A DNA stretch of 64,000 bases from Methylobacter tundripaludum SV96. Lineage in GTDB: Bacteria; Pseudomonadota; Gammaproteobacteria; Methylococcales; Methylomonadaceae. The position numbers were made by a program, and so were the translations under genes. Shown piece by piece: positions 1-64,000 of the stretch (its first letter is position 1; each line of letters begins with the position of its first letter). A model generated the notes under the pieces. The model was not told the DNA's origin. It saw only the letters and a list, made by a program, of their open reading frames with translations, and made no database searches. The stretch spans positions 2,173,937 through 2,237,936 of the forward strand of contig NZ_JH109152.1 of NCBI RefSeq assembly GCF_000190755.2, given 5' to 3'.

Positions 1-3000
1 GTACCCGCAGAACGTGGCTTGGCAGGATTTGTGGGCCATATCACCGACTATATTGATGAGGTCACTACTGACGTAAACGGTGATCCGCTGTGTGGAGGTC
101 AATGCGTTAGCCAATGTTACGTCGTCGTAAACGGGGTAGACGTAGGCACTGTTGCTCCTGTTGATGCCGTAGGCCATTGCCCGACTACCGACGCGTCCGG
201 AAATACCGTCGAAGGCAAGCTCAAGATACCTAACTTGGGTCCTAACCGCTACGCACTGTCCATTACGCCGCCCAATGGTTCCAATTGGCAGCAGACGACA
301 ACGCTGGAAGGCAACCTGGATTGGGATAGCTGGGTCATGGAGGGCGCAACAGGACTGGATACGGAGTTCGTTGTCGCGGGCGAACCCTTCCCGGCCGCCA
401 TTTTCGGTTATGTACAATCGAAAAATACATTATCGGGTGGTGGCGGATCGATTTCAGGTTTCATTGACGCCGTAAAGGTCTACGTTCCAACCACGGGCGG
501 TGTCGGAGGACTCCCTGGAACAATTTGGGGAGGTTTGGCTGGTGCAAAGATTGATGGCCCAGTCAAAAACCCTTGGATCGCCCTGACCGACTTGACGAAC
601 GGAGACACCGCCGTATGGATAGGCCAAGGCGACGCCAACGGTCATTTTTCGATTCCGGGTGTCCCTGAGGGGAACTATACCTTGACCTGGTGGGATTCCA
701 ACTTGAACTATATCCTCGACCTTGTTCAGCTCTCCGTGGGTCCTAATGAAAGCGTCGATATGGGCGTGCTGCCGCTGACCGGCTGGTGGAGCAAGTTCGA
801 AGGGTACGTCTATAACGACACCAATAAGAACGGCAAGAAAGACCCCGGTGAAGCAGGGCTGGCTAATTATCCCGTTAGCATGAAAAAGCGCGAAAATTCA
901 TTAATGGACCGTGGCGCTGTTACTGTGACTACCGACGCGAACGGTCATTATGTCATGGAAAACGCCTATCCGATGACGCAGTGGCTGGTTATGGAGGCTT
1001 ATGATGACTTGCACTACAGCACCGGCATCACCTATCAGGCCGACAACCAGCCGAACGAAACGACCGTGCCGGGCGAAGGCGTGGATGTCAGCGTGTTGCC
1101 CATCATCGGCCTGTCGGGCCATCTTGACTGGGGCAAACACAGCTATGAAGCCGGCACCAACGGCGGCATAGTCGGCACGGTCAGCTACGACACCACCCGC
1201 AATGAAACTGATCCGCGCTTTGCAGCCGTGGAGGCTTGGCAGCCGGGCGTTTCCAATTTGCCTGTTAAACTTTATGCGCCTGTCCCTTGTGGCACCAATA
1301 CCGGGGCACCGTGCGACGCAAGCGGTCGCTATGAGTTGGAGGTAAACGGTGCTTTCAAAAAAGCAACTGTGAGTCCGCTTCAAACCTACATCACCGAAAC
1401 CTGGCAGCGGCCCAGCGGCTGCGTAGCTCGCGATGTCGACGGCAACCCCCTTGTCGGCCAGCAGGTTTTGCCAGCCAACCCGGCCGCAGAATGCCTGGAA
1501 GGCCCGCTGATGGGCATACAGTTCGGCCCGATGCCCGACAATCCGGCGGCCCCGACCAATTTCGGCGCGGCAGTGGACGGCAACTACGGTTTTGGCGGAC
1601 TTAGCCCCGGTGATTACCTGGTCGAAGTTGAGGTCCCGAACGACGCACTCGGCCGGCCGCTGTATAAGTTTACCAGGGAAGAAGACATCAATATCGCCAA
1701 TGGCGATACCTTTGTGCCGCAAATCCCGCCACCGGAATGCGCCGGTCCGCTGCATGAGGTCGACGTGGCTGGTTACGGCACCGACAACTACGGTCCGCTT
1801 GTCGGAGACGGCAATACCGTGCCGGTTGGCGTCACCGTGCCCGCATCAACGCCGACGGTAAATTCAACCTTCGTTAGTATCGGAGGAAGTCCATATGAGG
1901 GTCAGCCTAAGCCCCTGTGCAACATGAAACTGGTGCATGTCAGCAACGGCAAATCGGTTGCCCCAAGTTTCACTGTCTTCACCGACGTACCTATCCCAGC
2001 GCGTTTCTGGGGCCTCATTGTCGACGACCTCAACTTCTCATCCGATCCGAAGGCGCTGAATTATGGGGAAAAGGCTGGCGTGCCGTTTGCACCGGTCGGT
2101 ATTTATGACTGGTCCAACAAACTGGTTCATACGGCCGAGTCGGATTTCAACGGCTTGTTCGACGTGCTGTTACCTTCCACCAACCGCATCAGTTGTCCAA
2201 CGCCTTCCGGTGTTTGTGCCAATCTCTACCGTTTTGTCGGTAACGATCCAGGCACTCCAGGTAATCTGAATCTGAACTACCATCCGGAGTTCCGCACCAT
2301 CGCGGCAGAGTTCGAGGCAATCCCAGGCTTAATCGTTCCGGCTGACCTAGCGCCAACGCAGGTCGGTGTCACGGTGCAATTACCGGGCGGCCAGGTCGCT
2401 CAGCCCTTGAGTTGCCCTCTTAATATATACACGGGTCCAAATGCCACGCCACCTGAAAAGTTGGTGCCTGAGTTGATGGCTGTGTCGACGCCTGTTGTTA
2501 CTCGGCCTTCTGGGACAGCAACGGTTGCTGTCACGATCCAGGGCGACAATTTCGGCACCAAGACCGGCCCGGCCAATGTCTATCTTGATAGTGTGCCTGT
2601 TCCGACGGCAGCATGGACGCCTACGTCAATTACCATGCAGATAACCTCCAGCGCCGCTTTTGTTGGGCCGCACCAGCTCACTATCGTTTCGGCCAATGGC
2701 CAGAAGACGGTGAACGGTCTGACTTTCCATGTGCTTGGTGGCAACTACATGCCGAACGTCATCACCGTGGGGCCTGGCATCAACACCCTGACAAATCCCC
2801 ATGCAATCCAAAACGCATTGGATGCGGCTGCCGTTAATACACAAACGCTGGTAGTGGTTTATCCCGGCGTGGCGGATGCCAATCCGCGGGCTAATCCACG
2901 CGGCGCGTATTACGAAAACTTGATTATCCATTCGCCGGTGAAACTGCAAGGCATAGGACCTGGAGGGATTCGGAGCGACGGTAGCACGGTCGCAGGCACT

Positions 3001-5235
3001 ATTATTGATGGTAGTGCTTTTGCCGGTGATACCCAGCAGGCGACCGACTGGCGCACTACGGTTGCCAATCTGGCCTGGGTAGGGACACAGACAGTATACG
3101 AAGGCGCGGTGATTACCGTGTACCCGCAAACGAGGACGCAGTTCGGTTCGACGTTCAGAGCCAGTATCGATGGTCTGGACCTGCGCGGTGGCGACCAGCA
3201 GGGCTTTCCCACCAACATTAACCAGATCGGAGGTACACCGACAGGCTTAGCGCCTAATGTCGTGACCCAAGGCGGGGCTATTTTCGCCAACGGCTACGCC
3301 CATTATCTGCAGATCACCAATAACGTGGTCCAGAATAATGGCGGCGCCTACGGTACAGTGCGTGTCGGTACGCCGAATCTACAGGGCAATGACGCCAACG
3401 AAGGCACCGATCAGCACAACGACAACGTGCGCATTGCCAATAACCGCATTATTGCCAATGGCGGTACCAATTTAGCGGGAGCTGTCGGACTGTTCGCCGG
3501 AACCAGCAATTATGAGGTGGCCGGCAATGACATTTGCGGCAACTTCTCGGCGGAGTACGGTGGCGGTATCAGCGCCTATGGCCTCAATTACAACCGCGCA
3601 GCGTCTTTTAACAGTACCACCAACTTCGGCGGCAAGATCCATCACAACCGCATTTACCTCAATCGTTCTTACGACGAAGGCGCCGGCATCATGATCGCCG
3701 GGGCACTGCCGTCCAACCCAGACAATCTCTCAACCGGGGCAGGGCCGGTTGCCATATACAGCAATCTCATCCAGGGCAACCTGGCCAATGACGACGGCGG
3801 CGGCATACGCTTTTTACAGGCAGCGGCGGACTGCGCACCGGCGGCAAATACGTACACTCCGTGCAACAGCGATGTTTATAACAACATGATCGTGAACAAT
3901 GTATCGACTCACGAAGGCGGCGGTATCAGTCTTAACGATGCGCCGGCTGTTCGTGTTTACAACAACACGATCATGAAGAACATCACTACCGCCACCGCAG
4001 TCACCAGCACAGGTTCTCCGGCGCCGGCGGGACTTTCCACTTCATTAAATAGCGCTCAGTTGCAGGCTGCGCTCGGAAACCCGGTAACCAACTGGAGCAA
4101 TCCTTTGTTGTTCAACAACATTTTCTGGGACAACCGCGCCGGAGCGCGCTCCGGCAGTACTGTCACTGGTATTGGCGCAGCGGGTGATGCCACGGCGCTA
4201 AACCTTTGGGACCTAGGCGCATCGGATACCAGCGGCCTATTGGCGCCGACCAACTCCATCGTGCAGCAAAACGCAGGACAGTATGCGTATATTACATCGG
4301 CGACTAACGCTAACTCGGATCCACAAGTTGTCACACCCTACGACACAATATTGGATTTTGCGGCATGGCGGACCAACCCGGCGTTCATCGGCGCGATTCT
4401 GGTATCCGCGGATTTGCCGCCTACGCTCTTGGGAGACTACCACCTGCTGGCGGGGTCTACGGCTATCAATTTGGGCGCAGGTAGCAAAAATGGTGTAAAT
4501 GCGCCTGGCCTCGACATCGACGACGGTGCCCGTACGGGATTGCCAGACTCCGGTGCCGATGAACAAGGTATTGTCGGTTCCATACCGGGCGGCGGTGGCA
4601 CACCGGGTGGCGGTGGTGGTGGCACTCCAACACTGCCGGCGCTGGCAGTATTGGATAACTTCAACCGTGCTAATGCCAATACGTTGGGAGGGAATTGGAG
4701 CCAGATTGTCCTTTTCGGTAACGCGGCAATACGTGTCAACAGTAGCCAAGCGGTTGATTTGCTGTTGCCTGGTGCCGCCTACTGGAACGGTATCGGCAAC
4801 AACTTCGGCGCCAACCAGGCGGCGGCCTTCACCTTCGCCAACACGACGCTGAACAACGCAGCGTTGGTGCTAAAGGCAAGCGGTGGCTCCGCATCGATAC
4901 CGGCAAACTTCATCCGTGTGCAATATCAAACGGCGAGTGGTGGCAGAATCGTTGTGCAGACGACAACTAACTCTGGCGGCTCCTACAACACCCGTGCCAC
5001 ATTCACCGCCGGCGCCAATTTCGCCAACGGCAACACGCTGAGCGCAGTCGCCCGGGCGAATGGCACCGTGGAGGTCTATAAGACCGCAGGCACCACCACA
5101 ACACTGGTCGGTAGCGTCATTATTCCGATGACTGGGAGTGGTGCGTGGACGCAAGGCGCAAGCGGTGGCCGAATCGGAATGCAGCTCCCAAGTAGCGCGA
5201 GGGTCGACAATTTCAGCGGCGGTATGGTGCCGTAA
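1..5235 (+). CDS. Giant secreted beta-helix / SdrD-like repeat protein (5' end missing)
   Basis: The frame is open from base 1, so the true start and any signal peptide lie outside the window; the TTG at 19 is only the first possible start inside it. From that codon 1738 residues are seen. The first ~800 hold repeated Cna-B/SdrD-type carboxypeptidase-like folds, for example a YNDTNKNGKKDPGEAG calcium-loop motif near residue 265. An IPT/TIG-like domain follows at ~820-905, then a long right-handed parallel beta-helix at ~915-1490 rich in NN and GG turns and ending in a DSGADE motif. A Gly/Pro linker (~1523-1536) leads to a C-terminal jelly-roll-like domain that resembles the end of the peptidase at 11668. 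There is no catalytic signature I recognise. It probably acts outside the cell as a scaffold or adhesin. It lies 71 bp upstream of the split copper oxidase genes and is presumably co-transcribed with them. Confidence 0.8.
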   Translation, partial: VPAERGLAGFVGHITDYIDEVTTDVNGDPLCGGQCVSQCYVVVNGVDVGTVAPVDAVGHCPTTDASGNTVEGKLKIPNLGPNRYALSITPPNGSNWQQTTTLEGNLDWDSWVMEGATGLDTEFVVAGEPFPAAIFGYVQSKNTLSGGGGSISGFIDAVKVYVPTTGGVGGLPGTIWGGLAGAKIDGPVKNPWIALTDLTNGDTAVWIGQGDANGHFSIPGVPEGNYTLTWWDSNLNYILDLVQLSVGPNESVDMGVLPLTGWWSKFEGYVYNDTNKNGKKDPGEAGLANYPVSMKKRENSLMDRGAVTVTTDANGHYVMENAYPMTQWLVMEAYDDLHYSTGITYQADNQPNETTVPGEGVDVSVLPIIGLSGHLDWGKHSYEAGTNGGIVGTVSYDTTRNETDPRFAAVEAWQPGVSNLPVKLYAPVPCGTNTGAPCDASGRYELEVNGAFKKATVSPLQTYITETWQRPSGCVARDVDGNPLVGQQVLPANPAAECLEGPLMGIQFGPMPDNPAAPTNFGAAVDGNYGFGGLSPGDYLVEVEVPNDALGRPLYKFTREEDINIANGDTFVPQIPPPECAGPLHEVDVAGYGTDNYGPLVGDGNTVPVGVTVPASTPTVNSTFVSIGGSPYEGQPKPLCNMKLVHVSNGKSVAPSFTVFTDVPIPARFWGLIVDDLNFSSDPKALNYGEKAGVPFAPVGIYDWSNKLVHTAESDFNGLFDVLLPSTNRISCPTPSGVCANLYRFVGNDPGTPGNLNLNYHPEFRTIAAEFEAIPGLIVPADLAPTQVGVTVQLPGGQVAQPLSCPLNIYTGPNATPPEKLVPELMAVSTPVVTRPSGTATVAVTIQGDNFGTKTGPANVYLDSVPVPTAAWTPTSITMQITSSAAFVGPHQLTIVSANGQKTVNGLTFHVLGGNYMPNVITVGPGINTLTNPHAIQNALDAAAVNTQTLVVVYPGVADANPRANPRGAYYENLIIHSPVKLQGIGPGGIRSDGSTVAGTIIDGSAFAGDTQQATDWRTTVANLAWVGTQTVYEGAVITVYPQTRTQFGSTFRASIDGLDLRGGDQQGFPTNINQIGGTPTGLAPNVVTQGGAIFANGYAHYLQITNNVVQNNGGAYGTVRVGTPNLQGNDANEGTDQHNDNVRIANNRIIANGGTNLAGAVGLFAGTSNYEVAGNDICGNFSAEYGGGISAYGLNYNRAASFNSTTNFGGKIHHNRIYLNRSYDEGAGIMIAGALPSNPDNLSTGAGPVAIYSNLIQGNLANDDGGGIRFLQAAADCAPAANTYTPCNSDVYNNMIVNNVSTHEGGGISLNDAPAVRVYNNTIMKNITTATAVTSTGSPAPAGLSTSLNSAQLQAALGNPVTNWSNPLLFNNIFWDNRAGARSGSTVTGIGAAGDATALNLWDLGASDTSGLLAPTNSIVQQNAGQYAYITSATNANSDPQVVTPYDTILDFAAWRTNPAFIGAILVSADLPPTLLGDYHLLAGSTAINLGAGSKNGVNAPGLDIDDGARTGLPDSGADEQGIVGSIPGGGGTPGGGGGGTPTLPALAVLDNFNRANANTLGGNWSQIVLFGNAAIRVNSSQAVDLLLPGAAYWNGIGNNFGANQAAAFTFANTTLNNAALVLKASGGSASIPANFIRVQYQTASGGRIVVQTTTNSGGSYNTRATFTAGANFANGNTLSAVARANGTVEVYKTAGTTTTLVGSVIIPMTGSGAWTQGASGGRIGMQLPSSARVDNFSGGMVP

Positions 5236-5306
5236 GCTTGGTGATGGAAAAAGGGGGGCAGCCAGCCCCCCAACTCAGCCCAAACGAATTCTTAGGAGAA
5301 ATTGAC

Positions 5307-6716
5307 ATGAGCAATAACAAACTTTCCAACCACGGCCGCCGGCGTTTTCTAAAACTTGCCGGCAGCGGCCTTGCCATCACTGGCGGCGTCGGACTGCTGC
5401 CCGGCCAACTGCGTCGCCAACTCTTACCTATCAGCGACGCGGCGGCGACTCCGAGCGACCCGGCTGATTTATTCTTCGTCGGCACCGACGGCTGGATCTC
5501 TTTACCGGCATCCCCTGGGATACCTACGTTCCACCCCGACACCTATGCTCCGACGAACTTTACGACGTACATTTTCGGCTTCCGCAATATGACCGGCATA
5601 CCGCCAATGGACCCAGCGGATCCGACAAAAATGAACCCGCTGGTAATCGGACAAAAAAATAAAGCTCAGCATAGCGCACCGCTGTTCTGGGTTGATGAAT
5701 TCACCGGCGCCAATACTTTCCGGCTGGACCTGCTGAACGTCGGCTTGGCGCAACGGCCTGACCTGACCGATTCGCACTCGGTACACTGGCATGGTTTCCG
5801 TAACGTTATCCCGTTTTTTGACGGGGAACCGACCGGCTCCTTTGCCGTCCCGGTAGGCCGCGTGTTTCGCTATATCTTTAAACCGCGCGATCCCGGCACT
5901 TATATGTTCCACTGTCACGTAGAGGACACCGAGCATGTGCATATGGGCATGACCGGCCTGGTCTTTGTACGGCCACGGCAGAATGGCAATACTGCGCTAT
6001 ACCCGAGCGGCAAGTTTGCCTATAACGATGGCGATGGCTCCACCGGCTTCGACCGTGAGTTCGCGATGTTCCTGTCCGAGGTGTGGGCCGAATCCCATTG
6101 GGCCGACGCCCATATCCAGCTGCCGGAATGGAGCGATTACAAGGTGGATTTTACTTTGCTCAACGGACGGGTCTATCCCGATACCCTGGAACCCAATTCG
6201 CCATACAATGCCGCGACTTCCACGCATGCCTACGACACGCAACGTCAAGCGGACGGTGATCTGGTCGTTCCGACCGGACGACCAGACCTGCAATACCAGC
6301 CGCTGTCGGCTCTGGCGACCTGCAACGCAGGCGAACGGGTGTTGCTGCGTTTTGCCAATCTTGGCTTCAAGGAAGCGTCAATGACGCTTGCCGGCATCAA
6401 GATGAAAGTGGTGGGCAAGGACGCGACCCCAATGCGCGGCGTTATTGCGGGCGGGACGGCGCGTACTGGAGTGGACACCAGCTACGAGACCAACACGCTG
6501 TCTTTCGGCGCCGGGGAGAGCTTTGACGCGATCTTTACTGCACCACCGCATTCAGGCGGCTCAGGACCTGACGTCTACATCCTGTACAACCGCGCCTATG
6601 ATCGTTCGGACAATCAGAGCGGCGGCGCCGGCGGCCAGCGTACCGAAATCCGGGTATATCCTCCCGGAACCATTAGTCCGCAGACCATACCCAACGAAAA
6701 CCCTACGGTCGCCTGA
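5307..6716 (+). CDS. Multicopper oxidase subunit carrying type 1 Cu and half of the trinuclear site
   Basis: The start at 5307 follows AGGAGA at 5294-5299; the longer frame from 5238 has no such site. The protein is 469 aa with a Tat-type leader (RRRFLKLAGSG, residues 11-21), consistent with export of a folded copper protein. The first cupredoxin domain has H157-x2-H160-x-H162-G followed by H202-C203-H204-x5-H210-x4-M215. These match the L3 and L4 copper motifs of multicopper oxidases: a type 1 copper (H157, C203, H210, M215) plus four ligands of the trinuclear cluster. The second domain (~250-469) lacks copper ligands. The L1 and L2 motifs needed to complete the trinuclear site are absent here and are found in the next gene. 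The protein resembles the N-terminal part of MofA/OmpB-type six-domain oxidases. The substrate is unknown; Mn(II), Fe(II) or Cu(I) are family precedents only. Confidence 0.85.
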   Translation: MSNNKLSNHGRRRFLKLAGSGLAITGGVGLLPGQLRRQLLPISDAAATPSDPADLFFVGTDGWISLPASPGIPTFHPDTYAPTNFTTYIFGFRNMTGIPPMDPADPTKMNPLVIGQKNKAQHSAPLFWVDEFTGANTFRLDLLNVGLAQRPDLTDSHSVHWHGFRNVIPFFDGEPTGSFAVPVGRVFRYIFKPRDPGTYMFHCHVEDTEHVHMGMTGLVFVRPRQNGNTALYPSGKFAYNDGDGSTGFDREFAMFLSEVWAESHWADAHIQLPEWSDYKVDFTLLNGRVYPDTLEPNSPYNAATSTHAYDTQRQADGDLVVPTGRPDLQYQPLSALATCNAGERVLLRFANLGFKEASMTLAGIKMKVVGKDATPMRGVIAGGTARTGVDTSYETNTLSFGAGESFDAIFTAPPHSGGSGPDVYILYNRAYDRSDNQSGGAGGQRTEIRVYPPGTISPQTIPNENPTVA

Positions 6717-6739
6717 CGACTCGCCAAACGGAGTTCACT

Positions 6740-8083
6740 ATGAATACGTCAACTTTTAAACAGCTGTCACGGCAACTGGCAACACCGCTGGCGGTCGCTA
6801 TCTCAAGCTTGCTTGTGGGCCTGCCCACGATGGTCATGGCCGACCCCTTGGGTGTCGCCTGCACCAACGGAACCAGCCCTAATCCGAGCTTCAATCTCAC
6901 GACCCAGACCGGCGACATCCAATTGCCCGACGGCAATACTATGTATATGTGGGGTTACTCGGTGCAGGGACAGAGCTTCCAGCATCCAGGCCCGGTGTTG
7001 TGCGTCAACCAAGGCGACACCGTGACCATCACCCTCACCAATAACTTGCCGGAAAAAGTTTCGATCATGTTTCCGGGGCAAACCGACATTCTGGCCAATG
7101 GAGTTCCGGCCCAGCCGGAATTCACCGCTAGCCGCGCAACCTCGTTGACCACAACAGCTCCCGCACAAGCCAACAATATTCCTGGGGTGGTTCAATACAG
7201 TTTCGTCGCAAACCTGCCCGGTACCTATATATATGAATCGGGCACCAACCCGCAGAAGCAGGTGCGCATGGGGCTGTTTGGTACGCTGATCGTGCGTCCG
7301 ACCGGAACAGGCGGCGGCTCCGACCACCTGTACAACCGTGCGGATAGCCGGTTCACTACATCGGACAATTCCGCGGGCGCAGGCAACTGGGATGAAGAGT
7401 TCCTTGCCCTGCTTTCGGAGATCGACCCCTATCAGCATTGGGCGGTCGAAGTCAATCCGGCGGCCAACTTTAACTTTAACAACTACAAGCCGCGCTATTG
7501 GCTCATTAACGGACGCGGCTTTCCGGACAGCATCGCCGATAACGCCGCGGCATTTCTACCGAACCAACCTTATGGAGCCTTGGCACGCGTTCATCCGTAC
7601 GGTGCTCCGGCCCACCCTTATCCCGGCGCAATCCGGTATTTGAATGTAGGCTCGGAAGATTACCCGTTCCACCCGCATGGTAACAACGGGTCGGTAGTCG
7701 GCCGAGACGGCCGTTCACTTGAGACGGCGACAGGAGACGACGTGTCTTTCGAGAAATTTATTGTACCGGTCGGGCCGGGACAGACTTGGGACGTGCTGTT
7801 TAGCTGGCACGACGCCGAGCACTATTCGCCTGACAATCCGGTGGATATTAATATTCCTCAGATCGCCAACCAGTTTTTCGGGCAGTTCTACAACTTCAGC
7901 CCCTACCTTGGCGTACAAGGACAACAACCGCCCAATTGGTCGACGCTTAATACCTGCGGTGAGTACTACATCATTTCGCATAATCACGCTCTGTATCAGA
8001 TCACTTCATGGGGTGTAAACATGACGGGGCCGATTACTTATATGCGTGTCGATCCACCTCTACCCAATTCGTGCGCTCAGTAA
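6740..8083 (+). CDS. Multicopper oxidase subunit carrying the complementary trinuclear-site motifs
   Basis: This 447-aa protein has a Sec signal peptide (hydrophobic stretch ~14-33, likely cut after VMA). It starts 23 bp after the previous gene, behind a GGAG at 6729-6732. Two cupredoxin domains are visible. The first keeps the fold signatures (GPVLCVNQGDTV, GTYIYESG) but has lost copper ligands. The second has H311-P-H313-G and, near the C terminus, H414-N-H416-x3-Q420 followed by GVNMTG. These correspond to the L1 (HxHG) and L2 (HxHx3Q) motifs, which in classical oxidases supply the remaining four trinuclear-cluster histidines. There is no type 1 site. The protein therefore looks unable to act alone and would complete the active site with the 5307-6716 product. 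The order resembles the last domain of a six-domain enzyme whose active site lies between domains 1 and 6. Confidence 0.85.
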   Translation: MNTSTFKQLSRQLATPLAVAISSLLVGLPTMVMADPLGVACTNGTSPNPSFNLTTQTGDIQLPDGNTMYMWGYSVQGQSFQHPGPVLCVNQGDTVTITLTNNLPEKVSIMFPGQTDILANGVPAQPEFTASRATSLTTTAPAQANNIPGVVQYSFVANLPGTYIYESGTNPQKQVRMGLFGTLIVRPTGTGGGSDHLYNRADSRFTTSDNSAGAGNWDEEFLALLSEIDPYQHWAVEVNPAANFNFNNYKPRYWLINGRGFPDSIADNAAAFLPNQPYGALARVHPYGAPAHPYPGAIRYLNVGSEDYPFHPHGNNGSVVGRDGRSLETATGDDVSFEKFIVPVGPGQTWDVLFSWHDAEHYSPDNPVDINIPQIANQFFGQFYNFSPYLGVQGQQPPNWSTLNTCGEYYIISHNHALYQITSWGVNMTGPITYMRVDPPLPNSCAQ

Positions 8084-8118
8084 CGGGGCTTTTGCGGAAA
8101 ACTCAGGAGATAACGGAC

Positions 8119-10887
8119 ATGTTAATATCGACTAATATATTCAAAAAATTTAAACGCAAAGCCCTACCTCTGGCAATAGCGAGCGTACTAGGTTCCGGGC
8201 TTTATCAGCTGCCGGCCAATGCCGCGTTGCCGACGAGCGCGGCCTGCACCGGCACTGGAACTACTGTCAGCTGTGAATTGTGGGCTAAGCCGGGTACTGC
8301 AACGCTGACAACGGGCGTCACCGTACCCGTCTGGGGCTATGCGGCTGCGGCTGCCGACCCGGCCGGCTTGCCCGGTCCTGTTTTGATCGTTAATCAGGGC
8401 GATACGGTCACTGTGAACTTGCACAACGCACTATCCGAACCCACGGCGCTATTGTTCCAGGGACAGAGCTTGCCGCCGGATACGGTCGGGACAGCGGCGG
8501 GGGGAACCAAGAGCTACACTTTCAAAGCTTCAGAACCCGGCACTTACTTGTACGAGGCCGGTCTGCCGGAAAACACCCAGCACCAGCCCGCGATGGGCTT
8601 ATACGGTGCGCTCGTAGTGCGTCCTGCGACTCCGAATCAAGCCTATGGCGCGACCACGGCTTTTGACGACGAAGCTCTGGTGCTGGTCAGCGAGATCGAC
8701 ACAGCCTTGAACAACAGCGCGAACCCAGCCGGGTTCGATATGCGCAAATTCGCGCCCAAGTATTTCCTGATCAACGGCAAGGCCCATCCAAGTCCCGATC
8801 TGATAACGCTTCCGGATCCGGTAGCTACACCTTATCCGGCGTCCGGTTTTAACCTGCTGCTGCGCTACGTCAATGCCGGGATCAAACATCATTCGATGGC
8901 GCTGTTGGGCCTGCGGCAAAAATTTATCGCTAATGACGGCAGCTTGATTCTGCATCCGCGCGACGGTGTATCCGAGACCATCGCTCCCGGCCAGACAGTT
9001 GATGCCATTACAACGATTTCGTCCGCGGCAGTACCCGATAGCAGGTTCGCTGTATACGATGCCGGCATGAACCTGAATAACAGTAGTGCCGCCGGCATGG
9101 GCGGAATGCTGACTTTTGTGGCTTTGGGCGGAGACGGCGTTTTGCCAACGCCGGGAACGCCTCCAGCGCCTCCAGGGCCTCCGACTGATACGGCCGGTCC
9201 GGTGACCAGCGGCATAACTATGACGCCCAATCCCAGCAATGCGGCCACCATAGCCTTAAGCGCGACAGGCAATGATACGAGTACCGGTAACAGTAATGTC
9301 GACGCAGCCGAATACTTTATTGATGCGGCTTCGCCCCCTTCTGACGCAACCCGTGGCGTATTTATGCCTGTAGCATCGCCCGGCGCGGTAGCGATTGCCG
9401 CCGCCTCGATCACGGCACCGGTACAGGGTGCGCATAATATTTTGGTGCGCAGCCGCGATGCCGCCAATAACTGGGGCGCGTTCGCTCCTGCTGTCAGCCT
9501 TATACAGGACACAGCCGGGCCGTCGACGACAGTCACGCCCATCGCCTCCAATGGCAAAAATGGGGTTAATTCGAGCACGGCTGCGGCCCGTATCGTTGCA
9601 GCGGCAACGGATAACCTGACCAATGTCAGCGCCGTCGAGGGCTATCTCGACAACAATACGACATCGGTTTTCCCATTCGTCCCGAGCGATGGCAGTTTCA
9701 ATAGTCTATCTGAAAATGCCTACGCTGATATTCCGCTGGGAACTGTAACGACGCTGAACAGTGGCAATCATGTTGTGCATGTGAGAGCCAGAGATGCTGC
9801 CGGCAATTGGGGCGTGTTTACCAGCAACAACAACTTGCTTATCGATAAGGTCGCGCCTGCGGTAACTGGCGTTGTGACGGCTACTCCGAATCCGGCCTTC
9901 ACCAGCTTCGTACTTTCTGCCAATGCAACCGATGCGGCCCCAACTTTGGGCATTGCCGGGGGCGAGTGGTTCGAAGGCACGGATCCCGGTATAGGCCTTG
10001 GCCACCCTATGACGGCAACAGGTGGGACGACGGGGCCATGGACGGTCACCTCCAACGAGAATGCGCGTTCATTGAACTGGGCAGAGGGAAATCATACCGT
10101 GAATGTTCGCGCCAGGGATGCTGCTCAAAACTGGAGTACTGGTACAGTCAGCGGAACCGTAACGGTGCAATCGCCGATCTACTTTTCGACGTTCGGCAAT
10201 ACCAATCCGCCGGGTGTGGGAGGCACGGCCGACGATGCGGATATCTACTTCTGGAATGGTATTGCGTTCAGCCGGACGGTCGATGTCACCGCTATCGCCA
10301 ACCCGCTGCCTGCCGCCGCCAACGTTGACGGATTTCAGCGTGTAAGCAATACGCAGTTCTATCTCTCCTTCAGCTCTGCTACCGTGACTGTGCCAGGTGT
10401 TGGAACGGTTCAGGATGAAGACATTGTCTATTACGACAACGGCACCTGGTCGGTGTTCTTCGATGGTACCGCCCAAGGGTTGACTGCCGACAATCTCGAT
10501 ATTGATGCGTTCACCATCAATGGAAGCAACATCTACTTCTCGACGGTCGGCAACACCAATCTGCCGGGCGTAGGAGGCACGGCCGATGATGCGGATATCT
10601 ACCTCTGGAATGGTACGGCGTTCAGCCGGACGGTCGATGTCACCGCTATCGCCAACCCGCTGCCTGCCGGGGCCACCGCTGCCAACGTTGACGGTCTGAA
10701 ATTCGTGGACGCGAAGCACTTCTATCTCTCCTTCAACACGGCTACCGTGGCTGTGCCAGGTATTGGAACGGTTCAGGACGAAGACGTCGTGTACTACAAC
10801 AACGGTGCTTGGTCGGTATATTTCGATGGTACAGGTAAAGGACTGACTGCCGGCAATCATGATATCGATGCCTTCGACATCCCGTAG
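8119..10887 (+). CDS. Copper-free cupredoxin-pair protein with Ig-like domains and C-terminal tandem repeat
   Basis: The start at 8119 is chosen because AGGAGA lies at 8105-8110; the frame upstream to 8008 overlaps the previous gene. The protein is 922 aa with a Sec signal (residues ~14-35, ending PANAA). Two degenerate cupredoxin domains (~36-335) keep GPVLIVNQGDTVTV and GTYLYEAG but have no HxH copper motifs; KHHSM in the second is the only trace. A Pro-rich linker near residue 345 leads to three or so Ig-like (bacterial Ig/FN3-type) domains with AANNWG, AAGNWG and AQNWS ends, also found in the 11668 peptidase. The last ~236 residues are two copies of a ~118-aa module. I infer that it supplies the structural middle pair of domains in a six-domain oxidase split over three genes and anchors the complex to a surface partner. 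Confidence 0.8.
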   Translation: MLISTNIFKKFKRKALPLAIASVLGSGLYQLPANAALPTSAACTGTGTTVSCELWAKPGTATLTTGVTVPVWGYAAAAADPAGLPGPVLIVNQGDTVTVNLHNALSEPTALLFQGQSLPPDTVGTAAGGTKSYTFKASEPGTYLYEAGLPENTQHQPAMGLYGALVVRPATPNQAYGATTAFDDEALVLVSEIDTALNNSANPAGFDMRKFAPKYFLINGKAHPSPDLITLPDPVATPYPASGFNLLLRYVNAGIKHHSMALLGLRQKFIANDGSLILHPRDGVSETIAPGQTVDAITTISSAAVPDSRFAVYDAGMNLNNSSAAGMGGMLTFVALGGDGVLPTPGTPPAPPGPPTDTAGPVTSGITMTPNPSNAATIALSATGNDTSTGNSNVDAAEYFIDAASPPSDATRGVFMPVASPGAVAIAAASITAPVQGAHNILVRSRDAANNWGAFAPAVSLIQDTAGPSTTVTPIASNGKNGVNSSTAAARIVAAATDNLTNVSAVEGYLDNNTTSVFPFVPSDGSFNSLSENAYADIPLGTVTTLNSGNHVVHVRARDAAGNWGVFTSNNNLLIDKVAPAVTGVVTATPNPAFTSFVLSANATDAAPTLGIAGGEWFEGTDPGIGLGHPMTATGGTTGPWTVTSNENARSLNWAEGNHTVNVRARDAAQNWSTGTVSGTVTVQSPIYFSTFGNTNPPGVGGTADDADIYFWNGIAFSRTVDVTAIANPLPAAANVDGFQRVSNTQFYLSFSSATVTVPGVGTVQDEDIVYYDNGTWSVFFDGTAQGLTADNLDIDAFTINGSNIYFSTVGNTNLPGVGGTADDADIYLWNGTAFSRTVDVTAIANPLPAGATAANVDGLKFVDAKHFYLSFNTATVAVPGIGTVQDEDVVYYNNGAWSVYFDGTGKGLTAGNHDIDAFDIP
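10177..10884 (+). repeat. Two tandem 354-bp coding repeats
   Basis: Two direct copies begin at about 10177 and 10531. They encode a 118-aa module that starts with IYFST and includes GVGGTADDADIY, FSRTVDVTAIANPLP and QDEDxVYY. Much of the DNA is identical between copies (for example GGAGGCACGGCCGA and CGGACGGTCGATGTCACCG), so the duplication is recent or kept homogeneous. The second copy carries two or three extra codons (GATA) before the NVDG motif. Function of the module is unknown. Confidence 0.85.
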
Positions 10888-10899
10888 CAGCTAGAACCG

Positions 10900-10927
10900 G
10901 GTAAGGCGGGCTTGGGTTCGCCTTACC
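10900..10927 (+). other. Intercistronic hairpin
   Basis: GGTAAGGCG at 10900-10908 pairs perfectly with CGCCTTACC at 10919-10927 across a 10-nt loop, 13 bp after the stop codon of the preceding gene. There is no T-tract, so it looks more like an mRNA-stabilising or partial-termination structure than a full terminator. It could set lower expression of the two following genes relative to the oxidase genes. Confidence 0.5.
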
Positions 10928-11042
10928 TCCGGACCAAACTGCAACGGGCGTTGATGGGCTGAGCTAAGCCAACAAAAAACGAAAGTGAATGTGGCTGGGC
11001 CATGATCCATGCCGTATTCTTTGATAATCAGGAGAACAATAA

Positions 11043-11645
11043 ATGAAAAAGTTATCCCTTTTTTCCGGCTTCGGCCGTAGATCCATCATGTCCATATCTA
11101 CAGCGAGCGCTATGGCTTGCCCTAGCATGGCCGAGACCGAAACGAGTCTTTCCAGGCACAAGCATGCGGTGCCAAGGTTCCGCTACGTGGGGCGTATCCT
11201 CACCGCCTTGAGCGCTACCGCCTTATTGACTGGGGGGGGATGGTATTATTATCAGCGCAGCATTGCTGCACCGCCGGTAGCGGTTCAGGCATCAACCGCG
11301 TACATATCCAACGATCAGTTGGAGGCTCAATACGGCGTTCGCGTCACGCTCATCGGTGTTTCGGCAGTGGGCGGGATCGTCGATTTTCGCTACAAGCTTG
11401 TCGATCCGGCAAAGGCTGCGGCTTTGCTCCATGATCCTGAGAATGCGCCTGTGCTGACTGCGGTGGACAGCGGCTTGACACTATCACCGACCAAAATGGG
11501 CAGCAGGCATCATAGCCAGATGGGCATGAAGAAAGGCACCGCTCCGTTTACCTTCTATCCCAACGTCCGCAATGCGGTAAAAGCCGGTACTCCTGTTTCC
11601 GTAGCCTTCGGCAAGATCAAGGTCGAGCCGATAGTCGCGCAATAA
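11043..11645 (+). CDS. Membrane-anchored periplasmic protein of unknown function, His/Met motif
   Basis: The 200-aa product starts behind CAGGAGAACAATAA. A cytoplasmic N-terminal ~46 residues precede one membrane segment (~48-67, ILTALSATALLTGGGW). The remainder, about 125 residues, should face the periplasm. It contains SRHHSQMGMKKGTAPFTFYPN, where two histidines and two methionines cluster in a way that could bind copper. I do not recognise a named family. Its place between oxidase and peptidase genes in one transcription unit suggests a role in copper delivery or assembly, but that is inference only. Confidence 0.7.
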   Translation: MKKLSLFSGFGRRSIMSISTASAMACPSMAETETSLSRHKHAVPRFRYVGRILTALSATALLTGGGWYYYQRSIAAPPVAVQASTAYISNDQLEAQYGVRVTLIGVSAVGGIVDFRYKLVDPAKAAALLHDPENAPVLTAVDSGLTLSPTKMGSRHHSQMGMKKGTAPFTFYPNVRNAVKAGTPVSVAFGKIKVEPIVAQ

Positions 11646-11667
11646 TCCCAGTTATGAGGCCCATATC

Positions 11668-14319
11668 ATGAAGACTGTCTTTCTTATCGCGATAAACCTT
11701 GCTCTGGTCTGTTATTTGCCCGCTGTTCCTGCGGCGATCTCGAATCAGGGAAAAATTTCTTCCGAGGTGCGGTCTGCGATAGCTGCGTCATCCTCGACAC
11801 AAGAAATCTCCGTGATCGTGTATTTGAAGGACCGGGCCAATCTGGCGTCTTTCCGCAATTTGCACCGCACAGAACGGCTTCGAGGCGTAGTCAATGCGTT
11901 ACGGAATAAGGCCGATCTCTCTCAACGCAGCCTGAAATCTTTTCTGGAATTGCGCCGGGGCCATGGACGAGTCGGCACGTATAAGTCGTTCTGGGTATTC
12001 AACGGCTTCTCCGTCACTGCCGTTCCGGGCGTGATCCAGGAACTGGCTGACCGGGCCGATGTGGAGCGGATTGAAGCGGATGAAGTCAACATTGTGCCTG
12101 CAACAATGTCTCCCGAGCCCAACCTTTCTTTGATAGGAGCGCCTGACGTTTGGGATTTAGGTTTCTACGGACAAGGGGTGGTGGTAGCCAATCTGGACAG
12201 CGGCGTGGACAATACGCATCCCGACCTCGCCAATCGATGGCGGGGCGGCTCAAACAGCTGGTACGATCCCTATGCGCAGCATGCAACGCCTTATGATCCG
12301 ACCGGCCACGGTACCTGGACAATGGGGCTCATGGTCGGCGGAGATGCCGGAGCCACTTCCGTTGGGGTGGCGCCGGGGGCTCAGTGGATCGCCGCGAAAA
12401 TATTCAAAGATAACGGCTCCGCCACGATAACTGGAATTCATCAGGCTTTCCAGTGGCTTCTGGATCCCGATGGAAATCCCGCCACGGCTGATGCACCCCA
12501 AGTAGTGAACAACTCTTGGGCGTATGGTGCTCCAGGTTGCAATCTGGCCTTTCAACCAGATCTTCAGGCGCTGGTATCCGCCGGTATAGTCCCGGTGTTC
12601 GCGGCTGGGAATTATGGTCCGGGCAGCAGCACCAGCGTTAGTCCGGCCAATTATCCGGAAGCTTTTGCGGTCGGCGCTACAAACAATCTTGATCAACTTT
12701 ATGCCTACAGCGGAAAAGGGCCTTCGGCTTGCGGCGAGGCCTCGACAGTCTATCCGGAACTTGTGGCGCCGGGCGTGAATATTTCAACGACCGATCTTTT
12801 CGGTTTTTATACCAGCCAATCCGGAACTTCGGTAGCAGCTCCGCATATCGCCGGGGGCTTGGCGCTGCTGCTCAGTGCCTATCCGCAGTTGACGGTGGCA
12901 CAGCAACGGGATGCTTTGCTTTTGTCCGCGGTAGACCTTGGAACTCCGGGGCCTGACAACAGTTTCGGTTACGGCCGTATCAATCTGCCGGCTGCCTATG
13001 ACTGGGTGGTGCTCAACGCCGGCAATCCGTCTACGGCAGTGGATGCCACCGGACCTGACACGAACAGTATCAGCGTAAGCCCTAATCCCAGTAACGGGAC
13101 TCTGGGTTTTGACATCAATGCGCCCGCCGTTCGGGTGGCTGCTACTGTGGCCGATCCGGCCATCAATGGCTTACAGTCCAATATTAGAACTGCCGAGGTA
13201 TTCGTCGACTCGGCTGGAAGCAATGGCTCCGGCTTGGCATTTCTCGCCGACGACGGGGTTTATGATAGTCCGGCTGAAGCCGTCTACGCAGACATTCCGC
13301 TGACGATCATCGCCCAGCTTGGCGATGGCTCCCATATCCTTTACGTGCACGGCCAGGATTTTGCCGGAAACTGGGGGGCAATGAGCAGCACAGTGCTGAT
13401 CATCGATAAGACTTCTCCTACTGTCAGCAATGTCACTACGACTCTGACGAACACGACGGTCAACCTGACCGCTACCGCTGCCGATCCATCTCCAGGCAGC
13501 GTTACTAAGGCCGAATGGTTCGAAGGGAATGATCCCGGTAAAGGGCTGGGGTATTCGATGTCGGTGTCGGGCGGCACTGTCGCCGCAACTATTAACGTCG
13601 GCACTTGGACATCCGGTAGCCATACGCTGTTCGTCAGGGCTAGAGATAGCGCTGGAAATTGGAGTGCCGCGGTATCGGCGAACATTACCATAGCTGCGCC
13701 GAATGCCATTTTCATTGACGGCTTCGAGTCAGGGGGCTTCTCGGCCTGGAACGGAGGCGTTACCGGCACTCGTATTAGCGTTAATACCGCCGCCGCAGCG
13801 ATGACCACCGGCGGAATTTATGGCATGCAGGCCACTCTTGGAGGCGGTACTGCTCCGGGCTATGTTGCCGATGGGACGCCAACTCTTGAAAAGAGCTATC
13901 ACGCACGGTTCTATTTCAACCCGCACAGTACCAATCCGGGGAGTGGGCAGGTGACGATTTTCTCCGGCCTGAATGCAGCCGGCACGACTATCTTTCAGGT
14001 GCAATTCAAGCGCAACGGCAGCAGCTACCAAGTGCGCGGTGCTGTGTTGAGATCAGGCGGCACGACCTACACGAACTGGGTTACTCTTGCCAACAACACC
14101 GCACACCCCGTCGAGATAGCTTGGCAGTCCGGTACGTCAGCATCCTTTCAGCTTTACACGGACGGAGTGCTCAGGCAGACGCTGAGCGCCCTGAACACCA
14201 GCGCCTATTCGTTGGATACGGTACGGCTGGGCACCTCTACCGGTCTTGTTAATACCGCCAGCGGAACCTTGTATTTCGACGCTTTTGCTTCAACGAGGGC
14301 TACTGTTATCGGGCCGTAA
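11668..14319 (+). CDS. Secreted subtilisin-like serine peptidase (S8) with Ig-like and jelly-roll C-terminus
   Basis: The 883-aa product has a Sec signal (residues ~1-23), an I9-type propeptide (~45-145) and an S8 catalytic domain. The triad is D177 in NLDSGVD, H214 in GHGTW and S388 in SGTSVAAPH, with oxyanion N315 in AAGNYG. Two Ig-like domains follow (~465-690, ending AGNWGAM and AGNWSAA), closely like those in the 8119 gene. A C-terminal ~185-residue domain opens with FIDGFESGGFSAW and resembles the end of the protein at 1-5235. Shared accessory domains across three genes suggest common surface attachment or secretion. It may process the partner proteins. It starts 22 bp after the preceding gene and is the last gene before the terminator. 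Confidence 0.88.
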   Translation: MKTVFLIAINLALVCYLPAVPAAISNQGKISSEVRSAIAASSSTQEISVIVYLKDRANLASFRNLHRTERLRGVVNALRNKADLSQRSLKSFLELRRGHGRVGTYKSFWVFNGFSVTAVPGVIQELADRADVERIEADEVNIVPATMSPEPNLSLIGAPDVWDLGFYGQGVVVANLDSGVDNTHPDLANRWRGGSNSWYDPYAQHATPYDPTGHGTWTMGLMVGGDAGATSVGVAPGAQWIAAKIFKDNGSATITGIHQAFQWLLDPDGNPATADAPQVVNNSWAYGAPGCNLAFQPDLQALVSAGIVPVFAAGNYGPGSSTSVSPANYPEAFAVGATNNLDQLYAYSGKGPSACGEASTVYPELVAPGVNISTTDLFGFYTSQSGTSVAAPHIAGGLALLLSAYPQLTVAQQRDALLLSAVDLGTPGPDNSFGYGRINLPAAYDWVVLNAGNPSTAVDATGPDTNSISVSPNPSNGTLGFDINAPAVRVAATVADPAINGLQSNIRTAEVFVDSAGSNGSGLAFLADDGVYDSPAEAVYADIPLTIIAQLGDGSHILYVHGQDFAGNWGAMSSTVLIIDKTSPTVSNVTTTLTNTTVNLTATAADPSPGSVTKAEWFEGNDPGKGLGYSMSVSGGTVAATINVGTWTSGSHTLFVRARDSAGNWSAAVSANITIAAPNAIFIDGFESGGFSAWNGGVTGTRISVNTAAAAMTTGGIYGMQATLGGGTAPGYVADGTPTLEKSYHARFYFNPHSTNPGSGQVTIFSGLNAAGTTIFQVQFKRNGSSYQVRGAVLRSGGTTYTNWVTLANNTAHPVEIAWQSGTSASFQLYTDGVLRQTLSALNTSAYSLDTVRLGTSTGLVNTASGTLYFDAFASTRATVIGP

Positions 14320-14333
14320 CGCCGCCCAGATTG

Positions 14334-14378
14334 AGCTCCCCAGCCTTAACGTCGGGGAGCTTATTTACTGTTGTTTTT
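14334..14378 (+). terminator. Rho-independent terminator of the oxidase-peptidase operon
   Basis: AGCTCCCC at 14334-14341 pairs with GGGGAGCT at 14354-14361 over a 12-nt loop. A T-rich tail with TTGTTTTTG follows. It sits 15 bp after the peptidase stop codon and points with the + strand genes. Confidence 0.8.
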
Positions 14379-14405
14379 GTGGATAGTGAGTAACACTGGT
14401 TGCCA

Positions 14406-15305
14406 TCAACGGCCAGTAAGCGCCTGCTGCAATTCGGCAACCGACTGCGGACGGTTTTCCGGCTGCAACGCCATCGCCCAGTCGATGGCTTTTAACAGAT
14501 GTTCCGGGAATTTTCGGTTAAACGCCTTGACCGCAGGAACCAGTGTGTCCTGTTGCACTCTGTCCCGTGCAGGAACCGGCGTTTTGTTCTCCAGGCAATT
14601 GCGCATACTTGCGCCCACCGCATAAATATCCGTCCACGGGCCTAGCTGGGCGCTCAAGTCATGCTGTTCTATCGGCGAGTAACCCTTGGTCAAAATCTTG
14701 CTTTGCTTGCCCAAGTGCGATTTCGGATAGCTCTGAATCGCGCCAAAATCCAGCAACAACGCATCATTGCCCGGCCGCACCAGAATGTTTGAGGGCTTAA
14801 TATCCAGATGAATAAACTGTTGGCTATGAATATGTCCCAGTCCTGCCAATAAGGAGGTGAACAAGGGCAATAAAAAATCTTCGGAAACAGACAGCGATTT
14901 ATCCCTTAACAGCTTATCCAGCGTAACTCCGTAATCGTAAGTCATCACCATATACACGGTGGAATTGGCTTTAAAAAAACCGATAACCTGGACAATATTG
15001 GGGTGTTTTAACGTCGATAAAACCTTGGCTTCTTCAAAGAACAATACCCGACCGCGCTTGAATAAAGCCGCCGCTTCTTCGCTGTTGGCGACCACCATAT
15101 TATTCCAGGTTCGGTGGGCAAATTTTCGGGGCAGATATTCCTTAATGGCAACCTGAAACTGATCCTTTATTTGTCTGGCCAGATAAACGGAACTGAAGCC
15201 GCCGTGCGCCAACTCCCGCTCAATCACATACTGGTCTATAATGGTGCCGGTTTGCAGGTAGTTCCACTCTTTGGGATAAGTATGCGGATCGTAGTATTCA
15301 GCCAT
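14406..15305 (-). CDS. Serine/threonine protein kinase (Hanks type)
   Basis: The 299-aa product is a complete cytoplasmic kinase domain with no membrane segment or sensor tail. A glycine-rich loop (ELAHGGFSSVYLA, ~31-43), ATP-binding K55 in VAIKEY, a catalytic loop HLDIKPSN (D168, K170, N173) and DFG at D186 are visible, as is the GYSPIEQ activation-segment end. HLD replaces the usual HRD arginine, so it may not need activation-loop phosphorylation. It diverges from yicC with only 45 bp between the two starts, so the promoters must overlap. Its target is not evident from the sequence. Confidence 0.9.
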   Translation of the reverse strand: MAEYYDPHTYPKEWNYLQTGTIIDQYVIERELAHGGFSSVYLARQIKDQFQVAIKEYLPRKFAHRTWNNMVVANSEEAAALFKRGRVLFFEEAKVLSTLKHPNIVQVIGFFKANSTVYMVMTYDYGVTLDKLLRDKSLSVSEDFLLPLFTSLLAGLGHIHSQQFIHLDIKPSNILVRPGNDALLLDFGAIQSYPKSHLGKQSKILTKGYSPIEQHDLSAQLGPWTDIYAVGASMRNCLENKTPVPARDRVQQDTLVPAVKAFNRKFPEHLLKAIDWAMALQPENRPQSVAELQQALTGR

Positions 15306-15350
15306 TGTGTTGTTTGTTTGTACTAAAAGCGCATTAATTATAGGTGAAAA

Positions 15351-16217
15351 ATGATTAGAAGCATGACCGCGTTTGCCGGTAACGAGACAGAAATCGGCGA
15401 CTTAACCATAAGCTGTGAATTGCGCTCAGTCAATCACCGTTATTGCGACATTAGCTTAAGACTGCCGGATCGCCTGCGTTTTGTTGAAGCCGATCTGCGC
15501 TCAGCCATCGCCGCCAAGATCAATCGAGGCAAAGTTGAATGCTCATTGAGCTACAAGAAACAGGCTAAAAACGGACAAGGCTTCATCATTAATACCGACG
15601 CCGTCGCCACACTGCTTGCCGCGACCCATACCATAGAGCAGCAAATGATGGGGCCTTTGTCCTTTTCGGCGCTGGATGTACTGGCATTTCCCGGTATCCA
15701 GCAGGAACCGGATATTGACAAAGAGCAACTCGACCTGGGCATTGCAACGCTGGTCGATCAAACCTTGGCGCAACTGCTGGAGGCGCGTGAAAGAGAAGGC
15801 GCTCAGCTTAAGCTCCTGATTGAAGAGCGCTGCGCAAAAATGCTGATTTTTGTCGTTTCAGCGGGTAAACGCATGCCGGAAGTGTTGTTGCTGATTCGCA
15901 ATAAACTGAATGACCGGATTGCCGAACTGGTCGCGCAGCCCGATTTCGACCGGCTGGAGCAGGAGCTGGTGCTGCTGGCTCAAAAACTGGACATCACCGA
16001 AGAACTCGACAGACTGGAAACCCATATCACTGAGGTGTTGCGGGTACTCAAGCAAAAAGACCCGGTCGGCAGACGGCTGGACTTTTTAATGCAGGAATTG
16101 AACCGTGAAGCCAATACCTTGGGCTCCAAATCGACCGACAAGGAAATGACCAAAATAGCCATCGAGCTTAAAGTGCTGATCGAGCAAATGCGCGAACAAA
16201 TTCAGAATATAGAGTAA
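15351..16217 (+). CDS. yicC: YicC family endoribonuclease
   Basis: The 288-aa product opens with IRSMTAFAG and has the family signatures LRSVNHRYCDI near the N terminus and GRRLDFLMQELNREANTLGSK near the C terminus, with full family length. YicC/YloC proteins are endoribonucleases implicated in RNA turnover. In many proteobacteria yicC sits beside gmk; here a terminator follows and gmk is absent, so the gene is probably transcribed alone. Confidence 0.95.
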   Translation: MIRSMTAFAGNETEIGDLTISCELRSVNHRYCDISLRLPDRLRFVEADLRSAIAAKINRGKVECSLSYKKQAKNGQGFIINTDAVATLLAATHTIEQQMMGPLSFSALDVLAFPGIQQEPDIDKEQLDLGIATLVDQTLAQLLEAREREGAQLKLLIEERCAKMLIFVVSAGKRMPEVLLLIRNKLNDRIAELVAQPDFDRLEQELVLLAQKLDITEELDRLETHITEVLRVLKQKDPVGRRLDFLMQELNREANTLGSKSTDKEMTKIAIELKVLIEQMREQIQNIE

Positions 16218-16254
16218 TGTTTCAGACTGCCCCGACCAGTCCCATCAATCCAGT

Positions 16255-16281
16255 AAAGGCCGCGTATATCGCGGCTTTTTT
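16255..16281 (+). terminator. Rho-independent terminator after yicC
   Basis: GCCGCG at 16259-16264 pairs with CGCGGC at 16270-16275 over a 5-nt loop. It is flanked by AAAG upstream and TTTTTT at 16276-16281, giving an extended stem. It lies 38 bp after the yicC stop. Confidence 0.85.
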
Positions 16282-16489
16282 GTGTCTATCGGTTTCATGC
16301 GATCCCACATAACTGCCGGAAGACACGATAGGATTAAAGCATGGCCATTTCAATATACCCAATATGTAGTAATTTACGATAATGTAGTGGCTTTTCAAGT
16401 CTAGTGGTTAAAATACATAATGGAGCATTAGCTTCGACGTAGCCATCCATTCGAGCAAAACCAAGATTCCTGCTACCTATAATAAAAAA

Positions 16490-16832
16490 ATGACCATTCC
16501 ACAAAAATGAACTCGAAGCCGTACAAAACGGACCCCTATTCTTGCCTCGTTACCTGCAAAAGCAAATTACCGAGATCTCCCTCATACCATCCCTGCATTT
16601 GGAAATTATTCAGCGATGGCAGGGGCTTATGGGGGACAAATCGCGTAAGCATCTAAAAGGTGAGCGCAAGTTGGAAGGCGATTTGACCACTGATTTTTTT
16701 GTCAAAATTCTGGGTTGGCATGGAAGCACCAGCGAGAAGCCTACGCTGGATTCATAATATAACATTCCCAAAGCATCCAAAACGCCGGACATTGCTCTGG
16801 GACGTTTTACCAGCAAACCCGCAGAGGTTTTC
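16490..16832 (+). pseudogene. Detached N-terminal coding region of a type IIG restriction-modification gene
   Basis: The reading frame of the following gene continues upstream, but is broken twice. An ATG at 16490 reads MTIPQ and then hits TGA in an A5 run at 16503-16507; dropping one A joins it to NELEAVQNGPLFLPRYLQKQ. That frame runs on through LHLEIIQRWQGLMGD and FFVKILGWHG to a TAA at 16755-16757. The same frame resumes after the TAA as YNIPKASKTPDIALG and runs into the 16833 frame without another stop. The TAA precedes the PD of a PD-(D/E)xK nuclease motif (TPDIALG at 16782-16802; VVGEYKG at 16833-16853). The nuclease domain is therefore cut off or translated only by readthrough or restart. 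Confidence 0.8.
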
Positions 16833-19790
16833 GTGGTCGGCGAATACAAAGGTTCTAAAACCGATCTCGATGTAAGGCAAAGCGAAGGTTACCAAAAGCG
16901 CACTCCAGTCGAACAAGCCCGTAACTACGCCGGCCTTGCACAACCAAACTGTCCATTTTATCTGGTCACCAATATGACAGAATGGCGACTGTATGCGCAC
17001 AATAGCAGTCCAGATCGTTATGAGCGTTGGTTTCTCTCCGACCTCAGCACCCCGGCACATTATTGGCGCTTCACGTCTTTATTGTCGGAAGCAGCCATCC
17101 TTGGCGGCAAAACTTTGCGCTGGCTGCAAGAAAGCGAGCAACAAGACAAAGAAATTAACCGCACTTTGTACGGCGAATACCAAAAAATGCGCTGGGATAG
17201 TATTGTCAGTCTGGCTAAAGCTAATCCTCAACTCACCGCTGTTGAAATCATAGATCCTGCGCAAACCCTGTTGGATCGCATTCTGTTTATTGCCTTTGCC
17301 GAAGATAACGGACTGCTGCCTTCAAACACCTTCAAAACTTATGCGACAGCCAGCGCTACCCTCACAGCCTGGGATAGTCTCAAGGCGCTGTTTCGCGCCA
17401 TAGACCAAGGCAGTCGGGATAATCCGCAGACTATCCCCGCATACAATGGCGGCTTGTTTGCACCGAATCCGGCATTGGAAAATCTCGATATTGCCAACGA
17501 ATTGATCCATCGTTTTAACGACTTGACCCAATACGACTTTGGCACAGAAGTGCGCGTTACCGTGCTGGGGCATATCTTTGAACAAAGCGTAGCCGAACTC
17601 GAACAATTGCGGGAAGCCGCAGAAGCCAAGCCACAATCGTTTATCGCCGATTTGGCAAAACGCATTGCACCGATTGAAAGCAAAGGCCGAAGCGTCACCG
17701 GCAAGCGCAAGGAAAACGGCATAGTCTACACGCCGGATTCCATTACCCGTTTTATCGTGCAACGCACCTTGGGTTGCTACCTTGAAGCGCAACAAACCGG
17801 GATACGCCGCATTTATGAAACCGGCAAAGGCGAATGGTGCAAGAAAGCGCCGGAAGGGATGGCTACCGGACGTAGTGTAAAAGGCGGATTAAAAGACATA
17901 GCGTTAGGCGAATATCTTTACTGGACTGCTTGGCAAGCGCGGCTGGAAAGCATCAAGGTCATTGACCCATCCTGCGGCAGCGGCGCTTTTTTGGTAGCGG
18001 CCTTCGATGTGTTCGCGCCGTACTATCGGGAATTAGCGCAAGCTTTGCGCCGTCTTTATCCTGATACCCTGGAAGCGTTTAACGGCGACCGCGCCATTTT
18101 GACTCACAATCTTTATGGCGTGGACATCAATGCCGGAGCGATTGAAATCGCCAAACTCTCGTTGTGGCTAAAAACCGCCAAACCCGGTCATAAGCTCGAT
18201 TCCCTCGACGGGCATCTGCTTTGCGGCAACAGTCTACGCTTTCAGCCGGACAGCAAAAGCCGCTGGAGTAGTGAGCATTTTGGCTGGAATACCACTTTTA
18301 AAAACATCCTTGCCAAGGGCGGTTTCGATGTGGTGCTGGGCAATCCGCCGTATGTACGAATGGAAGTGCTCAAACCGTTCAAGCCTTACCTATCCGCAAA
18401 TTACGCCGTAGCATCCGACCGTGCCGATTTGTATGCCTATTTTTATGAAATCGGTTTACGGCTGCTCAAACCGGGCGGCTGTCTGGGCTATATCTCCAGC
18501 AGCACCTTTTTCAAGACCGGTTCCGGTGAACCTTTACGCCGTTATCTGCTGGACAATGCGCGCCTCCAGACAGTCGTGGACTTCGGCGATTTGCAAGTAT
18601 TTGAAGGTGTCACTACCTATCCGGCCATTGTGTGCCTGGAAAAAGGTAAGGCTGAATCCGACCATGTACTGCAATTTGCCGTGATACATAGCGAGGATCA
18701 ACTGGCAACGCTCGATACGGCATTTATCCAGAGTGCCGCGGACATGCCTCAAAGCCAACTGACAGCGGAAAACTGGCAGTTAAAAGGCGATGTTCACTCT
18801 GCATTACGCCACAAACTGATGCACGATCATAAAACCTTGAAGGAGGTGTATGGATCGCCATGCAGAGGAGTGGTGACTGGACTGAACGAAGCTTTCGTCA
18901 TCGACCGCACTATGCGCGACAGGCTGATTGCCGTCGATCCAAAATCGGCAGAATTGCTCAAGCCATTTTTGGAAGGTAAAGACTTAAAACAGTGGCGTGT
19001 TGAAACACGAGATTTGTACCTGCTTTATATTGCCAAGAACCGCATTGACATTGATGATTATCCTGCAATCAAGGCGCATCTACTACCGTTCAAGGATAAG
19101 CTGGAACAACGGGCCACCAAGCAGGAATGGTTCGAACTGCAACAGGCGCAAGAGGCTTATATGCCATTCATGGAGAAACCGAAAATAATTTATGGTCATT
19201 TCTCCCCTAATCCTTTGTTTTCCTATGAAGCGAAAGGGAGTAGATCAAACGACAAAAGCTATTTCATTCCAAGTGGAGACCAATTTTTATTAGGTCTATT
19301 GAACTCCAAGCCAATTTGGAACTTGATCGAAAATATGTGTCCTGCTGTGCGTGGCGGATTTTACGAGGTTCGTGTGCAATACATCGAAACCCTGCCTATC
19401 CCCGCCGCCACGGAAGCACAAAAACAAGCCATCGCCAAGTTTACAGAGCTTTGTCAACAAGCCGCCGAAGCCCGTTACAAAAAGCAAAAAGACCTGCGCG
19501 GTATTATCCCCAGCCTGCACCCCAACAAGCGTGTCGAAAAACTTTCTACCGCGCTGCAAAACTGGTGGCAACTGGATTTTTCCGCCTTCCAAATGCAGAT
19601 CAAAAAAGAATTCAAGCTAGACATTCCGGTTAAAGAACGCGGCGATTGGAAAGATCAGCTGGAAACCGGCGCTCAGGAAATCGAACGCCTGACGCTTGAA
19701 ATCGCAAAACACGAGCGCGAGCTGAACGCCGCCGTTTACGCTTTGTTCAACCTCACCACAGAAGAAATCGCTCTCATCGAGCAAGGATAA
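16833..19790 (+). CDS. Type IIG restriction-modification enzyme, adenine methylase part (Eco57I-like)
   Basis: From the GTG at 16833 the frame gives 985 aa. Motif I is DPSCGSGAF near residue 378 (SAM binding) and motif IV is NPPY at N504, the signature of N6-adenine methylases. A long C-terminal region should recognise DNA. Restart at this GTG would keep the GEYK half of the nuclease motif but lose the aspartate encoded upstream of it, so the likely product is a methylase without cutting activity. No good ribosome site precedes 16833. In intact relatives one polypeptide of roughly 1090-1100 aa carries both activities. Two small genes follow at once (13-bp gap to the next). Without cleavage, selection for this locus may be relaxed. 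Confidence 0.8.
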   Translation: MVGEYKGSKTDLDVRQSEGYQKRTPVEQARNYAGLAQPNCPFYLVTNMTEWRLYAHNSSPDRYERWFLSDLSTPAHYWRFTSLLSEAAILGGKTLRWLQESEQQDKEINRTLYGEYQKMRWDSIVSLAKANPQLTAVEIIDPAQTLLDRILFIAFAEDNGLLPSNTFKTYATASATLTAWDSLKALFRAIDQGSRDNPQTIPAYNGGLFAPNPALENLDIANELIHRFNDLTQYDFGTEVRVTVLGHIFEQSVAELEQLREAAEAKPQSFIADLAKRIAPIESKGRSVTGKRKENGIVYTPDSITRFIVQRTLGCYLEAQQTGIRRIYETGKGEWCKKAPEGMATGRSVKGGLKDIALGEYLYWTAWQARLESIKVIDPSCGSGAFLVAAFDVFAPYYRELAQALRRLYPDTLEAFNGDRAILTHNLYGVDINAGAIEIAKLSLWLKTAKPGHKLDSLDGHLLCGNSLRFQPDSKSRWSSEHFGWNTTFKNILAKGGFDVVLGNPPYVRMEVLKPFKPYLSANYAVASDRADLYAYFYEIGLRLLKPGGCLGYISSSTFFKTGSGEPLRRYLLDNARLQTVVDFGDLQVFEGVTTYPAIVCLEKGKAESDHVLQFAVIHSEDQLATLDTAFIQSAADMPQSQLTAENWQLKGDVHSALRHKLMHDHKTLKEVYGSPCRGVVTGLNEAFVIDRTMRDRLIAVDPKSAELLKPFLEGKDLKQWRVETRDLYLLYIAKNRIDIDDYPAIKAHLLPFKDKLEQRATKQEWFELQQAQEAYMPFMEKPKIIYGHFSPNPLFSYEAKGSRSNDKSYFIPSGDQFLLGLLNSKPIWNLIENMCPAVRGGFYEVRVQYIETLPIPAATEAQKQAIAKFTELCQQAAEARYKKQKDLRGIIPSLHPNKRVEKLSTALQNWWQLDFSAFQMQIKKEFKLDIPVKERGDWKDQLETGAQEIERLTLEIAKHERELNAAVYALFNLTTEEIALIEQG

Positions 19791-19803
19791 ACAGGAGACA
19801 GTA

Positions 19804-20340
19804 ATGAATGAAACTGGAAATGAATCAAATAAGATCAAAGATTCAATACTGTACATCACGATTATTTTTATTCCGATAGCTATCCTATTTATCTACATAT
19901 GGCTTGTTATTTCTGGCGCAACAGATTGGCAAAAGGCGGTTGGTGAAATTGGGGATCATTTGGGCTTGGTGACTGCGTTGTTTACCGGACTAACTTTCTC
20001 CGCACTGATAATTGAAATAAAAATCCAAAAAGAGGACTTGCTTGAAAGCCGCAAACAATTTTCACGGTCAGCAGACGCACAAGAAAAAACCGCTAGACTG
20101 ACTGCGTTCTCTGACTTACTCAAAGAATATAAAGAACAAATCGAAATTCTGACGATCAGAATTTCAGAGAGTGAAAATCAAAGCAATGCAAACCATCCAT
20201 CAGGAGACAATTATCTTCGAGAGGCGCTAAAAAACGCACCACCCTATAAACATCCAATGACCGACAAGATTGAAGAGCTAAAAACCAAGAAAAGCAATAT
20301 CTTAGAAGAGCTTGAAAAATCATTACAGAATCGGTATTAA
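19804..20340 (+). CDS. Small two-TM membrane protein with coiled coil, unknown
   Basis: The 178-aa product starts behind ACAGGAGACAGTA, a good ribosome site, 13 bp after the restriction-modification gene. Two hydrophobic segments lie at ~14-37 (YITIIFIPIAILFIYIW) and ~56-76 (GLVTALFTGLTFSALII). A charged, helical C-terminal part (~77-178) is rich in E, K and Q and probably forms a coiled coil. Base use is AT-rich compared with the housekeeping genes nearby, which fits horizontal transfer. No family recognised. Its tight linkage suggests co-mobilisation with the defence genes. Confidence 0.65.
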   Translation: MNETGNESNKIKDSILYITIIFIPIAILFIYIWLVISGATDWQKAVGEIGDHLGLVTALFTGLTFSALIIEIKIQKEDLLESRKQFSRSADAQEKTARLTAFSDLLKEYKEQIEILTIRISESENQSNANHPSGDNYLREALKNAPPYKHPMTDKIEELKTKKSNILEELEKSLQNRY

Positions 20341-20347
20341 GTTTAGA

Positions 20348-21067
20348 ATGACATCGAAATTATCAAAATTCCTCAAATCCCCTGGATATAGCAATGCGAG
20401 AGAATTATTACTAACGAGCAGAATAAAATACGACATGCTGCTCGCGGCAGCAGTTCGCGGTGAGGATCTGTTAATTTATACGCCGACTGTTGATTGTGAC
20501 GGATTTGATTTGATTTTCGATGATCGGCGCACACGTGTGCCCATCCAACTTAAATCCGTCGCCGGAAAAACAAATAGCTGGGAAATTCACAGAAAATTGA
20601 TTCGCCCTCCATTTTCTAATCTGGAAGGTTTCCGACTGCACTCACCATCGTATGGCGCGGGGCGTGGTGGCGGAATTCTGCTCGTTGACATTAAGGAGGA
20701 ACATCATGGCGAATCATTGGAAATCAGCTATTTCTATAGCGACTTCTTAATAATTCATCTCTTCCTTGAAAATTTGATTCAACCCAAAAAAATCCCTCCA
20801 TTCAAAATTGATGCTCTCAAATACGAAATAATCGACCAAATGGACGGTAAGTTTAACTTACCCAAGTGGGCTTTCGTAAAAGCCAAATCACCCGAACATT
20901 TACTTGCATTAGCAGGATTAGGCAGCAGAGTGGGCGGCCTATGGAGAGAATATATGTATGAGTTATTGAGCGGCAAAAATATACCAAACTATCAATCGGC
21001 ATTTGGCTCTGAATATGAGATGAGAGAATACATAAAAGAGCACGTTACTAAGCTGATAGGCAATTAA
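20348..21067 (+). CDS. Hypothetical protein with possible PD-(D/E)xK-like nuclease core
   Basis: I take the ATG at 20348 (239 aa), just after the upstream stop; an ATG at 20312 would overlap the previous gene by 29 bp. After two helices comes AVRGEDLLIYTPTVDCDGFDLIF...VPIQLKSV. The spacing of D54, Q67 and K69 (D-x12-QxK) after a beta strand resembles the core of PD-(D/E)xK nucleases and related HJR-like proteins, with Q in place of E. The remainder is helical and unplaced. The gene is AT-rich and overlaps the membrane-protein gene region. A nuclease role is a hypothesis from the motif only. Confidence 0.6.
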   Translation: MTSKLSKFLKSPGYSNARELLLTSRIKYDMLLAAAVRGEDLLIYTPTVDCDGFDLIFDDRRTRVPIQLKSVAGKTNSWEIHRKLIRPPFSNLEGFRLHSPSYGAGRGGGILLVDIKEEHHGESLEISYFYSDFLIIHLFLENLIQPKKIPPFKIDALKYEIIDQMDGKFNLPKWAFVKAKSPEHLLALAGLGSRVGGLWREYMYELLSGKNIPNYQSAFGSEYEMREYIKEHVTKLIGN

Positions 21068-21157
21068 TAAAAGAAATCGCGCTCATCGAGAAGACCAAGC
21101 CATGAAAACCGACCGCCTGCTATTTTTAAGGGCGGTCTATGTCGCAATAGCCAACTA

Positions 21158-21188
21158 TTGACTTATTTAATTATTGTACGCACAATAA
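21158..21188 (+). promoter_or_regulatory. Probable brnTA promoter with overlapping operator
   Basis: TTGACT at 21158-21163 and CACAAT at 21181-21186 are 17 bp apart. The second box falls inside an inverted repeat, TTATTGT (21171-21177) and ACAATAA (21182-21188), which ends 3 bp before the brnT start codon. BrnA-type antitoxins repress their own operon, and this is where such an operator would be. Confidence 0.45.
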
Positions 21189-21191
21189 CTA

Positions 21192-21461
21192 ATGAAGCTA
21201 ATTTTTGACGCATTAAAAGATAGCGCAAACCTTCTAAAGCATGGCATTTCTTTGGTAGATGCCAACTTGCTTGAGTGGGATACGCTACTCACAAAATCAG
21301 ATACACGGCATGACTATGGCGAAGTTCGTAGCATTGGCTACGCATTTATCGGTACGCGCTTGTACTGTGTAATATTCACTGACCGCGATACTGATCGTCG
21401 TATCATCAGTCTCCGCAAAGCTAACCAACACGAGGTAAAATATTATGTTGATAACTACTAA
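21192..21461 (+). CDS. brnT: BrnT family toxin
   Basis: The 89-aa product matches BrnT ribonuclease toxins in length and motifs: FDALKDSANLLKHGISL at the N terminus, a central DYGEVR and C-terminal RIISLRKANQHEVKYY. BrnT stops translation by cutting RNA with a RelE-like fold. The stop overlaps the antitoxin start by 17 bp, the usual toxin-first order of this family. All core motifs look intact, so this pair is probably functional, unlike the broken pairs downstream. Confidence 0.88.
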   Translation: MKLIFDALKDSANLLKHGISLVDANLLEWDTLLTKSDTRHDYGEVRSIGYAFIGTRLYCVIFTDRDTDRRIISLRKANQHEVKYYVDNY

Positions 21462-21738
21462 ATCAGGCCGATTAATCGAGATCCCCACTGACGAAGAAGA
21501 TGCGGCTATCAATGCCGGAATCGCCGCAGACCCGGATACCTATGAACTTTCTGCTGAGGAATTTGCGCAGCTTAAACCCTATAAAGGCGGTCGCCCTAAA
21601 GCGGAAGTCACTAAAGAGCGCATTACTATCCGCTTATCGCCTGATGTGCTGGCTGCGTTTAAAGCCACCGGCAAAGGATGGCAAACGCGCATTGATGGGG
21701 TTTTAAAAGACTGGCTTAAGGAACATGCCGCCGGATAG
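21445..21738 (+). CDS. brnA: BrnA family antitoxin
   Basis: The 97-aa product has the BrnA ribbon-helix-helix C terminus (ERITIRLSPDVLAAFKATG, then GWQTRIDGVLKDWL). It should bind BrnT and, as a complex, the operator upstream of brnT. Immediately after its TAG the same frame continues as the 3' part of a higB gene, so the 3' end of brnA marks a recombination junction. Confidence 0.88.
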   Translation: MLITTKSGRLIEIPTDEEDAAINAGIAADPDTYELSAEEFAQLKPYKGGRPKAEVTKERITIRLSPDVLAAFKATGKGWQTRIDGVLKDWLKEHAAG

Positions 21739-21939
21739 CCCACTAAACGGGTTGATTGGGAAAACTATTCCGAGGTAAAGGGATGTTTCCCATCTGTTGA
21801 CAAAATAGGCGATAAATTTGTGTTTGATATAGGCGGTAACAAACTTCGGTTGATTGCTGCAATCCACTTCAACACCAAAAAGGTTTTTGTACGCATCGTG
21901 CTAACCCACAAACAATATGACAAAGGCGACTGGAAATGA
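21739..21939 (+). pseudogene. higB: 5'-truncated higB toxin remnant
   Basis: Directly after the brnA stop the frame reads RVDWENYSEVKGCFPSVDK, then DIGGNKLRLIAAIHF and VLTHKQYDKGDWK before TGA. This is the C-terminal two thirds of HigB (RelE-superfamily mRNA interferase). About 30-35 N-terminal residues are missing and no start codon or ribosome site is present, so no toxin should be made. The stop overlaps the higA start (ATGA), preserving the original operon layout. Confidence 0.85.
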
Positions 21940-22344
21940 ATGCACGCTTAAGCACTGCATTAATGCACTGGGATTATATAGCGCCCCTGCTAACCCCTGC
22001 ATCGACTGAGGATGAATATCAAGCATTGGTTGAATCGCTTGATGCGCTGCTGGATTCAGGAGCCGCTGACGAAGCGCATCCGCTGGCCGGTCTGGCTGGT
22101 ATGGTAGGTGATTTAGTATCAGCCTACGAGCAAAAACACTATCCCATGCCTGGAGAAATGAGTGGCGTTGAGGCGCTATGCTTTTTTTATGGAGCGCGAT
22201 AATTTGCGCCAACAAGATTTACCGGAGATCGGCAATCAAGCCAAGGTATCGGAGGTGCTATCTGGCCGCCGTGCAATTAACTTACGCCAAGCAAAATCCT
22301 TAGCAGAAAGATTTGGTGTCCCATTGGCTTTGTTTGCAGGCTAA
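21936..22344 (+). pseudogene. higA: Frameshifted higA antitoxin
   Basis: The first frame (21936-22202) gives a HigA-like N-terminal half ending GEMSGVEALCFFYGAR. The rest lies one frame over: MERDNLRQQDLPEIGN, then KVSEVLSGRRAINLRQAKSLAERFGVP, a helix-turn-helix of the HigA/XRE type. Removing one T from the T7 run at about 22182-22188 restores a single frame of about 135 aa. With the toxin already truncated, loss of the antitoxin would be harmless. A sequencing error in the homopolymer is the alternative. Confidence 0.8.
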
Positions 22345-22386
22345 CCATAGCATGTCATACGCCTTCAACTTGGTGTGCCAGCGTAA

Positions 22387-22815
22387 TTAACCGGTTATGA
22401 TTTTTATTATTCCCTTTGAATTTTCAACTGGCGTTATTACATATAACGGCTCATCTGGGACTTTGACAGTCCCTGTATTTTTTATCGGAGCATAGGCTTG
22501 ATTAACCGACTCAATTTGTTTAAAAACTTCTTCAAATAAATCCATGCCTAGCATATCTATATCAGTGGCATGAATAACACCGGAAAAGGACGTTGTTTCA
22601 TTTGTTGGCGTATTAACAAGTTTTGATTGATAGCGTTCAGGCACAGGCTGCCATTGTGCATTTAGATAATCTGATGCTGCCAATGCTTTTAACATGGCGG
22701 TTTTTTGATCATCAGTGCCGCTTAAAAAATACCCGCGCCCAGCAATTGCATCAACAAAACCTGATTCCTTGTCGAAGCAATACCACAGGTTTATACAAAG
22801 TTCAGATTTAACCAT
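22387..22815 (-). CDS. Hypothetical protein
   Basis: The start at 22815 follows AGGAGA with 9-nt spacing on the minus strand; an extension to 22839 would include this site inside the gene. The 142-aa product has no signal peptide or membrane segment. Visible stretches are YCFDKESGFVDAIAGRGYF and a C-terminal EPLYVITPVENSKGIIKI. No family recognised. It stands between toxin-antitoxin remnants and another orphan, in typical accessory DNA. Confidence 0.6.
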   Translation of the reverse strand: MVKSELCINLWYCFDKESGFVDAIAGRGYFLSGTDDQKTAMLKALAASDYLNAQWQPVPERYQSKLVNTPTNETTSFSGVIHATDIDMLGMDLFEEVFKQIESVNQAYAPIKNTGTVKVPDEPLYVITPVENSKGIIKIITG

Positions 22816-22963
22816 ATATTCATTCTCCTTGTGTACCATGATTTGTACTTAGACAATGTGTCTTAAGTGAATATTTTAAATTACATCTTTAACTGCGAGC
22901 GGAAACAATACGAGGACAGACACTATTGAATTTGATGGAAGAGATGACTCGCTTTTCCTCCAC

Positions 22964-23362
22964 TCACAAGCGAGTATAGGCCATATCAGAAGGGTTCAGG
23001 TTCATAAAACTAATCATTTTTCTGCGTAAGCCAATTTGGGTGCCATTTAGATACTTCAATCTCGAAGTTCCCCCCATCCCGTTTAAATTTTTCAGGGTCT
23101 TGAGTGTCCTTGATCCAATCATCAATACGCGCTTGTTGCCATCCCAATTTTCTAGTTCGATACTGGTAGCCGAAAATTCATAATCCGCACTCAAGCCAAA
23201 AGTGACCTCTGGAAGTTTACGTAGCGCGGCTTGTACTTCTTGTACTATCGCTTTTTCTTCGTTAGTGGTTTCAGGCTGGCAAGCTATCCAGTCACCCAGC
23301 TTTATTGCTGCTTCTATAACTTTTTCATCTTCCGGGAAGATGACGAATTTTTGATTCATCAT
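22964..23362 (-). CDS. Hypothetical protein
   Basis: The 132-aa product (MMNQKFVIFPEDEKV start) is acidic and helical in its first half and ends with a basic segment (GLRRKMISFMNLNPSD). No signal or membrane segment is seen and no family is recognised. It lies on the same strand as the previous hypothetical with a 148-bp gap. Confidence 0.55.
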   Translation of the reverse strand: MMNQKFVIFPEDEKVIEAAIKLGDWIACQPETTNEEKAIVQEVQAALRKLPEVTFGLSADYEFSATSIELENWDGNKRVLMIGSRTLKTLKNLNGMGGTSRLKYLNGTQIGLRRKMISFMNLNPSDMAYTRL

Positions 23363-23911
23363 GATTTTTATGTCTAACGTAAACTATCATCATTAATGTT
23401 TATCGTTACGCCGTTATAATGAACGCGCGGCACTGCCCTGATGACGGCTCATTGGGGAGCAGGACGGACAAGTTGAGATCAGCGGCATCGGCTGAATCCA
23501 TAACCCCGCCACTTCCACCTAGCGTAGCACCATTCTTATCACGATTACATTAGTATGGCTTTCTACTTTAAAGATCATCGGGGTCGTATTGCTGATTTTA
23601 TGGCGGCGGGCTGTCGAATCTGGTCAATATGTAAGAACGACTGATTATGATGTTATTCAGGCCGTTGAAAAAATGGTTATACCGGAGAATATATCCAATA
23701 GAGTAGTGTTTCTAGCCGATCCTTAAAATCCCTACAAGCCGCGAATTTCGCGGCTTGTTTGTAATTGCCAGCCAATGCTCCGCCTCCATGAAGAACAGTG
23801 TCAGTATTTGCTTTCATGCTATACTCGAAAACGGTTGATAAACTCGTTATTAACGACTTGGCAGTCCCACATTACCTGCTTGCGATTGACGCCTAAAAAG
23901 AACCCAACTTC
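23363..23911. other. Intergenic region with decayed coding trace
   Basis: No full gene is seen. A 69-codon frame at 23522-23725 (+) with no ATG, GTG or good start near its beginning reads a membrane segment (TLVWLSTLKIIGVVLLILWR) followed by VESGQYVRTTDYDVIQAVEKM. It looks like the remains of a small membrane protein gene. A hairpin follows at 23735. Confidence 0.4.
23735..23760 (+). terminator. Hairpin resembling a Rho-independent terminator
   Basis: CAAGCCGCG (23735-23743) pairs perfectly with CGCGGCTTG (23749-23757) over a 5-nt loop and is followed by TTTG. It ends the decayed reading frame just upstream; the T-tail is short. Confidence 0.55.
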
Positions 23912-25303
23912 ATGGCTCGCTTAAAACACACAACGGTTATTTGGATAGCGGCCACTGCGTTGGTCTACTATTTTTTAGCCCACTTCGGGATGGCATTATT
24001 TGCGCTTAAGCCGGGTAATATCACACTACTCTGGCTGCCGTCCGGAATTGCCCTGGTTATGTGTCTTCATTGGGGTTACCGGTCCATCCCTTTCATTGTC
24101 CTGGCCAGTTTCGCCGCAAATTTTTCAGGCATGTCCGCATTCTCAGGGCCGGGGCCGTTTTTGCATACGGCAGTCGCCGCTATCGCAGATGGCATGGTTG
24201 GGATTATAGCCATGCATGCCTTTAAATACTTCTTGCCGAATGGACTCACACGCAGCCATGATCTGGTTCCGTTTGGACTTTGGGTTTGTATTGCCCCGAC
24301 TTCGATAACAAGTATCATCCTGTCGATTAATTTGGCAGTCGGCGGCTATATCTCATGGGCTGAAACCGAAAACTTTTTCCTCATGCTGGTTTTGGCCGAC
24401 AGTCTCGGCATTCTGCTGGTTTATCAGGTTTATCAAGGCTGGCACGATGACGGGAAAATGAGCCGAGCGGAGTTGAATTGGCTTGCCGGAACAACGTTGG
24501 TCATGGCCGTCTTATTGACGCTCGGTTTTACTACATTACCGGGAGCGGTCTTTTTTATCGTGCCGCTACTGTTGGTGCTTTCGTTCAATGTGAATCTATT
24601 TGGCGTGGCAACGATAAGTTCCGTCTCCTTAATGAGTATCATCGTTGCCACCGCGCATAATGCCGGTCCCTTCGAGGTAACCGATCCGGCGGATTCAAAC
24701 TTTCGACTGATGGCCTTCGTTTTTTCGAGTGCGTTGACAATACTCGGAATCGCCCTGCAAAACCGGCAGTTGACTTCAATTGAACGCTCCAGCGAGTTGT
24801 GGAAAGACGCCGCAGAACATGATCCCTTGACTGGACTGATTAATCGGCGCGCTTTTCTGCCGCGCTTGCAAAACGAGCATCAACGGGCTTTGCGTACGGG
24901 TAACACGTATACTTTTGCAATGCTTGACCTGGATCATTTCAAATCGATCAATGACGCCTATGGACATCATTGCGGAGATGCTGTGTTATGTGCGCTGGCG
25001 GCAGTTATGGTCGAAAACTGCCGGTCTATCGATGCGGTGGTGCGCATGGGCGGCGAAGAATTTGGTATCCTGTTTCCCGAGTGTCATATCGATGAAGCAT
25101 TAATTGCGTTGGAGCGCATACGCAAGCGGTTTGAAAGCAGCTCGACGATGGCTGACGGAAAATCGATTTTCGTCACTGTTAGTATTGGAGTGGCAGCGTT
25201 TGCAGGCACCGAGGAAAAGGACACTGAAGTGGTTAAGCGGGCCGATAGAGCGCTCTATGCCGCCAAGGCGGAAGGACGCAACCAGATAGTCGTAGGGCTT
25301 TAA
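23912..25303 (+). CDS. MASE1-GGDEF diguanylate cyclase
   Basis: The 463-aa product has about eight membrane segments in residues 1-285, matching the MASE1 sensor type (LWLPSGIALVM motif). The GGDEF domain (~300-463) has DHDPLTGLINRRAF, LDLDHFKSINDAYGH and an active-site GGEEF near residue 380. An RxxD inhibitory site (RSID) lies five residues upstream. It should make c-di-GMP in response to an unknown membrane signal, with product feedback. It stands alone, 154 bp before another c-di-GMP gene on the same strand. Confidence 0.92.
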   Translation: MARLKHTTVIWIAATALVYYFLAHFGMALFALKPGNITLLWLPSGIALVMCLHWGYRSIPFIVLASFAANFSGMSAFSGPGPFLHTAVAAIADGMVGIIAMHAFKYFLPNGLTRSHDLVPFGLWVCIAPTSITSIILSINLAVGGYISWAETENFFLMLVLADSLGILLVYQVYQGWHDDGKMSRAELNWLAGTTLVMAVLLTLGFTTLPGAVFFIVPLLLVLSFNVNLFGVATISSVSLMSIIVATAHNAGPFEVTDPADSNFRLMAFVFSSALTILGIALQNRQLTSIERSSELWKDAAEHDPLTGLINRRAFLPRLQNEHQRALRTGNTYTFAMLDLDHFKSINDAYGHHCGDAVLCALAAVMVENCRSIDAVVRMGGEEFGILFPECHIDEALIALERIRKRFESSSTMADGKSIFVTVSIGVAAFAGTEEKDTEVVKRADRALYAAKAEGRNQIVVGL

Positions 25304-25457
25304 GGTGATCGTTTGAGTTTAAACAGTCGACAGGCAGTCATGGTTGAATCCATTGAAACAAGAATTGGCCTCAAAATCCCCGGATTTCGAAAAAATCTAA
25401 AAAATTCAGCGCCTTCGCAGCATGACGGTTTAAATTGCAATTAATAGAGAATTCCTT

Positions 25458-28400
25458 ATGACGCCTCCCAACAACTTATCCCGGTTTTCGCGCAGCCTCT
25501 GGCTGGCATTGGGCATGTTTGTCGTTTTCTCCATTCTTTTTGTCACATACGTCCGTTCGGAAAAGCAGATTGATCGCGCCAATGAGTCGCGGCTTCAATC
25601 CCACTTGTTGGCTGACGAATTACGCCAGTCGTCAGATGATCTTACCCGTATGGTGCGCAGCTATGTCATTACCGGCAATCCCATCTATAAACAACACTTC
25701 CAGGACATTCTCGACATCCGCGACGGCAAGATGTCGCGCCCGGTCGATTATCACAACATCTATTGGGATCTGGCACTGGCTGACGATCTGCGGTTACAGC
25801 CAGACAGCGGACAAAAGATTGCCTTGCTGGAGCTAATGCGGCAAGCCGGTTTTACCGAGGAAGAGTTTGCCGCGCTGGCAAAAGCCAAGGCCAATTCGGA
25901 TGGACTCACCGGCACTGAATTCGCCGCGATGAAGCTGGTCGAATCCACAACCACGCCTACCGATGCCAACCGTCTGAAGGCAAGCCTGATGTTGCAGGAC
26001 GCAGCCTATCACCAGGCCAAGGCGGGCATCATGCGCCCGATCGGCGAGTTCTACCGGCTGATGAATCAACGCACCCTGGATGGCATCCACGCTGCGGAGA
26101 ATGCGGCCGCGCTTTTGCGCATGGCGTTCGTCTCATCCGGCTTGCTGTTGGTCTTCATGTTGTGGCGCGCTTATCGGGCTTTGTACGCCACACTGGGTTC
26201 ATCGGTGGATGAGTTGTATGGGCGTATTATCCGCATAGGCCATGGAGATTTTTCATCCGCCATTCCTGTCGCACGCGGCATGGAAAACAGCGTGCTGGGC
26301 TGGCTGTCGGAAACGCAGATCAACCTTGCCCGCTTTGATGCGCAGCGCAAGGAGGCCGAAGCGACAAACCAGCGCATGACCCAGCTTTATGCCGCGTTGA
26401 GCCAGTGCAACCAGGCCATCGTGCGGTGCAGTAATGAACAAGAGCTGTTTTTGCAAATTTGCTGTGATGCGGTGACTTTCGGCGGGATGAAGATGGCCTG
26501 GATAGGCATGTTGGACGGACAAAGCAAACAGCTGAAGCCGGTTGCGTCTTATGGCAGCGGCACGGAATATCTGGAAGGGATTCAAATTTCGGCTGATGAA
26601 AACGAGGTGGCCGGGCGAGGTCCAACCGGAACATCCATGCGTGAAGATCAGCCTTTCTGGTGCCAGGATTTTCAGCATGATCCTGCAACCGCCCCCTGGC
26701 ACGAGCGCGGTGCGAAATTCGGTTGGAATGCTTCAGCCGCGCTGCCCTTGCACAGAAACGGCGCGGTCATTGGGGTTTTTACGCTATACGCCGCCGAAAT
26801 CAATGCCTTCGATCGATCTGCGCGCGACCTGCTGGCTGAAATGGCGATGGATATCGACTATGCACTGAACAGCTTTGAGCGCGAGGCGCAGCGCAGGCAT
26901 GCCGAGAGTTCGCTGGCAGATTCGCATCATCTGCTTAAAATGATTATCGACACCGCGCCTATGCGCATTTTCTGGAAAGATAAGGAGTTACGTTACCTGG
27001 GTTGTAATCCGGCTTTTGCCAAGGATGCCGGCGAATCGGTTCTACAGGATGTGGTCGGCAAAGACGATTACCAGTTGGCCTGGAAAGATCAGGCGGAATA
27101 TTACCGCGCCGACGACCGGCTGGTCATGGATTCGAATACGCCTAAGCTGGCCTTTGAAGAGCAGCAAACCACGCCAGATGGCACAACCATCTGGCTGCGT
27201 ACCTCTAAAGTGCCGCTTCAGAATGAGGCCAAGGAAACCATCGGCGTACTGGGTATTTACGAAGATATAACCGAGCAAAAGTGTATCGAGGAACGTATCC
27301 ACTATCTGGCAAATTTCGATCCGCTCACCGGATTGCCGAACCGCACCCAGCTGAATGATCATCTTAAATATGCCCTCAGCCTGGCGAAGCGCAGCAACGG
27401 CCATTTGGCCTTGATGTTTCTAGATCTCGACCATTTCAAAGACATCAATGACTCGCTCGGCCACAGCATCGGCGATGCCTTGTTGATCGAATTGGCCAAG
27501 CGTCTGCGCCTGGTGCTTCGGACGGAAGACACCGTGACGCGCCTGGGCGGGGACGAATTCATTTTGTTATTACCCGGCGTCGACGCCATCGGCGCCGCGC
27601 ATGTTGCGCAAAAATTACTGGATGCCATTGCGGGGTCCTATTGGATCGAGCTCTATGACCTGGCCCTGACGGCATCGATCGGTATTGCGCTCTACCCGGC
27701 GGATGGCGTGGATCTGGAAACGCTCTCCAAAAGCGCAGATGCCGCCATGTATCGCGCCAAACAGGAAGGCCGCCAATGCTATCGTTTCTTTACCCAGGAA
27801 ATGCAAGCGCGCTCGGCACGCAATCTGCAATTGGTGAATGCGCTGCATCACGCGCTGGAACGCGACCAATTACAGGTCTATTACCAGCCGCAAGTGGCCA
27901 TGCAAAATGGGCATGTCATCGGGGCCGAGGCCTTGTTGCGCTGGCAACATCCTGAATTGGGCATGGTGTCTCCGGCAGAATTTATTCCTGTCGCGGAAGG
28001 CAGCGGGCTGATCCTGTCGATCGGCGAATGGGTATTAAGGAGCGCGGTGCGGCAGGCAAAAACCTGGATAGATGAGGGTTTCGGCCCGCTGATTATGGCC
28101 GTGAACCTGTCCGCGGTGCAGTTTCGGCATCCCGATTTGCCCGAGTTGATCACCCGCATACTCGACGAAGAAGGCTTGCCGCACGAGTATCTGGAACTGG
28201 AATTGACCGAAGGTGTGGCGATGCACAACCCGCAAGGCGTCATCGCCGTGATGAATAATCTGCACGAGCGCGGCGTTCGCATGTCGATCGATGATTTCGG
28301 TACCGGCTATTCCTCACTGAGCTATCTGAAGAAGTTCAAGGTGTACAAACTCAAGATCGACCAGTCCTTTGTGCGCGACATCAGTACCGACCCGGAAGAC

Positions 28401-28595
28401 AAGGCCATCGTCAGCGCCATTATCAGCCTGGCAAAGGGCCTTGGCCTGAAAACCATTGCCGAAGGTGTGGAAACGGCAGGGCAACTGGCGTTCCTGCGCG
28501 AACAGGGCTGCGATGAGATGCAGGGTTATCTGTTCAGCAAGCCGGTACCGATTGAGCAGTTTGAAGCATTGCTGAAGCAGGGATTCGTTTTCTGA
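25458..28595 (+). CDS. Multidomain sensor GGDEF-EAL protein
   Basis: The 1045-aa product has a first membrane helix (~13-32), a periplasmic sensor region (~33-212), a second helix (~215-235) and a HAMP-like linker. A GAF domain (~305-475), a PAS domain (~485-610), GGDEF (~615-785) and EAL (~795-1045) follow. The cyclase motif GGDEF is intact near residue 696 with RTED as inhibitory site. The EAL domain keeps EALLRW, NLSAVQF, DDFGTGYSSL and KIDQSFV, so both synthesis and breakdown of c-di-GMP are possible. The start follows a weak purine stretch (AGAGAATTCCTT). Confidence 0.92.
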   Translation: MTPPNNLSRFSRSLWLALGMFVVFSILFVTYVRSEKQIDRANESRLQSHLLADELRQSSDDLTRMVRSYVITGNPIYKQHFQDILDIRDGKMSRPVDYHNIYWDLALADDLRLQPDSGQKIALLELMRQAGFTEEEFAALAKAKANSDGLTGTEFAAMKLVESTTTPTDANRLKASLMLQDAAYHQAKAGIMRPIGEFYRLMNQRTLDGIHAAENAAALLRMAFVSSGLLLVFMLWRAYRALYATLGSSVDELYGRIIRIGHGDFSSAIPVARGMENSVLGWLSETQINLARFDAQRKEAEATNQRMTQLYAALSQCNQAIVRCSNEQELFLQICCDAVTFGGMKMAWIGMLDGQSKQLKPVASYGSGTEYLEGIQISADENEVAGRGPTGTSMREDQPFWCQDFQHDPATAPWHERGAKFGWNASAALPLHRNGAVIGVFTLYAAEINAFDRSARDLLAEMAMDIDYALNSFEREAQRRHAESSLADSHHLLKMIIDTAPMRIFWKDKELRYLGCNPAFAKDAGESVLQDVVGKDDYQLAWKDQAEYYRADDRLVMDSNTPKLAFEEQQTTPDGTTIWLRTSKVPLQNEAKETIGVLGIYEDITEQKCIEERIHYLANFDPLTGLPNRTQLNDHLKYALSLAKRSNGHLALMFLDLDHFKDINDSLGHSIGDALLIELAKRLRLVLRTEDTVTRLGGDEFILLLPGVDAIGAAHVAQKLLDAIAGSYWIELYDLALTASIGIALYPADGVDLETLSKSADAAMYRAKQEGRQCYRFFTQEMQARSARNLQLVNALHHALERDQLQVYYQPQVAMQNGHVIGAEALLRWQHPELGMVSPAEFIPVAEGSGLILSIGEWVLRSAVRQAKTWIDEGFGPLIMAVNLSAVQFRHPDLPELITRILDEEGLPHEYLELELTEGVAMHNPQGVIAVMNNLHERGVRMSIDDFGTGYSSLSYLKKFKVYKLKIDQSFVRDISTDPEDKAIVSAIISLAKGLGLKTIAEGVETAGQLAFLREQGCDEMQGYLFSKPVPIEQFEALLKQGFVF

Positions 28596-28855
28596 TGAGA
28601 TGCCGAAGCCGTTTTGTCGGCCATGACATAGTTAGATGCGGTCGGCGCGTGGCTTGAAGCGGGCAAGTGTGTTCCGCATCGACGTTGAAAGGATACTGAA
28701 AGGTTGCAATGTTAAACTCGTCCGTGAAATAACAGGGCGAGTTTACAGGCCCTTAGATTATTGAAATCCGCCATGATCGGTAAAAAACTATTTATAGTTT
28801 ACAATTGCTAACCCTTGAAACTATCAGACAACAGAGCATAAGGAACATTAAAATC

Positions 28856-30346
28856 ATGGGGATACTCAGCATACTGCTCTGGACTCCGGCTGCCGGGGTC
28901 TTGCTCCTGGCTTTAACGCCCGGCCGGAATATTCAGCTAATCCGCTATATCGCGAATCTGTTTACCACGATCGCCTTTTTATTGGTCTGCTGGTTGCTTA
29001 GCATTTATAACGCGCAGGATGCGAATTTACAGTTTAATGAATATTTTCCGCTTAACCCCAAGTTAGGCAGCGCTTATGCGTTGGGCATCGACGGTTTATC
29101 GATGCCGATGCTGGTGATGGCGACCTTGCTCACATCAATCGCATTGCTGGCCTCGTTCACCGTATCCAGCAGCGTCAAGGGCTATCATATTTGCATACTG
29201 TTGCTTGAGTTCGGCATGTTGGGTGTGTTTCTGGCCCAGGATTGGGCGTTGTTCTATATCTTCTGGGAAGTGACATTAATCCCGCTGTTTTTCCTGATTG
29301 GCCGCTGGGGCGGCAAGCGACGGCACACGGCCAGTCTTAATTTTGTCCTGTATACGATGGGCGGCTCGGTTTTTATGCTGATCAGCCTGTTGGCGGTCAG
29401 CCAGTACGATCTTGAACACGGCGGCTCGTTAATGTCCTCCATGCATCAGGCCGCGCAAGACATGCCAAGGATCGAGCAGGTCTTGGTGCTGCTGGGTTTC
29501 GTGATCGGTTTCGGCGTTAAAATGCCGATTTTCCCGCTGCACGGCTGGCTGCCGCTGGCGCATGTCGAAGCGCCCAGTCCGGTCAGTATTTTGCTGTCCG
29601 GTATTTTGCTGAAAATGGGCGCTTACGGCTTGATCCGGGCGGTGGTGATGCTGCCGGAGGCCGCTAAACTGTTGCAACCCTTCCTGATTTTCCTGGGCTT
29701 GTTCGGCATGCTTTACGGCGGATTGCTGGCCTGGCGGCAAAGCGATCTTAAAGCCATGGTGGCCTATTCCTCAATCAGCCATATGGGCATTGTGTTGCTG
29801 GGTATCGCGACCTTGAATGAAGCGGGCATTACCGGCGCGGTGCTGCAAATGACCGCGCACGGCCTGATTGCCGGGGCACTGTTTCTGCTGGTCGGCCTGC
29901 TGTATGAGCGCACCCATACCCGCAACATTCAGGATTACAGCTCGTTGATTCAGGTGATGCCGCGTTTTGCGGTATTCATGACCTTGACCTTGCTGGCGGC
30001 GATGGGCTTGCCGGGTTCGGTCGGCTTTATTGCCGAACTGTATACGCTGATCGGCGGGTTTCGCTCATCAACCAGCGTCGGCTTAGGCCTGGGCGTGATG
30101 GTGTTTTTCAGCGTGAGCATTTTAATCGGAGCCGCCTACGCGATACGCACCATCAGCCTGTTGTTTACCGGCCCGGTAAAACCGCAGATGCGGCAGATTG
30201 AAGACTTGAGAGCGCCGGAATTATTGGCTGCCGGAATACTGGTTACCGGCATTGTGTTTTTTGGTCTGCTGCCTGCGCCGCTGCTTGATTTATCCGCAGC
30301 CACCATCAGCCAAATGAACAGTCTGATCAGTCAACGGATTTTGTAG
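28856..30346 (+). CDS. NuoM-like antiporter subunit of a DAB-type carbon uptake complex
   Basis: The ATG at 28856 is preceded by AAGGAA; the frame reaches 28805 but those codons lack a ribosome site. The 496-aa product has about 14 membrane segments and belongs to the proton-conducting NuoL/M/N (PF00361) group. The residues that matter in NuoM are present: Glu in FWEVTLIP, Lys in [14 protein letters not shown] and Lys in [13 protein letters not shown]. It lies 8 bp upstream of dabA, so I place it in the DAB complex rather than respiratory complex I; no other nuo genes are near. Confidence 0.88.
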
Positions 30347-30354
30347 GAATAACG

Positions 30355-33300
30355 ATGCAAGACAGTCCTTTAAAATTGCGCGAGCAGATTACCACTGCGC
30401 TGAACCATCTGGACCACGTCCTGCCCGGGCAGGCGCCGATCCTCGATTTTGTGCATCACAATACCTTGCATGGCTTTCAGCACCTGCCGTTTGACGAGGC
30501 CTTGGCTGAATTCGAAGCCTTGACCGGTATTTGCTGCTATCTTCCCGACGCGCGAAACCGGGATTTTTACCGGCAGGGGCGCATTGATGATAGCGACCTG
30601 TCCGCCGCCTTTGCACAGTACCCGAACTTGCAGACGGAGCAAATCGTTTGCGCCTTAAAAGACAAGGCCATCACCCGGCAGGCTATTTACCGCATTGCGC
30701 TGTTATTCGATTTGCAGGCGGTTAGCGTCAGCCAGTTGAACTGGCAAATAGAAGAATTGGCTGCGCTGGATGCGGTGCAAGCCGACGTACCTGAGCGGAT
30801 TCGCCAGCGTTTGCTTGCCGACGACAGTCATGCGATCCGGCACTTATGGGAAAGTATTTTAATCAAGCTCGGGCTGGAGCAGGCGGCTTTGCACCCGGAA
30901 AATATGCTGGATTTGTCGCTGGAACAAGCCGAAAACTGGCTGGCGCAAGTTCAGCAAAATATCAATGCGGGAGCGACTTCAGTCGCGACTGAAGTCGCTC
31001 CCGCAACACACCAGCAAATGCGGCAACAGGCAGGCGCGGCGCTGGATGAACTGCTGGCTCAAGTCGGCGGCAACATCAGCTTGCGGGGGTTTATTCTGGC
31101 ATTGAGCGGCATAGACATTCTCGATGCCATCCGGTCGCAGCTGATACGCTTTTGCGCATCAGGGCTGGATGAAGGCGTGGCGGCATGGCAGTTGCCTGAA
31201 CGCAGTCGCTTAGGACTTTATGCGGCCTGGCGGGCAACGGCGCAGTATGACGCAAATCCTTTTTTGCATGAGTTAAGCGACTGGCAACAAATTATCGCCG
31301 AATTGCCCGAAGACCCGGTCGATACCATCATCCTGCAATTGAGTCACCTGGAAATACCGAAAGCGCACTGGGATGGTTATCTGCGTCGACTGGCGCTGGA
31401 AATACCCGGCTGGTCGGGCCTGATCAACTGGCGGCAGCATCACCTCAACTATCAGACCTCCAATGATGCAGCACCAACGCTGGCCGATTATCTGGCCATA
31501 CGCCTGACCTTGGATCGGCTGTGGCTGAACCAGGTTTGCCGCGACACCTGGAAAATCGAAGCCAAGCTCAGCTCAATCCGCAGCTATTTCACTAAGAACC
31601 TGTCGGAATTTATGGTGCGCAGTCGCTTGTATCAGGGCGACTTGCCGGAATATCTGACCCACCGGGCGGAATCGCTGACCTTGCATGCCGGTTCCGAGCG
31701 TTACGACCGCACCGACTGGCAGCAACTTGCCGACCTGATTTGGACCTGGCAGTGCTGTCCGATGTCGGACAAACAGCCCGTAGTCGCTCATGTGCCGTAT
31801 AACAGCGGCTGGCGTTTGTTTCGGTTATGCCAGCATCTGGGGATTAACGCCGCAGGCCTGCAACAACTGGATACAAAAGATCTGCAAGCCATGTTGGCCG
31901 TGCTGGATGAATTCACCCCGACCGAACGCAGTAAAGTCTGGCTGACGGCTTACGAACATCATTACCGAGAGAACTTTTTCCAGGCAGTGCGCGCCAATCA
32001 TCATCGCGGTCGCTGGGCCGGACGCGGGCAACGTCCCGATTCGCAGATCATCTTCTGCATGGACGACCGTGAAGAAGGTTTTCGCCGCCATCTTGAAGAG
32101 CTCAATCCCGCAGTTGAAACTTTGGGCGCAGCCGGGTTTTTCGGCGTTGCGATGAATTACAAGGGGCTGGACGACAGCAAGGTAACACCGCTGTGTCCGG
32201 TGGTGGTAACGCCGGCGCATGAAGTGCGGGAAGTGCCCCGGCCCGGCAACGACTCGGCATTGCTCAAGCACAACCGTGGCCTTAAGCTGAGCCGGTGGTT
32301 TGCCAATCAGCTGCATCAGGGCTTGCGGCGCAGCCTGTTGTTATCGCATCCGGTTATCGATGCGCTTGCGCCGATTACCTTCGCCGGATTATTGGCTAAA
32401 GCCCTGTTTCCCAAACCGCAACAACGACTGGTTTCCGGCATAGCCCGGCGGGTCTCGCCCGAGGTTAAAACGCAACTGTTGTTTACCTCTACGGATGAAG
32501 CTTCCACGCCGGAGCGTCCAAAATTGGGTTTTAACGATAGCGAGCAGGCCGACCGGGTTGCAGGCTTTTTGCGCAATACCGGCCTGACCTATGGCTTCTC
32601 TGAATTGGTTGTCTTAATGGGACACGGTTCTATCAGCCAGAATAACCCGCATTTGGCGGCTTACGATTGCGGCGCCTGCAGCGGTCGGCACGGCGGGCCG
32701 AATGCCAGGGTGTTTGCGGCTATGGCTAATCGCCCTGAAATACGCGAGCTGTTGGCGGAACGCGGCATCACTATTCCGTCCGATACCTGGTTTCTCGGCG
32801 CCGAGCACAACACCTGCAATGAACAAATCAACTGGTACGATCTCGACCAGCTGCCGGCCGAACGTCTGGCCGGATTAAAGAAACTACAGCAGGAATTGCG
32901 GCATGCCCAACAGATGTCGGCGCACGAGCGCTGCCGGAGGCTGGCATCGGCTCCGCGCAACCCGACACCCGAACAGGCTTTGGTTCATATAGAGGAACGC
33001 GCCGTCGATTTTTCCCAGGCGCGACCTGAACTCGGTCATGCCACAAATGCTTCGGCGGTAGTCGGTCGTCGTTCTTTAACACAAGGCGCATTTTTCGATC
33101 GTCGGGTGTTTTTGATTTCCTACGATCCGACTCAAGACCCCGACGGCAAAGTGCTGGAAGGTATTTTGCTGGCGGTGGCCCCGGTTGGTGCGGGTATTAA
33201 CCTGGAATATTATTTTTCCACCGTTAATAACGAACGCTTCGGCTGCGGCTCTAAAGTGCCGCATAACGTCACCGGTTTTTTTGGTGTCATGGAAGGGGCG

Positions 33301-33666
33301 AGCAGCGATTTACGCACCGGCCTGCCTCAGCAAATGGTTGAAATACACGAGCCGATGCGCTTGCAGATGATGGTTGAGGCCAAAACTGCGGTGTTGGAAC
33401 AAATTTATCATCGTCAGGCAAGCATACGGGAGCTGGTCGCCGGTGGCTGGGTGCATCTAAGCGCTAAAGACCCCGACAGCGCCGAGATTTTCTCATTTCA
33501 GCCCGGCACGGGTTTTGTGCTTTGGCAAGCCGAGACAAAAGACCTGCCGGTTCGGGATAATTCACCGGATTGTTACAGGGATCAAACGCTGCCGGTAGCG
33601 CCGGTGTTGATCAAACAACCGCTTCGACAGGCTGAGGACAGGCCTGAACAGTTTGGAGTTGCGTAA
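30355..33666 (+). CDS. dabA: DabA, DUF2309 carbonic-anhydrase-like subunit of the inorganic carbon transporter
   Basis: The 1103-aa product belongs to the DUF2309/UPF0753 family. DabA works at the cytoplasmic face with a NuoL-like DabB to trap CO2 as bicarbonate using proton motive force. The zinc site is visible: C568 and D570 in FCMDDREE, H757 in MGHGS and C772 in YDCGACSG. The Cys-x-Asp pair and the 15-residue His-Cys spacing match characterised DabA. The protein is longer than the usual DabA (~800-1000 aa); part of the excess is a repeat-derived insert at ~205-217. The last residues ([13 protein letters not shown]) also look repeat-derived. Confidence 0.93.
30967..31004. repeat. Perfect 38-bp palindrome inside dabA
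   Basis: From GCGGGAGCGACTTCAGTCG at 30967-30985 the sequence is followed directly by its exact reverse complement to 31004. It is read in frame as [13 protein letters not shown], which stands out from the surrounding helical sequence. This is typical of a small palindromic element tolerated in a coding loop. Confidence 0.9.
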
Positions 33667-33928
33667 TGGATGCATTAGACGTAGGCCGGAATAAGCCGGT
33701 TCGAGTGACAGCGAGAACTGGCGTTTCCGGCAAATACCCCCCGAACTCGCCGGAAACGCCACCTCACGCTACGCGCTTGGATGGCCTTATTCCGGCCTAC
33801 ATCCGAGTCCGCCATTCCAGCGTCCATATCGAAATGACGCTCTTCGATAGACTTGTGTATAAAGACGAGAGCAGGAGCTTGGGAACCCGTGTAATGTTTG
33901 GAGTTGTGTAATGGACGCATTAGTCGTT
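33651..33928 (+). repeat. 32-bp imperfect direct repeat flanking a repeat insertion at the dabA / nuoL-like junction
   Basis: GTTTGGAGTTG(C/T)GTAATGGA begins at 33651 and again at 33897, and the similarity runs ~32 bp in each. Each copy has the end of dabA, a TAATG stop-start overlap and the first codons of the NuoL-like gene (MDAL). The 245-bp unit between them contains the palindromic element at 33681-33800. The original junction was evidently a stop-start overlap. Confidence 0.8.
33681..33800. repeat. Palindromic dispersed element, copy 1 (120 bp)
   Basis: It starts GTAGGCCGGAATAAGCCGG and ends GGCCTTATTCCGGCCTAC, so the termini are inverted repeats. A second inner pair is GGCGTTTCCGGC and GCCGGAAACGCC. 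Other copies lie at 46037-46153 and 58395-58548. It has no coding capacity and looks like a REP/MITE-type element. Confidence 0.9.
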
Positions 33929-34985
33929 TTAATCCCCTTAATGCCATTGATCGCCGCTTCGGCTATCGGCATGGGGCATCTGTTTGGCGTCATCAGCGGT
34001 GAGGCCGATGAAAGCATAACGGCAGATATAGCAAACTGGACGATTAGCATGTCCAGCCTGCTGGCCTTGACTTTGCTGGGCATCGATTTATGGGGTAAAA
34101 ATACCGGCTTCTACACTATAGGACACTGGCTGAACAGCGATACGCTGGACATACAGATAAATTTTATTTCCGGCGGTTTTAATGTCCGTTTGGCGGCACT
34201 GTTTTCAATATTGTTAACCATAGTTACCCACTTTTCAGTTAACTACATGCATCGGGAAGCGGGTTATCACCGGTTCTTTTTTATTCTGAGCCTGTTTTCT
34301 TCGGCAATACTGTTGCTGGTGTTGTCGGGCAATGCGGTCGGCACTTTTATCGGCTGGGAAGTTGCAGGCGTATGTTCTTATTTTTTGATCGCCTACGCTT
34401 ATGACCGCCCTGTTGCAGTCGCTAATGCGACGCGCGTTTTTGTTACCAATCGTATCGGCGACGCCGCGTTTGTGTTGGGCGCGGGCTTAAGCTACGCCTG
34501 GCTTGATAGCGTTAATTGGAGCAATATCAATGCCGCATCGGAACAGCTCACCCCCGGTGAAGCGACCGCAATTGCGCTGTGTTTTGCGGTAGCCGCCTTT
34601 GCCAAATCGGCGCAGCTGCCGTTCACGCCTTGGCTGGCCCGGGCAATGGAAGGGCCTACGCCATCAAGCGCGGTATTTTACGGTGCGGTCATGGTACATG
34701 CCGGGGTTTATCTGGTCATTTTGTTAAGGCCGATTTTTGAACATGCGCCGTTGGCCATGGCTGTGGTCGCTATCGTGGGCTTGATGACTGCGGTTTACGG
34801 TTTTGTGGTTGGACTGACCCAGACCGATGTTAAAAGCTCGTTGATTTTTGCGACATCAGGCCAATTGGGTTTGATGTTTCTGGAATGCGGTTTGGGGCTT
34901 TGGCAGCTGGCCGGCTGGCATCTTTGCGCTCATGCGGTAGTTCGCGGTTATCAATTCCTGACTGCGCCGTCGCTGATGCATAATA
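33911..34985 (+). pseudogene. dabB: NuoL-like (DabB-type) subunit, 5' part before the IS insertion
   Basis: The start (33911) follows GGAG with 7-nt spacing. About 358 codons of a NuoL/PF00361 protein remain, with Glu in FIGWEVAGV and Lys in AAFAKSAQLPF. The reading frame runs into the IS5-type element and stops after RHLS. The 3' part resumes at 35916. Removing the element and one 5-bp target copy (935 bp) restores one continuous frame (SLMHNMPSHYIESS). In its intact form this would be the membrane partner of DabA. The truncated product lacks the last membrane helices and is likely unstable. Confidence 0.88.
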
Positions 34986-35915
34986 GACATCTTTCCTAAA
35001 TACCGTCGTAGCGCAAGTTAACAAGAGCTGCCACTAAACGCCATGTTAGCGAGTAATTTTTGTGCTTGCCCCGATAAACATCTTTGACAATCCTGAAAAC
35101 CTTGCATCGACGATTGACATGCTCAATGTAGATGCGTCGTTTTGCTAGCGCCTTATTATGAGCTTTGTCTTCTGCCGATAAGGGCTGGCCTTTTTTCTTT
35201 TTAACCGGCAGGGTCGAATTCTGATGGTGTTTGTGTATCCCTTGATATCCAGAATCTGCTAATAACAAGGCACCGGAATGTAACAATAAGCGGTTGTTTT
35301 TAAAGACCAAAAAATCATGCTGTTGACCTTTACCCATTACCACGGAGAGAATGGTCAGCGTCAATACGCAGATCACGAGCTGGGCCTTGATCGTGTGGCG
35401 TTTTTTTTCCTGAGTAGTAGGCTTTCTGATTTTTGACAGGGCGCTCGATGGGTTGCTCAGAAACATCAATGGCTAAAGTGGTCGTGGAATCCTCCAGCAA
35501 CGTTTTACGGTTGGGGAGTTTTTCGACCTTGGCTATCATCCTCGCGGTGCGGGTATAAATCTTATGACAGTAAGATTCGCTGATATCAAAGATCGCCCCC
35601 AAGTTTATCAGGGTCGGATAATGGCGAAGGTAATAGAGGGTCAATAGCAATCGGTCTTCTAAGACTAACTTGGTGTCTTTCCGTCCGCGCATTGTCAGTG
35701 GGTTGAGGGCTTTTTGTGTGGCAATATAAGCTGTTAATTTGTCGTTAAGGACATGGAAATCTTCTTTTGATAAGCCGACAGTCCGCATGAATTCTTCGGG
35801 GTTGTCTGTGGGTAATTGGGCATAAGGTTTCATGGCTATCCGTGTTTTCAGCGGTCGGGCCGCTATTATAACCCTGGCAAGATTAGTCCTATACCGACTA
35901 TTTAGGAAAGATGTC
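34986..35915. mobile_element. IS5-family insertion sequence (930 bp) in the NuoL-like gene
   Basis: The ends are inverted repeats: GACATCTTTCCTAAATA at 34986-35002 and its complement TATTTAGGAAAGATGTC at 35899-35915. TAATA flanks both sides (34981-34985 and 35916-35920); a true duplication of 2-5 bp is possible because the motif is itself repetitive. The element holds one transposase in two overlapping frames. Matching ends and clean target duplication suggest a recent insertion. Confidence 0.92.
34996..35833 (-). CDS. IS5-family DDE transposase, two frames joined at an A8 run
   Basis: Frame one (35833 to 35330) has the helix-turn-helix N terminus and YYLRHYPTLINLGAIFDIS, ending near SGKK. 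Frame two reaches 34996 and carries the catalytic end (LLLADSGYQGIHKHH, KALAKRRIYIEHVNRRCKVFRI). The frames overlap at an A8 run on the minus strand (35401-35408), with the second frame +1 to the first. Members of this IS group often have two frames joined by ribosomal or transcriptional slippage, so this is more likely programmed than decay. The joined protein would be about 270 aa. Confidence 0.85.
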
Positions 35916-36447
35916 TAATATGCCGAGTCATTATATAGAGAGCTCGCGGCGCAAAGCGCCTGACCACGATCACAGCCGTCGCCTGCGTCGTGTCGGCGAT
36001 GTCCCTGCCTGGGTTTATGTCGCTTCTCTACAGCGCTTCTGGTTGGACCAGATTACCGACTGGGCGCTGGTCAAACCGGTGCGCGGCTTGGCGCATGACC
36101 TGAGTTATTTCGACGATCATATCGTTGACCGAATCATGGGAGCTCCTGCCCCGGCCATCCGGACCATATCGTCACTGGCGCAACTGGAAGAACAGATGGT
36201 TGGCGCTCAACTGGATAATGACTCCGATAACTTTGCCCAAGGCAGCGGCTTGGCAGGAAAACTTACCGAATGGATGGCGTCCGTCCTGCACTGGTTCGAG
36301 GACCGCTTTGTATTGCGCGGCATCGGCAAAAATTCAATCAATTACGGTCGAGAGCTTGGGCATATCGCCAACAAGTTTGAACAATCCGTGCTCAGACCCC
36401 GCTATCTGGTGTTGTTTGTGTTTATAACATTGTTAGTTGCATTTTGA
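35916..36447 (+). pseudogene. dabB: NuoL-like (DabB-type) subunit, 3' part after the IS insertion
   Basis: The frame continues from 33911-34985 after removal of the IS. It holds the C-terminal region: an RRVGDVPAWVYVASLQRFW stretch, WALVKPVRGLAHDLSYFDDHIVD, and a final membrane helix (YLVLFVFITLLVAF). An ATG created at the IS end (35911) could start a 178-aa product, but it would lack the channel. The stop at 36447 is 7 bp before the next gene. Confidence 0.82.
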
Positions 36448-36454
36448 GGCTCTG

Positions 36455-38104
36455 ATGGATATTACTGTTACTCCCTGGTCGGCATCGGCGGCCTTCCCGC
36501 TGCTCACTACGCTAACGCTGGTTCCGCTGGCGGCCATGATCGCTATCCTGTTTTCGCGGTCATCGACTGTTGCACTGCGTTTCGGCTTCGCCGGAGCGTC
36601 GTTGACGCTATTGCTTAGCGTCTATTTGCTGACTGTTTTCGATTCTGCCACGCCCGGTATTCATCTGGTTGAACATGTGCATTTTGCAGGACTCAGTTAC
36701 CGTGTCGGCGTCGATGGAACGAATATTTTATTTATCCCGCTGACCGCCGTTTTAACCTTGCTGGCTTTGATCTATACCTTGATCACCCGGCATGTGACCG
36801 ACCGGCTGTTTATTGCCTGTCTGTTGGGTTATGAAACGGTATTGATCGGCGCATTTGCCGCGCTGAATGTGATGCAGTTCTGGCTATGGTGCGTGCTGGA
36901 ATTGATTCCTGTGGCGCTGTTGACCATTCATGCCGGAACCGGGCAAAACCGGCGCTGGGTCGTCGTGCGATTACTGCAATATTGGGTCAGCGGTTTGCTG
37001 ATGACCTTGGCCGGTTTTTTGTTGCTGGCCTTCGGCTTGATCGATGCCGAACATGCGCTGACTTTCGACTGGCTGACGCTTAAACAGAATAATGCCTATC
37101 TGCACGATGAGGTGTTGATTTTTATTCTGCTGTTCTTCGGCTTTGCGATCCGCATGCCGTTATTTCCGTTTCACGGCTGGTTGCCGGTGTTGGCGGAACA
37201 AGGCACGGTCGCCAGCGCCGTCATTTTTTTGGTGGGCTTGAAACTGGGCATTTATGCGGTCATTCGTTTCATTTTGCCGATGGTGCCCGGCGTTGCCGAA
37301 CAATGGGCCGGGTTTGTGGTGACACTGGGTTTGATCAGCATTTTTTACGGCGCGTTGCTGGCGCTGATGCAAATTAACATTCGCCGGTTACTGGCTTTTG
37401 CGGTCATCAGTCAAACCGGAATGCTGGTTATCGGCACCTTCTGTTTTAACGAGAACGGCCTGGAAGGCAGCCTGCTGCTGTCAGTGGCATACGGTCTGGC
37501 GATGGCGGGCATGCTGTTCAGCGTCGGCCTGATTTATGAGCGCTGCCGAACCGCTTATCTGCCGCGTCTGGGCGGGTTGTTCGATACCAACGGCACGTTG
37601 GCATTGCTGTTCCTGATTTCCGCGCTGAGCACCATGGTGATGCCCGGCACGCCGGGATTCGACGCGGCGCATTTGCTGGTTGAAGGGATTATCGAGGAAG
37701 ACGGCTGGCTGCTTGCCATCGCTATTTTGGTCGGCAACGTGATGTCCGCCGCTTTCCTGTTATGGGCGTTCCAACGGATTTTCATGGCGAATCCCAAGCG
37801 TGCCAAACAACCGTATAATTGCGCGCACCACCCGGTTTGGAAGGAGCGTTTTATTACCGTGGTGATTTGCCTGTTGCTGATCGGCACCGGTTTTTACACG
37901 ACGCCGTGGCTGAATTTTATAGATCAGGATGCGGCCGCTATCGGCAAGCAATTTCCGATGCACGGCGCACAAATCCCCCTTAATCCCCCTTTTTCAAAGG
38001 GGGAGGCCAGTCAGCCTTGCACTACCGATCTCAGTTCCCCCCTTTGCAAAAGGGGGGCTAGGGGGGATTCCAACACCGACACCAAGGACGACCAACATGA
38101 GTAA
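36455..38104 (+). CDS. NuoM-like antiporter subunit with Lys-to-Arg change
   Basis: The ATG at 36455 is preceded by TGAGGCTC (GAGG, 5-nt spacing). The 549-aa product has about 14 membrane segments. It keeps Glu in LELIPVALL and Lys in LVGLKLGIYAVIRF, but the lysine that pairs with the glutamate in proton channels is replaced: FAIRMPLFPFHGW has Arg where NuoM has Lys. The last ~45 residues after the final helix (from ~505) come from an inserted repeat. The stop overlaps the next start by 8 bp. It is the third antiporter-like subunit of this DAB operon. Confidence 0.85.
   Translation: MDITVTPWSASAAFPLLTTLTLVPLAAMIAILFSRSSTVALRFGFAGASLTLLLSVYLLTVFDSATPGIHLVEHVHFAGLSYRVGVDGTNILFIPLTAVLTLLALIYTLITRHVTDRLFIACLLGYETVLIGAFAALNVMQFWLWCVLELIPVALLTIHAGTGQNRRWVVVRLLQYWVSGLLMTLAGFLLLAFGLIDAEHALTFDWLTLKQNNAYLHDEVLIFILLFFGFAIRMPLFPFHGWLPVLAEQGTVASAVIFLVGLKLGIYAVIRFILPMVPGVAEQWAGFVVTLGLISIFYGALLALMQINIRRLLAFAVISQTGMLVIGTFCFNENGLEGSLLLSVAYGLAMAGMLFSVGLIYERCRTAYLPRLGGLFDTNGTLALLFLISALSTMVMPGTPGFDAAHLLVEGIIEEDGWLLAIAILVGNVMSAAFLLWAFQRIFMANPKRAKQPYNCAHHPVWKERFITVVICLLLIGTGFYTTPWLNFIDQDAAAIGKQFPMHGAQIPLNPPFSKGEASQPCTTDLSSPLCKRGARGDSNTDTKDDQHE
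37971..38073. repeat. Inverted-repeat element inside the 3' end of the NuoM-like gene
   Basis: AAATCCCCCTTAATCCCCC near 37972 and CTAGGGGGGATT ending near 38071 are the outer arms. Inner arms are CCCCCTTTTTCAAAGGGGGA and TTCCCCCCTTTGCAAAAGGG. Read in frame the element encodes IPLNPPFSKGEASQP and LSSPLCKRGARGDSN, the familiar translation of a repeat that is widespread in bacterial genomes. It adds a non-native tail to the upstream protein and lies just before the next start codon. Confidence 0.85.
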
Positions 38105-39626
38105 TGCCAGTTTTCCCGTTTTAAGCCTGATTATTTTACTGCCTTTATTGGGCGCGTTTGCGGTAGCCGTTACTGGTAATATCCGTCTGGCCAAGAACAT
38201 TGCGCTGTTGTTTGCTGCGCTGGAATTAATCGCAACAGGGTGTGTGCTGCAGTTGTTTAATGCCGACCTAGCCGATTTTCAACTGGTCGAACACTACGCC
38301 TGGATACCCAGCCTGAATATCGAATACCTGATTGGCGTGGACGGCATTTCAGTGTTGTTTTTGCCGATGTCCGCACTGTTGACCTTAATGGCGATCGTCG
38401 CTTCATGGAACTCGGTGCAACACCTGACCCGTTTCCATTTTGGCTTGTTGCTGGCCTTGGAAGGCATCACCATCGGTGTGTTTCTGGCGCTGGATATGGC
38501 GCTGTTCTTTTTGTTTTGGGAGCTGACCCTGCCGCCGATTTTCTTCTTGATCGGCTTATGGGGCATCGGTTCGGGGCGGCGTGGCGCGGCGATAAAATAC
38601 ACGCTGTTCATGTTGTTTGGCGGCGTGCCGTTACTGTTTGCGATAATCATACTGGCAGTCAATCACGCCACCGCAGTCGGCGGCAGTATCCCGCAAGATA
38701 TGGCTTTCAGCCTGCCGGTATTATTGGCAACGGCATTGCCGGATAATCTGCAAGCGTTGGTGTTTTTATTATTACTGCTCGGCTTTTCCGTTAAAGCGCC
38801 GCTGGTGCCGTTTCATACCTGGCTGCCCACCGTCGCCATGGAAGGTCCGACGCAGTTAACCGCCGTATTGACCGGCTTGAAACTAGGCGCTTTCGGCATC
38901 ATCCGTTTTGCGATGCCGCTGGCGCCGTCCGCCGCCGTTCAATACAGCTGGGTGCTGGGCATACTCGGCGCGATCACGCTGGTGTATAGCGCGTTGATTG
39001 CGTTGCAGCAAACCAATCTGCGCCGCTTGCTGGCTTATGCCAGCGTCAGCCATGTCGGCTTGGTCATCGTCGGTATTGCGTCGTTGAATATGCAGGGCAT
39101 ACAGGGGGCGATATTTCAATTGCTGAACTTCACGATGGTTGCCGGGTCCCTGATGCTGGTGGCCGGATTTATCCAGCATCGTTTGGGCAGTACCGAGGCT
39201 ATCCATCTGGGCGGTCTGGCTAAAGTCATGCCGCGACTGACCTGTTTTTACTTTTTATTTGCGCTGGCCAGCATAGGATTGCCCGGAACCAGCGGTTTCC
39301 CTGCCGAATTATTGTTGATTGTCAGCACCATGCTGGCGCATCCCAGTATCAGCATCGCAGCCCTGGTCGGCGCGATACTCAGCGCCGCGTATATGCTGTC
39401 CTTTACCCGCCGCGCCTTCTTCGGTCCCGTCACCCAGGCCGGTGTCAAACAGGTGCAGGATTTGCGGCCACGCGAGCTGACGCTGCTGTGCGTATCGGCG
39501 CTGTTAATCTTGGGATTCGGTTTTTTCCCTAATGGCGTGCTGAAAACCAATCGGGCAACGGCGGAAGCCTGGTTGAGCCGGTTAATGGATCAGCCGGTAA
39601 TGGCAAGCAATGCTGAGCAGGATTAA
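38097..39626 (+). CDS. NuoM-like antiporter subunit, last gene of the DAB-type operon
   Basis: I use the ATG at 38097, where a hydrophobic N terminus begins; the frame extends upstream only through the repeat. The 509-aa product has about 14 membrane segments and intact channel residues: Glu in LFWELTLPP, Lys in GFSVKAPLVPFHTWLP and Lys in TGLKLGAFGIIRF. It overlaps the preceding gene by 8 bp. With 28856 and 36455 it makes three NuoM-like proteins in one operon, more than the usual one DabB. Confidence 0.88.
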   Translation: MSNASFPVLSLIILLPLLGAFAVAVTGNIRLAKNIALLFAALELIATGCVLQLFNADLADFQLVEHYAWIPSLNIEYLIGVDGISVLFLPMSALLTLMAIVASWNSVQHLTRFHFGLLLALEGITIGVFLALDMALFFLFWELTLPPIFFLIGLWGIGSGRRGAAIKYTLFMLFGGVPLLFAIIILAVNHATAVGGSIPQDMAFSLPVLLATALPDNLQALVFLLLLLGFSVKAPLVPFHTWLPTVAMEGPTQLTAVLTGLKLGAFGIIRFAMPLAPSAAVQYSWVLGILGAITLVYSALIALQQTNLRRLLAYASVSHVGLVIVGIASLNMQGIQGAIFQLLNFTMVAGSLMLVAGFIQHRLGSTEAIHLGGLAKVMPRLTCFYFLFALASIGLPGTSGFPAELLLIVSTMLAHPSISIAALVGAILSAAYMLSFTRRAFFGPVTQAGVKQVQDLRPRELTLLCVSALLILGFGFFPNGVLKTNRATAEAWLSRLMDQPVMASNAEQD

Positions 39627-39989
39627 AAGAGATGCAGCACTCAGTCATTGTAAATATGAAGTAACTCTTCTGCTAAGCAGCATCCGCAGATCGCAGGTAG
39701 ATAGCCACCTCTCCTGATGGAGAGGGCTGGGGTGAGGAGAAATTGAATCAACAAGCTACCTTGGTTTAGCTGTAGTGGTTCAAACCTAATCTGACAGACA
39801 CTTCTAAAAATCAGTAACTGTCAGATTAGGTTTGAACCGCTACACTTCATAGCTGCATGGATACTGGAAAGCGGCTAAATGAAAAATAAAAAGGGATCAA
39901 GCCGTGCGTTGTGGATGTTTAAAATAAAAAATTGCCCATATACAATGTAAGGCACCTTCTTTTTTTCATTCTTTCACGGTCTCTTGGAA
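39627..39989. other. Intergenic region with repeats, after the DAB operon
   Basis: No gene is seen. A stem CCTCTCC (39708-39714) / GGAGAGG (39719-39725) sits in a GGGCTGGGGTGAGG-type repeat common in proteobacterial intergenic DNA. A 74-bp inverted-repeat element follows (see 39771). No strong terminator with a T-tail is visible. Confidence 0.6.
39771..39844. repeat. 74-bp MITE-like element with 27-bp inverted repeats
   Basis: The 27-bp arm starting TGTAGTGGTTCAAACCTAAT at 39771-39797 is matched by its complement at 39818-39844 with one mismatch, around a 20-bp spacer. The ends are TGT...ACA, as in several insertion sequence families. No transposase is present, so this is a non-autonomous remnant or MITE. 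Confidence 0.8.
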
Positions 39990-40274
39990 TTACGCAACCT
40001 CACGCGCCGCCTCTTCAATAATACTATCAGGCACGCCAAGCTTTTTTAACGCCGCAATCAACTTGGCTTCCTTGCTCAAGGCAAACTGCGCTTCATCGCG
40101 GCGCAAACCCTCGCTAATGTACGACTTTAATAATGGCTGATAGCCGGAAAAGCCTTTGCAGGGTGCTATAACCTTCATGGATTCCACCACATCGACCGGG
40201 ATGCGCAAAGTGATCGAAGTCATGGGGCGGTCTTTAGTTAAACGTTTTTTAACTGTGTCAGAAATCATAAGCAT
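39990..40274 (-). CDS. BrnA/CopG-type ribbon-helix-helix antitoxin
   Basis: The 94-aa product has a ribbon-helix-helix (PMTSITLRIPVDVVESMKVIA) followed by GYQPLLKSYISEGLRR, the pattern of antitoxins paired with BrnT. It overlaps the brnT-like frame by 17 bp, toxin first. The antitoxin looks intact while its toxin frame is broken, a common end state of toxin-antitoxin decay. Confidence 0.8.
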   Translation of the reverse strand: MLMISDTVKKRLTKDRPMTSITLRIPVDVVESMKVIAPCKGFSGYQPLLKSYISEGLRRDEAQFALSKEAKLIAALKKLGVPDSIIEEAAREVA

Positions 40275-40552
40275 TGCGCTCCGTTAGCGTGGCCTTGCGG
40301 GCCGAAATAAGCCGGATAAACTCACCTTCAACCTCAATATGCACAACAAACAGCAATCGGCCTTTTTCATCGTAGCCGATAACCGCATCTCGTGATTCAT
40401 GGTTGCGGCCTGCATCAACCAGTTTCAAAAACGGGTCGAAGAAAGCTTCGGCAGCTTGGTCGAACGTAATCCCGTCATGTTTGATTGCGTTCGCCAGCTT
40501 TGCGGGCATTCCAAACAAAGCTGACGCCGTTTTTCTCGTAGTGAATATCCAT
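40258..40552 (-). pseudogene. Frameshifted brnT-like toxin
   Basis: From the ATG at 40552 one frame reads MDIHYEKNGVSFVWNARKAG and ends at TGA after ERNQT. The remaining BrnT sequence is in another frame: KLANAIKHDGITFDQAAEAFF, a central ESRDAVIGYDEKGRLLF and RLISARKATLTERNAYDF. In intact family members the WNARK-like and LAN-KHG-like parts are continuous, which places the lesion near 40500-40506, probably loss of two bases. An ATG at 40509 could still start an 83-aa shortened toxin, so some activity cannot be ruled out. Confidence 0.75.
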
Positions 40553-40622
40553 ATGAGCAAGATTAATATAATGTATTGGCTTTGTAAATACAAATAGTGG
40601 GCGGTTCGCTTGATTTACCGCA

Positions 40623-43600
40623 TTATGATTTCTTTTTCTTGCGTGGTGGCTTTTCTGAGGCGAGATATTTTCTGCCTGCTACACCCATCTGTCTCAGTGA
40701 GTTCTCAATACTCAAGTCTCGATTTTCGCTGTTTCCGAAGACGTGGGCGGCATTTTCTTTAAGTGTAGCTAATCGACTGGCGAGTTCATCTTCAGTCCAC
40801 ACATTTTTTGCATAAAAGGCAATTACGGTGCAAGCTCCCAGCAGGAAATCTGAATCAATTCCCTCATGTTTTGCTTCCGTTAATTGGTGGACTTGGTGGA
40901 TTTGCTGTACCTGAGTGTCCGATAATACTGGTTCCCATGTTTGCCGTGAAAGACCTGCAAATGTACAGAAAACAGCTGATAACGGTTCCAATGCCCTGTC
41001 ACCATTGCTACTCAACCACAGCATAAGCAGATGATCTAATGTTGTCGAGGAGGGTGAGGGTCGCAAGCTTTGTTTTCGATTGAGGAGGATAACTGCAAAA
41101 GCAACCGCTGCCGCAGTCCAGATAGTTGGGTCGTTGTGAAAAAGCAGGCTTTCCACTTTATCTAACGGCATCCATTCCGCACTAAACTGATTGTCATGGC
41201 TTTTTCGTGCTATCCCAGAGCATGCAAATAGCCCTCGGACTATTTCTTCCTTAATCTGGCTAGCGAGAAGTCTCTGTAGTTCGGCTTGTCCTTCGATGCT
41301 AAGCCAATAGCCCGGTGGTTGTCGATAGAGCATGAAATTTCCGTAGGAGAAATAGATTTTTGTTTCGATTGGCCACTGCATGGGTTCATACAAAAGCCAC
41401 ATTTGATGCAGTAGCTCATCACCATAGGGGCCGCGGCAGAGTGCTTGCCAATCACCACCGGTCTGACATCCGCTTGAAAAAAGAGCAAGCAGTTGCAATG
41501 CCGCTGTGAGTGTTTTCGGCGTAGCTTCTGCTTCCTCCACTAAGCATTGCATGAGTCGTGCAACCGGGGCGGGTAATCGTGGAGGATAATCTAACCATTC
41601 CTTCTTACCGTTAAAATTTTTCCTTGCCTCCAGCTTACGGCGTAGCTTATTTCCTTCTGCTACCAGCTCTGCCATGAGTGGTTCCGCCTGTTTTCTGGCC
41701 AGCACTGCTGCCATGGGAATGACTTCCTTCCATTCCTCTGAGGTAAGGCAGGACGAAAGCGGTGTCAGCACATTATCGCTAGCACCATATTCCAGGTAAT
41801 GTCCTTCGGCAGCCGCTACAGCTGCAAGGTACTCCTGAAAGGTAAGGTGGCGGAATTGATAAAACGGTACGGTGCGCCCTGCTTCCAATTGATGCCCTGC
41901 CTCAAGCAGTAGGCTGGAACGGAGTTCAACGCGTTTGAGAAATTCATACGGTGTATCTTTGGCATAGCGGCGGATTTGCGGTAATTTATCACGCGCCGCT
42001 TCCAACAATTCCAGCAGTTCCTTCTCTGTTGCCGTTTGCTTTCCAGCACGCATGAGCTGAAAAGCGACGCAGGCAAGCTGGGGTATAGCCTCCTTGAGGT
42101 TGAGCGCGTCATGACCTTTGATGTTCCAGGTATCGAGCAGTACTTCAACGGCACGTCCATAAAGGCTAACGCGATCTGGTGGTAATCGTCCTCCGGCACC
42201 ATGTTTAACCACCAACAGCATCGTCAGTAGCAAAGGATTTTCTGCAAGGCGGCGCAGTGAACCGTTGTGTAGAAGGCGCTGTGCTAACTCATGACCCTCA
42301 ATCTTGGCTTCCGGAGAGTCCCCTATCATGAGGGTCTGCCAGTGATTACAGAGTGCGGTGATTGCCTCTTCATCTAAAGGCGCAACATTCCATCGCTCAC
42401 AAAAACGTGAAAGGCAGGGTGCCACAAGATTGAATCCTGCCTCACGACTGGTAACGATGAGGCGGGTGTTCTTGTATTCGTCAAGGAAAGCCTCAAGATG
42501 ATCTACAAAAATACTACGGCTTGCATCATCGTGGATTTCATCAAGACCATCGACTAAAAGGAGGACGCGACCTTTCTTAAACAACGGAATAAGGGCGCTG
42601 TCGAGACCTTTTAAAGCAATCTGTCCGGTGATGTCAGCAATATTGCGAAGAAGTGTAAGGATGGGCAACTGGATATGCTCACGCCATTCGCGGCAACGAA
42701 TGAGAACAGGTAAAAGATCAAGCTTCGGCAACTGATCTTCGCTGGCTTGTTGGCGGTAGGGATCAGCATAAGCCACAGCGAGGCGTTTTAGCAGCAGTGT
42801 TTTTCCTCCACCGGGCAGTGCTAACAGCGCTAATTGTTTGTGCTTGGCAAATATTTTACCGAAGGGCAGAGGATCTTTGTTTTTTTCCTGCCACTCTAGG
42901 AGTTTTTGTTCACTATCTGGATCGTTCGCGGGAATATCGGGTCTGCAGGGTAGCACCTTAAGCGGAACAAAGAGGCGTTCGAGGTCAAACTTACGTTGTG
43001 CTGTATCCATATCGGCACGCACCCCTTCAATGGTCATTTGTCCACAGTCCCTCAATAAGAAGGCTCGATAATCGTTTATGAGGCATGAGTGTTCATCATT
43101 AACGCTAGCGGCTTTTGTTGTATTGCGCTTCTTTTTAGAAGGTGAAATGAGGGAAGGGAAGTGCATTAGCAGGAATGTCGAAAGGTTGTCATGGCTTTCG
43201 CCATAACTTATTGGTTCAACGAAACCATGCCATGCTGAATCGGCGTGTCGTGCTGCTACTTCGTCTTCACAAACCAAGGCGTAATGTTGATGCGCTCCGG
43301 TATTTATTTTCTCTCTCAACCATTTAATAAGCGCCGAGAAATTGGGATCGGCAAATGTATCGCCGCAACCGATAAAGAGCAGCTGCTTAAATGAGCTGAG
43401 GCTGCGCTGGATAAGATCACGCACATCGTGGTTACGGGTGGTCTCATAATCGCTAATGCCGAGTATGCAGGTAGAAGGAACATCCCATGAGCCGTGAAGG
43501 TGCAAAATACCAGCGCTTTCACGACGCATCCACGCTGTGACTTTGGTGGGTTCGCCAAAATTGATCGGAGGAAGTCCTGTTACGCGTTCTAACAGTGGGT

Positions 43601-44060
43601 CGTAATTTAGTGTGCAAAGGGGAATGCCTGCGGCATGGATGGCGCTTATTGCGCTCACCATTTCCTTATTTATCGGTTGGACATCTTTGAATACGTTTTC
43701 CAGCCAACGAGCATAGAGATTGCCCTGAGGTGCCTCAAGTTTGCGACCCATAAACTCCGCCGCACTAAGTAGATCATCAATATCGCTGGAATCGAGCTGA
43801 GCTTTCCAAGCCTCATCTTGTGCTAGGGTGATTTTCCCTTTCTTCACACCATGGGCAAAGCCATCCTCAATCAATCCCTTCCATGAGAGACTGGGAATTG
43901 TGCCATTTGTAAGAGCCATGCTTACGCCAGTACCAACAATCACAACGAGTTCGCCACGTCGGGCAGAGTCTGTGAGTCGAGCGATTGGCTCAGGGCTTGA
44001 ACACTTCGGCAATGATGGGGATTTGCCAGACGCTTTAATTGATTTGCGGGGTGTATTCAT
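40623..44060 (-). CDS. SIR2-NACHT protein, probable anti-phage STAND NTPase
   Basis: The ATG at 44060 (1145 aa) is preferred; the frame extends to 44120 through low-complexity sequence with no ribosome site. An N-terminal SIR2-like domain (~25-300) shows VVIVGTGVSMAL, TLNYDPLLER and ILHLHGSWD. The LNYD asparagine and LHG histidine are the expected catalytic residues for NAD+ cleavage. A NACHT ATPase follows: Walker A LPGGGKTLLLKRLA (~420), Walker B VLLLVDGLDEI (~515), sensor LIVTSREAG and the helical FQEYLAA segment. The C-terminal ~450 residues are helical with no recognised sensor repeat. Known bacterial NACHT and Avs proteins sense phage proteins and fire an effector; here the effector would deplete NAD+. 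It is unlinked to other genes except the brnTA remnant. Confidence 0.88.
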   Translation of the reverse strand: MNTPRKSIKASGKSPSLPKCSSPEPIARLTDSARRGELVVIVGTGVSMALTNGTIPSLSWKGLIEDGFAHGVKKGKITLAQDEAWKAQLDSSDIDDLLSAAEFMGRKLEAPQGNLYARWLENVFKDVQPINKEMVSAISAIHAAGIPLCTLNYDPLLERVTGLPPINFGEPTKVTAWMRRESAGILHLHGSWDVPSTCILGISDYETTRNHDVRDLIQRSLSSFKQLLFIGCGDTFADPNFSALIKWLREKINTGAHQHYALVCEDEVAARHADSAWHGFVEPISYGESHDNLSTFLLMHFPSLISPSKKKRNTTKAASVNDEHSCLINDYRAFLLRDCGQMTIEGVRADMDTAQRKFDLERLFVPLKVLPCRPDIPANDPDSEQKLLEWQEKNKDPLPFGKIFAKHKQLALLALPGGGKTLLLKRLAVAYADPYRQQASEDQLPKLDLLPVLIRCREWREHIQLPILTLLRNIADITGQIALKGLDSALIPLFKKGRVLLLVDGLDEIHDDASRSIFVDHLEAFLDEYKNTRLIVTSREAGFNLVAPCLSRFCERWNVAPLDEEAITALCNHWQTLMIGDSPEAKIEGHELAQRLLHNGSLRRLAENPLLLTMLLVVKHGAGGRLPPDRVSLYGRAVEVLLDTWNIKGHDALNLKEAIPQLACVAFQLMRAGKQTATEKELLELLEAARDKLPQIRRYAKDTPYEFLKRVELRSSLLLEAGHQLEAGRTVPFYQFRHLTFQEYLAAVAAAEGHYLEYGASDNVLTPLSSCLTSEEWKEVIPMAAVLARKQAEPLMAELVAEGNKLRRKLEARKNFNGKKEWLDYPPRLPAPVARLMQCLVEEAEATPKTLTAALQLLALFSSGCQTGGDWQALCRGPYGDELLHQMWLLYEPMQWPIETKIYFSYGNFMLYRQPPGYWLSIEGQAELQRLLASQIKEEIVRGLFACSGIARKSHDNQFSAEWMPLDKVESLLFHNDPTIWTAAAVAFAVILLNRKQSLRPSPSSTTLDHLLMLWLSSNGDRALEPLSAVFCTFAGLSRQTWEPVLSDTQVQQIHQVHQLTEAKHEGIDSDFLLGACTVIAFYAKNVWTEDELASRLATLKENAAHVFGNSENRDLSIENSLRQMGVAGRKYLASEKPPRKKKKS

Positions 44061-44381
44061 GGGGGTGAGTGCGTTGTTATTATATGAAGGCTTTGGTTTT
44101 TGTCGAGGCCAAATAAACATAGCGCTCTAAGTGTAGGTGGTGAGAACACTGTCGGCGGAGTATAGCAACCAGCGAATGGCGGGGCAATTGATTACATCCT
44201 CGTATTGCCGAAGAGGGACGGGGTTTGTAACCCCGTCCCTGACCTTTCTGCGATGTCCGAGCTAAGCATAAGCAGATGCAATTAACCAGCACAAACGCTT
44301 CGAACGGGGTAACATGCCCCGTCCGGCTGTAAGCAATGTGTCTCGCCTTAAGCGAAAAGCCCTCGGGCATACTGCTAATAT

Positions 44382-45476
44382 TTACGAATCATCAACCTGA
44401 TCCGCCAACACGGTCAGCTTCTTGACCAACTCCGATAATTGCTCTTGGCTTTCCGCGCGTATCGTTGCATGAGCCACTTTCCGGCCTTTGCGCGGGGATT
44501 TGTCGTAAAGATGCAAATGCGCGTGGGGAATGGCTAATAGCTCTTCAGTCTTAGGCAGTCCGCCGATGAAATTGACCATGGCCGCATTGCCTACCGGCGC
44601 TGTTGAACCTAACGGCAAATCCAGAATCGCCCGCAAGTGATTTTCAAACTGGCTGGTTTCCGCGCCTTCAATCGTCCAATGGCCGGAGTTATGCACACGT
44701 GGCGCGAACTCGTTGGCAACCAGTTGGCCGTCTACTTCGAACAGTTCCAAGGCCAGTACGCCGACGTAATCCAACGCTTCCAGCAAGCGGGAAATATAGC
44801 TTTCGGCCTGTTGTTGCATCGGGTCATTGGTGCGGCATTCGGAAACGCGCAGGATGCCGCCGCGATGCAGGTTTTCCGATAACGGGTAGAAAACAACTTC
44901 CCCTGAAACGCTGCGCACGGCGATAATGGACACTTCGCGGTTAAACGGAACGAAGGCTTCGACGACAGCCGGTACGCCTTGCAACAATTCCCAGGCCGGT
45001 TTTAAATCGTCCGGCGATTTGAGCAGCGATTGGCCTTTACCGTCGTAGCCTTGGGTGCAGCTTTTTAAAATAGCGGGATAGCCGAGGGTGATCATGGCTT
45101 GTTCCAGGCTTTCGAAGCTGTCTACGGCCGCATAATCCGGCGTAGGGATGCCGAGTCCAAAGAAAAAGCTTTTTTCGACTAATCGATCCTGGGCAACGGC
45201 CAGGGCTTTGGGTGATGGATGCACTTGGGTGTGAGAGGCCAGAAACTCTGCGACCTCAGCCGGAACGTTCTCGAATTCGTAAGTGACCACATCGGCGCGT
45301 TCCGCCAGTTGCGCCAGCAGTGCCGGATCGTTGTAGTCGCCGATCAAAGGTTCGCCCAGCTTGTTGGCACAGGCATCGGCGGAGGGATCGAGAAAAATAA
45401 AGTCCAGCCCCAAAGGTATGCCTGCCAATGCGATCATTCTGGCAAGCTGGCCTGCGCCCAATACACCAACTATCAT
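44382..45476 (-). CDS. purK: N5-carboxyaminoimidazole ribonucleotide synthase
   Basis: The 364-aa product is an ATP-grasp enzyme of purine synthesis that joins AIR, bicarbonate and ATP to form N5-CAIR. It starts [18 protein letters not shown] and has [12 protein letters not shown] and [17 protein letters not shown], the PurK signatures. Its start overlaps the purE stop by 4 bp, so purE and purK are translationally coupled, purE first. Confidence 0.97.
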
Positions 45477-45973
45477 AAATCGTCCTCTGCTCGTGGGTCC
45501 GAGTGTGCAAGTACCGATTCGGTTTGCTCACTCCTGAAATTTTGTAATGCGTCCTTATACTGGACATGTTTGTTACTGATGATGGCCGCGGCCAGCAAGG
45601 CTGCGTTGATTGCTCCCGCCTTGCCTATCGCCAAGGTGCCGACCGGAATACCGGCAGGCATTTGTACGATGGACAGCAGGGAATCCATACCGTTTAGCGC
45701 TTTGGACTGCACCGGTACGCCCAGCACAGGCACCGCTGTTTTAGCTGCCGTCATGCCGGGCAAATGCGCCGCGCCGCCTGCCCCAGCAATGATCACTTCC
45801 AGACCTTTGCTTTCTGCCGTTTCGGCATAATGAAACAGTTTATCCGGTGTACGGTGCGCCGAGACCACTTCTACTTCGTGCGGAATGCCGAGTCGTTCCA
45901 GCGTTTCCGCTGCAAAGCGCATGGTTTCCCAGTCAGAGGTCGAGCCCATGATGATGCCAACCAGTGCGGTCAT
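45473..45973 (-). CDS. purE: N5-carboxyaminoimidazole ribonucleotide mutase
   Basis: The 166-aa product converts N5-CAIR to CAIR. It has the class I PurE signatures [24 protein letters not shown] and [12 protein letters not shown] ribosome site (AGGAGT) precedes the ATG at 45973 on the minus strand. It forms a two-gene operon with purK. Confidence 0.97.
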
Positions 45974-46036
45974 GTGTTACTCCTAATTAAGCAGGTAATC
46001 ATAAATGTCTAATGAATTGTAGGTTGGGTTAGTCAT

Positions 46037-46153
46037 GTAGGCCGGAATAAGTCTGTTTGAGCGGGAGCGAAAACAGGCGTTTCCGGCATATTGCATAACA
46101 AGCCGGAAACGCCTCTCTTGCGCTACGCTCGGGGAGGCCTTATTCCGGCCTAC
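46037..46153. repeat. Palindromic dispersed element, copy 2 (117 bp)
   Basis: Ends are GTAGGCCGGAATAAG and CCTTATTCCGGCCTAC, with inner arms GGCGTTTCCGGC and GCCGGAAACGCC, as in the 33681 copy. It lies between rmuC and purE. Its palindromic form could act as a transcription barrier for both convergent or tandem transcripts. Confidence 0.9.
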
Positions 46154-46246
46154 TGTTCTTATCAAAAAACCGGCCAACAAAACCGCGTAGTATCGCATAA
46201 ATATTGGGGAAATGTTTCTTAAGATGCCGGTAAAAGCCGATATTTT

Positions 46247-47569
46247 CTAGCTTTCATCACTCTCGAGACCCGCTCGTTCGGTGATGCTTTTAGGAAAGGC
46301 CTTTTTGACTTTAACGCCCAGCTCAACAAAACTGCCGGCCTGGCGGATCAGGTTGCCGTTGCCTTGGGTTAATTTGTTCATTACGCCGTCATACGTGGTG
46401 TTGACGGTACTTAGCTGCTTGCCCAGTTTATCCAGGTCATCGACAAAGCCCCGTATTTTGTCGTAAACGATTCCGGCCTTATCGGCGATAGCGCGGGCAT
46501 TTTCGTTTTGGCGTTCATAGCGCCAGATGTTTTCAATAGTGCGTAGCGTCGCCAGTAAGGTGGTCGGGGTGACCACGATGATCTTATGCTCGAAGGCATC
46601 GGTAAATAAGCGTTCGTCCGCCTGAAAAGCGGCTATGAAGGCCGCTTCAATCGGCATGAATAACAGTACGAAATCCAGTGACCTGAGGCCTTTCAAGCCG
46701 GAATAATCCTTGTTACTCAAACCCTTGATATGTTCCCGCACCGCTTCGGTATGCTGCCTTAATGCGGTGATGCGTTCCTGATCGTCTTCGGTTGAGCAAT
46801 AGCGCTCATAAGCCAGCAAGGACACTTTGGAGTCGATCACCACATCCTTGTCCTCGGGCAGGCGGACGATCACATCCGGCTTGAACAGCCGGTTGTCCTC
46901 ATCCCGGAATGCGCCCTGCGTTTCGTATTCGATGCCTTTACGCAGTCCCGATTTTTCCAGCACTGTTTCCAGGATCATTTCGCCCCAGTTGCCCTGGGTT
47001 TTCTTGTCGCCTTTCAAGGCGCGAGTCAGGTTAAGGGCTTCCTGGTTCATCTGCGCGGTATCTCGGCGCAACGAAACGATTTCCTCGCGCAGGGAAATGC
47101 GATCCTTGTTCTCGTTGTCGTAAACCGTTTCTATGCGCTGTTTGAACTCGCCCAGCTGTTCCCGTAACGGCGTGACGATATGATCCAGGCTGGTTTTATG
47201 GTGTTCGGTGAATTGCTTGCTGCGGTCGTCGAAAATCTTGCCTGCCAGATTTTCAAACTGGGTGTTCAGGCGCAGTTCCGCATCCAGCAGCAGCTTTAGT
47301 TTTTCCGCGGTATTTTTTGCCTGCTCATCCATGCGGGTCTGCAATTGCGCATTCTCGGTTTTGGTCTCGATAAACAGCTGCTGCAACTGCTTGAACTCTG
47401 TTTCGCGGTTTTGAAATTGCCTTAGTTTTTCTTCGGATACGGCAAGGTCGGTCGAAAGCTGACGGATCAGGTTTTTATCCTTGCCGCTCAACAAGCGCAT
47501 TGAGAATGCGCCGATCAATAAGCCTATTAAGGCCAATACCAGCGGGGGAATGTTATTGATAAAACTCAT
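46247..47569 (-). CDS. rmuC: RmuC family DNA recombination protein
   Basis: The 440-aa product has an N-terminal membrane helix (PLVLALIGLLIGAFSM), a long coiled coil (~35-190) and the RmuC nuclease-like core with GNWGEMILETVLEKSGLRKG, DVVIDSKVSLLAYERY and LDFVLLFMPIEAAF. RmuC limits inversions at short inverted repeats in E. coli, which is of interest given the many such repeats in this window. It is followed closely by hemL upstream on the same strand (35-bp gap). Confidence 0.95.
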   Translation of the reverse strand: MSFINNIPPLVLALIGLLIGAFSMRLLSGKDKNLIRQLSTDLAVSEEKLRQFQNRETEFKQLQQLFIETKTENAQLQTRMDEQAKNTAEKLKLLLDAELRLNTQFENLAGKIFDDRSKQFTEHHKTSLDHIVTPLREQLGEFKQRIETVYDNENKDRISLREEIVSLRRDTAQMNQEALNLTRALKGDKKTQGNWGEMILETVLEKSGLRKGIEYETQGAFRDEDNRLFKPDVIVRLPEDKDVVIDSKVSLLAYERYCSTEDDQERITALRQHTEAVREHIKGLSNKDYSGLKGLRSLDFVLLFMPIEAAFIAAFQADERLFTDAFEHKIIVVTPTTLLATLRTIENIWRYERQNENARAIADKAGIVYDKIRGFVDDLDKLGKQLSTVNTTYDGVMNKLTQGNGNLIRQAGSFVELGVKVKKAFPKSITERAGLESDES

Positions 47570-47604
47570 GCTGATCCGGAGCTGATGTGCAAATGCAATT
47601 AAGG

Positions 47605-48885
47605 TTACAAGCGCTTGAAGATGGCTTCTGCAATATCCAGCGTTTTATCCAGGTCTTCATCACTGTGCGCGGCCGAAACAAAACCGGCTTCAAACGCTGA
47701 AGGCGCTAAATAAACACCCTGTTCCAGCATCGCATGGAAAAAACGTTTAAACAGGTTTTGGTCGCACTGCATGACTTGGGCGAAGCTGGTTACATGCTTT
47801 TCTGTACTAAAAAACAGTCCGAACATGCCGCCAACGCTGTTGGTGGTTATGGCGATACCAGTCTGAGCGGCGCGAGCTTTCAGGCCTGAAGTCAGTTTTT
47901 CGGTTTTTGCGGTTAACGCCTCGTAAAAACCGGGCCGGGCTATCAATTCCAGCGTTTTTAAACCGGCGGCCATCGCGACCGGGTTGCCGGACAGCGTACC
48001 GGCCTGATAAACCGGGCCGAGCGGCGCAAGACGCTCCATGATTTTGCGCGAGCCGCCGAATGCGCCGACCGGCATGCCGCCGCCGATGATTTTGCCCAGC
48101 GTGGTCAAATCCGGCTTAACATTATAGTATCCCTGCGCGCCGGTTAAGCCCACTCTAAAGCCGGTCATCACCTCATCAAAAATCAGCACACTATTATATT
48201 GGTCGCAAACTTCGCGCAAGCTTTCCAGAAAACCGGGCACAGGCGGAATGCAGTTCATGTTGCCGGCGACCGGCTCGACGATGATGCAGGCGATTTGCTC
48301 GCCGCATTCTGCAAACAGCGCTTTGACCGAGTCGCTGTCGTTGTAGGTCAGGGTGATGGTGTTTTCAGCGACCGAGGCCGGTACGCCGGGAGAGCTGGGC
48401 ACGCCAAAGGTCAACGCGCCGGAACCGGCCTTGACCAATAAGGCATCGGAATGGCCGTGATAACAGCCTTCGAATTTAACGATTTTATCCCGGCCGGTGT
48501 AGCCTCTGGCCAAGCGAATGGCGCTCATGGTCGCCTCGGTGCCGGAACTGACCATTCTGACCATATCGATGGACGGCATCAGCTCGCAAACCCGTTTGGC
48601 CATCAGCGTTTCAATTTCGGTCGGCGCGCCAAAGCTCAGGCCTTTGTCGCATGCCTGCTTGACCGCTGCAATGACTTCCGGGTGGGCATGGCCCAAGATC
48701 ATCGGCCCCCAGGAGCCGACGTAATCGATATAACTGTTGCCGGAACTGTCGTAAATATAAGCGCCCAGGGCATGATCGATAAAAACCGGTGTGCCGCCCA
48801 CGCCGCTAAAGGATCGTACCGGCGAATTCACGCCGCCTGGAATTACAAGTTTTGCATCGGAAAATAACGCGGTTGCTTCAGTCAT
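47605..48885 (-). CDS. hemL: Glutamate-1-semialdehyde 2,1-aminomutase
   Basis: The 426-aa PLP enzyme makes 5-aminolevulinate for haem by the C5 pathway. Signatures are [10 protein letters not shown] near the N terminus, [27 protein letters not shown] and the PLP lysine in [18 protein letters not shown]. Full length for the family. It is upstream of rmuC on the minus strand and may share its transcript. Confidence 0.98.
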
Positions 48886-49288
48886 GGTTGTTTTTTATCG
48901 CCAAGGAGAGTGTGTATGCCGTAAGCTTGCCGGGAGCAGGCGGGGCGTGAGTTAAATTTATCGCGTAAAGGATAGGATAACTTTGCGATGATTGAAAGTT
49001 TATCGTTTCCTATTCAACAATCGTCTTGAAAAATAACGATTTTAAAGTTACGCTCTGATTTGAGTAGCGGATAATATCGAGTCGATGGAAAACCGATCAT
49101 TATTCGATGATTGCCGGAATGATGTTTGCCCCCCCGTTTCACACCGGATCGACACAGGCATTCAAGTTTAATAACAGACAGAAAATAGCCGCTTCATCGC
49201 CGTCCGAAAAGAATGGTGATACCTTGATAATCAGGCTATTATCCATGACCTGTAGAGTGATAAACAGAAAAAATAAAAGCAGAGGTTT
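48886..49288. other. Divergent intergenic region
   Basis: About 400 bp between hemL (leftward) and the sensor kinase (rightward). It must hold both promoters. I see no gene, RNA or strong hairpin in it. Confidence 0.6.
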
Positions 49289-52200
49289 ATGTCAACTCCA
49301 TTGTCGCCGCCGGAATACCCGAAACGTAATTTTCTCTCCTCGCTAGGCATTATCATTGCTGTCATTGGTGTTTCCGAAACACTGGTCATATTGCTGCTTG
49401 ATGCCATTCATCAATGGGGAATTATATTCTCGCCATTGCAGGACACCGTTTTTAACATCACCTTGCTGACGGTACTCAGTTCGCCGCTGTTATGGTTTTT
49501 GGCGATACGACCGCTGGTCTTGCAGATCGTTCAGGAACAGACGACATCCAATAGAGAGCTGCTGGACGCTCTGGAAAATCACGTCCTGGTCAGTATTGCC
49601 GACGTTCAGGGGCGCATTGTCTATGCGAATGACATGTTCTGCGAAGTCTCCGGATATACCCGGAATGAACTGACCGGACAAGATCACCGTGTCGTGAACT
49701 CCGGCCATCACGATCAGGATTACATCCGCAACATGTGGAATACTATTGCCGGGGGCCAGGTATGGCGCGGGGAGTTTTGCAATCGCCGTAAAGACGGGGA
49801 ATTGTATTGGGTGGACAGCACTATTGCGCCCCTGCTGGATAAAACCGGCAAGCCTAAGCAATATATTTCGATACGCCGGGATACGACCAAGCGAAAAGCG
49901 AATGAATTAAAGCTGACGTCGCTTAAGCGTGCGCTGGACGCCAGCAGCGAGATGGTACTCATCACCGATGCGGAAGGACACATTCAATACGCCAACCCGG
50001 CGCTGTGCCTGTTCACCGGCTGGGCGGAGGATGCGCTGATGGGACAAAAACCCTACGTACTGGATAGTTCTACCGCCGATCGGCAAGCCCTGTCCGATAT
50101 GCAAAGCAGGCTCCGTTGCAGCGAACCCTGGTCAGGTCGGCTGCGGGGGCGCCGTCGAGCTCACGTCTCTGGCCTGCATCCTGTAGACAATGTTTCCGTC
50201 TTGGAGCGTGAAGAAAGTGATAGCCGCAACTCGGGACAAGCCGTTGAGGACACGCTGGAATACTGGGCAAAGACCAATATTACCCCGATTCTGACCGCAA
50301 ACGGCACACTGTCCGGCTACGTGCAGATCCAGCATGATGTCAGCAAGCAGGTCGAAGAGGAAGCGGCTTTGCAAATCGAAAGCGACGATACCGCCGCCCG
50401 CCTGGCAATCTCCGAGGTGCTGCATCAACCCTTGACGCTGGAACAACGTTTCGTCCAGGTTCTGAATATTCTGTTCGGTCTCAAGTCTTTCGACTTGCAA
50501 CGCAAGGGCTGCGTGTTTCTGCGGGTACGGGATGATGAATATCTGGAGAAGTTCGTCGCACACGGCAAACTCGACAACATGGAGCAGCGCATCGATTTTG
50601 GCGACGGCCTGTGCGGGCAAGTCGCTGTTTCAAGGAAATTTACCGTTGCCGATAATTGTGATTGCGATCATCAGCCCCACGGCCACTACATCGTGCCCAT
50701 CGCTTCCGGCGAGGACATTCTCGGCGTACTGTTTGTTTTTACTGATGCCTACCCTGTGCAAAACGAGTCCCGCATCGCCATGCTCAAGGAAGTCGGCGAA
50801 ATGATGGCGCTCGCGCTGCTCCAGAATCAGGCTAATGCTTCGCTGGAAGCTGCGCGTGATGCTGCCTTGCAGGTCGCGCATACCAAGACCGAGTTCCTGG
50901 CCAATATGAGTCATGAGATTCGCACGCCGATGAACGGCGTATTGGGCATGCTGGATCTTCTACAGGATACGCAACTGTCTCGCGAGCAATGGGACCTGAT
51001 CGATATTGCGGCAAATTCGGCGGAATCCCTGTTAACCATCATCAACGATATTCTGGATTTTTCCAAACTGGAGGCGGGTAAAATCGAGTTGGAGCAAATC
51101 GAGTTTAATTTGCCCGATTTGGTGGAAGAAGTTTGCACCTTGCTGTCCAGTCGCGCCCACAGTAAGGGCCTGGAATTAAACTGCTTTCTGCCGACAGATT
51201 TACCGTTGCGTTGGCAGGGCGACCCCACCCGTATCCGTCAAGTGCTCACCAACCTGATTGGCAATGCCGTTAAATTTACCGAGCAGGGTGAAGTTTCTGT
51301 CACAGTACGCGTATCGAAAAAGGACGATACCGACGCCGCATCTGCTCCCGGCAGGTTTGCGGCAGACACACCCTCCCTGACGATACTACGTTTTGAGGTA
51401 GTCGATACCGGCATCGGTATTACCGCCGAGGCGCAAGCGCGCCTGTTTCAGGCTTTTTCACAGGCTGACAGTTCCACCTCCCGGCGTTATGGCGGTACCG
51501 GGCTGGGCTTATCCATCAGCAAGGACCTGGTTATGCTGATGAACGGCAACATCGGTGTTGAAAGCGCCTTGGGACAGGGAGCAAACTTTTGGTTTACCTT
51601 GCCATTGGCGGCGGTGGATAACGAGGCTCCGGCCCCGCAGGCTAATTTTTGCGACAAGCGCGTCTTGATAGTCGACGATAATGCCACCAACCGCATGATT
51701 TTGACGCATTATTTAAGCAACTGGGGTTTTACTTTAAGCGAAGCAGACAACGGGCCTGCGGCGCTCGATGAACTCGAAGCCGCGGTTCTGCGAAACGAAC
51801 CTTACGATTTGCTGCTGTCGGATATGCAAATGCCGGGCATGGACGGCTTCGCCCTGGCTCGGGCCATCATCGAAAACCCCGCCATTGCCGACACGCCGCG
51901 CATTCTTTTATCTTCCGGCAGTATCGGCTCGCAAGTCGAAAGACTCGCGTCGGGATTTACCCAAAGCCTGTTAAAACCGGTACGACAATCGCAGCTTTTT
52001 GATGCCGTTATCGATGCATTACAGCTTCCCGGTCAAAAAAACGCTCCAGTGGAGAAGGAAAAAAAAGAGGTCTTGCTCGATTACAGCAGCAAGCGAGTGT
52101 TGGTGGTGGAAGACAACAAGGTCAACCAAAAAGTGATACTGTCCCAGCTCGCCAAGTTCCAGCTTAAGCCCGATTTGGCCAATAACGGACAAGTGGCGCT

Positions 52201-53032
52201 GGATCAGCTGGAGCGTCAAGCTTACGATCTGGTGTTTATGGACTGTCAAATGCCGATCATGGACGGTTACGAAGCCACACGTATCTTGCGTGAACGGGAA
52301 ATAGCCGGAGCCTGTCCCGAGCATGGCCGAGGGAGCGGCAAGTTACGGACGTCAGTCATCGCGCTTACCGCTCATGCATCGGCAGGAGAGCGCGAAAAAT
52401 GCCTGTCCGCAGGCATGGACGATTATCTTAGCAAACCCGCCAGTCGATCCGATTTGGCGGTGGTTTTGGCGCGCTGGCTGGGCGAACCATCCGCACCTGA
52501 AGTCGCACCGATAGCGCAGGATAATCCTGATCAAAGGGAAATCTACCTCAGTCTTCCTTTGGCAAAGAGCGAAGCCGAAGGCGGGGAGACTTCAACAGCC
52601 TGCTGGGATGAATCCGCGGCGCTCAAACGGCTGGATGACGACCATGATTTATTGGCCGAGATGATAGATTTATTTCTCGAGGAAGCGCCTGTGTTTATGG
52701 CGGAATTGGCTGACGCCCTGTCTCGAACCGATCTCCTTGCGTTGGCCGACGCAGCTCACGCTATTAAAGGCATGGCCGGACATTTTTGCGCTGAAAAAAT
52801 AATCAGTCTTGCGGTAAAACTGGAACACGCCGCCCGTAAAGCTTCCGCTCCTCGGCAATTGCTCCTGCATGGCTCTACCTCCTGCATCCCTGACAGTCGT
52901 GCTCCCGCCGCTGACCTGCATCCTGTAAGCAACGCCGCAGATACCGATTTTCAGTCGATGGCCAATGACTTGACCCAGTCTACAGTGGATTTAGTCGAGA
53001 TTCTGCTACAAAGAAAAGAACAATATCAATGA
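49289..53032 (+). CDS. Hybrid sensor histidine kinase (PAS-PAS-GAF-HK-REC-REC-HPt)
   Basis: The 1247-aa product has two N-terminal membrane helices (~14-38, ~50-72) and two PAS domains (~85-205, ~210-355 with an unusual insert). A GAF domain (~365-520), a histidine kinase (H542 in FLANMSHEIRTPMNG; ATP-site GTGLGLSIS), two receiver domains (phosphoacceptor D near 847 and 984) and an HPt domain (H near 1157 in DAAHAIKGMAGH) follow. All phosphorelay residues are present in one chain. At least three inserts that look like short repeats interrupt the PAS, second REC and HPt domains. The stop overlaps the next start by 4 bp, so the two proteins are probably partners. Confidence 0.93.
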   Translation: MSTPLSPPEYPKRNFLSSLGIIIAVIGVSETLVILLLDAIHQWGIIFSPLQDTVFNITLLTVLSSPLLWFLAIRPLVLQIVQEQTTSNRELLDALENHVLVSIADVQGRIVYANDMFCEVSGYTRNELTGQDHRVVNSGHHDQDYIRNMWNTIAGGQVWRGEFCNRRKDGELYWVDSTIAPLLDKTGKPKQYISIRRDTTKRKANELKLTSLKRALDASSEMVLITDAEGHIQYANPALCLFTGWAEDALMGQKPYVLDSSTADRQALSDMQSRLRCSEPWSGRLRGRRRAHVSGLHPVDNVSVLEREESDSRNSGQAVEDTLEYWAKTNITPILTANGTLSGYVQIQHDVSKQVEEEAALQIESDDTAARLAISEVLHQPLTLEQRFVQVLNILFGLKSFDLQRKGCVFLRVRDDEYLEKFVAHGKLDNMEQRIDFGDGLCGQVAVSRKFTVADNCDCDHQPHGHYIVPIASGEDILGVLFVFTDAYPVQNESRIAMLKEVGEMMALALLQNQANASLEAARDAALQVAHTKTEFLANMSHEIRTPMNGVLGMLDLLQDTQLSREQWDLIDIAANSAESLLTIINDILDFSKLEAGKIELEQIEFNLPDLVEEVCTLLSSRAHSKGLELNCFLPTDLPLRWQGDPTRIRQVLTNLIGNAVKFTEQGEVSVTVRVSKKDDTDAASAPGRFAADTPSLTILRFEVVDTGIGITAEAQARLFQAFSQADSSTSRRYGGTGLGLSISKDLVMLMNGNIGVESALGQGANFWFTLPLAAVDNEAPAPQANFCDKRVLIVDDNATNRMILTHYLSNWGFTLSEADNGPAALDELEAAVLRNEPYDLLLSDMQMPGMDGFALARAIIENPAIADTPRILLSSGSIGSQVERLASGFTQSLLKPVRQSQLFDAVIDALQLPGQKNAPVEKEKKEVLLDYSSKRVLVVEDNKVNQKVILSQLAKFQLKPDLANNGQVALDQLERQAYDLVFMDCQMPIMDGYEATRILREREIAGACPEHGRGSGKLRTSVIALTAHASAGEREKCLSAGMDDYLSKPASRSDLAVVLARWLGEPSAPEVAPIAQDNPDQREIYLSLPLAKSEAEGGETSTACWDESAALKRLDDDHDLLAEMIDLFLEEAPVFMAELADALSRTDLLALADAAHAIKGMAGHFCAEKIISLAVKLEHAARKASAPRQLLLHGSTSCIPDSRAPAADLHPVSNAADTDFQSMANDLTQSTVDLVEILLQRKEQYQ
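52850..52935. repeat. Short repeat insert in the HPt coding region
   Basis: AAAGCTTCCGCTCCT, then TGCATCCTGTAAGCAACGCC, interrupt the HPt domain sequence and encode KASAPRQLLLHGSTSC...DLHPVSNAA. The same two blocks occur inside the palindromic element at 58469-58507 (AAGCTTCCGCTCCT and CATCCATGTAGGCAACGCC). A related block (CCTGCATCCTGTAGACAATG) is at about 50166 in the same gene, in the second PAS domain. Confidence 0.7.
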
Positions 53033-54882
53033 ATATCGAATTCAATCTTAATGAATTAAAAGCCGCCGACCGCTTGCCTTCCCCTTCGGGAACGGCATTG
53101 GCCATCATGCAGCTTGTGCAACAAAGCGACGCCACCGTGCAGCAGGTGAGTCAACTGGTAAAAGTCGATCCTGCCCTGAGCGGGCGTATCTTGCGCTTCG
53201 CCAATTCGGCCGCTTTCGGGGCCAGACGCCCTATTGCCGATATTCAAACGGCAGTCATGATGATGGGTATGCAGACGGTGCGCAACTTTGCGTTGAGCCT
53301 TTCGTTGATCGGCAGCAACAGTAAGGGGCATTGCTCGGAGTTTGATTATGAAGCTTACTGGTCGCGATCCCTGGCGATGTCGGTGTCCATCGCCGCGATC
53401 ACTGCCAGGGAGGTCACCGTGGTACCGGCAGAATCGTTTACGTTGGGACTGCTTAGCGACATAGGCGGTCTTGCCTTGGCAACCGCCTGGTCGGAGATCT
53501 ATGGCGAATGTCTTGGTATGGCAGAGGGCAAACAGCTTCTTGCTTTGGAGCGCGAACGTTTCGCCATCGATCATAACGCCTTGAGTTTAATGTTGCTGGC
53601 CGACTGGGGGTTTCCGACGGTATTTCTGGACGCCCTGAAACTGAGCTTTGAGATGAAAGTAGCGGGACTTACTCGAATTGACCAGTTTGCCCGACAACTG
53701 ATTCTCGCCCGGCTGATCGGAAACTACTGTGTGGCCGATGAAGCCCATCGCGCCATGCTGTTGCCGTATTTAACAGCGGAGGCTGACCTTCATGCTCTGG
53801 ACGAACCTGCTTTGCTTGCGTTTATCGACGAAACAATCGAACTTTGGCATGAGTGGGGAAAGTTAATTGACGTAAAAACGGATGTGCGCCAGCCCCTGCT
53901 AAAAGCCGTTGATACCTTGGAATCGGATTTGTTGGGCTTAAACCTGTTGCTGGTCGATGACGATCCTATGATGCTGGCGCGTCTTTCCAAGCAGCTTGCC
54001 GCGGCCGGTAATCAGGTTGCTGTGTGTCGCAACGGGGAATCCGCGCTAAAGTATGTTATTGAGCATAAACCTCAACTGGTGATTACCGATTGGCGCATGA
54101 AACCCATGGATGGATTGGCCCTTTGCAAGGCGCTACGCGCATCGGTCTTTGGTAAAAATATTTACCTGATTATGCTCACCTCCACGGAAGACGAGGACGC
54201 CCTGGTCGAAGCCTTCGATGCCGGTATCGACGATTATGTGACCAAGCCGATTAGCCTGCGCGTGCTGCTGGCGCGTCTCCGGGCCGGGCAGCGCATCATC
54301 ACGCTGCAAAACGAACTGGAAAAAGAGAGCCGGGATATACAACGTTACACGGCCGAGCTGGCGGCAGCGAACCGCCGTCTTAAGTCTATGGCGAATACCG
54401 ACGTGCTGACCGGCTTGCCCAACCGACGCTATGCGCTTAATCGCCTGGAGCAGGAGGCGGCGACCGCGCTGCGTTCCAATCAGCCGTTGAGCGTTTTAAT
54501 GCTGGATTTGGATTATTTTAAATCGGTCAATGATACACTGGGCCATGATGTCGGCGACCAGGTGCTTATTCATGCGGCCAACCTGATGCGCACAACCGCT
54601 CGTACCAACGATATTACCTGCCGTCTGGGGGGCGAAGAGTTCCTGATCATCGCCCCCAACACCGACGGCAGCACAGCCCTATTGTTGGCCGAGCGCATCC
54701 GCAATTCCATCGAACGAAACCAGCCCAAGGGACTGGCTTTGCGTCACCCGGTTACCGTCAGCATTGGTGTGGCGGGTGCGATGGGAGCCAAGCCCAGTTG
54801 GAAAGAATTGATGAAAAGGGCGGATGACGCTTTATATCTCGTCAAACAAGGCAAGCGCAACGGCGTGCGGCTTGAATCATAG
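53029..54882 (+). CDS. HDOD-REC-GGDEF response regulator / diguanylate cyclase
   Basis: The 617-aa product has an HDOD domain (~12-215; LPSPSGTALAIMQLVQQ, LSGRILRFANSAAFG), a receiver domain (~303-420; DDD acidic pocket, phosphoacceptor D in ITDWRMKPMDG, MLTSTEDED) and a GGDEF domain (~450-617). The cyclase keeps LDLDYFKSVNDTLGHD and GGEEF near residue 535, with RTND as inhibitory site. The 4-bp overlap with the sensor kinase suggests that phosphate from the kinase HPt domain controls c-di-GMP output here. HDOD domains bind or regulate nucleotide signalling partners. Confidence 0.93.
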   Translation: MNIEFNLNELKAADRLPSPSGTALAIMQLVQQSDATVQQVSQLVKVDPALSGRILRFANSAAFGARRPIADIQTAVMMMGMQTVRNFALSLSLIGSNSKGHCSEFDYEAYWSRSLAMSVSIAAITAREVTVVPAESFTLGLLSDIGGLALATAWSEIYGECLGMAEGKQLLALERERFAIDHNALSLMLLADWGFPTVFLDALKLSFEMKVAGLTRIDQFARQLILARLIGNYCVADEAHRAMLLPYLTAEADLHALDEPALLAFIDETIELWHEWGKLIDVKTDVRQPLLKAVDTLESDLLGLNLLLVDDDPMMLARLSKQLAAAGNQVAVCRNGESALKYVIEHKPQLVITDWRMKPMDGLALCKALRASVFGKNIYLIMLTSTEDEDALVEAFDAGIDDYVTKPISLRVLLARLRAGQRIITLQNELEKESRDIQRYTAELAAANRRLKSMANTDVLTGLPNRRYALNRLEQEAATALRSNQPLSVLMLDLDYFKSVNDTLGHDVGDQVLIHAANLMRTTARTNDITCRLGGEEFLIIAPNTDGSTALLLAERIRNSIERNQPKGLALRHPVTVSIGVAGAMGAKPSWKELMKRADDALYLVKQGKRNGVRLES

Positions 54883-55045
54883 TCCCAAGCCGGCCATAAG
54901 GTGACAAGCAGGGCGAATTTTTAAGGTTTGTCGTGTCTTGAATCGGCAGTCGGCAATGCTTCCGTTACGCAACCGGCGAGTCTTGCCAAGAGTGGGGGTT
55001 GTGTTATGTGCTTCAACTTTATTAGTATAAACACGAGACCATACA

Positions 55046-55801
55046 ATGAATGTATTAGCTATCTATAGCATCAAGGGTGGCGTCGGCAAAACTTCGAGTG
55101 CGGTCAATCTGGCCCACACTGCCGCCCGCAACGGTTATCGCACCCTGGTTTGGGATCTTGATCCGCAGGGAGCCAGCAGTTATTATTTTCGCATCAAGCC
55201 CAAGATCAAAGGCGGCAGCAAAGACTTGATCGCCGGAAAACGCGAACTGGACGGCCTGATTAAAGGCACTGATTTTGAAAACCTGGATTTATTGCCGGCC
55301 GATTTCTCGTTCAGAAATCTGGATTTGGTTCTGGACGCCAAGAAAAAGCCGACCCAGCAACTTAAAAAACTCCTGAAGCCCTTGGCGGAAGAATACGATT
55401 TTGTTTTCCTGGATTGTCCTCCCAACATATCGCTATTATCCGAAGCCGTTTTTGAGGCCGCAGATATATTGTTGTCGCCGATCATTCCTACCACGCTGTC
55501 GTTAAGAACGCTTGAACAACTGGAAAAGTTTATCGAGGATAATGACTTGAATAAACTGGCGCTCATTCCGTTCTTCTCGATGGCCGATCGGCGTAAAAAA
55601 ATGCACCGGGAGATTATGGACAATCTGCTTGAGACGCACCCTGAGGTTTTAACTACGGCCATTCCTTATGCCAGCGACATTGAACGTATGGGGCTGGAGC
55701 GCATGCCGCTTGGGGGCTATATCAAGAAAAGCCAATCTACGGTTGCTTACGATGCCTTGTGGAAGGAAATTCTGGCCCGCGTTGCCAACCTCGAAAAGTA
55801 A
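55046..55801 (+). CDS. ParA/MinD-like P-loop ATPase
   Basis: The 251-aa product has a deviant Walker A motif (YSIKGGVGKTSSAVN), WDLDPQGAS and FLDCPPNISLL, which mark the ParA/Soj family. No parB or DNA-binding N-terminal extension is present, so a role in chromosome partition is doubtful; such orphan ParA proteins often position other cell structures. It is 56 bp upstream of glgP and may be co-transcribed with it. Confidence 0.9.
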   Translation: MNVLAIYSIKGGVGKTSSAVNLAHTAARNGYRTLVWDLDPQGASSYYFRIKPKIKGGSKDLIAGKRELDGLIKGTDFENLDLLPADFSFRNLDLVLDAKKKPTQQLKKLLKPLAEEYDFVFLDCPPNISLLSEAVFEAADILLSPIIPTTLSLRTLEQLEKFIEDNDLNKLALIPFFSMADRRKKMHREIMDNLLETHPEVLTTAIPYASDIERMGLERMPLGGYIKKSQSTVAYDALWKEILARVANLEK

Positions 55802-55857
55802 AATAAAAGGGACGCCGCTTAAATTAATACCTGATTCGCTCAACCTTGGAGTAAACG

Positions 55858-58371
55858 ATGCCTAATAAACGATTTGTTATGAGCAAGCCTATTTCTTCAA
55901 TCACTGATGTTCCTACATTGGGTGTAACAAAAGAGGATTTTATCGGCGATTTTAAACGGTATTATGTTCACTCGTTGGGACGGGACGAGAATTTCCGGTC
56001 ATCGCCTTTTTATGCCTGCGAGGCGTTGTCGCTGTCTATCCGCGACCGGTTGATGGAGCGCTGGAAAACCACCTATAAGACCTATAATAAAAGAGATAGC
56101 AAGCGGGTGTTTTATCTTTCAATGGAATTTTTGATGGGTAGAACCTTGAGCAATGCCATGCTTAATCTCGGTGTAATAGATGAAGCCACCCAAGCCATGC
56201 ACGATTTGGGTATTGAAATCGAAGAACTGATTGACCGGGAACTTGATGCCGGTCTGGGTAATGGCGGGCTGGGGCGTCTGGCAGCCTGTTTTATCGACAG
56301 TTGCGCGACGTTGCAATTGCCGGTGGTGGGCTACGGTTTGCGTTACGAATACGGCATGTTTACCCAAACTCTCGTCAATGGCGAACAGATCGAAAAGCCG
56401 GATCACTGGCTGCGCCACGGTAATGTCTGGGAAATTGAGCGGCTGGAATATTCTTTACGCATCAAGCTTGGCGGCCATACCGAAATACAAACGGATGAAC
56501 AGGGCAATCAGCGGGTCTGCTGGATCAGTACCCATGATGTGTTGGCAGTCCCCTTTGACACACCGATACCGGGTTACCAAAACAACACCGTCAATACCTT
56601 GCGTTTATGGAAAGCCGTGGCGACCGAGGAATTTAATCTGGATGAGTTTAACGCGGGCGATTATGCCGAATCGGTGGCCTCAAAAGTCATCGCAGAGCAC
56701 ATTACCATGGTGCTGTATCCCAATGACGCCAACGAAAACGGCAAGGAATTGAGGCTGCGCCAGCAGTATTTCCTGGCTTCCGCCAGCTTGCAGGATGTTC
56801 TTTCCCTTTGGGTCAGGCAACATGGACATGAGTTCGACAACTTCGCCGAGAAAAGCTGTTTTCAGTTAAACGACACCCATCCGAGCATCGCCATAGCCGA
56901 ACTGATGCGTCTGCTAATGGATATGCATGGTCTGTCATGGGCTAAAGCCTGGGGCATTACCCGGCAAACCATGGCTTATACCAATCATACCCTGTTGCCT
57001 GAAGCGCTGGAAAAATGGTCGGTCAAACTCATGCAACGGTTGTTGCCGAGATTGATGGAGATTATCTTTGAAATCAATGCCTGTTTTCTGTCGGAAGTCG
57101 CAGCGCATTGGCCCGGCGATAAAGCCATATTGAGTAGAATGTCAATTATAGAGGAAGGGGCCGAGCAGCAAGTGCGTATGGCTTATCTTGCCATCGTCGG
57201 CAGTTTTTCGGTCAATGGCGTTGCCCAATTGCATTCCCAGTTACTGCAACAGGGCTTGTTTCGCGACTTTTATGCCTTATGGCCGCACAAATTTAACAAC
57301 AAAACCAACGGCGTAACCCCGCGCCGCTGGCTGGCCTCTTGTAACCCCGAATTAGCTGCGTTAATCACCGAAGCCATCGGCGACGGCTGGATAACGCATC
57401 TGGACGAATTAAAAAAGCTGGAGCCTTTCGCCGAAGATGCCGAGTTTCGACATCGCTGGCGCGTCATCAAACAAAATGCAAAGCTGCGCTTGATTGAGCA
57501 CAAAAAGCAATACCTGGACATCCATTTAAATCCCGATGCGTTGTTCGACATACAGGTTAAGCGCATCCATGAATACAAGCGGCAGATTTTAAATGTACTG
57601 CATGTTATTCATCTTTACGATCGCATCAAGCGTGGCGACACAATAAACTGGGTTGCGCGTTGCGTGTTGATCGGCGGCAAGGCTGCGCCGGGTTATGTCA
57701 TGGCAAAAAGAAGCATTAAACTGATTAACAATGTCGCCCTTGTCATTAACTCGGATCCCGATGTCGACGATAAGCTGGCCCTGTTTTTCCTGCCCGATTA
57801 TCGGGTTTCGGGGATGGAAATGATCTGCCCTGCGGCCGATCTTTCCGAGCAAATTTCTACCGCGGGAAAAGAGGCGTCCGGCACCGGCAATATGAAGCTG
57901 ATGATGAACGGGGCGTTAACTATCGGGACACTGGATGGGGCCAATATTGAAATCAGGGAAGAAGTCGGCGATGAAAACTTCTTCCTGTTCGGCCTGACCG
58001 AAGAGCAGATCGAAGCAAGGCGGGAGCATTACGACCCTATTGCTATCATCGATCAGGATGAAGATTTGCAACGGGTGGTGAATCTTCTGGAAAGCGGGCA
58101 TTTCAATCAGTTTGAGCCGGGGATTTTCGACGACCTTATCGCATCCATCAAAAGCAAGCATGACCCGTGGATGACTGTTGCGGATTTTAGAAGCTATATC
58201 GATGCGCAAAAACGCGTGGAAGCGGCCTATCAGGATAAAGATCACTGGACGCGAATGAGCATATTAAACTGCGCAAACAGCGGCAAATTTTCCACGGACA
58301 GAACCATCAACGACTATAACCGGGACATCTGGAAACTGGAGCCGGTGCCGGTGCCGGTGCAATATCCCTAA
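55858..58371 (+). CDS. glgP: Glycogen phosphorylase
   Basis: The 837-aa product releases glucose-1-phosphate from glycogen. The start at 55858 has GGAG with 7-nt spacing; an internal ATG at 55879 has none. Signatures are GLGNGGLGRLAACF, FQLNDTHPSIAIAELMR and the PLP site EASGTGNMKLMMNGALTIG. Full length for bacterial and archaeal GT35 enzymes. No other glycogen genes are in the window. A palindromic element follows the stop. Confidence 0.97.
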   Translation: MPNKRFVMSKPISSITDVPTLGVTKEDFIGDFKRYYVHSLGRDENFRSSPFYACEALSLSIRDRLMERWKTTYKTYNKRDSKRVFYLSMEFLMGRTLSNAMLNLGVIDEATQAMHDLGIEIEELIDRELDAGLGNGGLGRLAACFIDSCATLQLPVVGYGLRYEYGMFTQTLVNGEQIEKPDHWLRHGNVWEIERLEYSLRIKLGGHTEIQTDEQGNQRVCWISTHDVLAVPFDTPIPGYQNNTVNTLRLWKAVATEEFNLDEFNAGDYAESVASKVIAEHITMVLYPNDANENGKELRLRQQYFLASASLQDVLSLWVRQHGHEFDNFAEKSCFQLNDTHPSIAIAELMRLLMDMHGLSWAKAWGITRQTMAYTNHTLLPEALEKWSVKLMQRLLPRLMEIIFEINACFLSEVAAHWPGDKAILSRMSIIEEGAEQQVRMAYLAIVGSFSVNGVAQLHSQLLQQGLFRDFYALWPHKFNNKTNGVTPRRWLASCNPELAALITEAIGDGWITHLDELKKLEPFAEDAEFRHRWRVIKQNAKLRLIEHKKQYLDIHLNPDALFDIQVKRIHEYKRQILNVLHVIHLYDRIKRGDTINWVARCVLIGGKAAPGYVMAKRSIKLINNVALVINSDPDVDDKLALFFLPDYRVSGMEMICPAADLSEQISTAGKEASGTGNMKLMMNGALTIGTLDGANIEIREEVGDENFFLFGLTEEQIEARREHYDPIAIIDQDEDLQRVVNLLESGHFNQFEPGIFDDLIASIKSKHDPWMTVADFRSYIDAQKRVEAAYQDKDHWTRMSILNCANSGKFSTDRTINDYNRDIWKLEPVPVPVQYP

Positions 58372-58394
58372 AATATCGCTTTAACCGAAGTCTC

Positions 58395-58548
58395 GTAGGC
58401 CGGAATAAGCCGGTTCGAGCGACAGCGAGAACCGGTGTTTCCGGCAATACCACTAAAATCCGCCGGAAAAGCTTCCGCTCCTTACCTACATCCATGTAGG
58501 CAACGCCACCTCGAGCTACGCGCTTGGGTGGCCTTATTCCCGGCCTAC
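58395..58548. repeat. Palindromic dispersed element, copy 3, with nested insert (154 bp)
   Basis: The outer ends match the other copies (GTAGGCCGGAATAAGCCGG; GCCTTATTCCCGGCCTAC with one extra C). Between the inner arms GCCGGAA and ACGCCACC, where copies 1 and 2 are continuous, about 34 extra bases are inserted at 58469-58502. They include AAGCTTCCGCTCCT and CATCCATGTAGG and are related to the insert in the kinase gene at 52850. Confidence 0.88.
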
Positions 58549-58626
58549 GCCTGCCTTAAGTTAAGGTTGATAACAGCCAAGCTCACGCTGTACTATGCAG
58601 CACCCGATTAATTAGCCGGAACCCTT

Positions 58627-59244
58627 ATGAAGCCAGACAGCGCTGCTATTAGAAAACGATACGACCGGATCGCCCCGTATTTTGAGGGCATGGAGGCGGT
58701 CATGGAAGGGCTGTTTTTTAAAAACTGGCGGAAAAAATGTTGGGCCAAGGTCGAGGGCCATCATATTCTTGAAGTGGGCGTAGGGACGGGCAAGAATTTC
58801 GACTATTATCCCAAGGATGCCAGAATAACCGCGATCGATTTTAGCGAAAAAATGCTAAAGCAGGCGGTGCAGAAACGGGACAGGAAAAATGTCAATGTTG
58901 ATCTGGAACTGATGGATATTCAGTCGTTATGTTTTGCCGATAACAGTTTCGACACGGTGATTTGTTCGTTTGTTTTTTGTTCGGTGCCGTCGGCGGTAAA
59001 GGGCTTGAAGGAAGTTTATCGGGTCTGCAAACCGGGCGGACAGGTTTTATTGCTGGAACATGTGATCAGTTCAAACCCCGTGCTTGCCGCGGTCATGAAT
59101 TTGCTTAACCCTGTCGTTGTCGCGCTGGTCGGGGCGAACATTAACCGGAACACCGTTAAAAACGTTAAAGCCTGCGCCTTTACCTCGGTGCATGTCGATG
59201 AACGCAGCAGTGATATTATCAAGCTGATTGAAGCCCGGAAATAG
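58627..59244 (+). CDS. Class I SAM-dependent methyltransferase (UbiE/PE N-methyltransferase-like)
   Basis: The 205-aa product has motif I ILEVGVGTGKNFDYYP, an acidic strand-2 end (AIDFSEKMLKQA) and motif IV FDTVICSFVFCSV, with LLEHV after CKPGGQVL. A helical, partly hydrophobic C terminus (SSNPVLAAVMNLLNPVVVALVGANI) resembles phospholipid methyltransferases that touch the membrane. The substrate cannot be told from sequence alone. Confidence 0.85.
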   Translation: MKPDSAAIRKRYDRIAPYFEGMEAVMEGLFFKNWRKKCWAKVEGHHILEVGVGTGKNFDYYPKDARITAIDFSEKMLKQAVQKRDRKNVNVDLELMDIQSLCFADNSFDTVICSFVFCSVPSAVKGLKEVYRVCKPGGQVLLLEHVISSNPVLAAVMNLLNPVVVALVGANINRNTVKNVKACAFTSVHVDERSSDIIKLIEARK

Positions 59245-59409
59245 CGGATTGATATTCAAGTAATCTCATGCAGGGCGCGCCGGACGAGAGAACAAAAAAC
59301 ATCATGCGTTCTTGTTGGAAATCATAATCCTCCAAACGGCATGAAACTTTTTAACTGGACAGCCGTCGAATTAGGTAAAATATAACGAATTTTTGGATTA
59401 ATTATTTAC

Positions 59410-60018
59410 GTGAAGCCACAATTAGAAAATCTGGTACAGACGCCGATCCCGACCAAACACGGCGAGTTTATCCTGCATTACTACAGCAACACCATTGATG
59501 ACAAGGAGCATGTCGCCCTGGTTAAAGGCGATGTTGCGGGCAAGGAAAATGTGCCGGTACGCATTCATTCCGAGTGTTTTACCGGCGACGTTTTGGGTTC
59601 CAGGCGTTGCGATTGCGGCGAACAGCTGGATATGGCGCTGCAAATGATCGATAAAGCCGGTTTCGGCGTATTGATTTATCTGCGTCAGGAAGGACGCGGT
59701 ATTGGCTTGTTGAAAAAACTACAGGCTTATAACTTGCAGGATCAGGGTATGGATACGGTGGATGCCAATATCCATTTGGGTCATCTTGCCGACGAAAGAG
59801 AATACAGCATTGCCGCGTTAATGCTGGAAAATCTGAACATAAAGTCCATAGAATTGATTACCAACAACCCCAAGAAAATAGCAGAGTTGAAAAAACTCGG
59901 CATTAACGTGGCGGGCCGCATTCCGGTCGAGTCCGTGGCTCACGATGACAATGTCGGTTATCTGAAAACCAAGGCAAAAAAAATGGCGCACATGTTGTTT
60001 GAGTCAAAAAAAGAGTAG
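59410..60018 (+). CDS. ribA: GTP cyclohydrolase II
   Basis: The 202-aa product opens GTP to start riboflavin synthesis. The GTG at 59410 is the start that gives the family length. Zinc ligands are in ECFTGDVLGSRRCDCG (three Cys), and RQEGRGIGLLKKLQAY and ITNNPKKI are conserved. It stands alone with no ribB fusion. No FMN riboswitch is visible upstream. Confidence 0.95.
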   Translation: MKPQLENLVQTPIPTKHGEFILHYYSNTIDDKEHVALVKGDVAGKENVPVRIHSECFTGDVLGSRRCDCGEQLDMALQMIDKAGFGVLIYLRQEGRGIGLLKKLQAYNLQDQGMDTVDANIHLGHLADEREYSIAALMLENLNIKSIELITNNPKKIAELKKLGINVAGRIPVESVAHDDNVGYLKTKAKKMAHMLFESKKE

Positions 60019-60026
60019 GTTCATCC

Positions 60027-61211
60027 CTACAGAACTGGCTTTCCCAATACCGTTTCAACCAGTTTCACCCAGTAAGCCGTACCGATCGGCAATATCTCAT
60101 CGTTAAAGTCATAATGCGGATTATGCAGCAGGCAGCCGTTTTCGGAAGAGCCGTTGCCAATCCAGACATAGCAGCCGGGCTTTTCCTGCAACATAAACGC
60201 AAAATCTTCCGAACCCATGCAGGGCGCCGGTTGTCGATCGACGCAGTCCTCCCCGGCTACGGCCATCGCCGCTTGTAGCGCCAGTTCCGTTTCAGCTTCC
60301 GCATTAAAGGTCACCGGGTAACCCGGATTTTCCGGGTTGAACTTGATTTCTGCGCTGACCTCAAAACCCTCGCAGACCGCGTTCACCAATCGGGCGATTT
60401 TATCGGCAATGGTTTTTTGAGTCGCACGGTTAAAGCAGCGGAAAGTGCCTCTCAACACAACCGATTCCGGCAGCGCATTCCAGGTATTGCCCGCATGGAT
60501 CTGGGTAATGCTGACCACCGCCGGATCGGTGGGATTGAGAGTTCGACTGACAATAGTCTGCAACGCGGTAATCAGCTGGGCCGATGCGACTATCGCGTCA
60601 TTGCCCAAATGCGGCATGGCGGCATGGGTTGCCTGTCCGGCGATAATGATTTCAAAGCAGTCGAATGAGGCCATCATCGCGCCGGACTTAAGCGCGAAAT
60701 GTCCCGGCGGAATATCGGGGAAATTATGCAGCCCGAAAACGCAGTCGGCCGGAAATTGTTCAAACAATCCGTCATCAATCATCCGCCTGGCTCCGGCGCG
60801 ACCTTCTTCCGCAGGCTGAAAAATAAAATACACCGTGCCGTTAAAGTCGCGATGCTCGGCTAAATAGCTGGCCGCGCCCAACAGTATCGCCGCATGGCCG
60901 TCATGGCCGCAGGCATGCATTTTCCCGTCGTGGCAGGATTTGTAAGCAAAAGTGTTTTGTTCCTGAATGAACAAAGCATCCATATCGGCGCGCAACGCGA
61001 TTTTCTTACCGCCGCTCCCGGCCGTAAGCGTAGCGACAACGCCGGTTTCGCCTAATCCCCGATGAACGTCCAAGCCGAAACTCGTTAATTTATCGGCAAT
61101 AAATTCAGCTGTTTTTGTTTCCTCAAAAGCGGCTTCAGGAAACCGGTGCAGATGCTGCCGCCACTCGCGCATTTGAGCGTGCAGCGGCTGTATATCGTTT
61201 GCTATGGACAT
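60027..61211 (-). CDS. M20 family amidohydrolase (hippurate hydrolase / N-acyl amino acid hydrolase-like)
   Basis: The ATG at 61211 gives the usual family N terminus (IQPLHAQMREWRQHLHRFPE); the frame extends to 61313 without support. The 394-aa product has the metal-binding motifs ADMDAL, HACGHDGHAAILLG and QPAEEGRAGARRM, and the C-terminal GSEDFAFM. These zinc hydrolases remove acyl groups from amino acids; the substrate is not evident. It is convergent with ribA, 8 bp apart. Confidence 0.93.
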   Translation of the reverse strand: MSIANDIQPLHAQMREWRQHLHRFPEAAFEETKTAEFIADKLTSFGLDVHRGLGETGVVATLTAGSGGKKIALRADMDALFIQEQNTFAYKSCHDGKMHACGHDGHAAILLGAASYLAEHRDFNGTVYFIFQPAEEGRAGARRMIDDGLFEQFPADCVFGLHNFPDIPPGHFALKSGAMMASFDCFEIIIAGQATHAAMPHLGNDAIVASAQLITALQTIVSRTLNPTDPAVVSITQIHAGNTWNALPESVVLRGTFRCFNRATQKTIADKIARLVNAVCEGFEVSAEIKFNPENPGYPVTFNAEAETELALQAAMAVAGEDCVDRQPAPCMGSEDFAFMLQEKPGCYVWIGNGSSENGCLLHNPHYDFNDEILPIGTAYWVKLVETVLGKPVL

Positions 61212-61704
61212 AAAAACTCGCGTGAATTTGATGATGATTACTATGCTACAACTAAGTTTTGATAAACAGTAAGAATTTTTATCAAGGTGCTTCGTGATGA
61301 ATAAACGCGACATTGGAACGTCGGATGCCGCGTCTTAATGTTTGATCAGCGAAGTTCAGAGAGCCGTCCTTTTTTATAGCTGCCGGCAAGTTTTTGCGTA
61401 AGAGTATAGGGTTACTTTCTCGTACAATACGGTAAGGTGGAGCTTCACAAAGCTAAGCAACTAAGGCGGTTTTAACAACTATCTGGATTATATTCTCGAA
61501 ATCCATGTCTGACATGGCTGGGTACGGCGCGGATTGTCGACTGGCCGCATTTGCGTTTTTATCGATTTGTAGCGCGGGGTGTTTACCCGAATAACTGCGG
61601 ACATTTGGCGATTTTAGTATTCATGCAAACGATGCACTTCATTCCTCAGAATATCCTGTGAGGCCAACATTTGATAAACGTGATGGGTTGTAGGGACGAA
61701 CATC
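61212..61704. other. Intergenic region
   Basis: No gene or strong hairpin is seen between the amidohydrolase and the broken regulator gene. It presumably holds the promoters of both. Confidence 0.5.
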
Positions 61705-61920
61705 ATGACCGCGATGAAAAAGGGGGCGGCCGCTATTCCAGCGGCCGAAGTTCAAGCCGCTCTTGAGTTGATTTTGGCAAGCAGTGTGTTTGTTAATGCA
61801 CCTCGCATGCGCCGATTGTTACGGTTTCTCGGCGAGAAGGCGATTTTCGGGGCTGCTCAGGATGCCGGCGAATATTTTATCGGCATCGAAGTCTTTGATC
61901 GCGATCCTTCCGCTTATAAG
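61705..61920 (+). pseudogene. TolB/FlgO-type regulatory protein, 5' part before the IS insertion
   Basis: The frame reads QAALELILASSVFVNAPRMR, LLRFLGEKAIFGAAQDAGEY and GIEVFDRDPSAYK, then meets the IS630-type element. Proteins with this N terminus carry KDPVVRVQVGRLREKL immediately afterwards, which is found on the other side of the IS. The gene starts well after the intergenic region and has no ribosome site of note. Confidence 0.8.
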
Positions 61921-63026
61921 TAGTTACGCAAAAGTTATTTGGAATTTTTTACCGATGTCACTCAGGATTTCCAACACCCACTTTTTCAAGTGTCCGTAAC
62001 TTTGATACGCATCAAGCGGCAACCATTCGTACTTAACTTTACGCCAGAGTATTTCGATCAGGTTCAGCTCCGGGCTGTAAGGCGGAAGAAAATGTAAGTA
62101 CACACCACGTTGTTGCCAGCCCGCCAGCTTTTCTTTGAATACGCCGCTACGATGAATGGAAGCATTATCCAACACCACACAGCACGGCACTTTAGTTTCT
62201 TCGTACTTGCCTGCATACGTTTCGACAAACGCATCAAAGGCATTGACAACCGTATCCGTTGTCACCGATTGTTCGGAGCTGTGGAAAATCAGATCATTGC
62301 TGCGACTCAAAAAACCTAACACATTCATGCGCTTGCTACGATAGCAGGGTATTTGTCGGGTCTCGCCAATCCGTTGCCATCCATAGGGTACACAGGGTGT
62401 CGTGCTAAATCCGGATTCGTCAAAGTAGTAAAGCTTCAATTCCCCATCATCCTCTTGCTGTTTCAAGGCCTTCAGATATGCCTTATCACGTTGGAAATCT
62501 GCTTCATTACGCTTTCCCTTCACTGATTGCCGACAACGTTTCCAGGCATAGGCACTTTTTTTAAAATTCGTTTAAAGGTGTCAAAGCTGGCTTCCTTGCC
62601 CGTCTCCTCCAGCAATCGTGCTGCGGCGGCCTTGGGCTGGTGTGGGTTTTTGTCAATATAGCCCAGAAAAACGGCTTGTTCCTCAACCGTGAAGCGCACA
62701 GGCCTACCGCTTCGTGGACAATCGTAAAGCCCTATTAATCCCTCTGTTTCCCATTTGTCTAACCATGAGCTGACAGTCTCATGCTGGGACTCAAACAATT
62801 CGCTCAGCCGTGCAATTACATACCTCCTATTATTCAATAAGATAGCATGTGCCCGTTGTCTAACCCGGAATAATGGGTGGTTACGATAGGCTTCGGTTAA
62901 CGTTACTTCCTCTTCCGGGGTCAGTTTGGCGATGAATTTCAGGTGGACTCCTAATTTTTGTCTGTTATTGCAATCGTTTCCAGTTTGACACAATAAATTT
63001 ACTTCCTAATAACTTTCGCATTACTA
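61921..63026. mobile_element. IS630-family insertion sequence (about 1.1 kb)
   Basis: Ends TAGTTACGCAAAAGTTATT (61921) and AATAACTTTCGCATTACTA (to 63026) are imperfect inverted repeats. TA flanks each end, as expected for IS630/Tc1 elements that duplicate TA. The element has one transposase on the minus strand in two frames and interrupts a regulatory gene. Confidence 0.9.
61924..62993 (-). CDS. IS630-family transposase, two frames joined by a -1 slippage site
   Basis: Frame one (62993-62520) has the helix-turn-helix N terminus (RVRQRAHAILLNN, SWLDKWETEGLIGLYD). Frame two (to 61924) has the DDE core: D in YYFDESGF, D in VVLDNASIHR and E in PPYSPELNLIEILW. They meet at a T7 run on the plus strand (62556-62562), which reads A AAA AAA G on the coding strand. 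This is a classical -1 frameshift site, and the joined sequence (AYAWKRCRQSVKGKRNEADF) is continuous family sequence. Programmed frameshifting is therefore likelier than decay. Confidence 0.87.
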
Positions 63027-63659
63027 CTTAGCGCCGGTAAAGATCCTGTTGTTCGGGTTCAAGTCGGTCGCTTGCGTGAAAAACTTAAAACGTATTATGC
63101 GACCTTGGGAGCGGGCGCCGACATTGAAATATTAATTCCAACAGGCAGTTACAGGCCGGTTATTCAACGCAAAAGTGTTGTGGAGATCGACTCCAAGCCG
63201 TGCGGCATGTTGGCGCTCCACCCCTTTAAATGTATTTCGCATCATCAAGATGCGGTACATTTCACGCAAGGTTTGAATGAGGAGCTTATGCATCAGTTGT
63301 TTAAAGCATTTGGGAAAATAATTGTAACGCATTCATTTTTCACATCCGGCGATGCCGACCACGAAAGCTGGATTTTAAAAGATATTTCCAGTGCTGGCGT
63401 AAAGCACTTACTCGAAGGCAGCATCCAAATTGACGAAGAACGTCTTCGAGCTTCAATTCGCTTGGTTGATGTTTCAGCGGGGTGTATAGCTTGGACAGAA
63501 CAATTTGATCGACGTGTTTTTTTTGCCATCTCACATCAGGAAGAACTTGCCTCATCTATTTGCAGGGCATTAAAGCGTTTTTTTGTCACCAGTAACGGCG
63601 TCTCGCGGGCATTGTATTTCAAAGTCACGCAGCCGTATCCCATGCCGCATCAAGCTTGA
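63027..63659 (+). pseudogene. TolB/FlgO-type regulatory protein, 3' part after the IS insertion
   Basis: The frame opens LSAGKDPVVRVQVGRLREKL, then contains a TolB-N-like domain: LNEELMHQLFKAFGKIIV, HLLEGSIQIDEERLRASIRL, VDVSAGCIAWTEQFDRR and HQEELASSICRAL. It ends at 63659 with no output domain beyond it. An ATG/GTG-type start near 63072 could give a 195-aa fragment. Such proteins occur near adenylate-cyclase-like and OmpR-like regulators. A simple excision of the IS with one TA leaves the two parts out of frame by two bases; removal of both TA copies restores AYKLSAGKDP. Confidence 0.78.
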
Positions 63660-64000
63660 TCAAACCGTTCACGCCGCGATGTTACGGTAACACTGATGGA
63701 GCGTTACCGTAACGATACTTACGTTAGACGCCACTATAGCGTTATTGTTTGGCGCGTGATTTTAATTACTAATGTTACCGAGTCCACTATTTGTTGCAAG
63801 TTATTGTAAATAAATAATTAAATCCTGTTTTTTATGCGCGTATTGCGTGTTTTTTATTGAAATGATGATATTTACTGACACACCTCTTAAGTAAGTCGGG
63901 GTAACAAAACCGCTTATTTTTTATTAAATCAATATTCATGAAAAGTAGGCATATTTTTAAAACAGCATGTCAAATTTAATGGCCGGCTCAAATGAATCCA
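63660..64000. other. AT-rich intergenic DNA at the window end
   Basis: No gene is seen. An 11-bp inverted repeat, GTTACGGTAAC (63681-63691) and GTTACCGTAAC (63703-63713), lies 22 bp after the stop. It lacks a T-tail and could be a terminator-like structure or a regulator site for a gene beyond the window. Confidence 0.5.

Follow-up and report, generated by a model that had tools for sequence, protein, structure and literature searches.

Complementary halves of a trinuclear copper site in linked cupredoxin paralogues suggest a heterotrimeric variant of type C multicopper oxidases

The stretch of DNA analysed here, 64,000 nucleotides of Methylobacter tundripaludum SV96 (hereafter the window), carries three consecutive genes for cupredoxin proteins, which we call P1, P2 and P3 (Table 1). 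The gaps between them measure 23 bases (P1-P2) and 35 bases (P2-P3), and by eye each start has its own purine-rich ribosome-binding sequence (AGGAGA, GGAG and AGGAGA, respectively), so we read the three genes as one operon. Also by eye, the N-terminus of P1 is of the twin-arginine type (GRRRFLK), and those of P2 and P3 are Sec-like. Pfam Cu-oxidase models matched all three products, and profile alignment showed P1 to be homologous to P2 over 281 columns and P2 to P3 over 273 columns, which cover most of both domains. P1, P2 and P3 are paralogues with two cupredoxin domains each. A preliminary description of this locus had given these three genes the same coordinates, an export signal and two cupredoxin domains apiece, and the export-type starts and Pfam matches bear it out. 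It had missed that the cupredoxin part of P3 amounts to only about 310 residues, the remainder being an extension with Ig-like Pfam matches (weak in the window, clear in the homologue at locus L082), and that conservation of the cluster extends beyond these three genes.

Table 1. Genes and copper motifs of the cluster, in window coordinates.
Feature	Position	Strand	Description
Giant SdrD_B/TIG-domain protein	19..5235	+	Domains by Pfam; homologue upstream in 62/68 loci with room
P1	5307..6716	+	469 aa; type 1 copper set and one half of the trinuclear ligands in domain 1; domain 2 without ligands
HSVHWHG	5775..5795	+	P1 residues 157-163; aligned to HTIHWHG of 3g5w domain 1
HCHVEDTEHVHMGM	5910..5951	+	P1 residues 202-215
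P2	6740..8083	+	447 aa; domain 1 empty; domain 2 with the other half of the trinuclear ligands
HPHG	7670..7681	+	P2 residues 311-314; aligned to HAIHTHG of 3g5w domain 2
HNH	7979..7987	+	P2 residues 414-416; Asn at the Cys position; aligned to HDH of 3g5w (low score)
P3	8119..10887	+	922 aa; copper-free paralogue; two cupredoxin domains at about 8227-9153, then a C-terminal extension with Ig-like matches
Small protein	11043..11645	+	One membrane-like segment (by eye); conserved downstream in 42/56 loci with room
Subtilase with Ig-like domain	11668..14319	+	Conserved downstream in 36/56 loci with room

The copper motifs of P1 and P2 are complementary. From established knowledge of multicopper oxidases we take His157 of P1 to be a type 1 ligand and His160 and His162 to be trinuclear ligands; in the second P1 motif, His202 and His204 would likewise be trinuclear ligands and Cys203, His210 and Met215 type 1 ligands. 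His311, His313, His414 and His416 of P2 are presumably trinuclear ligands as well. A search of the first 360 residues of P3, which contain its cupredoxin part, found no copper motif. This is the distribution that the preliminary description had read from the locus, with the third and fourth copper motifs in P1, the first and second in P2 and none in P3. No chain holds the full ligand set: the domain 2 set is missing from P1 and P3, and the domain 1 set from P2 and P3.

This division is conserved. All eight trinuclear histidines and the four type 1 ligands were invariant in 17/17 aligned P1 and 17/17 aligned P2 sequences, the window included (the two-gene loci L069 and L070 were left out of alignments A1-A3, and L057 and L067, in which P3 is cut or absent from the contig, were left out of A3). 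In a larger set drawn from Chloroflexota, Actinomycetota and Proteobacteria (96 P1, 94 P2 and 87 P3 sequences), the P1 ligand columns were filled in 94-96 of 96 and the P2 columns in 93-94 of 94. The domain 1 ligand columns hold mostly other residues in P2 and P3, and the Cys203 column never holds Cys. Among the six commonest residues listed for each column, 4 P2 and 3 P3 had a stray His at the His202 column and one P2 had one at the His210 column, while 9 P2 and 12 P3 had Met at the Met215 column. At the HPHG columns His was not one of the six commonest residues in either P1 or P3, and the HNH columns were gaps in both in this alignment. A crude pattern count gave the same picture, with the domain 1 pattern in 94/96 P1, 0/94 P2 and 0/87 P3, and a domain 2-like pattern in 92/94 P2, 0/87 P3 and 3/96 P1; in these three P1 sequences the match begins at the domain 1 motif or elsewhere.

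A search of 61 genomes, 22 of them others of the genus, yielded one close copy in the genus (G006, 91% identity), and all remaining matches, P2 and P3 themselves aside, were weak (E 2.5e-11 or worse). Across the class, matches at E 1e-10 or better came from 11/369 genomes, one of them the window's own. We read 18 loci from the genus and class searches and two plasmid records; P1 adjoins P2 in the same order in 16 of them (L053-L068), L069 and L070 being of another kind. P3 comes next in 15 of these 16, and the exception, L067, is a 3.4 kb contig that ends before P3. A scan with the P1 alignment over one genome per species (84,980 species) returned at least 557 confirmed relatives, the best of which make up 79 distinct loci whose titles name mostly Chloroflexota and Actinomycetota and few Proteobacteria. 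The order P1-P2-P3 is intact in 71 of the 79. Seven have only P1-P2 or P1, on contigs that end 4-816 bases past the last match, and in two of the seven (L111 and L134) the start of P3 is recognisable at the contig end; L086, a MAG, has P1, then P2 spread over two frames, and P3. Genomes with a fused gene, for which the preliminary description had advised a search, did not turn up: none of the 280 matching ORFs in 97 loci (L053-L149) carries two of P1, P2 and P3 side by side. A 2371-aa frame in L058 that at first suggested a giant gene fused to P1 was rejected as such, the giant gene being a separate ORF in another frame and P1 having its own start and a signal-like N-terminus.

Within the genus the trio is patchy, with a close copy in 1/22 other genomes searched (G006:C151, L055). 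The nearest relatives of P1 among the matches listed are a Methylococcaceae MAG (80%) and then Chloroflexota MAGs (70%), and in alignment A1 the gamma- and betaproteobacterial loci other than L055 show P1 identities of 32-38%. The fact that P1 lies nearer to Chloroflexota MAGs than to these loci suggests horizontal transfer.

The preliminary description had also assigned the products to two export routes, Tat for P1 and Sec for P2 and P3. In the window's clade the contrast stands, a loose Tat motif being found in 74/79 P1 entries versus 9/79 P2 and 7/72 P3 entries. Outside that clade P1 had the motif in only 2/16 loci, one of them a near-identical copy in the window's genus and the other (L057) an unconvincing match, and we rejected Tat export as a general trait of P1.

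In five divergent loci (L053, L054, L063, L066 and L068) a homologue of the giant upstream protein lies inside the P3 ORF itself, after the cupredoxin part, the match in L063 consisting of three short pieces. No separate upstream copy was matched in these five loci, the contig of L068 beginning at P1. The presence of the giant homologue within the P3 ORF suggests that the giant protein is physically tied to the complex, and we infer that the trio encodes a surface-tethered extracytoplasmic oxidase. A CopC-CopD-like family, one member of which was confirmed by Pfam, recurs in 25 loci, and its presence there points to copper supply. The small downstream protein at 11043-11645 had no Pfam or NCBIfam match; in some loci its matching ORF is longer and looks, by eye, fused to a multi-pass membrane part.

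Profile searches against the PDB placed P1 closest to 3g5w, the Nitrosomonas blue copper oxidase, and then to 2zwn, while P2 matched the two about equally best. The Nitrosomonas enzyme is known as a homotrimer, in line with the account of two-domain oxidases in PMC13151041 and PMC3192119. P1 domain 1 aligned on domain 1 of 3g5w, including its HCHVNVNEHVTM segment, and P2 domain 2 aligned on domain 2 (Table 1), so that P1 and P2 between them hold, in two halves, the ligand set of one type C gene. As in type C enzymes, each chain has two cupredoxin domains, seen both in the profile alignments to 3g5w and 2zwn and in beta-rich two-domain units of the predicted structures. By sequence, the type 1 copper set lies in the N-terminal domain (P1 H157, C203, H210 and M215), and the trinuclear ligands lie in P1 domain 1 and P2 domain 2, which argues for a heteromer rather than a homotrimer. 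Two-domain multicopper oxidases, as presented in PMC13151041 and PMC3192119, are homomeric trimers that form the cluster between protomers, the type C forms having their type 1 copper in the N-terminal domain; the three- and six-domain oxidases treated there are monomers.

Divided ligand sets also occur in a two-gene form. At 3037-4948 of L150, from a genome of the window's genus (G021), a 303-aa gene containing HSLHFHG and HIH precedes a 329-aa gene containing HTIHLHG and HCHVHTVKHLEMGM. The two-gene cassette consists of a B' gene (HxHG/HxH) and then an A' gene (HxxHxHG/HCH...M), the reverse of the gene order in the trio, and both motif sets are present in L150, L070, L151-L155 and L161; in L070 the pair lies between genes that resemble housekeeping genes. 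A search with the 303-aa protein matched 20/274 class genomes at E 1e-12 or better, a figure that includes cross-matches to three-gene loci such as the window's. We fetched 14 loci (L151-L164, L155 being the same place as L070). An A'-type gene with full motifs was present in 13 of the 14, and B' with both motifs stood alongside A' in six (L151-L155 and L161); in the rest the pattern caught the B' motifs partly or not at all, and L163 has B' only. A further arrangement was seen at 1-4085 of L069. There a B'-type cupredoxin unit forms the end of a 1128-aa ORF that, by eye, contains many carboxypeptidase-regulatory-like repeats, and the A'-type gene behind it is truncated by the end of the contig.

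Locus L170 encodes a canonical one-gene type C oxidase, a single chain that fills all twelve ligand columns. In a tree of 80 sequences rooted on it, P2 and P3 group together (support 0.97) and B' joins both (0.98); P1 and A' are each monophyletic, and the branching of A' relative to P1 has a support of 0.45. The domain 1 site is kept in A' (14/14) and P1 (18/18) and the domain 2 site in P2 (18/18) and B' (10/11), and none of the 18 P3 sequences in the tree has a full site. Stray histidines occur, for example at the His157 column in 4/11 B', at His313 in 2/14 A' and at His414 in 3/18 P3. If the divided site had arisen by fission of one gene, this series of one-, two- and three-gene forms would be less well accounted for than by duplication with complementary loss, and we regard duplication and differentiation of a homotrimer as the more likely route.

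Covariation between the proteins was calculated from the 84 loci with all three proteins and from the 71 of the window's clade, which amount to about 45-47 effective sequences with the phylogenetic signal left in. The top couplings were 2.1-2.7 times expectation between P1 domain 1 and P2 domain 2, 1.9-2.2 times between P1 domain 2 and P2 domain 2, and 0.4-0.8 times between P1 domain 1 and P3 domain 2; the two other interfaces of the proposed ring were not enriched (0.4-0.85). One of the two strongest pairs over all 84 loci joins P1 residue 174, near HWHG, to P2 residue 415, between the histidines of HNH, and this pair is absent from the 15 best in the window's clade. An earlier, unstandardised run (66 effective sequences, top 50 couplings) had given 3.4 times expectation for P1 domain 1-P2 domain 2 and 3.1 times for P1 domain 2-P2 domain 2. 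With so few effective sequences and shared ancestry left in, we take the covariation as mild support and not as proof.

For structure prediction we used L082, where P1, P2 and P3 lie in one frame with stop codons between them; with the stops read as Gly, the three join into one linked chain of 1158 residues. Its alignment (A5, 58 rows) was A4 (69/99 listed rows) less the single P3 rows placed onto P2, and the in-frame pairs of L149, L072, L075, L076, L103, L105, L107 and L108 are not among the linked rows. AlphaFold2 predicted the linked chain with a pLDDT of 84.8 and a pTM of 0.86, the long stretches below pLDDT 50 being the linkers 393-438 and 829-869 and residues 755-788. P1-P2 alone reached a pTM of 0.74, in a job that also differed from the three-chain one in chain length and alignment. 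The higher confidence with P3 added fits a closed ring, and linking the chains could bias the prediction. In Foldseek searches 3g5w superposed on one unit of the linked model at 3.1 A. A Thermus laccase fitted the three-chain model better (TMt 0.70-0.74 versus 0.46-0.48 on P1-P2); the aligned ranges are not given, so this difference does not point to the P1-P2 interface in particular. Ceruloplasmin, factor V/VIII and MnxG were paired with the linked model in sequence order over about 1270-1450 columns (ranks 1-18), with a TMq of 0.20-0.22 and an rmsd of 32.7-36.5 A. The P1-P2 model against six-domain proteins (TMq 0.25-0.30, rmsd 13-17 A) was equally uninformative on ring order. The pairings of the linked model indicate that its gene order is not the ring order of ceruloplasmin, which is no proof of the order proposed below. 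If the ring runs P1-P3-P2, then a failed superposition on ceruloplasmin in gene order (TMq 0.20-0.21) is expected, but an open arrangement would look alike, and we did not count this result.

Given the complementarity, conservation and linkage of the half-sites across phyla and their alignment to the two domains of one enzyme, a hetero-oligomer whose two copper-binding chains each hold an incomplete site, as the preliminary description had proposed, appears well supported by sequence. The reading that we consider best, and quite probable, is a P1-P2-P3 heterotrimer with a single active site in place of three, the product of triplication of a type C homotrimer and of complementary loss. The ancestral homotrimer would have had a complete ligand set in each chain and three trinuclear sites, each at the junction of one chain's domain 1 with the domain 2 of its neighbour. 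P1 would have retained the domain 1 site alone and P2 the domain 2 site alone, and P3 would have lost both. The three chains would form a ring of six cupredoxin domains in which P1 domain 1 meets P2 domain 2 and which P3 would close; the P1-P2 interface would hold the sole trinuclear cluster, which would receive its electrons from the type 1 copper of P1 and reduce O2 to water. The P3 extension and the giant partner may tether the enzyme to the cell surface. As to the substrate, our guess is a metal ion (Cu(I), Fe(II) or Mn(II)) in the first place, or else a small phenol.

The place of P3 in this complex can be questioned. The enzyme might consist of P1 and P2 only, with P3 a separate surface protein that travels along: P3 has no ligands, its ORFs differ greatly in length, and in the two-gene locus L070, both of whose flanks were read, no third cupredoxin gene was identified by eye among the listed ORFs. 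However, P3 is a full two-domain paralogue and sister to P2, model confidence rises when it is added, and the three-gene loci in which it was not seen in its usual place are cut by contig ends or, in the case of L086, have P3 as well. We therefore hold an enzyme of P1 and P2 alone to be unlikely.

Less probable by a good margin is that P1 is a mere electron-transfer or nitrite-reductase-like type 1 copper protein and P2 a decaying paralogue. The profiles of P1, P2 and P3 do also match copper nitrite reductases. Yet the four trinuclear histidines each of P1 and P2 are kept in at least 93 of the 94-96 sequences, across phyla, a constancy that decay would leave unexplained, and to our knowledge nitrite reductases lack the HCH motif.

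That a single-chain six-domain oxidase of the ceruloplasmin or MnxG type was broken into three genes, as the preliminary description had it, we consider barely credible: six cupredoxin domains in all, one trinuclear site and the long Foldseek pairings speak for it, but the poor superposition over those pairings implies a different domain order or arrangement, the three genes have separate starts and export-type N-termini, no ORF in the 97 loci holds two of the proteins, and the type 1 site lies in the first domain of P1, as in type C, and not in an even domain as in the six-domain enzymes described in PMC3600357, where the trinuclear site is at D1/D6 or D2/D3. Numbered in gene order, the half-sites of the trio would be D1 and D4, which would not be neighbours in a colinear ring.

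Beyond the heterotrimer itself, we lean towards a wider reading, with more reserve. An O2-reducing cluster would be assembled from two proteins, with a copper-free third closing the ring and tied to a giant surface protein, and the one-, two- and three-gene forms would be a living series of redundant-site loss before gene fusion, a stage long postulated in the evolution of ceruloplasmin-like six-domain enzymes. If this is true, then loss of sites and specialisation of subunits can precede gene fusion, and some genes annotated as multicopper oxidases but apparently incomplete would be half-enzymes whose partner is the neighbouring gene. P1 or P2 expressed alone would give a dead protein, and each half-site could be removed on its own, which would make the trio a direct experimental system. 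The occurrence of the trio in distant bacteria suggests that a very old enzyme can be built in a new way.

Our searches of the open-licence literature brought up no multicopper oxidase whose trinuclear ligands are divided between genes, and the known systems each share part of the design. The type C enzymes (3g5w, 2zwn) have, like the trio, two cupredoxin domains per chain, with HTIHWHG and HCH...H...M in domain 1 and HxHG and HDH in domain 2. The known members, however, have all ligands encoded in a single gene and form homomeric trimers, whereas in the trio the ligands are spread over two paralogues and a third has none; since no single chain of the trio was found to hold the full ligand set, we file the trio as a variant of the type C two-domain oxidases and not as a member. 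Ceruloplasmin, MnxG and their relatives resemble it in having six cupredoxin domains and a single trinuclear site, but these six-domain oxidases, as far as PMC3600357 describes them, are single chains with type 1 coppers in even domains, while the trio has three chains from separate genes and its type 1 site in an odd domain. The Mnx complex of Bacillus (MnxE3F3G), described in PMC5622069, resembles the proposed complex in being a hetero-oligomeric multicopper oxidase encoded by a single operon. According to that account only MnxG, a six-domain protein, is a multicopper oxidase, MnxE and MnxF being copper-binding partners of about 12 kDa; there the oxidase is kept within one chain, whereas in the trio all three subunits are two-domain cupredoxin paralogues and the site would be divided between the products of two genes.
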